Shown here: piece by piece, positions 1-36,239 of the stretch
How the letters are laid out: every line of letters starts with the position of its first letter
Numbering within the stretch: the stretch's first letter is position 1
NCBI GenBank assembly: GCA_029263175.1
Contig: JAJCXZ010000039.1
Location: forward strand, 1-36,239
DNA from: Acidimicrobiales bacterium
Lineage (GTDB): Bacteria; Actinomycetota; Acidimicrobiia; Acidimicrobiales; Aldehydirespiratoraceae
Length of the DNA stretch: 36,239 nt
Direction: 5' to 3'
Notes under the pieces: model-generated
Seen by the model: only the letters and a program-made list of their open reading frames with translations
Databases searched by the model: none
Told to the model about the DNA's origin: nothing
Made by a program: the position numbers and the translations under genes

Positions 1-1
1 G

Positions 2-370
2 GGTCCGGTTGTTGTCTTCTTCTACCCGAAGGCCATGACGCCTGGTTGAACGAAGGAAAGCTGCCATTTCCGCGACCTGGCCGCCGAGTTCGAAGAGCTC
101 GGAGGCCAGCGAGTGGGAATCAGCGCCGATCAGGTTGATCGGCAGAAGGAATTCGACGAGGCGAACGATCTGGGGTTTCCGCTCCTCAGCGACCCCGATC
201 GGGAGGTCCACCGCCTGTTCGGGACCAAGCGTCTCGGGCCGTTGCCGGGGAAGCGAGCGACGTTCGTCGTCGACAGCGATCGGCGTCTCGTGCGTTCGAT
301 CCGCAGCGAGACAAACATGTTGACGCACGCTGATGAAGCGCTCGAGGTGCTTCGCGAACTCGCTAGCTGA
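2..370 (+). CDS. Peroxiredoxin, Bcp/PrxQ type, probable selenoprotein (5' end outside window)
   Basis: Thiol or selenol peroxidase reducing H2O2 and organic hydroperoxides in the cytoplasm. Reading from base 2 without stopping at the UGA at 47-49 gives a continuous Prx fold: GPVVVFFYPKAM, then TPG-(UGA)-TKESC, HFRDL, FPLLSDPDREVHRLFG, and a terminal strand with RATFVVD. In the Bcp family the motif is TPGCTxxxC, so the UGA sits exactly on the peroxidatic Cys. The resolving Cys five residues later is kept. The rest of the frame is intact to the TGA at 368-370. The N-terminal 35-45 residues lie outside the window. Selenocysteine Prx proteins are known in bacteria. The alternatives are a base error or a nonsense mutation. 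An ORF starting at 113 would lack the active site and is not a real start. The 3' end overlaps the convergent gene by 8 bases. Confidence 0.8.
55..71 (+). promoter_or_regulatory. Candidate SECIS hairpin (proximal)
   Basis: Five bases after the UGA, GGAAA at 55-59 pairs with TTTCC at 67-71 around the loop GCTGCCA at 60-66. Bacterial SECIS elements lie inside the coding region just 3' of the UGA, usually with a G near the start of the apical loop, as here. The stem is short and the loop is closer to the UGA than usual, so this is a candidate only. Confidence 0.35.
77..109 (+). promoter_or_regulatory. Candidate SECIS hairpin (distal, stronger stem)
   Basis: Bases 77-88 (CTGGCCGCCGAG) pair with 98-109 (CTCGGAGGCCAG) over 12 positions with one G-A mismatch, around a 9-base loop, TTCGAAGAG. 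The loop begins 39 nt past the UGA, slightly beyond the usual SECIS distance. It is the most stable local hairpin after the UGA and may act alone or stacked with the 55-71 stem. Confidence 0.35.
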
Positions 371-932
371 GACCTTCGTCGAGCCAGGCCGGAGCGCGGT
401 CGAGGAGAAACTCGGCGACGCTCTGGCACTTGTCGAGCACATCGCAGAGGACTTCCTGGCCCAGATAGATCCGGGCAAGGCTGACTTCGACGCGAGACAC
501 GATGGCGATGGCTCGCTCGGGGGCGTCTGTGACGGCAGCGAAGCTGTCGACCGCCGAGACCTCGAGAGGTAACCCCATCCCGCCAATGGCGGCGAGGTCG
601 GTTGCCAGCACGAGAAGATCCGGGCCGGCGGGTAGCGGTGGCAGTGCGAAGCTGAACGTGACCGGGATGACGATCGAGCCGTCGGGCTCGCCGCCTTCCC
701 CCACCCGGACGACCTCGTCCTCGAACAAGATCGTGACGCGCGGGTCGACTTCGAGTGCGACGTGCATGTCGAGTGGTCCATCGCACGCTCGGTCGGGATG
801 CAGGTCGACTTCCCACGTCTGTCGGTTTGTGTAGGTCTCGATGAAATGGCGTTCGTCGTGGACGTGAAACCCGTGCTCTGCAACGTGGTCTTTCAGATCG
901 GCGACGAAGCCCTGAAGATCGATCACTGCCAT
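363..932 (-). CDS. Conserved-looking hypothetical protein, acidic, about 190 aa
   Basis: I do not recognise the family. The protein is soluble (no signal peptide or membrane segment) and acidic. It starts MAVIDLQGFVADLKDHVAEH and contains WEVDLHPDRACDGPLD, a DPRVTILFEDEVVRVGEGG strand pair, a proline-rich PLPAGPDLLVLATDLAAIGG stretch, and a C-terminal helix ending APAWLDEGLS. The ATG at 932 is chosen because it opens the first helix-like segment. An ATG at 950 would add six residues. Its stop overlaps the end of the convergent peroxiredoxin gene. It points away from the IMPase gene, with which it shares the 933-1020 upstream region. Codon use matches its neighbours. Confidence 0.7.
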   Translation of the reverse strand: MAVIDLQGFVADLKDHVAEHGFHVHDERHFIETYTNRQTWEVDLHPDRACDGPLDMHVALEVDPRVTILFEDEVVRVGEGGEPDGSIVIPVTFSFALPPLPAGPDLLVLATDLAAIGGMGLPLEVSAVDSFAAVTDAPERAIAIVSRVEVSLARIYLGQEVLCDVLDKCQSVAEFLLDRAPAWLDEGLS

Positions 933-1020
933 CGCTGACCAGCCTGCCATGATTTCAGGGCGACGCGTCGCGGGATCGAGGGTCAGTGGATTCGCGTCGC
1001 TCTTGTGGTTCACTGCCGCG

Positions 1021-1767
1021 GTGGACGATGCCACGCTTCTCTCTGCCCTTCACGAGGCCGTAGACGCTGTGGTCGGCGCGTTCGGCGACCACAACGACTG
1101 GGGGTTGTCCGGAGGTCGGGATGGCCAGTACGCCAGTGATCTGGTGGCCGACGAAGCTGCGCTCGTCATCCTCGAAAGACATGGAATCCAGGTCCTGAGC
1201 GAGGAATCGGGCCTGGTTGGCGACGGCGACGGCTCGGTCATCGCGGTACTCGACCCACTCGATGGCTCGACGAACGCCTCGCGTCCGCTGCCATGGTTCG
1301 CCACCAGTCTTTGCGTCGTTGACAGCGAGGGTGCACGTGCTGCGGTCGTTCATGACCACCCCGCCGGTGTTCGCTATGACGCCGTCAGAGGGGGAGGGGC
1401 GCGGATCGACGGCGCACCGCTGGCCCGTCGGGAGCCGGTTGCGCTCGTTGATGCAATCGTCGGTGTGAATGGATTGCCGCCACGGAACCCCGGCTGGGCG
1501 CAGTATCGAGCCCTGGGTGCGGCGGCGTTGGATCTGTGCGCTGTCGCCGACGGCCGGCTCGATGCCTATGTCGACTACGACCGAGAAGCGCACGGCAGCT
1601 GGGACTACCTCGGGGGAATGCTCGTATGTCAGGAAGTTGGTGTGACGGTCGGTGATGCCTTCGGGCGTGACCTCGTCACCACTGAGCACCTGGCTCGGCG
1701 CACGCCGATAGCCGCGGTCGGCGCACTGTTCGACGAACTGGTTTCGGCCCGCCGGGATGCCTTATGA
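1021..1767 (+). CDS. Inositol monophosphatase family phosphatase
   Basis: Mg2+-dependent sugar or inositol phosphate phosphatase, 248 aa and about the usual length. The metal site is visible: EESG (first Glu pair), then the signature DPLDGSTN, and near the C-terminus GSWDYLGG, equivalent to the WD-x-A motif that binds the third metal ligand. The family also includes histidinol-phosphate phosphatases, fructose-bisphosphatases and PAP phosphatases, so the substrate cannot be assigned. The GTG at 1021 gives VDDATLLSALHEAVDAV, the normal first helix. An in-frame ATG at 949 would add 24 atypical residues. The stop overlaps the ATG of the following NUDIX gene (ATGA), so the two are translationally coupled. 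Confidence 0.85.
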   Translation: MDDATLLSALHEAVDAVVGAFGDHNDWGLSGGRDGQYASDLVADEAALVILERHGIQVLSEESGLVGDGDGSVIAVLDPLDGSTNASRPLPWFATSLCVVDSEGARAAVVHDHPAGVRYDAVRGGGARIDGAPLARREPVALVDAIVGVNGLPPRNPGWAQYRALGAAALDLCAVADGRLDAYVDYDREAHGSWDYLGGMLVCQEVGVTVGDAFGRDLVTTEHLARRTPIAAVGALFDELVSARRDAL

Positions 1768-2288
1768 CCGGCGAGAAGCTTGGTGGATCGGGTCGGAGTC
1801 TCTACCGGTTCGCGTTGCTCGCCTTTGGGCACCTGCCCGTTGCGGCTCGGCGCTTCGTGATCCGGCGAGTGACGCCGACCTGGAGCGCCGGTGCGGCTGC
1901 GGTCGTCATGCGTGACGACGGCCGCTGGTTGATGGTCCGGCCCGTGTATCGCAAGGGCTGGGGCCTGCCCGGAGGGTTCATCGACCGCAAGGAGCTCCCG
2001 GCGGAGGCCGTGCACCGTGAGCTGCGCGAGGAGCTCGGAATCGAGGTGGTCCTCGACGCCGACCCGTGGATGGTCCACGACTCGGCCCATCGGCGGTTGG
2101 ACACGATCTTCATGGCCCGCCTCGTCGACGGCACCGACCCGGACTCGGTTGCGATCCAGACACCCGAACTCGAGGACATCGGATGGTTCGACCCCGACGA
2201 ACCTCCGCCGCTCGAGCATGAGGCGCACGACATCCTGGAGCTGCGCCGACTGATCAGCGACGGTGGCCATCCGATCCTCATGCGCTAG
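1764..2288 (+). CDS. NUDIX hydrolase
   Basis: Hydrolyses a nucleoside diphosphate linked to another moiety. The 174-aa protein has a complete Nudix box, GGFIDRKELPAEAVHREL followed by REELGI, matching G-x5-E-x7-R-E-U-x-E-E-x-G-U. An N-terminal extension of about 40 residues with many Arg precedes the WSAGAAAVVMRDDGRWLMV strand. The ATG overlaps the IMPase stop by four bases, so it is the second gene of a two-gene operon. Both partners act on phosphorylated metabolites, suggesting a housecleaning or salvage role, which is inferred. Substrate unknown. Confidence 0.9.
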   Translation: MTGEKLGGSGRSLYRFALLAFGHLPVAARRFVIRRVTPTWSAGAAAVVMRDDGRWLMVRPVYRKGWGLPGGFIDRKELPAEAVHRELREELGIEVVLDADPWMVHDSAHRRLDTIFMARLVDGTDPDSVAIQTPELEDIGWFDPDEPPPLEHEAHDILELRRLISDGGHPILMR

Positions 2289-2325
2289 ATGGTTGGGCTG
2301 ACCTCAACTCGAAGCGTTGACCCGG

Positions 2326-2331
2326 TATCTT
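2326..2331 (+). promoter_or_regulatory. -10 element for SLH/sugar dehydrogenase gene
   Basis: TATCTT, eight bases before the ATG at 2340. This TANNNT spacing fits a leaderless transcript starting at or next to the initiator codon. Confidence 0.5.
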
Positions 2332-2339
2332 CGGCGGTC

Positions 2340-4127
2340 ATGACAACTCAGACAGGAATTGGCCGTATGCGGGCGGTCGGCCTGTCGCTCATCGTGGCCG
2401 CCGCCCTGGCGGCCGGTCTCACCGTCTCGCCGGCATCGGCCGGAGCTGTTGACGGCTACACGGTCGGACCGTGCATCACCAATGCGGTTGGTGCCGAACC
2501 GTTCGTGGATGTGGCCGGTGGGCAGTTCTACAGCAACGCCGTGGGATGGGCGTTCCTGAATGACATCACCACAGGCACCGACGAAACGCATTTCTCGCCG
2601 GCCGATCAGGTCACGAGAGCTCAGTTCGCCACATTCATGTGGCGGATGATGTGTGAGCCGGCTGCGGGAGGCTCAGCACCGTTCGTTGACCTCGTCGCTG
2701 GGGCGTTCTACCGCGATGCGCTCGACTGGTTGTGGGAAGCGAAACTCACAACCGGCAAGACCGACACGCTGTACGCCCCCGACGACGCGCTGAGCCGGGC
2801 AGAGTTCGCCACGTTTCTCCATCGCCTGGCCGGGAAACCAACCGGCGCCCCCGAGAGCGGCTTTCACGACGTCGCCGACAATGCCTTCTACACCGAGGCG
2901 GTCGACTGGCTTCTCTGGAGGGGACTGACGACTGGCACGTCGCCGACCACCTTCTCACCGGAACGTGAGATCTCGCGGGCCGAAGCGGTCACCTTCCTGT
3001 ACCGGTTGAACTATCTGGCCGACGGGATCATCGATCCGGCTGATCTGAACCTCGGCTTCTCGACCGTGATCAGTGGTCTTTCGAATCCGGTCGCCGCCGC
3101 ACCTCACCCGGCCGACGGCTCGGTCTACATCGTTGAGCAGGGCGGCGATCTGCTCCGCGTGCCCGGGGACGGCTCGGGGGCCCCGAACTGGGGCGCGGGT
3201 GCCGTGTCGATCTGGTCGATCCCCGGACCCTACGTGCCAACCGGGTGTCACGAATGCGGCTTCCTCGGTGTTGCGATCTCGCCGGACGGCGGGCAGATCT
3301 ACATGTCCTTCACCGCGGACTCCGCCACGGCGAACCAGCGATCGGTCGTGCTCGAGTACGCCCTCGTCGGTGGGGTGCCGTCGGGCGCGCCGGATGAACT
3401 CATCTCCGTGGACCAGCCCCACTCGAACCACAACGGAGGTCACCTCACATTCGGTCCGGACGAGTATCTCTACGCCTCGTTCGGCGACGGCGGCAGCGGC
3501 GGCGATCCCGATGAGCACGGTCAGAACATCGACACCCTGTTGGGAGCGATGCTGCGAATCGATCCGTCGGCTGCAACGGGCTACACCAACCCTGTGGGAA
3601 ACCCGTTTGTGGGAGTCGCCGGGGACGACAGCATCTTCCTGGTTGGTGTGCGCAATCCGTGGAAGTTCTCGTTCGACACCGGCACGGACGATCTCTGGAT
3701 CGCCGACGTCGGCCAGAACACCCGCGAGGAGATCACTCGACTTCGAGCGACAGACGGCGGCGGCCTTGGCGCCAACCTCGGCTGGGACCGCTGGGAGGGC
3801 ACCCATCTTCACGAGGCGGGCGCCGACATCCCAGATCATGTCGGCCCGACCTACGAGTACACGACCAACGGCGCCGAGGGCGGTTCGATCACCGGTGGCT
3901 TCGTCTACCGCGGCGCCGACATCGTCGGGCTGAACGGCACCTACCTGTGGGCGGATTGGAAGGAACCGGAGCTGCGAGGATTCAACGACGAGTTCAGCGG
4001 TGGGGCTATCTGGTTCGGCGTAGACGTGCCCGGCACCTCGGTCGTGTCGTTCCTCCAAGACCTCGACGGCGAGGTGTACGCCATCTCTCACAACGGATCG
4101 ATCTCGAAAATCATTGACCTCGGCTGA
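2340..4127 (+). CDS. Secreted protein: three SLH domains plus glucose/sorbosone dehydrogenase-type beta-propeller
   Basis: Probable cell-surface PQQ-type aldose dehydrogenase, 595 aa. A signal peptide (RAVGLSLIVAAALAAGL, cleavage near ASAGA) is followed by three S-layer homology repeats at about residues 55-102, 112-160 and 172-222. Each has F-x-D-V/L...FY..A..W.....TTG and a final R-A-(Q/E)-F/A...LYRL element. Residues about 235-595 form a GSDH/Hedgehog-interacting-like propeller, with HNGGHLTFGPDEYLYASFGDGG, GAMLRIDP, VGVRNPWKFSFD and LWIADVGQNTREE. These are the hallmarks of soluble PQQ sugar dehydrogenases (YliI/Asd type). SLH repeats normally hold a protein on the envelope through secondary wall polymer. 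PQQ synthesis genes are not in the window, so cofactor use is inferred. The ATG at 2340 is preferred for its -10 element. An ATG at 2367 (AGGA upstream) is an alternative. Confidence 0.85.
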   Translation: MTTQTGIGRMRAVGLSLIVAAALAAGLTVSPASAGAVDGYTVGPCITNAVGAEPFVDVAGGQFYSNAVGWAFLNDITTGTDETHFSPADQVTRAQFATFMWRMMCEPAAGGSAPFVDLVAGAFYRDALDWLWEAKLTTGKTDTLYAPDDALSRAEFATFLHRLAGKPTGAPESGFHDVADNAFYTEAVDWLLWRGLTTGTSPTTFSPEREISRAEAVTFLYRLNYLADGIIDPADLNLGFSTVISGLSNPVAAAPHPADGSVYIVEQGGDLLRVPGDGSGAPNWGAGAVSIWSIPGPYVPTGCHECGFLGVAISPDGGQIYMSFTADSATANQRSVVLEYALVGGVPSGAPDELISVDQPHSNHNGGHLTFGPDEYLYASFGDGGSGGDPDEHGQNIDTLLGAMLRIDPSAATGYTNPVGNPFVGVAGDDSIFLVGVRNPWKFSFDTGTDDLWIADVGQNTREEITRLRATDGGGLGANLGWDRWEGTHLHEAGADIPDHVGPTYEYTTNGAEGGSITGGFVYRGADIVGLNGTYLWADWKEPELRGFNDEFSGGAIWFGVDVPGTSVVSFLQDLDGEVYAISHNGSISKIIDLG

Positions 4128-4138
4128 CCGGTCGGCAG

Positions 4139-4144
4139 TACCGT
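4139..4144 (+). promoter_or_regulatory. -10 element for first ABC exporter gene
   Basis: TACCGT, eight bases before the ATG at 4153. It supports ATG 4153 over the in-frame TTG at 4114, which would overlap the upstream stop. Confidence 0.45.
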
Positions 4145-4152
4145 CGACACCG

Positions 4153-5943
4153 ATGGGGCAGACATCACCTTGGCGCGCGCTCTTTGGTCTTCTGGCGCCC
4201 CATCGCGTCCGGGCGGGAGTCATCTCTGCAGTCCTCACCGTCGCTGGCGTGCTTCCGCTCCTCGGACCACTCCTCATCGGGCGGTTCATCGATGATGCTG
4301 ATGCCGGTGCGACATCCGCGGAGTTGCTCTTCATTGCCGGCCTCTACGTGGCGGTGGGTCTGGGACGACAGCTGATGTCGGTTGCTGTGGCATGGAGCGC
4401 CGCCGATCTTGCGTGGACGGTCACCAACGAGTTGCGCTCGGATCTGACCCGCCATGTCCTTGCCCTTGACCTCGGCTTCCATCGCCGCACAAGCCCCGGG
4501 GAGCTGGTCAGCCGTGTGGATGGCGACGTCACAGCACTGAGCGAGTTCATCGCCAGCTTCGTGGTGAAGGCTGTGTCGGCGGCCGTGACGCTTGTCGGGA
4601 TCGTCGCCGTTGTGACCTGGCAGGATTGGCGGATCGGGCTCGGGCTCGGCGTCTACCTGGCGGCGGCCATCGGCACGCTCTATGTGATGCGGAATCAGGC
4701 AGTCGACGAGGCAGCCTCGGAACAGGCCGCGAATGGACGGATGCTCGGCGAGATCGAGGAGCGGCTCACCGGCGCCGATGATCTTCGGGGCAACGGTGGC
4801 GGCTCGCATGCGGTGGCCACGTTCCAACGAGCGAGCGCAGCCGTTCTTCGCTCAACGCTTCAGCGTGAGAAGCAGGGAGTGACCTTGTGGGTCGTCTCGA
4901 ACGCGGTCTTTGTGACGGGTGGCCTGATCGTGCTCGCCGTCGATGCTGCGCTGTTGCGACGGGGGACGATCACGCTCGGCGCCGCCTACATGATCTTCCA
5001 GTACACGCAGATCCTCCGCGAGCCGCTCGGTCAGCTTTCCGACGAAACGGAGGCGGTGCAGCGAGCGGCCGGTGGCATGAGCCGAACCATCGAGTTGATG
5101 GCCGAGGAGTCCTCGATCGTCAACACCGGCGAGGCGACCCTGCCCTCCGGCCCGCTGGCCCTGCATCTGGATCATGTGTCGTTCTCCTATGACGACGAAG
5201 ACAACCCGATCCCCGTCCTTGACGACGTCGATATCGACCTCGCCGCCGGCACCACGCTCGGGGTGCTCGGCCGTACCGGCAGCGGCAAGACGACGCTTGC
5301 GCGTTTGCTGCTGCGCCTCGTCGAGCCGACAGCGGGCTCGGTGGCGTTCGGTGGCGTCGACATCTCCTCGGTTCCCATGCGAGATCTCCGAGCGCGGACC
5401 GGTGTGGTCTCCCAGGATGTGCATCTCTTCGCCGCGTCGATCCGCGACAATCTCGTTCTGTTCGACGACTCGATCTCCGACGAAAGAGTTCGGGTTGCCC
5501 TTGGCGAGTTGGAGCTTCTCGACTGGGTGGAAGGAATGCCCGACGGGCTCGACACCGTGCTCGGTCCGGCAGGAAGCGGCCTTTCAGCGGGGGAGGGCCA
5601 GCTCATCGCGCTGACGCGGCTGTTCTTGCGGGAACCCGACCTCGTGCTGCTCGACGAGGCATCGTCGCGGGTCGATCCGGTCACCGAGGCGCGCGTCACC
5701 CGGGCCGTCGACCGCCTCGTGCAGGGCCGTACCGCAATTGTGATCGCTCACCGCCTCTCCACCGTCGAGCGACTGGACGAGATTCTCATTCTGGATTCCG
5801 GACGAGTCGTCGAGCACGGCACTCAGGAATCTCTTCGCACCAGCGACGGCAGCCGGTATGCAGCACTGCTTGCCGTCGGCTCCGATCACGAGGTCGACGC
5901 GGCCCTGCTCGAACCCGCTCAGACCGAGAGTGAGACGCCATGA
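4153..5943 (+). CDS. ABC exporter half-transporter (TMD-NBD), subunit 1
   Basis: Type I/IV exporter half-molecule of about 596 aa in the cytoplasmic membrane. The N-terminal 300 residues contain about six membrane segments, for example AGVISAVLTVAGVLPLLGPL and AVSAAVTLVGIVAVVTW. The nucleotide-binding domain has Walker A GRTGSGKTT, Q-loop VVSQD, a deviant signature LSAGEGQ, Walker B LVLLDEAS with the catalytic Glu, and H-loop IAHRLST. Its stop overlaps the ATG of the next half-transporter (ATGA), as expected for co-translated heterodimer partners. LSAGE replaces LSGGQ here, so this subunit probably contributes the weak signature to the degenerate ATP site of the pair. Substrate unknown (drug, lipid or peptide). 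Confidence 0.9.
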   Translation: MGQTSPWRALFGLLAPHRVRAGVISAVLTVAGVLPLLGPLLIGRFIDDADAGATSAELLFIAGLYVAVGLGRQLMSVAVAWSAADLAWTVTNELRSDLTRHVLALDLGFHRRTSPGELVSRVDGDVTALSEFIASFVVKAVSAAVTLVGIVAVVTWQDWRIGLGLGVYLAAAIGTLYVMRNQAVDEAASEQAANGRMLGEIEERLTGADDLRGNGGGSHAVATFQRASAAVLRSTLQREKQGVTLWVVSNAVFVTGGLIVLAVDAALLRRGTITLGAAYMIFQYTQILREPLGQLSDETEAVQRAAGGMSRTIELMAEESSIVNTGEATLPSGPLALHLDHVSFSYDDEDNPIPVLDDVDIDLAAGTTLGVLGRTGSGKTTLARLLLRLVEPTAGSVAFGGVDISSVPMRDLRARTGVVSQDVHLFAASIRDNLVLFDDSISDERVRVALGELELLDWVEGMPDGLDTVLGPAGSGLSAGEGQLIALTRLFLREPDLVLLDEASSRVDPVTEARVTRAVDRLVQGRTAIVIAHRLSTVERLDEILILDSGRVVEHGTQESLRTSDGSRYAALLAVGSDHEVDAALLEPAQTESETP

Positions 5944-7625
5944 ACCCCGCGGTACGGCCGATGTGGTTCGCCTGGCGCACCGGGATCTTTCGCGGGCGGA
6001 TCTGGGCGTGGTGCTGGCTGACGTGGACCGTGTTCTACCTGATGCCGCTGCTCACCGGTTGGCTGCTGAAGCTCGCTTTCGATGAGCTCGAGCGCAGTGG
6101 TTCGATCACGATGCTGCTGATCTGGATCGGTGTGGCGGAGTCGTTCTCCTGGGTTCTGTTCGCCATTTCGGTGTGGTTCGTCATCCGCTGGTGGGTCTCC
6201 GCTCTCACCCTGATGCGGACCAACATGCTGCATGCCCAAACCGCCAGCGGCGGGCCACGCGCAGCGCAGTTGCCGCTGAGCCCATCTGAAGCGATCACTC
6301 GATTCCAGGAGGATGCCCGAGACGCCGTCCTGTGGACCGACTCATGGCTCGATGGTGCCGGGATCATCGCGTACGGCATCGGCGCATTGGTCATCATGTC
6401 GACGATCAGCAAGGTCGCAGCCGTGGTGGTCCTGGTGCCGCTTGTCACCGTCACCCTGATCACACGCTTCTTGACCCCACGGCTCTACGCGGCCCGCTCG
6501 GCGGATCGCAAGGCGGCGAGCACGGTCAACTCGTTCCTCGGCGAGATGTTCGCCGGCATGCTGGCCTTTCGTCTGGCCGGACGCGAGGAAGCCGGCATTG
6601 CTCGCCTGGAGCAGCACACCTCGCTACGGAGGCGTACGGCGGTTCGAGACACCGTCCTCCAGCAAGCGATCGACGGCATCGCCTCGTCGACATCCGATGT
6701 CGTCATCGGGCTGACGCTGCTCGCCCTGGTGCCGTCGGTTCGTGACGGCAACCTGAGCGTTGGCGATCTTGCCCTCTTCGTTGCCTACGCGGTCCAACTC
6801 GGCCGTGTTCCCCGCTACGTCTCGCGGATCATCACGTCGCGAGAGCAGGCGATCGTTTCCTACGAGCGGATGGGGGAGATGGTGGCGACCGATCGTCTGG
6901 ACGATCTCCTCGACCACCGTCCGGTCACGATCGAACGGCGAGACACGATGCTCACCCGAGACCCGGATCCGGGGCGAGATCCGCTGAATCGCCTCGAGCT
7001 GAGCAGTCTCACTGCCGTGTACCCCTCGACCGGCGGCGGCATCCGCGGCATCGATCTGTCGATTCGCGGACGGTCGTTCATCGTCGTGACCGGAGAGGTC
7101 GGCGCCGGCAAGTCCACGCTGCTGCGCACCATCGCCGGCCTCGACGAACTCGACTCCGGCTCGATCATCTGGAACGGCCAGCTGATCGAGGACGTCGCGG
7201 CGTGGATGGTGCCTCCCAACGCGGCGTACCTCCCCCAAGTACCGCGTCTGTTCAGCGAGTCGCTCGCCTCCAACATCGCCCTCGGCCGCGACGACCTCCC
7301 CCTCGACGACATCCTCGCCTTGACCACCCTCGACCGTGATCTCGCCGAGATGCCACTGGGTGCCGGGACTCGTGTGGGGGCGCGCGGTCTGCGGCTCTCC
7401 GGCGGCCAGGCCCAGCGGGTCGCCGCGGCGCGCAGCCTCTTGACCACCCCTGAGCTCCTGCTCATCGACGACGTGTCGAGTGCGCTCGACGTGGCCACCG
7501 AACTCGAGCTCTGGACCCGCCTACGAGAGCAGGGCAGAAGCACGATCATCGCTGTGTCGCACCGCCAGCTGGCGTTCGATCTCGCCGACGAAGTCATCAC
7601 CCTCCGCGACGGTCGAATCGTCTGA
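5940..7625 (+). CDS. ABC exporter half-transporter (TMD-NBD), subunit 2
   Basis: Partner of the preceding gene, 561 aa. It has six predicted membrane segments, including WCWLTWTVFYLMPLLTGWLL and ALVIMSTISKVAAVVVLVPL. The NBD has Walker A GEVGAGKST, Q-loop YLPQ, a canonical LSGGQ signature, Walker B LLLIDDVS and H-loop VSHRQ. The catalytic Glu after Walker B is Asp. Heterodimeric exporters such as TM287/288 pair an Asp in one NBD with a deviant signature in the other to form one non-hydrolysing site, and the two genes here show exactly that. No further gene follows before the tRNA, so the operon ends here. Confidence 0.9.
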   Translation: MNPAVRPMWFAWRTGIFRGRIWAWCWLTWTVFYLMPLLTGWLLKLAFDELERSGSITMLLIWIGVAESFSWVLFAISVWFVIRWWVSALTLMRTNMLHAQTASGGPRAAQLPLSPSEAITRFQEDARDAVLWTDSWLDGAGIIAYGIGALVIMSTISKVAAVVVLVPLVTVTLITRFLTPRLYAARSADRKAASTVNSFLGEMFAGMLAFRLAGREEAGIARLEQHTSLRRRTAVRDTVLQQAIDGIASSTSDVVIGLTLLALVPSVRDGNLSVGDLALFVAYAVQLGRVPRYVSRIITSREQAIVSYERMGEMVATDRLDDLLDHRPVTIERRDTMLTRDPDPGRDPLNRLELSSLTAVYPSTGGGIRGIDLSIRGRSFIVVTGEVGAGKSTLLRTIAGLDELDSGSIIWNGQLIEDVAAWMVPPNAAYLPQVPRLFSESLASNIALGRDDLPLDDILALTTLDRDLAEMPLGAGTRVGARGLRLSGGQAQRVAAARSLLTTPELLLIDDVSSALDVATELELWTRLREQGRSTIIAVSHRQLAFDLADEVITLRDGRIV

Positions 7626-7662
7626 CCAGCACACGACTTCGGCCGGTAGTCTTTCGACTTCC

Positions 7663-7736
7663 GGGCGTTTAGCTCAGTTGGTTAGAGCACCTCCCTTACA
7701 AGGAGGGGGTCGGGGGTTCGAATCCCTCAACGCCCA
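7663..7736 (+). tRNA. tRNA-Val (anticodon TAC)
   Basis: A complete cloverleaf. The acceptor GGGCGTT (7663-7669) pairs with AACGCCC (7729-7735), followed by discriminator A. The D-arm has GCTC/GAGC, and the anticodon stem CCTCC/GGAGG has loop CTTACAA, with anticodon TAC at 7697-7699. The T-arm GGGGG/CCCTC with TTCGAAT contains one G-U pair. The 3' CCA is not encoded. The gene stands alone, 37 bases after the ABC operon. Confidence 0.97.
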
Positions 7737-7737
7737 C

Positions 7738-7912
7738 GGGAACTCTTCGAGTTCCTTGGTGTTTCGGCTGCGCCGAAACACTCGTTGCGTTCGGTTCGCT
7801 GTCTCCCGAGCTGTTCGCTTGCGCTTACGGCATCGTTGGTGGGAACTCTTCGAGTTCCTTGGTGTTTCGGCTGCGCCGAAACACCCGTTGCGTTGGGTTC
7901 GCTGTCTCCCGA
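7738..7912 (+). repeat. Two 72-nt direct repeats, each with two hairpins, just 3' of the tRNA
   Basis: Copy 1 (7738-7809) and copy 2 (7841-7912) differ at two bases and start 103 bases apart. Each contains a 7-bp hairpin with a 3-base loop (7739-7755 and 7842-7858, arms GGAACTC/GAGTTCC) and a 10-bp hairpin with loop TGC (7759-7781 and 7862-7884, arms GTGTTTCGGC/GCCGAAACAC). A degraded relative follows at 7919-7951 (9-bp stem GGTGTCTTG/CAAGACGCC). There are no T-tracts. The role may be transcription termination, RNA processing or a mobile palindromic repeat. I see no other copy in the window. Confidence 0.85.
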
Positions 7913-8002
7913 ATCCTCGGTGTCTTGGCTTCGCTGAGCGGTCAAGACGCCTTCGCCGTTTCCGCACGCGAACCGGGCGCCGTCTACCCTGGCGCTCCAG
8001 CC

Positions 8003-10018
8003 ATGCCGAACGTCGCATCTCATCCGTCCGCCCGAAGGGGTGTTTTCTCTCGCGAGGCCTTCGCGCCAATTGGTAGTGCGATCGTCGCGATCTGTGTACT
8101 TACGAGCGGCTGCACCGACCCGGTTGCTGAGCACGCCGACGACTCGAGGCTTCGCGAGTTGCTGGAGGACGACCGAACGCTGGATGGCCGCGGCAACAAC
8201 CTCGCCGATCCGATGCGCGGGGCTGCTGGCCAGCCGTTCGCTCGTGTCACTGACGCCGTCTACACCGACGGCATCAGTGCGATCGATGCTGATCGTCCGG
8301 CCGAGCGATACATGTCGAATCGTGTGTTCAACGACACTGATCTCGACCTCTTCTCGGAGAACGGGATCAGCCACTGGGGGTTCGTCTGGGGCCAGTTCAT
8401 CGACCACACGATCAGTCTGAGCGTGGCCGGGGGCGATGGGGACGACAATCCGATCAACGACTTCGGTCTTGACGGAATCATCGCTATGCGGTGGAACCCG
8501 GAGGACCCGCTCGAGCTGTCGCCCAACGCCCAGGGGATTGCCCACACGTTTCGATCTGAGACCGTCCCCGGCACTGGTTCCGGCGCTGCTCTACCGGCTG
8601 AGCAGATCAACAAGCTGAGCTCCTACATCGACGCCTTCAACGTCTACGGCGGCACGCCCGAACGGCTCGATTGGCTTCGCGCCGGCCCCACCGACGGTGA
8701 CCCATCGAACAACTCGGCCGAACTGCTGACGGAAGACGGATACCTACCGACCGCGATGTCTCGCCCCGAGGTCGAGATGCCGCACATGGATCTTCCCGGG
8801 CGTCTTCGCTACGACCCGAGTCCGGCCGTCGTCGCCGGCGATGAGCGGGCGAACGAAAACATCGGCCTCACCGCTGTGCACACCTTGTTCGTTCGCGAAC
8901 ACAACCGGCTCGTGCGGCTTCTGCCTGACACCCTCGATTCGGAGACGAAGTTCGCCATCGTCCGCCGGGTGATTGCTGCAACCGAGCAGTTCATCACCTA
9001 CGAAGAGTTCCTCCCCGCGATGGGCATCGATATCGGCGACTATGGCGGATATGACCCAACGGTCGACGCGGCCATCACCAACGAGTTCGCCACCGTCGGG
9101 TTCCGCGCCCACAGCCAGATTCCGGACTCGTTGATCGCCGACATGCCTGGCGAAGAGGTCACCGACGAACTTCTTGCCCGGTTCGCCGCCGACGGCGTCG
9201 AGGTTGAGGATCTCGGCACGGCATTTCGAATCACCGTCCCGCACAACGTCGCGTTCGCCAATCCTGCCCTCGTCGCTGACATCGGGCTCGGCAACCTGGC
9301 TACCGGACTCGCCGGAGAAGTCCAGCGGGCGAACGACGAGCTGATCGATGACCAGATGCGGACGGTGTTGTTCCAGATCCCGGATCCAAACGTGGAGAAC
9401 CCGCTCGAGTGTCTCGACGAAACGAAAATCGATTCGTGCTTCTTGAAGGTGATCGATCTGGGTGGACTGGATGTGTACCGCGCTTACGACCACGGCATCG
9501 CCGCGTACAACGATCTACGAGTCGCCTATGGACTCGATTCCGTTTCCTCCTTTACCGAGATCACCGGTGAGGACACCGACGAGCTGCCCGACGGACTGAC
9601 GATCAACGATCCCGAGATCCTCGATGTCGTCGATCTGGTCGACGATCGGGGTCTGCCAGTTGCCGCGGTCCGTAGATCGACGCTCGCGGCCCGGTTGGCC
9701 GCCATCTTCACGAACGTTGATCGCGTCGATGCCTTCACCGGCATGGTGTCGGAGGAGCGCATTCCCGGCACCGAGTTCGGCGAGCTCCAGTTCGCGATCT
9801 GGACCGAGCAGTTCCGGGCGCTGCGGGACGGCGATCGATTCTTCTACGGCAACGACCCGGCACTCGGTCTGATCTTGGAGCTGTACGGCATCGACTACCG
9901 CCGAACACTGGGTGATGTCATCGCTGACAACACCGTCGTCAGGCGAGCAGATCTAGCCTCGTCGGTGTTCCTGGTCGAGGAAGGAAACATGGCGCTGAAA
10001 CCATCCTCAGGTGGTTGA
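8003..10018 (+). CDS. Animal-type heme peroxidase, lipoprotein
   Basis: Peroxidase-cyclooxygenase superfamily member of 671 aa, probably anchored outside the membrane. The start ATG 8003 gives a signal peptide with lipobox LTSGC. An upstream in-frame ATG at 7859 lies inside the repeat and is rejected. Family motifs are present: distal site WGQFIDH at residues 129-135, then TAVHTLFVREHNRLVRLLPD, VYRAYDHGIAAYNDLRVAYGL, and C-terminal FTGMVSEERIPG with EQFRALRDGDRFFY. Two departures are visible. The residue after the distal His is Thr where Asp (a Ca2+ ligand) is usual. The proximal motif reads GFR-A-HS, one residue shorter than the usual FRxGHS. The stop overlaps the convergent decarboxylase by 12 bases. 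The substrate could be halide or phenolic and is unknown. Confidence 0.85.
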   Translation: MPNVASHPSARRGVFSREAFAPIGSAIVAICVLTSGCTDPVAEHADDSRLRELLEDDRTLDGRGNNLADPMRGAAGQPFARVTDAVYTDGISAIDADRPAERYMSNRVFNDTDLDLFSENGISHWGFVWGQFIDHTISLSVAGGDGDDNPINDFGLDGIIAMRWNPEDPLELSPNAQGIAHTFRSETVPGTGSGAALPAEQINKLSSYIDAFNVYGGTPERLDWLRAGPTDGDPSNNSAELLTEDGYLPTAMSRPEVEMPHMDLPGRLRYDPSPAVVAGDERANENIGLTAVHTLFVREHNRLVRLLPDTLDSETKFAIVRRVIAATEQFITYEEFLPAMGIDIGDYGGYDPTVDAAITNEFATVGFRAHSQIPDSLIADMPGEEVTDELLARFAADGVEVEDLGTAFRITVPHNVAFANPALVADIGLGNLATGLAGEVQRANDELIDDQMRTVLFQIPDPNVENPLECLDETKIDSCFLKVIDLGGLDVYRAYDHGIAAYNDLRVAYGLDSVSSFTEITGEDTDELPDGLTINDPEILDVVDLVDDRGLPVAAVRRSTLAARLAAIFTNVDRVDAFTGMVSEERIPGTEFGELQFAIWTEQFRALRDGDRFFYGNDPALGLILELYGIDYRRTLGDVIADNTVVRRADLASSVFLVEEGNMALKPSSGG

Positions 10019-11401
10019 GTTGGTGAGGCCCATTGCCCCCTTCACGATGGCGATCGCCCGCTCAACGATCTCACTGGTCGTGTGTTGGCTGAGGAAGGCG
10101 AACCGGACGTACAGATCGCCGTCGATTGTGGTGCTGGACACGTGCACCTCTCGAGAGTCGAGGAGGACATCAAGCAGCGTGCGGGTCTGATCGTCGCCGG
10201 AGGCGGCCCGAAATGCCACGACGGTCAGTTGCGGAGTGTCAGCGAACTCGATCCCTGGGATCGCCTCGAGGTGCTCGGCGGCGCTGGTGGTCAGGTCGAG
10301 CATGCGATCGAGTTCGACGCGGAACCGTTCGACTCCGTGAAGCTGCAGTGAAAGCCAAACCTGGACTCCACGATTCGGTCGAGTGAGCTCGGGTCCCATC
10401 TCCATGTAGTGCGGAAGGTCGCCGCTCGAGATGTCCTGCATGTAGGCGCCCGCGCCCTCATGCGCGTCCACGACGGCAGATCGGTCACGCATCAGGAGAC
10501 CACCGATGCCGAAGGGCAGGAAGAGGGATTTGTGGGCGTCGACGGTTATCGAGTCGGCCCGTTCGATGCCGTCCAGCCGTTCTTGGCCGCGCTCGGTCAA
10601 CTGGAAGAACCCGCCGTATGCGGCGTCGGTGTGGAACCAGGCGCCTGTCTCGGCGGCGATTTCGGCACAGGCGCTCAGCGGATCGATCGCGCCGGTGTCG
10701 GTTGTGCCCGCATTCGCCACGATCATCAGCGGTCGTAGTCCTCGCTGGGCGTCCTTGGTCATCGCTTGTTGCAGCGCTGCGGGGTCGAGGCGAAGGCGTT
10801 GATCGACGTCGATCAGCCGCACTCGTGACGCGGAGATGCCGGCGATGCGAGCTGCCTTGTGGATGGAATGGTGGGTGCCGGTCGAGGTGTAGATCACGCC
10901 GTCGGCGAAATGGTCGCCAAGGCGAGAGCGTGCCGTGACGACCGCGATCAGGTTGGCGATCGAGCCCCCGGAGACGAGCACCCCGCCGGCCGAACTCGGG
11001 AGACCGAAGAGGTCGGTCATCCACCGGACCACCGACTCCTCCAGTGCGGTCATTCCGGGGCTGGCGTGGGCGCCGCCGGTGAACTGGTTCGTAATGCTTC
11101 CGATCAGCGCGCCCAGCGCAGCCGTGTACAACCCGCCGCTGGGAATGTACGAAAGAAAGCCGGGGTTGGCTGTGTCGAATCCGGTGTTCGTTGCCTGATC
11201 GATGAGCTCGAGCAGCGGTGCAAGCTCTTGCGCATCCGCACCCGGAGGACGCAAGAGAGCCTCGACCAGGTGACGGTCGGGATCGGGCCACGATGCTGGA
11301 GCCTGCTCGCGACGCTCGATCCACTGGTCGACGAACTCGAGGACCTCGCTGCCGAGCGCTTGGCGTACGGCCGATCCAGGGTCAAGGGGAATTCCGCTCA
11401 T
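10007..11401 (-). CDS. PLP-dependent group II amino acid decarboxylase
   Basis: Aromatic-L-amino-acid/glutamate decarboxylase superfamily, 464 aa, cytoplasmic. Motifs in order: NPGFLSYIPSGGLYTAALGA near the N-terminus, the cofactor-stacking region TGTHHSIHKAARIAGI, FHTDAAYGGFF (the Asp that pairs with the pyridine nitrogen), and the Schiff-base Lys in SITVDAHKSLFLPFG at residue 291. The C-terminal domain ends with YVRFAFLSQHTTSEIV. The ATG at 11401 is preferred to an in-frame GTG at 11467 because TACTGT lies seven bases upstream. The substrate (aromatic amino acid, glutamate or diaminobutyrate) is not set by what can be seen. It is convergent with the heme peroxidase gene and overlaps it. Confidence 0.88.
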   Translation of the reverse strand: MSGIPLDPGSAVRQALGSEVLEFVDQWIERREQAPASWPDPDRHLVEALLRPPGADAQELAPLLELIDQATNTGFDTANPGFLSYIPSGGLYTAALGALIGSITNQFTGGAHASPGMTALEESVVRWMTDLFGLPSSAGGVLVSGGSIANLIAVVTARSRLGDHFADGVIYTSTGTHHSIHKAARIAGISASRVRLIDVDQRLRLDPAALQQAMTKDAQRGLRPLMIVANAGTTDTGAIDPLSACAEIAAETGAWFHTDAAYGGFFQLTERGQERLDGIERADSITVDAHKSLFLPFGIGGLLMRDRSAVVDAHEGAGAYMQDISSGDLPHYMEMGPELTRPNRGVQVWLSLQLHGVERFRVELDRMLDLTTSAAEHLEAIPGIEFADTPQLTVVAFRAASGDDQTRTLLDVLLDSREVHVSSTTIDGDLYVRFAFLSQHTTSEIVERAIAIVKGAMGLTNSTT

Positions 11402-11408
11402 CGGGTCG

Positions 11409-11414
11409 ACAGTA
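11409..11414 (-). promoter_or_regulatory. -10 element for decarboxylase gene
   Basis: On the minus strand TACTGT, seven bases before the ATG at 11401. It fits a leaderless start and decides between the two possible start codons. Confidence 0.5.
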
Positions 11415-11521
11415 GCCAGCTCACGGCGAGCTTCGGACTTCGGCTCGGCACGATCGAAGGCGATCACAACCCGAGCGGGTGAGCCGAATCGAAGGAGGAC
11501 TTGGTGCCAGCGGGGTCGGAC

Positions 11522-11527
11522 TAGCGT
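11522..11527 (+). promoter_or_regulatory. -10 element for Old Yellow Enzyme gene
   Basis: TAGCGT, six bases before the ATG at 11534, a leaderless arrangement. Confidence 0.5.
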
Positions 11528-11533
11528 TCCCGC

Positions 11534-12748
11534 ATGGAAACTGGTGAGCGCGACCCGCTCGAGATTCTGGCGTCACCGTTGGGTCTGCCCTGCGGCCTGC
11601 GGCTCGAGAATCGACTGGTGAAAGCGGCAATGTCCGACTCGCTCGGTGACGGGGCAGGCCAGCCGACCGAAGATCAGATCGAGCTGTACCAGCGGTGGGC
11701 GCGCGGTGGGGTTGGCTTGTCGGTCATCGGTGAGGTGCAGGTCGAATCGAGGTATCCGGAGAAGCCAGGCAATCTCGTCTTGCGGACGGATCGGGACCAC
11801 GCGATGTTCCAGCGGCTCGCCAGTGGGGGAGCAGAAGGAGGATCGCGCATCTGGCCCCAACTGGGGCACGCCGGCGCGCTGGCCCACGCGCCGATCTCGC
11901 AGCCCGCGGGCCCATCGGCGCTCGACGTCGAAGGTCTCCGGTGCGCCGGACTCTCGGTCGACGAAATCAAGGCGCTCCCGAGGATCTACGCCGACGCTGC
12001 GGATCGAGCGAAGGCGGACGGCTTCACCGGTGTTCAGGTGCACGCTGGGCACGGCTTCTTGCTGAGCCAGTTCCTGTCGCCGCTGTTCAATCGCCGCTCG
12101 GATGGCTACGGCGGCTCGATCGAGGCCAGGTGTCGAATCATCATCGAGATCGTGCGGCAGGTGCGTGCCGCGGTGGGGTCCGACTTCGCAATCGGCTTGA
12201 GGATCAACTCGAGCGACCAGCTCGAGGGCGGTCTCACCGAGGACGACAGCCTCGCCGCCATCGAGCTCCTGTCGAACGAGTCGATCGATCTCGTTGACAT
12301 CAGTGGCGGCACCTACTTCCCGGGCGCGCCGTCGAGCTCCGATAGGCGTTCGTCTGGGCCGTACTTCGTCGACTTCGCCCGTCGCGCCCGGCAGGTCACG
12401 CAGGTTCCGTTGATGGTCACGGGGGGCTTCAAGACCAGAAGTGACGCTGCTGCAGCGGTCGCGAGTGGTGCCGCCGATCTCGTCGGCCTCGCCCGAGCGC
12501 TCGTGGTCGATCCGGAGCTTCCCTCGCACTGGCTCGCACATGACGCGGTTGATCCCACCTTCCCCCGGTTCGCGTCGAACCCGCTTGGTGGGGTCACGGC
12601 CTGGTACACGATGAGACTCACCGATATTGCTCGACATCACGAGCGCGACGTCGAGCGGTCACTCGAGGATGCGATCAACGAATACGACGATCGCGACGAT
12701 CATCGCGTCAGCGCCTGGAAACGATCGTTCGGTCGGCCAGGCGAGTAA
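11534..12748 (+). CDS. NADH:flavin oxidoreductase, Old Yellow Enzyme family
   Basis: FMN-dependent TIM-barrel ene-reductase of 404 aa. The N-terminal segment LRLENRLVKAAMSDSLGDG is the family FMN-binding start. The hallmark V-H-A-G-H-G-F-L-L-S-Q-F-L-S-P followed by NRRSDGYGGS lies near residues 169-195. FAIGLRIN and PLMVTGGFKTR followed by GAADLVGLARALV complete the FMN phosphate site. No Fe-S or second flavin domain follows, so it is a short OYE and not a 2,4-dienoyl-CoA reductase type. The usual active-site HH/HN pair appears as HAGH. The substrate is unknown. It stands alone, divergent from the decarboxylase gene, and the 130 bases between them hold both promoters. Confidence 0.9.
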   Translation: METGERDPLEILASPLGLPCGLRLENRLVKAAMSDSLGDGAGQPTEDQIELYQRWARGGVGLSVIGEVQVESRYPEKPGNLVLRTDRDHAMFQRLASGGAEGGSRIWPQLGHAGALAHAPISQPAGPSALDVEGLRCAGLSVDEIKALPRIYADAADRAKADGFTGVQVHAGHGFLLSQFLSPLFNRRSDGYGGSIEARCRIIIEIVRQVRAAVGSDFAIGLRINSSDQLEGGLTEDDSLAAIELLSNESIDLVDISGGTYFPGAPSSSDRRSSGPYFVDFARRARQVTQVPLMVTGGFKTRSDAAAAVASGAADLVGLARALVVDPELPSHWLAHDAVDPTFPRFASNPLGGVTAWYTMRLTDIARHHERDVERSLEDAINEYDDRDDHRVSAWKRSFGRPGE

Positions 12749-12843
12749 CCCCGCCCGGGGACGTTCGCCCCTAGTTGCATGCCGTATCGAGGAGCGACAG
12801 TAAGGGCAGTGGAGAGCTTGTGAACATCTTCACAAGTTCGATC

Positions 12844-12849
12844 AAGGAG
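12844..12849 (+). promoter_or_regulatory. Shine-Dalgarno site
   Basis: AAGGAG, seven bases before ATG 12857. It is one of only a few canonical ribosome binding sites in the window and fixes this start. Confidence 0.75.
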
Positions 12850-12856
12850 AATTGCA

Positions 12857-13594
12857 ATGAAAGACATCTGGAAAAGGCCACTCGGACTGTTGGGAGTGTT
12901 CCTGATCATCGTCGGGCTCGGATACTTCATCGGTGCCGGCGTCGCCTACAGCCGGACCCAGGGCGGATACGGGTCACTCGAGGCATTCAGCCAGGCCCAG
13001 AACGTGGAGCTGTCCTACAACGAGGACGGTCAATTGATTGACCGGGGCACTGTCGAGGGAGCGGAAGCGATCATGTCGCTGCTCGAGGACGACTGGGACT
13101 TCCCGGTGGTCTCCGGCGATCTTGATTCAAACGATCCGCTCGTCAACAGCGCATCGGAATACATGTTCCAGATGGCCACCATCACGTACCACACGCTTCA
13201 CGGCACGCAGATGATCACCTTGACTGCCGACGACATCAGCGCAGCAATTACGGCCGAGAAGCTCGATGCCGACGGCACCTACAACGGCGTGGTCGAGGCC
13301 TACCAAGGCCAGGTGCTCGAACCCGGCACCTATGAGGTCCCGGTCGACGGTCGGTACTGGACTGGCTTCAACCGCACCGACCTGCTCGACGGCCCAGCCC
13401 GAGACTCGGCCTGGAGTGGCACCGCCCATGCACTGGTCGGCGAACTCGGTGTCGGGGCGGCGACCCACAGCACACTGATGCTCGCCTTGGGAGTCGCTGG
13501 ACTTCTCGCCGGACTCGGCGTGGTTTGCTCTGCAATGGGCACCGCCTTCATCTGGGAGACGAAGCGTCAGCTGAGCCGGGAGACCGCCGTCTAG
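12857..13594 (+). CDS. Hypothetical membrane protein with two terminal TM helices
   Basis: I do not recognise the family. The 245-aa protein has an N-terminal membrane helix at residues about 7-29 (PLGLLGVFLIIVGLGYFIGA) and a hydrophilic acidic region of about 170 residues, probably outside the cell. That region includes SLLEDDWDFPVVSGDLDSND and YEVPVDGRYWTGFNRTDLLD. A second helix lies at about 202-226 (MLALGVAGLLAGLGVVCSAM), then a short basic tail WETKRQLSRE on the cytoplasmic side. It is transcribed alone and followed by a strong hairpin terminator. No catalytic motif is evident. Confidence 0.8.
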   Translation: MKDIWKRPLGLLGVFLIIVGLGYFIGAGVAYSRTQGGYGSLEAFSQAQNVELSYNEDGQLIDRGTVEGAEAIMSLLEDDWDFPVVSGDLDSNDPLVNSASEYMFQMATITYHTLHGTQMITLTADDISAAITAEKLDADGTYNGVVEAYQGQVLEPGTYEVPVDGRYWTGFNRTDLLDGPARDSAWSGTAHALVGELGVGAATHSTLMLALGVAGLLAGLGVVCSAMGTAFIWETKRQLSRETAV

Positions 13595-13622
13595 GTTCCC
13601 CGGACAACGCAACAAACGCGAC

Positions 13623-13658
13623 GCGGTCGTGGGTGGCCAACAAGCCATCCACGACCGC
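13623..13658. terminator. Strong bidirectional hairpin terminator between convergent genes
   Basis: A 15-bp stem, 13623-13637 with 13644-13658, has one G-T wobble and loop CAACAA. ACGCG/CGCGT flanks extend it loosely. There is no T-tract on either side. It lies between the membrane protein gene (stop 13594) and the convergent amidohydrolase gene (stop 13701). Confidence 0.75.
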
Positions 13659-13668
13659 TGGCGCGTCC

Positions 13669-13674
13669 TAGGAT
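13669..13674 (+). promoter_or_regulatory. Orphan -10-like element
   Basis: TAGGAT, six bases before an ATG at 13681. The same 16-base context (CTAGGATCGRGCAATG) precedes the real gene at 15950. Here the ATG opens only a 31-codon frame antisense to the end of the amidohydrolase gene, so a product is doubtful. Confidence 0.25.
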
Positions 13675-13700
13675 CGAGCAATGATGAAAATCGATGCGCT

Positions 13701-15884
13701 TCAGCCCTTGCACTTTCCGGCGCTACCGGCTGCGTGGATGGAGGCGATCTCCGAGGGTTCGAGCGGGCGGTCGTAGATCGTCAGCTCATCCAAGAGTCCT
13801 GAGAAGTCGTTCCCGTCGACGTCAGTCTGCTCGCCGCTACCAACTCGGGGTTCCACCGTCTCCGAAACGAGTGTCCCAGCCCTCGCCGACGATCCTGACA
13901 ACTGGCCGTCGACGTACAGGTTCAGCGTTCGCTGATCCCAGGTGACCCCAACATGGGTCCACTTCTCGGGCACCGCTGCGGTTGCCGACTGCGCCCGTGG
14001 CTCGACGCTTCCGTCGCTGAGCTTCACGAAGGCAGCGAAGCCACCGCCTTCAGCGGGGAGGTTCTTACGGAGAAAGAACTGATTGTTGTTGAAGAGATTG
14101 TTCCCTCGATCAAACGTGGCGGCCTCGACGTAGACCCAGCCCTCGATCGTGAATCCGTCGGCGAGATAGGGCTGCTCCGAGAGCGCCATCGAGCTGAGAT
14201 CCATCCTCAGGGCGTCGCCGACGTACCCACGATCAACCCGTGTCCGGTCGAGGAAGGAACCGTGGTTGTCACCGATGAGGTCATCGCCACCCGTATCGCC
14301 GGGCCACCAACTCTGCACGCCGTCGGGCGGTGGAACGCAATCGCCAGAGACCGGCGCCGGGCTTGGATTCAGGAGGTTGCACATCTCGCCCACGCAGAAC
14401 GCTGTCGAGCCGTCGACAAGCGTCGCAATCACGGAGTTGTGGGCGACGGCGATCTCGGGATCGGTGCCGAGGATGTCGTTGGCGAGCACAAGCACGTCGC
14501 CAACCTTTCCCACCTCGATCGAACCGACGGCGTCGCCGATGCCCATCGCCGCTGCGGCATTGATGGTGAGCATCCTGATGGCCTCTTCGACATCCACCGT
14601 GTGCCAGCCGGTCCACCAGTCCGGGTAGCACGCATCACCTGTCTCGAGATCGATCGCGCCGGCTGCCACGAGTGTGAACATGAGATGGAACGGATCGCCC
14701 GGCAGGTTCGGGGCATCGCCGTGCCAGGCGATCCGCATGTCGGGGTTCGCGTCACGCAGCGCCGCAGTGTCCTCCACCGATTCATAGAAGTCCTCGGGAA
14801 GGATCGACTCCCAGACGCCTGCGGTCTCTTCGGAGCAACCGTTGCCCCAGGGCTGAGGGAACACCACTGGTGTCATGTGCAGACGGCCATAGGTGGACAA
14901 CTGCGCCGGCGTCAGCAGCTGGGTGAAGCTGTTGTGATCGATCCGTTGGTGGTGAACGAACGGCTTCGCTTCGTACGCAGCCTCCAGTCCTCTGAGTGCC
15001 TCGGATACGGCAACGTCGCCTATGGCGTGGACAACCGTGATACCACCGGCTGCGTCAACGGCAGACGCCACGTCGCTGACTTCGGCCGCAGTGAGGTAAA
15101 GGGAGCCGTGGTCGTGGAAGCCGCGATCCTTGAGGTTCTGTGGTGCGGTGTCACGAAACGGCTCGGAGATCGCGAATCCATTGCAGGTGCCGCCGTCGGC
15201 GAACAGCTTCACGCCGGCGACGGCCAACCGCAGCGACGGGTCTTGGGTGAACGTACGGCCCGCGAACAGCCCGGTGTCCTCGCGCTCATCACACACGCCG
15301 TTGTGGTTCAGATAGACGTGGACGCGCTGGGTGAGAGCCCCCTGGTCATCCAGAGCTTCGAATGCTGCGAGCTGATCGGGCCGAACTGAGGGGGCACCGC
15401 TGGTCGTCGTACCCACCGAGAGCATGTAGTCCTGAGCAGCAAGCATGGCTCCCTGGTCAGGTGCAACGAGCTGCATGTGATGTGTATGGGGATCAACGAT
15501 GCCGGGCATGACGGTTCGACCCTGGAGGTCGACGACGACGGTGTCGGGTCCGATGGCGGTCGCCATCTCCTCGTCGGTGCCGACGCCGGTGATGACACCG
15601 CCGCTGATGACGAGTGCCTCGGCGATGGTGAACTCGGCGTCGACGGTGACGATCCGGCCGTTCCGGAGGAGTAAGTCGGCTTGCTGTGCGTCCGCCGCCT
15701 CGGAGGTGGTCGTGGCCGTAGCGGCCACGGTTGTCGAGGTGGACTGCCCATCAAGGCTCACCGACGTTGGTGGGGCCGTTGAGGTCGGGGTTGTCGACAA
15801 GGGGGCTTCGAACGGCGACGCCGAGCACGCCACGACGATCAGCGCCAATGCGAGCGTGAGCGAAACGCGTTGAGTCCACGACAT
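13701..15884 (-). CDS. Amidohydrolase (YtcJ-like) lipoprotein with C-terminal LamG-like domain
   Basis: Extracytoplasmic metal-dependent hydrolase of 727 aa. The N-terminus is a lipoprotein signal with lipobox IVVAC, then a Ser/Thr-rich linker (about 22-68). The amidohydrolase domain (about 69-520) opens LLLRNGRIVTVDAEFTIAEA and has the metal site VMPGIVDPHTHHMQL, VVHAIGD, HHQRIDHN and IAWHGDAPNLPGDP. It closes with the usual GSIEVGKVGDVLVLANDIL. Residues about 545-720 form a concanavalin/laminin-G-like domain: GFTIEGWVYVEA, WTHVGVTWDQRTLNLYVDG and GLLDELTIYDRPL. That domain is typical of glycan or surface binding. Substrate unknown. The gene is single and faces the membrane protein gene across a terminator. 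Confidence 0.87.
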   Translation of the reverse strand: MSWTQRVSLTLALALIVVACSASPFEAPLSTTPTSTAPPTSVSLDGQSTSTTVAATATTTSEAADAQQADLLLRNGRIVTVDAEFTIAEALVISGGVITGVGTDEEMATAIGPDTVVVDLQGRTVMPGIVDPHTHHMQLVAPDQGAMLAAQDYMLSVGTTTSGAPSVRPDQLAAFEALDDQGALTQRVHVYLNHNGVCDEREDTGLFAGRTFTQDPSLRLAVAGVKLFADGGTCNGFAISEPFRDTAPQNLKDRGFHDHGSLYLTAAEVSDVASAVDAAGGITVVHAIGDVAVSEALRGLEAAYEAKPFVHHQRIDHNSFTQLLTPAQLSTYGRLHMTPVVFPQPWGNGCSEETAGVWESILPEDFYESVEDTAALRDANPDMRIAWHGDAPNLPGDPFHLMFTLVAAGAIDLETGDACYPDWWTGWHTVDVEEAIRMLTINAAAAMGIGDAVGSIEVGKVGDVLVLANDILGTDPEIAVAHNSVIATLVDGSTAFCVGEMCNLLNPSPAPVSGDCVPPPDGVQSWWPGDTGGDDLIGDNHGSFLDRTRVDRGYVGDALRMDLSSMALSEQPYLADGFTIEGWVYVEAATFDRGNNLFNNNQFFLRKNLPAEGGGFAAFVKLSDGSVEPRAQSATAAVPEKWTHVGVTWDQRTLNLYVDGQLSGSSARAGTLVSETVEPRVGSGEQTDVDGNDFSGLLDELTIYDRPLEPSEIASIHAAGSAGKCKG

Positions 15885-15937
15885 GAGGCATCATCGCGCG
15901 CTGGGCCCACGGCGACTCGCCTACTCGCTTGGCGATC

Positions 15938-15943
15938 TAGGAT
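15938..15943 (+). promoter_or_regulatory. -10 element for the four-gene hydrolase operon
   Basis: TAGGAT, six bases before ATG 15950, a leaderless arrangement and the only promoter-like element I see ahead of the operon that ends at 20473. Confidence 0.5.
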
Positions 15944-15949
15944 CGGGCA

Positions 15950-17170
15950 ATGGTCGAGATCAACGGGAAACGTCTGCTGAGCGATCTGCATCGGCTCCGT
16001 GATTTCGGGCGCACGGGTGACGGTGTGGTTCGGACATCGTTCAGCGATATCGACATGGCAGCCCGGGAATGGCTTCGAAAACGGTTCGCCGATGCTGGGT
16101 TGGCTGCGGCAATTGACGGCGTTGGCAACGTGTTCGGCACCTCACCCAACCCTGGCCCGGCGCTGGTGCTCGGTTCGCATTCGGACACACAACCTCGCGG
16201 CGGTTGGCTCGACGGCACCCTCGGTGTCATCTATGCGCTGGAGATCGCCCGGGCCTTCGCCGAGGATCCGGGCACGCGTGACCTCGCGGTCGATGTCGTG
16301 GCGTGGATCGATGAGGAGGGCACGTACACGAGTTGCCTCGGCAGCCAGTCATTCGTCGGTGACCTTTCGGACGAAGTGCTGGAGCATGCCAACGATGGCG
16401 GCGAAACGGTGGCGCAGGCCATCGCCCGAGTGGGGCTCACCGGCGTTGCGAGGGCTGCATTGGATCCCGGGCGTCACGTTGGTTACCTGGAGGCCCACAT
16501 CGAGCAGGGTCCGTACCTCGAAGAGTTGGGTGACCAGATCGGTGTCGTCACCTCGATCGTGGGCATTCGCTCGACCGAGGTGGAGTTCATCGGCGATCAG
16601 AATCATGCCGGCACAACACCGATGAACAGGCGGCGAGACGCCGGCGTGGCAATGTTCGAGTTTGCGGTGCGGCTGCGGGAACGGTTCACGGCCATCGCGG
16701 GACCGACAACCGTGTGGACCATCGGCCAGGTTCGGCTCGAACCGGGGGCGGCCAGCATCATCCCCGGCTTCGCTGCAGCGCATGTGCAATACCGCGATCC
16801 TGAAGACGAGCGACTGGCTGCGCTCGAGGATGCGCTGGCAGGAGTGGCGGCCGACGTAGCCGCAGCCACCGGTGTCGAGGCTCGAGTTCGGCGGGAACGA
16901 GATCCGATTCTGCCCTGTGACATGGATGCCGGTTTCCGTCGCCACATCGCGGCAGCAGCTGAACGAATCGTGCCGGGAGGCTGGCGAGAGATGCCGAGCG
17001 CAGCCGGCCACGACCCGATGGTCATCTCGCATCATCTTCCCTGCGCAATGGTGTTCATTCCGAGCATTGGGGGTGTGAGCCACGACTTTGCGGAGGACAG
17101 TCTGGAGGCCGACATCGTGGTCGGCTGCGAGGTCATGGCGGAGGCCGCAGCGTCGATTCTCCGCGGCTAG
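15950..17170 (+). CDS. M20-family amidohydrolase (hydantoinase/carbamoylase type)
   Basis: Zn-dependent amidase of the N-carbamoyl-amino acid hydrolase/allantoate amidohydrolase group, 406 aa, cytoplasmic. Metal ligands are visible in GSHSDTQPRGGWLDGTLG (residues about 74-91) and VVAWIDEEG (about 120). The dimerisation domain (about 210-330) carries GDQNHAGTTPMNRRRDAG, and the C-terminal motif is AAGHDPMVISHHLPCAMVF with GGVSHDFAEDS. The family normally cleaves ureido or amide bonds. The usual GSH-x-DTV is GSHSDTQ here. It is the first gene of an operon, with the M19-like gene starting 11 bases after its stop. The substrate is probably an N-carbamoyl or amide compound, inferred from the family only. 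Confidence 0.88.
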   Translation: MVEINGKRLLSDLHRLRDFGRTGDGVVRTSFSDIDMAAREWLRKRFADAGLAAAIDGVGNVFGTSPNPGPALVLGSHSDTQPRGGWLDGTLGVIYALEIARAFAEDPGTRDLAVDVVAWIDEEGTYTSCLGSQSFVGDLSDEVLEHANDGGETVAQAIARVGLTGVARAALDPGRHVGYLEAHIEQGPYLEELGDQIGVVTSIVGIRSTEVEFIGDQNHAGTTPMNRRRDAGVAMFEFAVRLRERFTAIAGPTTVWTIGQVRLEPGAASIIPGFAAAHVQYRDPEDERLAALEDALAGVAADVAAATGVEARVRRERDPILPCDMDAGFRRHIAAAAERIVPGGWREMPSAAGHDPMVISHHLPCAMVFIPSIGGVSHDFAEDSLEADIVVGCEVMAEAAASILRG

Positions 17171-17181
17171 GTTTTCCTCTC

Positions 17182-18162
17182 GTGACCGCACCGCTGATCG
17201 ACAATCTGCAGTACTCGAACTGGTCGGAAAGGATCTTCCGGCAACTCCACGAGGGCGGCGTCCACGCGGTACACACGACGATCGCGTACCACGAGACCTT
17301 TCGAGAGATGGTCCTCAATATCGAGGCGTTCAACCGATGGTTCGAACAATTCCCCGAGTTGATCTTCATGGGCCGCTCTGGCGACGATGTTCGCCGCGCC
17401 GCCGACGAGGACAGGACCGCCGTCTTCTTCGGCTTCCAGAACCCGTCGCCGATCGAGGACGACCTGGGCTTGGTCGAGATCTGTCACACGCTCGGCATCC
17501 GATTCATGCAGCTGACGTACAACAACCAGTCACTGCTGGCGACCGGCTGTTACGAGGAGGTCGATTCGGGGGTGACGCGGTTCGGCCGTCAAGTGATATC
17601 GGAGATGAACCGAGTCGGCCTGGTCGTTGACATGAGCCACTCGGCCGAACGGTCCACGCTCGAGGCGATCGAGATCTCGGAGCGGCCGATCGCCATCACC
17701 CACGCCAATCCGGCGTGGTGGCATCCCGCCCTAAGAAACAAGTCCGATGAGGTGCTCCGAGCACTCACCGACGCAGGGGGCATGCTCGGGTTCTCCCTCT
17801 ACCCCCATCACTTGAAAGACAGCACGGACTGCACGGTCGCGGGCTTCTGCGAGATGGTGCACGAAACGGCCGACCGGTACGGCGTCGAACACCTCGGGCT
17901 CGGTTCCGACCTCTGCCAGGACCAGCCCGACTCGGTCGTGTCATGGATGCGCAACGGTCGTTGGACCAAGACAGTCGACTACGGCGAGGGTTCTGCCGAC
18001 GCGCCGGGATTTCCCGATCAACCGGATTGGTTCAGCGATAGTCGTGACTTCGGCAATATCGCGCGAGGGCTGGCAGACGTGGGATTCTCCGCCGACGATG
18101 TCGAGAGCCTCATGGGCGGAAACTGGCTTCGGTTCTACGACACCTCGTTCGGCCCGGCGTGA
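17182..18162 (+). CDS. M19 membrane dipeptidase-like protein, variant metal site
   Basis: Renal-dipeptidase fold, 326 aa, with no signal peptide. The second half is standard: GLVVDMSHSAERS, IAITHANPAWWHPALRNKSD, GGMLGFSLYPHH, GVEHLGLGSDLCQD and ending LMGGNWLRF. The first half departs. The N-terminal D-G-H-x-D motif is replaced by IDNLQYSNWSERIF, and the usual central Glu region reads FFGFQNPSPIEDD. At least two ligands of the binuclear Zn site are therefore not evident. It may be a mononuclear hydrolase with a changed reaction. The GTG start lies 11 bases after the M20 gene, and the stop overlaps the next start (GTGA). Confidence 0.85.
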   Translation: MTAPLIDNLQYSNWSERIFRQLHEGGVHAVHTTIAYHETFREMVLNIEAFNRWFEQFPELIFMGRSGDDVRRAADEDRTAVFFGFQNPSPIEDDLGLVEICHTLGIRFMQLTYNNQSLLATGCYEEVDSGVTRFGRQVISEMNRVGLVVDMSHSAERSTLEAIEISERPIAITHANPAWWHPALRNKSDEVLRALTDAGGMLGFSLYPHHLKDSTDCTVAGFCEMVHETADRYGVEHLGLGSDLCQDQPDSVVSWMRNGRWTKTVDYGEGSADAPGFPDQPDWFSDSRDFGNIARGLADVGFSADDVESLMGGNWLRFYDTSFGPA

Positions 18163-19856
18163 ACAAGATCGACGGCAGCGTTGGTTTGGAGCTGCGGCCG
18201 CCGTCGGAAGTAATGCGTCTCGAACGGCTGGGTAGTTCGTTTCCGACCCGGCTCAGCTTCATGCGAACACTGATTCGACAGCTCGCCGAGGAGCAGGCAG
18301 AGGTCACCCGGCCCGTTTGGGAGATCAACGACGACGGCTTTGGCCGGGCCGTCTACACCGTCGGCCTCACGGGCCATCGGTACAGTCTGGTGGCCTTCAG
18401 CACCCCGCTCGCCCCGGAGAACCGCACTGACCGAGTGATCGCAGAGGCGTGGGACAGCAGCTTTGTCCTCTTCGACGGTGTGCCCACGACCGACGACCTC
18501 GACCGGCTTCAGGCCGCTGCTCCTCGGCAGGAAGCAGCGAGATACAACTCGACCGAACTCAGCCTGAGTAGGGCCAACAAGTCCGTGCGGCTTTTCGAGC
18601 ACGTCGTTGACAGTCTCGCTCGGGGTCACCAACCCGACCCGGCGATGCTCGCCTCGGTCGGCTATCTCATGCGAACGACAGCGGTCTATGGCAACGGCAA
18701 GTTCGGAATCGCCGATCGGGGCAACTTCGCCGACCGCCCGGGGATGAGCGCGCCCTTCCGCGCCGAGATGCTCAGCGTTTGGCTCACACGTGGGTTCACC
18801 ATCGACCTGGTCAACCATGTCGCCCGGCGACGTTCGCCCGATAGAGCGGTGCCCCTCAGTGACCGGCGGCAACGCCAGCTGGGTATCGGAAACGCAACGG
18901 GGCTGGGCATGGCGCCGTTCCTGGTCACCCATCCAATCCTGTTCAACAATTGGATGACGGCGAGGGAGACCGCGATCGCCCGAGTGCGCGCGGTCGAGGC
19001 CGCCTCCCCGCAGTCCATTGCCCGGGTACGTGAACTCCTGGATCGCGCCCGCCGACACGTGGCGCAGTGGCAAGTCGACGATCAGCGACAAGCCGACCGG
19101 ATCAGTGCCCTCGAGTCCGATCTCGGTGAGGTGACGGAGTTCGTGGACGGCAGCTGGACCACTGAGTCGAGGCCATGGAATCGGCTGCTGACGGTAGCTC
19201 GCCGGTGGACGACCGAGACGCAGGAACTCATCGCGGCTCTCCTGATCGAAGCACACCCGGAACTCGTGGATGATCTGGCTGACCGGATGGCAAGCGCCAC
19301 TCCGCCGAGACTCGATGCCGCGGGCACCGTCGACACGCTTCGCGCTCAGCTCGCAGAGACGTTCGAGTGGACACTCGACATCGATTTCGATTCGCTTCCG
19401 GAGTCGGCACAGTTCTGGTACATCTCCGAAGAGAAGCTCGAACCTCGCCTCGGTATGCGCTTCGAAGAACCGGGGGCAGAGCTGGAACAACCTCTCGACA
19501 TCGCTCGGCAGGTCCAGGCGCTCGGCGCCGCGTTGAGCGATACCCCGCCGGGGCAGTCGCTGGCAGACTTCCTTCTTTCCCATCCGGAGCATCGGTTCGC
19601 TGCTGTTCGAGTCCAGACCGCGTCGATGCACCCCTACTCCGAGATCAGGGACAACCTGATCGCCGACCGGTGTCTCCCCATCGACATGCTGCGGGCAAAG
19701 CTGGCGTTCTTCGGTGCCAGCAAGTTCGACCCGAAGAGTGATCGATGGACCCGGATCACGCTGTACCAGGGCGCCCCATTGTTTGCCGATATCGCCAACC
19801 CGGCGCCCAATTTCGACGCCGATGACTGGTGGTTGCCGGTGCTGGAGGCCTCGTGA
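18159..19856 (+). CDS. Unrecognised 565-aa protein of the hydrolase operon
   Basis: I do not recognise a characterised family. It is soluble with no signal peptide. The N-terminal domain (about 1-130) contains GFGRAVYTVGLTGHRYSLVAFS and AEAWDSSFVLFDGVPT. A central region (about 165-270) has YGNGKFGIADRGNF, VWLTRGFTIDLVNHVARR and a Gly-rich motif GIGNATGLGMAPFLVTHPIL followed by FNNW. A helical Arg-rich stretch follows (about 280-400), and the last 90 residues include ALSDTPPGQSLADFLLSHPE. It starts with GTG overlapping the M19 stop and ends overlapping the next GTG, so it is stoichiometrically coupled to both. It may be the operon's catalytic or scaffold component. Confidence 0.85.
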   Translation: MNKIDGSVGLELRPPSEVMRLERLGSSFPTRLSFMRTLIRQLAEEQAEVTRPVWEINDDGFGRAVYTVGLTGHRYSLVAFSTPLAPENRTDRVIAEAWDSSFVLFDGVPTTDDLDRLQAAAPRQEAARYNSTELSLSRANKSVRLFEHVVDSLARGHQPDPAMLASVGYLMRTTAVYGNGKFGIADRGNFADRPGMSAPFRAEMLSVWLTRGFTIDLVNHVARRRSPDRAVPLSDRRQRQLGIGNATGLGMAPFLVTHPILFNNWMTARETAIARVRAVEAASPQSIARVRELLDRARRHVAQWQVDDQRQADRISALESDLGEVTEFVDGSWTTESRPWNRLLTVARRWTTETQELIAALLIEAHPELVDDLADRMASATPPRLDAAGTVDTLRAQLAETFEWTLDIDFDSLPESAQFWYISEEKLEPRLGMRFEEPGAELEQPLDIARQVQALGAALSDTPPGQSLADFLLSHPEHRFAAVRVQTASMHPYSEIRDNLIADRCLPIDMLRAKLAFFGASKFDPKSDRWTRITLYQGAPLFADIANPAPNFDADDWWLPVLEAS

Positions 19857-20473
19857 TCTGCTCGCTCAACGAGATCGGCGGACTGCTCCGCAAGGCGGCC
19901 ATGGGGTCCGGGTATCCGGTCGGCCTGGCGGACGCGATGTCGGCTGCCGGCGTCTGGCTCTGCGCCCGCGATCTCGACGGAGTTGGCGCGGTGCTGGCTG
20001 CGCTCGACGGCGGCTTCGAGCCAACCCTCGAGCTGCAGCGCGACCATGAGACGTTGACCATCGCGAACGCGAGCATCGGGCGATGCGGCGCTTCTGTCCC
20101 TGAGCTCCTCGCCTCCGGTGAGGTCGGTCGTATCGTCCTCGAGGATCCCGACTCCCTGATGTTGCTCGTCGGCATGGCGGGGGTGGCGGCAACCGTCGGC
20201 TCGACTGCGTTCGCCTTGACCACCGGCGAAGGCCACTCGGCCATCGTCGATAGCAACGGACTGAGCGGTGGCCGGATGGATGCGGTGGTCGGCAAGGTCG
20301 AGATCGAACTGGCGGAGTCTCGATCGCAACCTTCATCGAGTGCCCACGGAGCCGTGTCTGTCAACGACCAGCAGTGGGAGCGGGTGAGCTCGCTGGCCGC
20401 ACGTGTCTACGTGCCCGCCACCGACGAGTCCCGACTCAGTGGCGCCGGCGCTGGGCTCACTGACAACGACTAG
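19853..20473 (+). CDS. DUF3726-like protein, last gene of the hydrolase operon
   Basis: 206 aa, cytoplasmic. The opening MICSLNEIGGLLRKAAMGSGYPVGLADAMSAAG, with an early conserved Glu, resembles what I remember of DUF3726, which has no known function. The middle, IVLEDPDSLMLLVGMAGVAATVG, is hydrophobic but not a clear membrane helix. The C-terminus is polar. The GTG at 19853 overlaps the upstream stop as GTGA; a GTG in the same frame at 19829 is less likely. The small size and position suggest an accessory partner of the 565-aa protein. The assignment is from memory and uncertain. It ends four bases before the convergent phosphatase-like gene. Confidence 0.75.
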   Translation: MICSLNEIGGLLRKAAMGSGYPVGLADAMSAAGVWLCARDLDGVGAVLAALDGGFEPTLELQRDHETLTIANASIGRCGASVPELLASGEVGRIVLEDPDSLMLLVGMAGVAATVGSTAFALTTGEGHSAIVDSNGLSGGRMDAVVGKVEIELAESRSQPSSSAHGAVSVNDQQWERVSSLAARVYVPATDESRLSGAGAGLTDND

Positions 20474-20477
20474 TTGC

Positions 20478-20867
20478 CTAGGGCTGGGTGGCGAGGCTGC
20501 TGACGAGTTGCTCGACGTGGCGATGGATCGCGTTCATCGATCCCGCGAAGTCGTCGCTCAGCATGGGTACGTCCCATTCGATGATCGACTCGGCGGGGAT
20601 CTCGTCGTGGCTGCAACCAATACTGACCACGATGTCGGCACCGTCGGTGTCGATGGAGGACACCAGTCTCGGGCTGTCGGTGATGCCGAATCCCTGGGTC
20701 TCGAGCGCGGCGCGAACGCTCTCCATCACCTGGGCATCGGGGTCGGTTCCCGCTACCTCGGCGGTGGCATCTATGCCGAGCCGGGCCGCTGCCGCACGAA
20801 AGTAGGTGGAGGCGAAGATACTCTTGCCGGCGGCGTGCGGGCAGAGGAATAGAACATTGGTGGTCAT
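20478..20867 (-). CDS. Low-molecular-weight phosphatase/arsenate reductase-like protein with CX5K loop
   Basis: 129 aa, LMW-PTP fold. The P-loop is near the start: VLFLCPHAAGKS. Classical LMW phosphatases and ArsC have CX5R-S, but here the Arg is Lys. Later motifs are ADIVVSIGCSHDEIP and the Asp-containing WDVPMLSDDF, which resembles the DP general-acid loop of the family. The start is fixed by AAGGAG six bases upstream. The gene lies 31 bases downstream of chrA in the same direction, so it probably belongs to the chromate operon. It may bind or reduce an oxyanion rather than act as a standard phosphatase, which is inference. Confidence 0.85.
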   Translation of the reverse strand: MTTNVLFLCPHAAGKSIFASTYFRAAAARLGIDATAEVAGTDPDAQVMESVRAALETQGFGITDSPRLVSSIDTDGADIVVSIGCSHDEIPAESIIEWDVPMLSDDFAGSMNAIHRHVEQLVSSLATQP

Positions 20868-20873
20868 GGGATT

Positions 20874-20879
20874 CTCCTT
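20874..20879 (-). promoter_or_regulatory. Shine-Dalgarno site
   Basis: AAGGAG on the minus strand, six bases before ATG 20867. It excludes the longer in-frame ORF that begins at 21059 inside chrA. Confidence 0.8.
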
Positions 20880-20898
20880 GATGTCTGACCGGTCACAA

Positions 20899-22269
20899 TC
20901 AGGTGAGCAATTGATGAGCGATGCCGACGAATGCCGCAGCAGCGACGAGACGAAGGGTTGGCACCTTCCAGCGGAAGACAGCGGCGAACGCTGCGGCCGT
21001 GATGGCCAGTGACATCCAGTCGATCGAGGCGAGCGTTGGCTGGTGAAGAACAGCACCAAATCGGCGCCGGGGCGTGACCGCGTCGAAGAGTGTGTAGATC
21101 GTGAACCACACAGCCAGATTCAGAACAACGCCGACTACTGCTGCCGTGACGGTGTTGAGCGCCGTCGTCAACGAGCGGCGTCCTCGGAGCTGCTCGACGT
21201 AGGGAGCACCGAGGAAGATCCAGAGGAACGACGGGACGAATGTGACCCAGGTGGCGATCGCGGCGCCCCAGACGCCGGCCGTGAGTGGCGACAGACCGCC
21301 GGGATCCCGGTACGGCCCCATGAACCCCACGAATTGAACGACTTGGATCAGCGGCCCCGGTGTCGTCTCGGCCATCCCGAGGCCGCTGAGCATGTCGCCG
21401 GGTTGGAGCCAGCCGTAGTCGTTGACCGAGGCGTCGGCGATGTAGGCAAGCACCGAGTACGCCCCACCGAATGTGAGAACGGCAGCGGTCGAGAAGAACC
21501 AGGCAACGTCGACGAAGACGGAGCCTCTGCCGAGGGCGATCAGCAAGGCGATGACCGGCCCGAACCAGAGCACGAGGCCGAGTCCGAGTACCCGAAGCGA
21601 ACGAACGAGAGTGGGCGAACCGAGGGAGAGGTGGTCGTCATCGACCAGTGCAGTCGGTGCGTCTCTGGAGGCCCCGGTCGCTCCGTGAGCTCGTTCGGTG
21701 GCGAACAAATGGGGCGCTGTGCGGTGTCCGACAAGGCCAGTCATCACGGCAGCGGCCACCACCAGCGGGAACGCAATCTCGAATACGAAGACGGCAATGA
21801 AGGCGGCGGCGGCAACACCGAACATCGTCTGGTTGGTGATGACCCTCCGACCGATGCGCAGCACTGCGCTGGCGACGATCGCGACAACAGCAGCGGTGAT
21901 GCCGAAGAACACACCGGCCACCCAGTCGACGTCGCCGTAGGCGGCGAACATGATGCTGAGCGCCATGATGGAGATGAACCCGGGGAGGATGAAGACGGCG
22001 CCCGCGAACAGGCCTCCCACCGGACCCCGCAACATCCACCCCAGGTAGGTCGCGAGCTGTTGGGCTTCGGGTCCGGGTAGCAACATGCAGTAGTTGAGGG
22101 CGTGGAGGAATCGGCGTTCGCTCACCCAGCCGCGTTTCGTCACGATTTCGTCGTGCATCACCGCGATCTGTCCCGCAGGACCGCCGAAGCTGTTCGCGGC
22201 AACGCGTGACCACGCTTCGATCCACTCTGACCGCGGAATGCCATCGCCGGGCCAAGTCGGCGGACGAAT
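20899..22269 (-). CDS. chrA: Chromate transporter ChrA (start uncertain)
   Basis: Two-domain CHR-family membrane efflux protein for chromate. The first domain has SFGGPAGQIAVMHDEIV, CMLLPGPEAQQLATYLGW and several membrane helices. The second repeats the pattern with TFGGAYSVLAYIADA and GWLQPGDMLSGLGMAETTPG followed by QFVGF. It has about ten to twelve membrane segments overall. There is no in-frame ATG, GTG or TTG between the ATG at 22359 (inside chrB) and residues past the conserved SFGGPAG motif. The end given is an ATT at 22269, which yields 456 aa, the normal length, but other non-canonical starts nearby are possible. It is divergent from chrB and probably shares its operator. Confidence 0.85.
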   Translation of the reverse strand: MRPPTWPGDGIPRSEWIEAWSRVAANSFGGPAGQIAVMHDEIVTKRGWVSERRFLHALNYCMLLPGPEAQQLATYLGWMLRGPVGGLFAGAVFILPGFISIMALSIMFAAYGDVDWVAGVFFGITAAVVAIVASAVLRIGRRVITNQTMFGVAAAAFIAVFVFEIAFPLVVAAAVMTGLVGHRTAPHLFATERAHGATGASRDAPTALVDDDHLSLGSPTLVRSLRVLGLGLVLWFGPVIALLIALGRGSVFVDVAWFFSTAAVLTFGGAYSVLAYIADASVNDYGWLQPGDMLSGLGMAETTPGPLIQVVQFVGFMGPYRDPGGLSPLTAGVWGAAIATWVTFVPSFLWIFLGAPYVEQLRGRRSLTTALNTVTAAVVGVVLNLAVWFTIYTLFDAVTPRRRFGAVLHQPTLASIDWMSLAITAAAFAAVFRWKVPTLRLVAAAAFVGIAHQLLT

Positions 22270-22295
22270 CGGTTCGCTTTGGTCCTGATTGTTGT

Positions 22296-22309
22296 GTAAC
22301 CGTGGTTGC
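22296..22309. promoter_or_regulatory. Operator half of a twin palindrome, chrA-chrB intergenic
   Basis: GTAACCGTGGTTGC is a near copy (12 of 14) of the perfect palindrome at 22333-22346. The start-to-start distance is 37 bases. It lies between the divergent chrA and chrB starts. Confidence 0.55.
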
Positions 22310-22325
22310 GAGATATATTTGATGG

Positions 22326-22331
22326 TAGTGT
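22326..22331 (+). promoter_or_regulatory. -10 element for chrB
   Basis: TAGTGT, seven bases before ATG 22339, leaderless arrangement. It lies between the two operator copies. Confidence 0.5.
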
Positions 22332-22332
22332 G

Positions 22333-22346
22333 GCAACCATGGTTGC
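22333..22346. promoter_or_regulatory. Perfect 14-bp palindrome covering the chrB start codon
   Basis: GCAACCATGGTTGC equals its own reverse complement and contains the chrB ATG at its centre. Together with the copy at 22296 it forms a probable repressor site overlapping the start of transcription and translation. Confidence 0.65.
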
Positions 22347-22830
22347 GCAACAGGAACATCACCGGATCGAATGGGCGCTGATGTCGTACCGCTTGCCGCG
22401 CGAACCTTCCACCCCTCGAATCGCCGTGTGGCGCAAGCTCAAGAACCTCGGCATCGAACAGATCGGTGACGGTCTCGTGGCGCTTCCCGATGACGCACGA
22501 AACCGTGAACACCTCGAATGGATCGCGGCCGAGGTGCTCGAAGCCGACGGTGAGGCGATGGTGTGGGTGGCCCAAACCGACCGAGCGAGCAGTGAACGCT
22601 TGGCTACGCAGATGCGAGCAGCCCGCGATCTGGAGTACCGCGAACTGGTGAAGGAAGCGTCCGACATCGCGGCGTCGCCCGATCACCGGACCGTGCAGCG
22701 ACTGCGCCGAACCCTGCGAAAGATCAACCGGCGAGACTATTTCAAGGCGCCAACGCGCGATCGGGCACGGCTTGCCATTGACGCGCTCGCCAGTACGGCT
22801 GCTGAAGCGAAGGCGGGTGCATCGAGATGA
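22339..22830 (+). CDS. ChrB N-terminal domain protein (split chrB, part 1)
   Basis: 163 aa, matching the N-terminal half of the chromate-sensing regulator ChrB: MSYRLPREPSTPRIAVWRKL, NLGIEQIGDGLVALPDD, and AEVLEADGEAMVWVAQT followed by the helical ELVKEASDIAA region and Arg-rich C-terminus. In characterised ChrB proteins this domain and the chromate-resistance domain form one chain of about 310 aa. Here the frame ends at 22830 and the second half is a separate gene overlapping by ATGA. ATG 22339 is chosen because of the -10 element; an in-frame TTG at 22306 lies within the operator region. Autoregulation by the palindromes is likely. Confidence 0.8.
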   Translation: MVAQQEHHRIEWALMSYRLPREPSTPRIAVWRKLKNLGIEQIGDGLVALPDDARNREHLEWIAAEVLEADGEAMVWVAQTDRASSERLATQMRAARDLEYRELVKEASDIAASPDHRTVQRLRRTLRKINRRDYFKAPTRDRARLAIDALASTAAEAKAGASR

Positions 22831-23246
22831 GATGGGTCACCCGCTCAGGCATCCACGTTGACCGTGCGGCGTCGGCCTGGCTGATCAGTCGATACGTCGA
22901 TGGGGCGGCCGAGTTCGTGTATGTCGACGATCCCACTGAGAGGCCGGCCGACGCAACGCCGTTCGACATGGTCGACTGCGAATTCACCCACAAGGGCACC
23001 GATGTCACGTTCGAGACGATTCTTCGTCGCTACGAGTTGAATGACCCGCTTCTTTGGCGACTGGCACAGATCGTCCATCAAGCCGACGTCGAGGATGATC
23101 TCTACGACGCCCCCGAGGCCGAGGGTCTCGACGCGATCATCCGAGCTCTTGGCCTCGACCACGATGACGAAGCTGTCCGAGCGATTACATCCACGATCTT
23201 CGACAGCCTTGTGCACTACCTCCGACGAGAGACGCTCGGCACCTGA
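22827..23246 (+). CDS. ChrB C-terminal (chromate resistance) domain protein (split chrB, part 2)
   Basis: 139 aa, matching the ChrB C-terminal domain: RWVTRSGIHVDRAASAWLIS, YVDDPTERPADATPFDMVDC, EFTHKGTDVTFETILRRYEL, a histidine in LAQIVHQADVEDD, and APEAEGLDAIIRALGL. It is separated from the N-terminal domain by a stop codon with a four-base ATGA overlap, so it is translated as a separate, coupled polypeptide. The DNA shows no frameshift that would rejoin them. It is followed by a 94-base gap before nitrile hydratase. Confidence 0.85.
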   Translation: MRWVTRSGIHVDRAASAWLISRYVDGAAEFVYVDDPTERPADATPFDMVDCEFTHKGTDVTFETILRRYELNDPLLWRLAQIVHQADVEDDLYDAPEAEGLDAIIRALGLDHDDEAVRAITSTIFDSLVHYLRRETLGT

Positions 23247-23328
23247 GCCGAAGTGCCAGCGGAACGGGGATCACATTCTCCGCGCCAAGAACCACCACAG
23301 CAAAGCCCCGGGACCCACCCGAGCGATC

Positions 23329-23334
23329 TATGGT
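23329..23334 (+). promoter_or_regulatory. -10 element for nitrile hydratase operon
   Basis: TATGGT, six bases before the GTG at 23341. It suggests an independent leaderless transcript and supports this GTG. Confidence 0.5.
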
Positions 23335-23340
23335 GACGAC

Positions 23341-23988
23341 GTGGATGGAGTTCATGACATGGGAGGGATGCACGGTTTCGGCGCTGTCGATACAGATGCC
23401 GTCGAGTCATCGCATTCCCCCCTGGGAACGCGCGCACAGGTCATCGCCATGCTCTCCGGAGGCGTCAACCGCGCCACGCTCGAGGCGCAGGACCCAGCCG
23501 TCTACCTGCGCTCGCACTATCACGACCGATGGCTGACGTGTGCTGAGGGTCGCTTGGTCGACGAGGGCGTGCTGTCAGACGACCAACTCGAGCACTGGCG
23601 TGAGGTCTTCGAGCACGACAATGCGGCAACCCCGCCGCGGACGTTGTCCGACAAGGGTGTCGAGGGGCTCATCAGAAGCCTGACCACCACGCCTCTCCTG
23701 CACGACCCGGCCGGCAGCTTGCTACTCGAAGGCGACCGGGTGCGTGTCCGACGCATGGCCCCGCGTGGGCATCATCGCTGCCCTCGCTACATCCGTGGGG
23801 TGGTTGGCGTGATCGAGCGAGCCCTGGGCTCTGATGTGCTCCCCGGAGAACCCGCGGACAGCCAACGCGAAGACTATTTCACCGTTCGGTTCGATTCGGT
23901 CGACCTGTGGGGAGACCGCGCCCGCGATGGCGAACCGGCCTACGACCTCTACATCGATCTGTGCGAGAGCTATCTGGAGCCGCCATGA
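23341..23988 (+). CDS. Nitrile hydratase subunit beta
   Basis: Structural partner of the catalytic alpha chain; the complex hydrates nitriles to amides. The 215-aa protein starts VDGVHDMGGMHGFGAVD, the family N-terminus. It has YLRSHYHDRWLTCAEGRLVDEG in the helical domain and a C-terminal SH3-like barrel: LEGDRVRVRRMAPRGHHRCP, RYIRGVVGVIERALG, YFTVRFDSVDLWGD and YDLYIDLCESYL. The GTG is fixed by this N-terminus. The longer frame from 23041 runs through chrB and is not real. Its TGA overlaps the ATG of the alpha gene. Order beta then alpha is usual for cobalt-type enzymes. Confidence 0.93.
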   Translation: MDGVHDMGGMHGFGAVDTDAVESSHSPLGTRAQVIAMLSGGVNRATLEAQDPAVYLRSHYHDRWLTCAEGRLVDEGVLSDDQLEHWREVFEHDNAATPPRTLSDKGVEGLIRSLTTTPLLHDPAGSLLLEGDRVRVRRMAPRGHHRCPRYIRGVVGVIERALGSDVLPGEPADSQREDYFTVRFDSVDLWGDRARDGEPAYDLYIDLCESYLEPP

Positions 23989-24659
23989 GCCACGACCCTC
24001 ACGACGACCATCACGACGACCATCACGACGACCATCACGACGACCATGGCCACAGCCACTACGACTCGCCCGCCTCTCGCCGAGCCCGCTCGACGTTCGA
24101 GGTGCGAGCCATGGCCCTTGAGGCCGCCCTCGTCGAGAACGGCGTGCTCACCACCGATGCCATCGATGCCTTCGTCGATGTGATGGAACATCGATTCGGA
24201 CCCCACCACGGCGCCCGGGTCGTCGCCACGGCATGGTCGGACCCCGATTTCAAGCAACGGCTTCTCGCCGATGCCAATGCCGCACTCGCCGAGATCGGCG
24301 TTGGCGGGCTCGAGGGCAACGTCCGGGTCGTCGAGAACACCGACGACACCCACAACATGGTGGTCTGCACGCTGTGCTCGTGTTACCCGTGGCCATTGCT
24401 CGGGCTGCCGCCGACGTGGTACAAGGACTACGCCTACCGTTCCCGGGCCGTGATCGAGCCGAGGGGTGTGCTGCGCGAATTCGGTCTCGAGATCGATCCG
24501 GATGTGCGGATCGCGGTATGGGATTCGAGTGCAGAGGTCCGCTACTTCGTCCTGCCGCAACGCCCGGCCGGTACCGAGGGGATGACGGAGGAGGAACTCG
24601 CCGACTTGGTCGACAGGAACTCGATGATCGGCACGGGTGTGGTGCCGATTCCGGCCTGA
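23985..24659 (+). CDS. Nitrile hydratase subunit alpha, cobalt type, His/Asp-rich N-terminus
   Basis: Catalytic subunit of 224 aa. The metal claw VCTLCSC has its cysteines at residues 128, 131 and 133. Thr between the first two positions marks the Co3+ type (Fe enzymes have CSLCSC). Flanking motifs are SCYPWPLLGLPPTWYKDYAYRS, DSSAEVRYFVLPQRPAGTEG and EELADLVDRNSMIGTG. Residues 3-25 are a repeat of HDDH units ending HGHSH, encoded by four perfect 12-bp repeats at 24000-24047. This could bind cobalt or other metals for loading. The start overlaps the beta stop (ATGA). The stop touches the stop of the convergent accessory gene. Confidence 0.95.
   Translation: MSHDPHDDHHDDHHDDHHDDHGHSHYDSPASRRARSTFEVRAMALEAALVENGVLTTDAIDAFVDVMEHRFGPHHGARVVATAWSDPDFKQRLLADANAALAEIGVGGLEGNVRVVENTDDTHNMVVCTLCSCYPWPLLGLPPTWYKDYAYRSRAVIEPRGVLREFGLEIDPDVRIAVWDSSAEVRYFVLPQRPAGTEGMTEEELADLVDRNSMIGTGVVPIPA
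24000..24047 (+). repeat. Four perfect 12-bp tandem repeats encoding HDDH units
   Basis: The unit CACGACGACCAT is repeated four times without change inside the alpha gene. It encodes His-Asp-Asp-His and makes the N-terminal metal-binding-like tail. Unit number is expected to vary between strains. Confidence 0.9.
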
Positions 24660-25532
24660 CTACGGATGGGCGAAACCATCACCCAGGCGGTCGGACGGAT
24701 CGGCCGGGAGATCGAGGTATCGACGACGTAGCTCGTCCCAGAGGGAGAGCCGCGTCCAGTCGGGCTCGTCCAGCAGTCGCTGATCATCGCTGAGGAACGG
24801 ATTGGGCAGGAGCACGGTGATCATCTGGTCACCATCGCCGTTGAACATCCGCAGCATCCACGTCCGGGGCGCCCCGTCGATCCACTGCCTCTGAAGTTCG
24901 ACGTGGGCGCAGCGCCGACGCTTCGCAAGCGCCGGGTCGACGGGATGGCCGGGGAGACCGCGCTGCTCGCCGATGCACAGATGGATGTGGGGTCCGCCGA
25001 GATCAATCGTGAGATAGCCGTCGAGCATGGCGAGACGGGGTTGCTCGGTGGCCGCGAGTTCGTAGACGGCTCCCTGAATGAGTAGCCCGAATCGGACGTG
25101 TCGCCAGTGATTCTGGAAGACCGTGGTAAGCAACTCGAGGAGAAGGTCTGGGTTCGCCGGGAGCGCGAACACCTCGAGATCGTCATGGTTTTGTTCGGTT
25201 GTTCGATACGAGGCTGCGACCAGCCGCTCCGAGTCGATCTGATCCTGGGTGGCCAGTGACTGGCTGGCCACAAGCGCCTCGAGGGCGACCAGCCACGACT
25301 CGTAGTAGTCCCGGTGCTGATCGTCGGAGATGGCCTCGATGAGGCGACCCCGGAAGGCATCCCATTCGAGCCCGAGACCCGCGACGGTCTCGATCACCAT
25401 CGCCACCGCCCGGCCTTGCCATGGCTCGTCGAAGACGGGTTCCCCGTCATCCCGGCGCGGCATCTCCGCGACTCCGGCCATGGCCTCGGCTTCAGTCCGG
25501 AGCTTTGCATACGTCTGATCGGCGGGCGTCAC
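24660..25532 (-). CDS. Nitrile hydratase accessory-like protein with additional C-terminal domain
   Basis: About 290 aa. The N-terminal part (to about residue 110) resembles nitrile hydratase accessory proteins: EPVFDEPWQGRAVAMVIETV, LEWDAFRGRLIEAI and DYYESWLVALEALVASQSLA. Such proteins help load cobalt into the alpha chain. The remaining 180 residues form another domain, with DLEVFALPANPDLLLELLTT, NHWRHVRFGLLIQGAVYELA, YLTIDLGGPHIHLCIGEQRG and MITVLLPNPFLSDDQRLLDE. I associate this type with nitrile hydratase loci but cannot name it surely. GTG 25532 is preferred over GTG 25541 because of TACGGT seven bases upstream. It is convergent with alpha, with no bases between the stops. Confidence 0.8.
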   Translation of the reverse strand: MTPADQTYAKLRTEAEAMAGVAEMPRRDDGEPVFDEPWQGRAVAMVIETVAGLGLEWDAFRGRLIEAISDDQHRDYYESWLVALEALVASQSLATQDQIDSERLVAASYRTTEQNHDDLEVFALPANPDLLLELLTTVFQNHWRHVRFGLLIQGAVYELAATEQPRLAMLDGYLTIDLGGPHIHLCIGEQRGLPGHPVDPALAKRRRCAHVELQRQWIDGAPRTWMLRMFNGDGDQMITVLLPNPFLSDDQRLLDEPDWTRLSLWDELRRRYLDLPADPSDRLGDGFAHP

Positions 25533-25539
25533 ATCCGGC

Positions 25540-25545
25540 ACCGTA
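25540..25545 (-). promoter_or_regulatory. -10 element for accessory gene
   Basis: TACGGT on the minus strand, seven bases before GTG 25532, leaderless arrangement. Confidence 0.45.
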
Positions 25546-25555
25546 GTGCACGACC

Positions 25556-26275
25556 TCAGAACGGCCGGAAGCTGGCAGCCACGGCATGATCACCGGAGAC
25601 CTTGATCTCGGCGTCATTGGTGCTGATTCGCTGCCATGCCACGAGCAGCAGCGGCATTGCGGGCCCCGCGATCTCTGCCCAGGGCTCAGGTTCCTCAGGA
25701 CTGTTGATCTCGAGTCGCCCGGAGCGATCGGCAGGGGCGAGAACCCAACTTGCCGGGTGATCGGTTGTGGTGAGGCGGAGCGGAGCAGTAAGGGTCTGCT
25801 TGCCTCGGGTGCGTACAAAGGTGTCGAGATACTCATCGATGCCATCGGCTGCGACCTCGGCGGCGATTGGACTCGGTTTGGCAAGTGCCCGCTCGACATC
25901 GAAGCAGTGAACGAGCGTCTCGTGAGTTTGGCGCCGGATCCAGAACGCGTTCGTATTCGGCGAGCCCGGGTTGAAGTTGGGACATGGTGCGTCAGGATCA
26001 GCGGTTTGCAGGGTACTGAGCAGATGCATCGCTCCTTCGTCGAACCAGTCGCACAACTCGGCGCCATCCAGCTTCGACTTCGTGAACCCTGGGCCGTCGC
26101 GCGAACCAGTTGCCACGACCCGGGCGGCCCATCGATGAACGCCGCCGAGATGGGCAACAACGTCTCGGACGTTCCATCGCCCGAGTCCGGTGGCGGGTGT
26201 TGCCAGGTCTCCCACGCGGGCCAGCGTCGAGATCCGCTGCACGGCAGCCGAGATCTCAGCCAGGGAATCGATCAC
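25556..26275 (-). CDS. Maleylpyruvate isomerase/DinB-like family protein
   Basis: 239 aa, mycothiol-dependent maleylpyruvate isomerase (MDMPI) type. The N-terminal four-helix metal domain is clear: GRWNVRDVVAHLGGVHRWAA with a metal His, then FWIRRQTHETLVHCFDVERA carrying further His and Glu ligands. The C-terminal region (LTTTDHPASWVLAPADRSGR, ISTNDAEIKVSGD) is the small sterol-carrier-like domain often found with it. These proteins are common in actinobacteria, and most are of unknown substrate. The GTG start has no strong upstream signal. It lies just upstream of the nitrile hydratase accessory gene on the same strand, with a gap of 23 bases. Confidence 0.85.
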   Translation of the reverse strand: MIDSLAEISAAVQRISTLARVGDLATPATGLGRWNVRDVVAHLGGVHRWAARVVATGSRDGPGFTKSKLDGAELCDWFDEGAMHLLSTLQTADPDAPCPNFNPGSPNTNAFWIRRQTHETLVHCFDVERALAKPSPIAAEVAADGIDEYLDTFVRTRGKQTLTAPLRLTTTDHPASWVLAPADRSGRLEINSPEEPEPWAEIAGPAMPLLLVAWQRISTNDAEIKVSGDHAVAASFRPF

Positions 26276-26302
26276 AGTCGTCTGCTTCTCGTGCCTGAGT
26301 TC

Positions 26303-26482
26303 ATGGTGGCGATATTAGGTTTCGACGATCCGGCCTCCAAGGGGTTGCGGAGGTCCGCTGAGCAGCACAAGGCTCGTGACGTCGCACTGGCCGCGGGCCG
26401 CGTTGTGCTCGCCGGGCCGGTTGCTGATTGGGTCCCAAGACCGTACTTCTGGAATGTGACAGTCAAGTCTGGGACCAAATAG
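26303..26482 (+). CDS. Short ORF resembling a YciI-type fragment
   Basis: 59 codons from ATG 26303. The piece AEQHKARDVALAAGRVVLAG followed by PVAD recalls the helix and strand of YciI/muconolactone-isomerase-like proteins, but the family start and end are missing. It could be a remnant or a chance frame. No RBS or -10 is seen. Confidence 0.25.
   Translation: MVAILGFDDPASKGLRRSAEQHKARDVALAAGRVVLAGPVADWVPRPYFWNVTVKSGTK
26427..26480. repeat. Imperfect inverted repeat
   Basis: Bases 26427-26441 (ATTGGGTCCCAAGAC) are nearly the reverse complement of 26467-26480 (GTCTGGGACCAAAT), with one mismatch and one gap around a 25-base spacer. The spacer is AT-richer than the surroundings. It may be an operator or a scar; no mobile element is visible. 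Confidence 0.45.
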
Positions 26483-26496
26483 GCCGTTGGACCTAT

Positions 26497-26718
26497 ATGA
26501 CCAGGCAAAAAGACCTACATGAGCGGCTGGATCAGGCGACGGGCGCGATAGTGACGCCCGCGTGGGATCCGAAGATGGAGCGGGCAGTCCGGGAACGCCG
26601 CCAACAGAGGATGGAGGAACGAGGCGTCGATCCGACGACAGGCGACACCGACTTGATCCAGCGGCGCCTCGCTGAAGGGAGAGCCCGTCAGCGAGCGGAG
26701 AAGAAGGCAGCCGGATAG
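26497..26718 (+). CDS. Small charged hypothetical protein
   Basis: 73 aa from ATG 26497 (an in-frame TTG at 26428 would add 23). It is highly charged and helical: MTRQKDLHERLDQATGAIV, TPAWDPKMERAVRERRQQRM, EERGVDPTTGDTDLIQRRL and an Arg/Lys tail. No family is recognised. It lies next to an inverted repeat and between convergent genes, and has no clear ribosome binding site. The composition is amino-acid-like rather than a shadow frame, because no longer gene covers it on either strand. Confidence 0.5.
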   Translation: MTRQKDLHERLDQATGAIVTPAWDPKMERAVRERRQQRMEERGVDPTTGDTDLIQRRLAEGRARQRAEKKAAG

Positions 26719-26753
26719 CGATGACTGGAACAGTGTCGATCAAGCAATGATGC

Positions 26754-28031
26754 CTATGACGATCGTGGGTCGAATCGTCTGACGACCTCGAGGAACGCCT
26801 CGATGTCGGCGTCGGTGATCTCGATGCTCAGGGCGATGAAGCCGCGTCGGGCGAGGTAGAAGCCGGCGTCGAGGCAGTGGAAGAAGAACAACTCCTTCAG
26901 TCGATCGTCGGAGTCGGCGAGGTCCGCGGCTGATGTGATCGGTCCAGTAGTGCCGTGAACGCCCAGCAGTGATCCAACACCGCTGACGTGCATCGGCAGC
27001 CCATTGCCCTCGAACGCGGCGTTCATCGCTGCTCGCAGGCGATCGCCCCGCTCGTGAGTCTCTCGGAGGACCTCGTCGGTGAGAACCTCGGTGAGCGTGG
27101 CAACGCCGGCCGCCATTGACAACACATTGTTGTTGAAGGTGCCGGCGTGGCCGAGGACGCCACCCGCCGCGGGATCGAAGTGGCCCATCACCTCGGCTCG
27201 CCCGCCGAACGCCCCAAAGGTGAAACCGCCCGCCAGGTACTTGCCGAGCGTGGTGAGGTCGGGCCGGATTCCGAGCAGACCTTGGGCTCCGCTTCTCGAG
27301 AAACGAGAGGTCATGACCTCATCGAAGACGAGGAGGGATCCGAAGGCGTCACACAGATCTCGCAACCCAGAGAGAAATGGGGGAGTGCCGGCGATACAGC
27401 CGCCGGATCCCTGCATGGGTTCGACGAGAATCGCCGCAATGTCATCACCATGGTCTTCGAACACGCCGGTCACGTCGGCGAGGTCGTTGTAGCGACAGAT
27501 CACCCAGTCGTGCGGAACATTCACCGGATTGCTGCCACCTGCGAAGGTGAGCACGCCACCGTGGTAGCCGTTGGCGAAGACCACGACCTTGCGTCGGCCG
27601 GTGTGATGCGTGGCGACGGCCAACGCCATGAGATTGGCCTCAGTGCCCGAGTTCGTGAATCGCACTTGTTGCATTGCTTCGAAGCGTCCGACGAGTAGCT
27701 CCGCGAACCGCACTTCGTTGACGTGGACCGAACCGAGCACCCAGCCATTGTCGAGTGCCTCTCGGACCGCGTCGAGCACCGGCTCGGGGTTATGGCCCAA
27801 GAGACCTGCGGTGTAGTTGCCGAGGAGGTCGATGTAGCCATGTCCATCGACATCGTGGAACTCTCGACCTTCGGCAGTCGCGACTCGGAAGGGGAATGGT
27901 GCGAAGTCGAGAACCGACCGGGTGTTTCCTCCGGGCTGGACGGTGCGCGCTCGATCGGTCCAGTCACGACTTACGGGCCGTTTGTCCGCGTAGGCACGGC
28001 GAGCAGCTGCCACAGCATCGTCGAGGTTCAC
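26754..28031 (-). CDS. Class III aminotransferase (glutamate-1-semialdehyde aminomutase-like)
   Basis: PLP enzyme of 425 aa. Motifs: VQPGGNTRSVLDFAPFPFRV, DVDGHGYIDLLGNYTAGLLG, RFTNSGTEANLMALAVAT, FANGYHGG, AILVEPMQGSGGCI, the cofactor Asp in LLVFDEVMTSR, and the Schiff-base Lys in TTLGKYLAGGFTFGAFGG. It resembles GSA aminomutase, but many relatives act on amino acids or amines in secondary or catabolic pathways, and no heme genes are nearby. The GTG at 28031 overlaps the TauD stop as GTGA, with a purine-rich AAGGGGG upstream. The longer frame from 28127 is therefore rejected. It is the last gene of an apparent three-gene set. Confidence 0.88.
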   Translation of the reverse strand: MNLDDAVAAARRAYADKRPVSRDWTDRARTVQPGGNTRSVLDFAPFPFRVATAEGREFHDVDGHGYIDLLGNYTAGLLGHNPEPVLDAVREALDNGWVLGSVHVNEVRFAELLVGRFEAMQQVRFTNSGTEANLMALAVATHHTGRRKVVVFANGYHGGVLTFAGGSNPVNVPHDWVICRYNDLADVTGVFEDHGDDIAAILVEPMQGSGGCIAGTPPFLSGLRDLCDAFGSLLVFDEVMTSRFSRSGAQGLLGIRPDLTTLGKYLAGGFTFGAFGGRAEVMGHFDPAAGGVLGHAGTFNNNVLSMAAGVATLTEVLTDEVLRETHERGDRLRAAMNAAFEGNGLPMHVSGVGSLLGVHGTTGPITSAADLADSDDRLKELFFFHCLDAGFYLARRGFIALSIEITDADIEAFLEVVRRFDPRSS

Positions 28032-28879
28032 CGGGGTCGATCCCCCTTGACGGTGATGCGTCGAACGTGGCGACGCTGGCCGGCGTAGTCGTGGAGTGCG
28101 TGGTGTTGGACGCACCGGTTGTCCCACATGACGAGTGTCCCCGGCTCCCAGCGAACCCGGCAGGTGAATCGCTCCTTCACGGCGTGGGCGAGAAGGAACT
28201 CCAGGAGCATGTCTGACTCCTCGCGCTTCAGACCGTCGATGCGGGTGGTGAATCCACCGTTGACATAGAGCGCCCTTCGTCCGGTCTCGGGATGGGTCCT
28301 GACGACCGGATGGCTGACGGTGAACTCGAACGGGTCGGTTTCGGCGGGCTTCATCGCCTTGGATCGAGTCGACGGGGCGCCTTCTGCGTACTGCTTCGCC
28401 GCACTGTGGGTAGCCGTCAATCCACTCAGCATCTCTTTCACCGGATCGCTGAGGGCGTCGAATGCGGCAACCTGGCTCGAGAAGAGGGTGTCACCGCCAA
28501 ATGCCGGAATCTCGATGCCGTAGAGAATCGATCCGAGGTCGGGCTCGGCCAGAAAGGTGACGTCGGTGTGCCAACCGCCGCCGAAATTCAGTCGGTCGTC
28601 AGGCTCGGTGACGATGTCGAGCACCTCGGGATGGGTGGCGCTGCCCTCGACAAACGGGTGGAAGTCGAGTTCGCCAAACCGTCGACCAAACGTCATCTGC
28701 TGTTCGGGAGTGAGCCGCTGGCCGCGAAAGACGACGACGTGGTGGTCAAGAAACGCCTGACGGATGGCCTGAAAGCATTCCTCGGCGAGATCCGCTCCAA
28801 GATCGACGCCGGTGATCTCGGCTCCGATCGCACCGCTCAGGGGTGTGACCTTGACCGGCTCGGGCGTCGTTGGGCTCAT
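28028..28879 (-). CDS. TauD/TfdA-family 2-oxoglutarate-dependent dioxygenase
   Basis: Fe(II)/2-oxoglutarate oxygenase of 283 aa, close to E. coli TauD in length. The iron site is H-x-D in FGGGWHTDVTFL and the distal His in RCVQHHALHDYAG, with Arg in HVRRITVKG for 2-oxoglutarate. Other family segments are GAEITGVDLG, HHVVVFRGQRLTPEQQM, FGGDTLFSS and RALYVNGGFTTRIDGL. The substrate may be taurine, another sulfonate or a carboxylate. ATG 28879 is preceded by TATTGT at six bases. Its stop overlaps the aminotransferase GTG, so oxygenase and aminotransferase are translationally coupled. Confidence 0.93.
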   Translation of the reverse strand: MSPTTPEPVKVTPLSGAIGAEITGVDLGADLAEECFQAIRQAFLDHHVVVFRGQRLTPEQQMTFGRRFGELDFHPFVEGSATHPEVLDIVTEPDDRLNFGGGWHTDVTFLAEPDLGSILYGIEIPAFGGDTLFSSQVAAFDALSDPVKEMLSGLTATHSAAKQYAEGAPSTRSKAMKPAETDPFEFTVSHPVVRTHPETGRRALYVNGGFTTRIDGLKREESDMLLEFLLAHAVKERFTCRVRWEPGTLVMWDNRCVQHHALHDYAGQRRHVRRITVKGDRPR

Positions 28880-28885
28880 CCCCAC

Positions 28886-28891
28886 ACAATA
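28886..28891 (-). promoter_or_regulatory. -10 element for TauD-aminotransferase pair
   Basis: TATTGT on the minus strand, six bases before ATG 28879. It suggests the pair can be transcribed apart from the upstream luciferase-like gene. Confidence 0.5.
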
Positions 28892-28919
28892 GAACTGGAC
28901 CGCAGGCATCCGCCTAGTC

Positions 28920-29930
28920 TCAACGACCAATGCCGTCGTACGCGTCGGCGAGGAGATCGACCGAACGGAGCCGTTCGCCGATCGTGAGTGAGGCGTGCAC
29001 GGTGATCAACTCGTCAACTCCGGCCTCGTGGGCGAAGTTGTCGAGGTACCGCTTCACCAGGTCTTTGGTGCCGGCGGCGGTGTAGTGAGCCATCTGCACG
29101 ATCTGGCGGCCCTGAGGCGACGCAATGATCTCGTCGGCCTCCTCATCGCTCAACGCTCGCGGGGCGCTGAGGAAGCGCGCGACTCGTCGCCGCTTGACCG
29201 CCAGGAACTGACGTTGGGCGTCTTCGTCTGAGTCCGAAGCGATCACGTTGACGCCGGCGATGACATACGGCTCGACAAGCTGCTCGGATGGTTCGAAATC
29301 GCGGCGATACAGGGCGACAGCGTCGAGAAGCGAGCCGGGGGCAAAGTGGGAGGCGAAGCCGTATGGGAGGCCGAGCTTCGCCGCGAGCTGGGCACCGAAC
29401 AACGATGAGCCGAGAATGTAGAGCGGCACGTTGGTGCCCGCGCCCGGCACGGCCTGGACTCCCGGCACGAGCGATGCTCCCCGCAGGTAGCCCTGCAGCT
29501 CGAGCACATCCTGGGGGAAGCGGTCCGAGGTCCTGTGGTCGATGCGCATCGCGTGCATCGTGTTCTGGTCGGTGCCGGGGGCGCGGCCGAGGCCGAGGTC
29601 GATCCGGCCGGGGTGCAGCGTGGCGAGCGTGCCGAATTGCTCGGCGATCACAAGCGGCGAGTGGTTGGGCAGCATCACGCCTCCCGACCCGAGGCGGATT
29701 GTCGATGTATTGGCTGCCACATGCGCGATCAACACGCTGGTTGCAGACGAGGCGATCGAGCTCATGTTGTGGTGCTCGGCGTACCAGATGCGGTTGTAGC
29801 CGCGCTCCTCGGCCAGCCGGGCAACGGCGACGCTGTTCGCGAACGCGTCAGCCGGCGTCTCCTCTTCACCGACGATGGCCAGATCGAGAATCGACAGGAC
29901 TGGTTCGCTGTGAGTCACGCCCGACAGCAT
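28920..29930 (-). CDS. Luciferase-like monooxygenase (MsnO8/YhbW type)
   Basis: Flavin-dependent TIM-barrel oxygenase of 336 aa. Motifs: [39 protein letters not shown], the long [20 protein letters not shown], and [14 protein letters not shown]. It ends [15 protein letters not shown]. This subgroup is FMN-type and not the F420 group. ATG 29930 may be replaced by a nearby in-frame GTG (29918). The stop lies 40 bases before the TauD start on the same strand, so it may feed the same pathway. Oxidation of a C-S or C-N substrate is possible but is inference. Confidence 0.9.
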
Positions 29931-29972
29931 GCCGGAAGCTCACCCAATCACGACAGTTGAGACGCCGGATGG

Positions 29973-30430
29973 TCAGCCGCTCAGTCGCTCCACGATCCGA
30001 AGGAGCGAATCGCGCTCGCCTGGGATGTCTTCGACCAGTCGATTGGTGGCGGCCACCCGGGTCCAACGAGCGAGCAGATCGGCATCCACGGGCCGGGACC
30101 GCTGGTAGCCGCGGTAGTAGAGACGCCAGAGTGCATCTCGGCCCAGGCGGGCGAGCGGTCTCAGGACGGCCGGAGATCCGGGCGGCAACTCGCCCACCTG
30201 AAGCAGCAGCCGCGTTCTGGCGAACAGGTCGGCGCCATCGACGCGCTACATCACCCGGGCGGGAAGGCCATCGATCTCGACCACTTCGAGGATCTGCGGC
30301 GTGGCGACACCTGCCAGGCGAGCGGCCTCGCTGGCCGCCGTGCTATGGCGTAGACCCGGTGCTCTGTCGCGGGAGCGCATCACGCGGACGACCAGCCACC
30401 GTCGAGAGGTGAGGGCATGAGAGAGGTCTA
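29973..30430 (-). pseudogene. Decayed APH/phosphotransferase-family gene
   Basis: Read on the minus strand, the frame gives LTSRRWLVVRVM, then SEAARLAGVATPQILEVVEI, DGLPARVM, a TAG stop at 30244-30246, RVDGADLF, and a C-terminal part with LGRDALWRLYYRGYQRSRPV and LVEDIPGERDSLLRIVERL. These are the N-lobe and C-terminal helices of aminoglycoside-phosphotransferase-like kinases. The catalytic H-G-D/H-x-D loop and the metal-binding Asp region that should lie between them are absent, and the fragment is about half normal length. The internal stop plus deletion indicate an inactive gene. The upstream boundary is approximate. Confidence 0.6.
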
Positions 30431-30510
30431 GAGGAACGTGGCGAACTCGTCCACCGGCAGTCTCTTCGTCGTGAGCGAGTTGATCGGATGCTCATTGTTG
30501 ACCTTGCCGA

Positions 30511-31479
30511 CTACTTGGCGGTTGCGGCCAGGCCGATCTCGCCGAGGAGACCGATTCGATCGGTGTTGTGGCCGTTGGCGGGAAGATTGATGGTGAGGCC
30601 ATCGATACCGGTGTCCATGAGCGCTCGCAGTTGCTCGCCGACAGTGTCGGGATCGCCGAATATCAGGATGGACCTGACCATGTCCATGATCTCGTCGTTC
30701 CAACCCTTGACTCCGGCCATCTCGCGGAGATCGGCCTCGGCCTCCTCCATGGTGGGGGCGACCATTCCCATGGTGAGCTTGGTGACCTTGATCTCAGACC
30801 TGTCGCGCCCGAGGCGTTGGCAATGCGCTTCAAGGGCTTCGAGCTTGCGGGGGATCTCCTCGGCCGACCCGCTCGAGAGGTTTGACTCATCGGCGTACTG
30901 CGCCACCATGCGGAGAGTCTTCTTCTCGCCGCTGCCGCCGATCATGAGCGGAATGCGAGAGATCGGGGCGGGAGAGTTCACCGCGTCGATCACGTGGTAG
31001 TAGTCGCCGTCGAGGCTGACCTTCTCGCCGCGGATCATCGGGAGGATGATCTGGAGTGCCTCCTCGAGCTTCCTGAACCGTTCGGTGAACGTGTTGAACT
31101 CATAACCGAGCGAGTCGTGTTCCAGCTCGAACCAGCCGGCGCCCATGCCGAGCGAGGCGCGGCCACCGGACACGTGGTCGAGCGCCGTGATCGCCTTGGC
31201 CAACAAGGTTGGGTGGCGGTACGTGTTGCCGGTGACAAGGGCTGAGAGCCGAACGGTCTCGGTGTGCTGCGCGAGCGCGGCCAGTAGCGAGTAACTCTCG
31301 AACATCGGTTCATGAGGGGCACCGATTCCAGGCAGCTGGTAGAAGTGATCCATCACGAAAACGCGGTCGAAACCGGCGGCTTCCGCGGCCTTGGCCTGAG
31401 CGACCACGTTGCTGAAGATGTCGGCCTCGTCGACACCCGGGTAGGTGAAGTTCGGAATCTGGTAGCCGAGTCGGGTCAT
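30511..31479 (-). CDS. LLM-class oxidoreductase, probably F420-dependent
   Basis: 322 aa, TIM barrel. Features: MTRLGYQIPNFTYPGVDEAD, AEAAGFDRVFVMDHFYQLPG, VRLSALVTGNTYRHPTLLAK, LDHVSGGRASLGMGAGWFEL followed by EHDSLGYEF, and SRIPLMIGGSGEKKTLRMVA. This pattern is typical of the F420-dependent actinobacterial group. Start ATG 31479 is supported by GGAG about seven bases upstream and by homology to the family start. The frame from 31824 runs through the TetR gene and is not real. It is divergent from the TetR regulator and is its likely target. Confidence 0.9.
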   Translation of the reverse strand: MTRLGYQIPNFTYPGVDEADIFSNVVAQAKAAEAAGFDRVFVMDHFYQLPGIGAPHEPMFESYSLLAALAQHTETVRLSALVTGNTYRHPTLLAKAITALDHVSGGRASLGMGAGWFELEHDSLGYEFNTFTERFRKLEEALQIILPMIRGEKVSLDGDYYHVIDAVNSPAPISRIPLMIGGSGEKKTLRMVAQYADESNLSSGSAEEIPRKLEALEAHCQRLGRDRSEIKVTKLTMGMVAPTMEEAEADLREMAGVKGWNDEIMDMVRSILIFGDPDTVGEQLRALMDTGIDGLTINLPANGHNTDRIGLLGEIGLAATAK

Positions 31480-31531
31480 TGGGCGCTCCGGTCTGTCACC
31501 GACCTTGCATCGGCTGACGTTTTCTACTGAA

Positions 31532-31554
31532 TGTGTCAGAGGAAACCTGACACA
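31532..31554. promoter_or_regulatory. TetR operator palindrome
   Basis: TGTGTCAG, a seven-base spacer, and CTGACACA form a perfect 8+8 inverted repeat. A further half-site, TGTGTCAA, lies at 31565. It sits between the divergent TetR and LLM genes, as expected for an autoregulated TetR repressor. Confidence 0.75.
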
Positions 31555-31563
31555 ATTGCAGAA

Positions 31564-32160
31564 ATGTGTCAACATCATGGCGTGGCACCAGACGCGAAGC
31601 GGTCGATCATCCACGCCGCTGCCATCGCGCAGTTCGCGGAGCAGGGGTACCGCGCGACCTCGATGGCCGATATCGCGTCCGCAGCCGGGATGTCTCGACC
31701 GGCTCTCTATCAGTACTTCGCCAACAAGGGCGACATCTTTGCCTCCGCATTCGTCGCCCTCTTCGAGGAGCACGTCGCCAGTGCCCTCCTCGCCCTCTTT
31801 CATCCCGGATCGACGGCGGAGCAACTCGACGGCTTTCTTCAGCGGTACGAAGGCGATCTCTGGGAGAAGATGGCGACGTCATCTCACATAGACGAGATCA
31901 GCAGCGCAAAGACGGCAGATGTCGGTGCGGCCATCGCCGGTGAAGTGATGCGACTGCGAGACGGAATGGCGACCTACCTCCGACAGGTCGCGCCGGGGCG
32001 CTCAGCGGCAGTGAAGACGGCTCGCCTCGGCTGGCTGGAGATGCTCCAGCTCTCGCCCAAGGGGTTCCGGTTCGACCAGCCGACGGTTGCGACCTACCGC
32101 CGTCGACTCACGTCGTTGGCGCAGAGCGTGGCCGCTGATATCGAGGCGTCTCCGCGCTAG
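31564..32160 (+). CDS. TetR-family transcriptional regulator
   Basis: 198 aa from ATG 31564. The N-terminal helix-turn-helix is clear: RSIIHAAAIAQFAEQGYRAT, SMADIASAAGMSRPALYQYF and ANKGDIFASAF. The rest is a helical ligand-binding domain with no recognised ligand. An in-frame ATG at 31531 would put the first eight codons inside the 31532-31554 operator, so ATG 31564 (or GTG 31582) is preferred. It probably represses itself and the divergent LLM gene. The stop is six bases from the convergent TPR gene stop. Confidence 0.9.
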   Translation: MCQHHGVAPDAKRSIIHAAAIAQFAEQGYRATSMADIASAAGMSRPALYQYFANKGDIFASAFVALFEEHVASALLALFHPGSTAEQLDGFLQRYEGDLWEKMATSSHIDEISSAKTADVGAAIAGEVMRLRDGMATYLRQVAPGRSAAVKTARLGWLEMLQLSPKGFRFDQPTVATYRRRLTSLAQSVAADIEASPR

Positions 32161-32166
32161 TCGATC

Positions 32167-33465
32167 TCAACGCGTGGCCAGGCCGGCGACCGCGTGAGTC
32201 GGCTGACGATCGTGTTCAGCAGCGACGAGTGCGCGGGCAGCATCCGCTCGGCCGTCGTGGATGTAGGCCGCCAGCAGGGTGTTGGTGATCAGATCACGCT
32301 GGGCACGGCTGCCGCCGATCCGTACGACCTGGTCCATCACCGGCTCGAGGATGTCGATCACAGTGGACCACTGTTCGTTGGCGAATGCTTGATAGCTGCG
32401 TGTCAGTGTGGCGGCGGTAGTTCCCGCGGGGAGCTTGCCGGCCTCGCCGAGTTCCTGAAGCTGGGCAATGCAGGCGGTCAGCTTCTCGTGCTCGCCGAGT
32501 GCGGCGTACGGGAGGCCGGCGTGGGCATCGACGAAGACGATCGGACGTCGGAAGCTCTCCTCGTAGTAGTCACGAATCGTTGCCCAGTGCGCCGCGTTAC
32601 GCGGCAACCCGGCGAGCTCGGCACGCCAGAGGAAGGATGTGGCATCGCTGAAGACGTTGATCGACGGACTCGGCGTTGTGCCGGGGAGGCAGTTGGTCTC
32701 GATTGTGTGAACGGCAGCATCGCTTTGTCCAGCGATCAGCTGCAGCAAGGCGTAGTGCCAGAAGATGTGGCAGTGGAGCATGCCGGCGCGGTCAGCCCCG
32801 GGTGTCCACTCGGACATGAACGCGAGCGCTTCCTCATCGGCGCCGCCCTCGTAGAGCGCGTGTGCGAGTGTGTGGGCGGCGTGGGCGTTGGAGGGCCGCT
32901 GTTCGAGGGACTGGCGGGCAAGGTCTCGACCTCGCTCCCATCGGCCTGTTTCGAGCAGGGCGAATCCGTGGACCGTCTGGAACCACCAATCGTCGGCGTA
33001 GTCCGCGGCGAACGGCTCCAGGAAGGAGATCATCTCCGCCTCTCGGTCCAGTCGACCGCTGAAGCCGATCGTGCCGAAGACACCACAGGCCGGTGACAGG
33101 ACGAAGGCGTCGCGGGGATGGTCGGCCAAGTGCTCCTTGGTCAGTTCGAACGACTTGGGGACCTGACCGCTGACGAGGTTTCTCAGGATCTCGACGTGCT
33201 GTTGCTCGCGGATGGTCACCGAAGCGGCGAGCTGAGTTGCGGTTTCGAGCGAGGCGCGTCCTTCTTTGCCCCTGGCCATGAGATGGTGCTGTCGACCGAT
33301 GGCGGCGTGAGCGAGTGCGAAATCGGGATCGGCTTCGACGGCTTGACCGAGGATGTCCTCCACGTGCCCATCGGCCGAAAGCATGCGGTCGATTCCGTCG
33401 ACGTAGGCGTCACGCGCTTGCGTCGACGAGGTGCTGAGTTCGAGGCCGTATCGATCTTCCAACAT
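32167..33465 (-). CDS. TPR protein, TTC38-like
   Basis: 432 aa, cytoplasmic, helical. The start MLEDRYGLELSTSSTQARDA is typical of the tetratricopeptide repeat protein 38 family. Repeats include LGQAVEADPDFALAHAAIGR, ETGRWERGRDLARQSLEQRP followed by SNAHAAHTLAHALYEGG, and WHYALLQLIAGQSDAAVHTI. The family's function is unknown in bacteria. There are no catalytic residues to interpret. It is convergent with TetR and divergent from the second TauD-like gene, the latter starting 58 bases away. Confidence 0.88.
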   Translation of the reverse strand: MLEDRYGLELSTSSTQARDAYVDGIDRMLSADGHVEDILGQAVEADPDFALAHAAIGRQHHLMARGKEGRASLETATQLAASVTIREQQHVEILRNLVSGQVPKSFELTKEHLADHPRDAFVLSPACGVFGTIGFSGRLDREAEMISFLEPFAADYADDWWFQTVHGFALLETGRWERGRDLARQSLEQRPSNAHAAHTLAHALYEGGADEEALAFMSEWTPGADRAGMLHCHIFWHYALLQLIAGQSDAAVHTIETNCLPGTTPSPSINVFSDATSFLWRAELAGLPRNAAHWATIRDYYEESFRRPIVFVDAHAGLPYAALGEHEKLTACIAQLQELGEAGKLPAGTTAATLTRSYQAFANEQWSTVIDILEPVMDQVVRIGGSRAQRDLITNTLLAAYIHDGRADAARALVAAEHDRQPTHAVAGLATR

Positions 33466-33510
33466 CCTGCAGGTCTAGTGGTGTGGAGGGCTCGGTGTCT
33501 CGTCGAGAAC

Positions 33511-33516
33511 TACGCT
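33511..33516 (+). promoter_or_regulatory. -10 element for second TauD-family gene
   Basis: TACGCT, six bases before ATG 33523, leaderless arrangement. It also rejects the long upstream frame beginning at 33118. Confidence 0.5.
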
Positions 33517-33522
33517 GCGGCC

Positions 33523-34596
33523 ATGACGCCGGACCAGATCGAAGGGCCTTGCGCGTGGACGGGGAGTGATCTCGTTCGCTCGGATCGTTGGATCAGAGAT
33601 CTCGAGCCGGAGCACATCGGCGAGCTGGAGTCCGCGCTGTCCTCTGTCGAGGGCCGTGGCCTCGAGTGGGACGAGATCATCGCTGAAGACTTTGTCGTTC
33701 CGGGTTTGGCCCTTCTGATCGAGGACATCCGCCACGAACTCGAGGACGGTTGCGGTGTGCTGAAGCTGCGGGGATTGCCGGTCGAGCGCTTCACCGAGGA
33801 TCAACTCCGCAAGATCTACTTCGGGCTCGGCGTGAACATCGGCACACCCGTCCATCAGAACCGTCGAGGTGAACTGATGCGGTTCATCCGCGACGAGGGA
33901 GCCGGCGTCGGTGCCAACTACGGCCAGATCGAGCAGGCGACGATGGCCGACGGGAAACCCTTTCTGTCGTCGTACGCCCGGACGCTCACCAACGGCGCCT
34001 TGCGCCACCACACGGACCGCACTGATGTCGTGAGCCTCCTCTGCGTCCGTCAGGCCGCGATCGGTGGGTCGAGCACCATTTGCAGCTCTGTTTCAGTGAT
34101 GAACCAGATGGTCGATCGCCGACCGGACCTTGCCGCGGAGCTCTTCGAGCCGTACTACCGGAGCCGTCACGGGGAGGAATCGGACAATGCCGACGACGTC
34201 TACCCTCTTCCGATTTTCGGCATGCAGGACGGCCGGTTCACGAGCCACTTTTCGCTGACGTACATCGAGGCCGCGCACGAGTCGGGTGCGGTGCCGAGGC
34301 TGACCGATTCCCAGTCGGAGGCCCTGGCGCTACTCCTCGAGCTCGCACGCGAGCTGTCTTTCGAGATGACGCTGGACCCGGGAGATGTCCAGTTCCTGAA
34401 CTCACACGTGACCTACCACGGCCGAAGCCCCTTCGAGGACGACCCGACCGCAGGTCGTGACCGACTCCTCATGCGGCTCTGGCTCTGCATGCCCAATAAT
34501 CGGCCGCTTCCCGAGGACCATCGTGTGCTTTGGCGCCACGTGGAATCTGGCCGCGTGCGCGGAGGGATCGGACCGGGCCCCGTGGACGCGGGCTAG
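33523..34596 (+). CDS. TauD/TfdA-superfamily oxygenase (second copy type)
   Basis: 357 aa, Fe(II)/2-oxoglutarate dioxygenase fold of a longer subgroup than the gene at 28028. The iron-binding H-x-D is in GALRHHTDRTDVVSLLC and the distal His in LNSHVTYHGRSPFEDD, with Arg in DRLLMRLWLCMPN. Other features are DGCGVLKLRGLPVERFTEDQ, HQNRRGELMRFIRDEG and GMQDGRFTSHFSLTYIEAAH. Substrate unknown. ATG 33523 is supported by a -10 element. It is divergent from the TPR gene, and its stop overlaps the stop of the convergent RidA gene by three bases. Confidence 0.88.
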   Translation: MTPDQIEGPCAWTGSDLVRSDRWIRDLEPEHIGELESALSSVEGRGLEWDEIIAEDFVVPGLALLIEDIRHELEDGCGVLKLRGLPVERFTEDQLRKIYFGLGVNIGTPVHQNRRGELMRFIRDEGAGVGANYGQIEQATMADGKPFLSSYARTLTNGALRHHTDRTDVVSLLCVRQAAIGGSSTICSSVSVMNQMVDRRPDLAAELFEPYYRSRHGEESDNADDVYPLPIFGMQDGRFTSHFSLTYIEAAHESGAVPRLTDSQSEALALLLELARELSFEMTLDPGDVQFLNSHVTYHGRSPFEDDPTAGRDRLLMRLWLCMPNNRPLPEDHRVLWRHVESGRVRGGIGPGPVDAG

Positions 34597-35069
34597 TCCG
34601 GGATCACCTGGAAGATGCCTTCGATCTCGACGGCGATGTCGAAGGGCAGCTCGGCCATGCCGACCGCCGAACGGGTGTGGATCCCAGCGTCGCCGAACAC
34701 GTCGTGCATGAGCTGGCTGCACCCGTTGATCACTGCCGGCGTCTGGTTGAATCCGGGAGCGCAGTTGACCATGCCGAAGATTTTCACGACTCGGACGACT
34801 CGGTCGAGTGTCCCCAGCGCATCACGAGCTGCAGCGAGCAGTTGAAGGCCGGTGAGGCGGGCCGCCTGGTAGGCGTCGTCGACGTCGAGGTCATCACCAA
34901 CCTTTCCCGTGACCAGTCCCGCTTCGGAGATTGGCCCGTGTCCGCCGATGTGAAGCATGTCGCCGACCATCACCGCGGAAACATAGAGGCCGGCCGGCGA
35001 CATGGCATCAGGAAGCGTGATTCCGGCAGCGGTCAACCGTTCTTCGTGGCTTGCGTGATCCGTGGGCAT
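34593..35069 (-). CDS. RidA/YjgF/YER057c family protein
   Basis: 158 aa, predicted enamine/imine deaminase or relative. Family elements: GLYVSAVMVGDMLHIGGHGP, ARLTGLQLLAAARDALGTLD, VRVVKIFGMVNCAPGF and the C-terminal GIHTRSAVGMAELPFDIAVE ending IEGIF, with the Arg that binds the substrate carboxylate. ATG 35069 starts a usual N-terminal helix; the GTG at 35147 would add 26 residues. The longer N-terminus puts it in an atypical RidA subgroup. It lies downstream of the crotonase-fold gene, with a gap of 228 bases in which I see no gene. Confidence 0.88.
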   Translation of the reverse strand: MPTDHASHEERLTAAGITLPDAMSPAGLYVSAVMVGDMLHIGGHGPISEAGLVTGKVGDDLDVDDAYQAARLTGLQLLAAARDALGTLDRVVRVVKIFGMVNCAPGFNQTPAVINGCSQLMHDVFGDAGIHTRSAVGMAELPFDIAVEIEGIFQVIPD

Positions 35070-35297
35070 TTCGCCAGAAGAGCGCACGAGGGGCGATGCC
35101 GTCAACCGCATCTGGAAGAACGTGTCGACGTTGTCCCGTCTGACCACATCGAACCCGCACGCCCGTTACAGCTCGACGGCGGAGTGCCAGGGTGTGTCCG
35201 TGAGTATCCGGAGCTCACTCATGCCGCGAGAACGCGCCCGGTCGATGGGTTGGTTCGCCGACTCGAAATCTCGGGCGGCGTACATCTTTGGGGTGAC

Positions 35298-36131
35298 TCA
35301 GCTGCCGATGAACTTCGGTGGACGCTTCTCGACAAATGCCGCGGCTGCTTCCTTGTGGTCTGCGGTCTGCATGGTGTGGACCATGTTGGAGGCTTCGGCG
35401 TCAAGCGCAGTGGGGAGGTCAGCATGAGCGGCGCGATTGATGTTCTCCTTCATGTACCGCATGGCGATCGGCGCTCGCTCGGCGAGTTCGTGGCAGTAGT
35501 TCAGGGCGGCGTCGGCGAAGCCGTCGTCGGGCAGGACCTTGTTCACAATCCCCATTTCGGCGGCTTCGGTGGCGGTGAGCCGAGGAGAGGTGAAGTACAG
35601 CTCCTTTGCTTTCGCCGCTCCGACCAGGTGAGTCAGGAACCAGCTTCCCCCGAAATCGCCGGAGGCGCCGACATTGGCGAAAGCGGTGACGATCAGTGCC
35701 CGCTCCGCCGCGATTCGCAGATCGGCGGCAAGGGCCATCGACAAACCGGCACCGGCAGCGGCACCCGGTAAGGCCGCGACGACGGGCTTGGGAAGGTTGT
35801 GAATCGCCTCGCTGACCCAGCGCTGACGCATTCGGAGATAGGCAAGCCGATCTTCGATACCTGCGGGTTGCCCGTCTCGAGTTTCGCCGCTCGAGTTGGA
35901 CGCATGCATTCCCTTGACGTCGCCACCGGCGCAGAAGGCTCCCTCCGCACCCGTGAGCATCACGACGCGGATGTCGGGATCGACTGCCATGGCGGGAAGA
36001 GCAGCCTGAAAGCCGTGGTACATCGCGTTCGACAGGGCATTGCGGCGCTCAGGCCGGTTGAACGTGATCACGCCGACATGCCCCACGCGGCGAGCGAGCA
36101 GATCGTTGGTTCCGGTTTCGATTGCGGTCAT
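35298..36131 (-). CDS. Crotonase-fold protein (enoyl-CoA hydratase/isomerase family)
   Basis: 277 aa. The acyl-CoA oxyanion-hole segments are present: GAEGAFCAGGDVKGMHA and ALPGAAAGAGLSMALAADLR. Further motifs are FANVGASGDFGGSWFLTHLV and AKELYFTSPRLTATEAAEMG followed by IVNKV. The two Glu residues of true enoyl-CoA hydratases are not seen: the first position is Leu/Ser, and the second region reads ANVGASGDFGG. An isomerase or other crotonase reaction is therefore more likely than hydration, as in PaaG-like proteins. ATG 36131 is the family start. The promoter at 36185-36213 lies upstream, and the TSS would fall about 45 bases before the ATG. Confidence 0.88.
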   Translation of the reverse strand: MTAIETGTNDLLARRVGHVGVITFNRPERRNALSNAMYHGFQAALPAMAVDPDIRVVMLTGAEGAFCAGGDVKGMHASNSSGETRDGQPAGIEDRLAYLRMRQRWVSEAIHNLPKPVVAALPGAAAGAGLSMALAADLRIAAERALIVTAFANVGASGDFGGSWFLTHLVGAAKAKELYFTSPRLTATEAAEMGIVNKVLPDDGFADAALNYCHELAERAPIAMRYMKENINRAAHADLPTALDAEASNMVHTMQTADHKEAAAAFVEKRPPKFIGS

Positions 36132-36184
36132 GCCCGAATCTTGGCACGGCGACCCCGAGTCGGCGAAAGCATGTCGTGGGAAAA

Positions 36185-36213
36185 ATTAAAACGAGTACCC
36201 GTTATCGTGACAA
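36185..36213 (-). promoter_or_regulatory. Sigma-A-type promoter for the crotonase gene, with possible operator
   Basis: On the minus strand, TTGTCA (36208-36213), a 17-base spacer and TTTAAT (36185-36190) match the -35/-10 consensus closely. The near-palindrome ACGAGTACCCGT (36191-36202 on the plus strand) lies in the spacer and could be a repressor site. The last 70 bases of the window are much richer in A and T than the rest. Confidence 0.6.
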
Positions 36214-36239
36214 GAGTGGAAAAGTTAGACACAAAGTAA

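Follow-up and report, generated by a model that had tools for sequence, protein, structure and literature searches.

A probable selenocysteine peroxiredoxin of Acidimicrobiales with a putative SECIS hairpin displaced behind a predicted folded arm

This locus raises the question of how a peroxiredoxin gene is decoded when a UGA codon stands exactly at the place of its peroxidatic cysteine. The gene lies at the beginning of a 36,239-nt stretch of DNA from an Acidimicrobiales bacterium, which is here referred to as the window. A sequence-only reading had proposed a probable selenoprotein at this place; it had left out the SECIS, the hairpin that SelB would bind, and this proved to be the unusual part. 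We consider it very likely (a probability of roughly 0.82) that the gene encodes a selenium peroxiredoxin, with a hairpin named H3 as its SECIS at 83 nt from the UGA and a folded arm between the two that restores the register. No protein, selenium or ribosome data stand behind this reading.

The open frame from base 2 reads GPVVVFFYPKAMTPG-UGA-TKESCHFRD... and ends at the stop TGA at 368–370. When the UGA is translated as Cys, the frame hits Pfam AhpC-TSA at 6e-27, and membership of that family (PF00578) is passed with 94.5 bits against a cut-off of 26. The protein, truncated by the contig edge, remains below the NCBIfam cut-offs for PrxQ (79.8 of 260 bits), thiol peroxidase (75.3 of 140 bits) and peroxi_PrxU (PrxU; 20.2 of 270 bits). 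Because the scores for the first two, both equivalogs, are under the cut-off in this contig-cut protein, we name the gene Bcp/PrxQ-type and use neither equivalog name. The active site of Bcp/PrxQ proteins is PxxxTxxC with a second Cys five residues on, and the window gene satisfies this pattern with P37, T41, U44 (in place of C) and C49. The UGA, read here as selenocysteine (Sec), occupies positions 47–49 of the plus strand (residue 44), and the TGC of the candidate resolving Cys (residue 49) occupies 62–64 of the same strand. The best solved relative by sequence is chain 5epf_A (Peroxiredoxin; 1.4e-36 over window-frame residues 1–121), which differs from the window protein in being listed as a plain peroxiredoxin.

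The earlier reading needs two corrections. The first is that the window is the whole of contig C39 and the gene start sits on contig C69. The first 24 bases of C39 are identical to the last 24 bases of C69, and the end of C69 supplies the missing start, TTG and then NEGDLVDDFELLDQNGTSVALADLVEAGPVVVFF; it holds codons 1–35, in frame with the window, and GGAGG stands five bases upstream of the TTG. The junction itself is an inference, based on the overlap and the shared frame. The full protein inferred through it has 150 amino acids, of which residue 44 is Sec and residue 49 the candidate resolving Cys, and the window holds the 3' part of the gene (1–370, plus strand; residues 29–150). An Rfam scan of window positions 1–2000 gave no match up to E 1. 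Further along, positions 2289–4127 encode a protein of 612 amino acids in which S-layer homology repeats are fused to a glucose/sorbosone dehydrogenase domain.

The second correction is that the UGA is no chance event: it is conserved among relatives. We compared the host with 60 relatives (61 genomes), taking counts from match rows of at least 50% identity and reading the codons individually. An orthologue with UGA at the Sec codon is present in 27 of the 61 genomes and one with Cys in 7, and in the alignments the UGA stands opposite TGC or TGT of the Cys relatives. The search was extended to 298 genomes of the order, which gave 120 matches at 1e-30; one TGA occurs in 35 of the rows listed, spanning eight families, and every one of these codons was read and lies at the Sec site. 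Across 396 genomes of the phylum there are 44 matches at 1e-40; the only two TGA rows belong to the window's own family, and 27 further loci read from this search are all Cys. Altogether, 62 distinct sequences, drawn from no fewer than eight families of the order, share this UGA codon, with the frame open afterwards. Duplicates of the compared stretch were removed, which brought the sets from 63 to 62 UGA and from 113 to 112 Cys sequences at the last step, others having been removed earlier. The nearest named relative is a Candidatus Microthrix metagenome-assembled genome (Microthrixaceae by taxonomy; 78%). On this basis the placing of the UGA at the peroxidatic Cys held, being supported by the frame, the AhpC-TSA match and the UGA orthologues, and a substitution error at Cys, which had been left possible, failed.

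Several loci of these searches stood apart. TAG or TAA was flagged in three matches and rejected, as two (L167 and L172) have TGC at the Sec site without a stop in the alignment and the third (L204) also has Cys there. One UGA orthologue (L072; genome G029, C1:113841-114002) loses its similarity soon after the UGA and looks decayed, while its genome retains tRNA-Sec and selA; its frame being lost after the UGA, it was never in the sequence set. Moreover, a contig labelled Myxococcales (L082) has an Acidimicrobiales-type UGA gene with H3, and mis-binning is possible there, its title coverage being 0.17.

The host genome, 97% complete, possesses the whole selenocysteine machinery, and in this respect the selenoprotein proposal is supported: selA, selB, selC and selD were all found. 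The tRNA-Sec matches RF01852 with 64 bits, over the cut-off, and is called tRNA-SeC with anticodon tca by ARAGORN. The scores of selA (386 bits), the adjoining selB (278 bits) and selD (355 bits) are likewise over their cut-offs, and the host SelB carries a C-terminal Pfam SelB-wing_3 domain. The selD gene (L019, C3:15979-16917, minus strand) contains a single internal UGA within SHGAG-UGA-GCK, which we take to be the catalytic Cys/Sec position of SelD, and has a 7-bp hairpin with a GGUCG loop 32 nt from that UGA. Since SelD itself carries a UGA, synthesis of the selenium donor would depend on a product of the same pathway. Among the 27 genomes with a UGA orthologue, tRNA-Sec is found in 26 (missing in G003, and with only 50.7 bits in G009) and selA in 26 (missing in G036). 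Among the seven genomes with a Cys orthologue, selA is found only in G048, and tRNA-Sec in G048 together with two weak matches of 48.5–50 bits in G007. The machinery is broader than the peroxiredoxin, with tRNA-Sec matches in 48 and selA in 47 of the 61 genomes.

We then asked by which signal the UGA would be recoded. Bacterial SECIS elements are modelled as a stem of 4–16 bp and a loop of 3–9 nt with a G near the loop start followed mostly by G or U (PMC13188914); the distance from UGA to loop is limited to 16–37 nt (PMC13188914, PMC10778597) and the energy to −7.5 kcal/mol or lower (PMC13188914). A scan of the 62 UGA and 112 Cys genes with this model (stem of at least 5) found no conserved SECIS at 16–37 nt from the UGA, hairpins at this spacing occurring in 2 of the 62 UGA and 6 of the 112 Cys genes. 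At a spacing of 70–95 nt, the same scan gave 55 of the 62 UGA genes and none of the 112 Cys genes, and it overlooks H3 in 7 of the 62. In the window, H3 lies at 125–143 on the plus strand and reads GCCGAUCA-GGU-UGAUCGGC, with its loop at 133–135, 83 nt from the UGA. It meets the canonical stem and loop criteria (8 bp, GGU loop), and its energy of −11.2 kcal/mol also satisfies the model. It fails the canonical spacing; with the arm discounted, 10 unpaired and 8 stem nucleotides remain, making 18.

All eight pairs of H3 are formed in 48 of the 62 distinct UGA orthologues and seven of eight in the other 14, and Cys orthologues form 0–5 of the 8 (113 rows, one duplicate still in). Among those examined, H3 is confined to the Sec forms. 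Its loop, written as five letters with the closing pair in 63 rows, is CGGUG in 34, AGGUU in 14 and CGUGG in 6, while seven others occur once or twice each; the loops departing from GGU are CGUGG (6), AGUUU (1) and CGGCG (1). The structure was derived from the first 36 distinct sequences, in which five of the eight pairs have changes on both sides, in 19 cells against 3.9 after shuffling (0 of 500 shuffles as high), and 97.2% of the cells are paired against 2–51% when the helix is slid. In all 62 sequences, five of the eight pairs again have changes on both sides. Loci read later behave in the same way: 96% of H3 cells are paired in 15 UGA loci and 32% in 11 Cys loci of L154–L179, and all 13 UGA loci of L207–L219 have H3 with 7 or 8 pairs. 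One of the later 15 and one of the later 13 UGA loci repeat sequences of the first set and were subsequently dropped.

The expectation given protein and codon use was computed for H3 and for two helices of the arm, P1 and H2, in 50 UGA and 86 Cys genes. Of the 8 pairs of H3, UGA genes form 7.76 where 4.88 would be expected, and Cys genes 2.55 where 2.58 would be. Residue 75 is R in 49, Q in 9 and L in 4 of the UGA genes and K in 81 of the 112 Cys genes, a contrast that might suggest that the RNA dictated the protein. A folding scan against synonymous-codon shuffles (38 UGA and 76 Cys genes, duplicates still in) places the strongest UGA-specific folding in windows starting 19–25 codons past the UGA (p of 1.3e-4, 1e-7 and 2.7e-10). 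At codons 7, 10 and 67 the UGA-specific folding was weaker (p of 0.0014, 0.02 and 0.029), in the windows from codons 16, 28 and 31 the Cys genes are the more strongly folded, and no UGA-specific structure was found in the codon-1 window (z of −0.20 versus −0.23). We regard the evidence for the H3 hairpin, covariation included, as strong; there is no experiment.

A covariance model of the element, built from the 27 UGA orthologues of the 61 genomes, necessarily scores these at 89–123 bits. Cys orthologues reach 26–54 bits through the sequence they share, and the paralogue L065 reaches 26 bits; no convincing match to it was found in other genes of the 61 genomes. A second match in the host genome (C72, E 0.003) has further in-frame stops and no peroxiredoxin, and was taken as chance. 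Two hairpins nearer to the UGA were rejected as SECIS. One, GGAAA-GCUGCCA-UUUCC at window positions 55–71, folds in some UGA genes and not in others. The other, H2 (GAGUUC/GAACUC), is conserved but is without a G[G/U] loop, had no covariation in the first 26 sequences, is broken in some UGA genes and is complete in three Cys genes; it was retained as part of the arm.

The 75 nt between the UGA and H3 are predicted to form an arm that leaves 10 nt unpaired. The spacer from the UGA to the arm (50–59, plus strand) is unpaired in the centroid structure. The folded arm (60–124, plus strand) consists of P0 (60–63 with 121–124), P1 (66–73 with 113–120) and a stem-loop at 77–109 with the inner hairpin H2 (86–91 with 95–100). 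The window's own 111 nt fold with z = −5.8, and the single-sequence fold has P0, P1, the stem at 77–109 and H3. RNAalifold on 36 sequences shows the long-range helix P1 enclosing H2, with H3 directly after; on 62 sequences H3 alone was recovered and the arm was not. P0 is the four-pair version from the single-sequence fold, replacing a three-pair variant from RNAalifold (columns 16–18 with 77–79) that was rejected as equally strong in Cys and UGA genes (pooled z of 5.9 and 5.6). Pairing of P0 would be possible nearly as frequently in Cys genes (0.70 and 0.67 of cells).

The case for the arm rests on prediction, codon choice and some covariation; we consider it good but weaker than that for H3. 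In P1, 18 cells are changed on both sides against 6.3 after shuffling (0 of 500 as high), and 91.7% of the cells are paired against 29–62% when slid; the number of P1 pairs with changes on both sides, three, is within what shuffling gives, 162 of 500 shuffles reaching it. Given the protein, P1 forms 7.40 of 8 pairs in UGA genes, where 5.69 are expected, and 5.62 in Cys genes, where the expectation is 5.46; for H2 the figures are 5.70 of 6 pairs in UGA genes (5.01 expected) and 3.72 in Cys genes (3.50 expected). With the arm counted as present at three or more of four P0 pairs or five or more of eight P1 pairs, arm and H3 together are in the predicted fold of 51 of the 62 UGA genes, in 1% of their synonymous shuffles and in none of the 112 Cys genes; P1 and H3 together are in 38 of the 62, again against 1% of shuffles. 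The arm varies among members, since L210–L215 (families f18 and f17) have a predicted P1 helix of 11 pairs or longer with a variable H2 and no P0, and four f59 loci have a weaker P1 with 5–7 of the 8 pairs. When the spacer is folded alone, 10 unpaired exterior nucleotides are the commonest outcome in UGA genes (45 of 62). Its mean unpaired length is 10.7 in UGA genes, no different from the 10.3 of synonymous shuffles, and 9.2 in Cys genes, so a short exterior length alone is not special. The special feature is the particular closed arm that is predicted. The 10 unpaired nucleotides of the window gene are close to the 11-nt spacing of the upper stem-loop in E. coli (PMC8659212).

These results suggest the following mechanism. 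The Bcp/PrxQ-type peroxiredoxin of this bacterium would carry Sec44 as its peroxide-attacking residue, and the standard bacterial SelA, SelB, SelD and tRNA-Sec would recode the UGA. The SelB-binding hairpin would be H3 (125–143), 83 nt from the UGA to the apical loop and not beside the codon. The 65 nt at 60–124 would close into the arm, so that only 10 unpaired nucleotides part the UGA from the base of arm and hairpin, and the folded arm would present H3 to the ribosome in the usual register. A two-part bacterial SECIS of this form, whose hairpin stands over 80 nt away from the Sec codon and in which a conserved arm of coding sequence shortens the spacer and restores the register, is likely in our judgement. 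The binding of SelB to H3, the need for the arm, the insertion of Sec and the reduction of peroxide are all inferred.

The alternative that survives best, and which we nevertheless hold to be unlikely, accepts H3 as the SECIS and regards the arm as incidental, the SelB of this clade being able to cope with a long, flexible distance, like the systems of archaea and eukaryotes. In its favour, RNAalifold on all 62 sequences retains only H3, the pairing potential of P0 is high in Cys genes too (0.70 of cells), so that the arm partly follows from the protein sequence, and a short unpaired spacer is not special on its own. Against it, P1 exceeds the protein-based expectation in UGA genes and hardly does so in Cys genes, its compensatory changes were matched by none of the 500 shuffles, arm and H3 fold together in 51 of the 62 genes against 1% of synonymous shuffles, and paralogues of the same order retain the normal spacing.

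Considerably weaker is the view that the true SECIS is an unrecognised element beside the UGA and that H3 serves some other purpose, for instance in mRNA stability or in slowing the ribosome, which we consider very unlikely. Some bacterial selenoprotein genes do have elements outside the published model (PMC13188914), H2 is also enriched in UGA genes, and there is the weaker UGA-specific folding in windows from codons 7 and 10. However, model-loop hairpins at 16–37 nt are found in only 2 of the 62 UGA and 6 of the 112 Cys genes, the model loop and the strongest covariation belong to H3, and the codon-1 window is without UGA-specific structure. A sequencing error or a pseudogene is all but excluded: the position at the contig edge, the single base that separates UGA from a Cys codon and the decayed look of the related copy L072 would fit it, but the same UGA in 62 distinct sequences of at least eight families, the open frame after it and the Sec machinery in the genome speak against it. 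A changed genetic code, with UGA as an ordinary amino acid, is compatible with an in-frame UGA alone and can be practically ruled out, as the peroxiredoxin gene itself terminates at UGA (368–370), and tRNA-Sec (anticodon UCA), selA, selB and selD are present, with a UGA inside selD too.

Returning to the selenium peroxiredoxin with a displaced H3, the earlier suggestion that Sec pairs with the retained Cys five residues on held only in part. This Cys is present in the window gene, in 51 of the 62 UGA orthologues and in all 112 Cys orthologues. The other 11 UGA orthologues (L037, L038, L040, L055, L208 and L210–L215) have R, K, A or N instead, and therefore Sec–Cys pairing is not general. Pro at −7 is present in 49 of the 62 UGA and in 112 of the 112 Cys orthologues. 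Sec44, at the family's peroxidatic position, would attack the peroxide. Sec forms therefore tolerate the absence of the resolving Cys; those without it would, we infer, need another partner, for example a small thiol. A Sec peroxiredoxin is thereby documented in at least eight families of one order, and there Sec seems to relax the requirement for the second Cys.

The protein family itself is already known, and within the literature searched it is the recoding signal, a displaced SECIS with a folded spacer, that is new. Sec-containing peroxiredoxins of COG1225 (Bcp) with the motif TxxU are a known bacterial selenoprotein family, with 43 sequences from the Sargasso Sea (PMC1088965; also PMC9312934), and peroxiredoxins are among the families with inferred Cys-to-Sec changes (PMC1794560). 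The window protein belongs to the same family and has Sec at the peroxidatic position following T-P-G; it differs in that the hairpin is 83 nt away and in that 11 of the 62 members here are also without the second Cys. For all families of that survey, predicted bacterial SECIS elements were reported, having been sought with the standard model (PMC1088965). The canonical bacterial SECIS (the bSECISearch model; E. coli fdhF) resembles H3 as a coding-region hairpin with an 8-bp stem and G-G/U in a small loop, and differs in its spacing of 16–37 nt, whereas H3 lies at 83 nt with a folded arm between (PMC13188914, PMC10778597). A long distance is shared with the archaeal SECIS, which in fruA of M. 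maripaludis is 88 nt from the UGA to the stem base (PMC9622424). Archaeal elements, however, are mostly in the 3' UTR with a GAA_A motif (PMC13188914), while H3 lies within the frame, has a loop of bacterial type and occurs alongside bacterial SelA and SelB. In the section that bears on them, PMC13188914 concedes that some bacterial SECIS elements do not follow the model, giving no detail there, and we found no bacterial SECIS displaced by more than 80 nt with a folded spacer in the literature searched, most subscription papers being outside its scope.

The displacement bears on how such genes are sought and decoded. Bacterial SECIS elements are described as immediately downstream of the UGA, mostly 16–37 nt from codon to loop, and SECIS-based searches apply this limit (PMC13188914, PMC10778597); gene finders that do so would miss genes with a displaced SECIS. 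If 83 nt works with a folded arm between, the rule concerns distance in space and not along the strand, and the displaced H3 is a natural test case for how hairpin-bound SelB reaches the ribosomal A site. A two-part SECIS could in principle also act as a switch, since opening of the arm would put the hairpin out of reach.

The history of the Sec label was examined on a tree of 173 rows, 61 of them Sec, one UGA row having been left out as too short. At least three changes of the label are required, perhaps a single gain with two losses. A well-supported Cys clade of family f27 (L167, L171–L173 and L081) is nested inside Sec forms and has 2–3 of the 8 H3 pairs left. Sec forms cluster on the tree, which leaves only 2–3 independent Sec/Cys contrasts, a number insufficient for a sign test; the contrast alone therefore does not carry the case for H3, which depends on codon choice and on covariation among the Sec forms.

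Paralogous UGA genes of the order have a model hairpin at the normal spacing of 20–21 nt in 10 of the 11 scanned, namely nine of ten WWYPKAxTxG-UGA peroxiredoxins and one AhpC-like UxxC protein. The scan found no model hairpin in the tenth peroxiredoxin (L061), and at 70–95 nt such a hairpin is absent from all 11. Because these paralogues and the host's own SelD have hairpins at normal spacing, the same SelB would, by inference, serve both normal and displaced elements. The WWYPKAxTxG-UGA genes (L058–L067) form a second Sec peroxiredoxin family in the order, in which nine of ten are without a Cys five residues on and nine of ten have the hairpin at 21 nt. The AhpC/Redoxin-like protein (L073, in G010) carries UGA-P-P-C (UxxC), and its GGUCG hairpin has a spacing of 20 nt.
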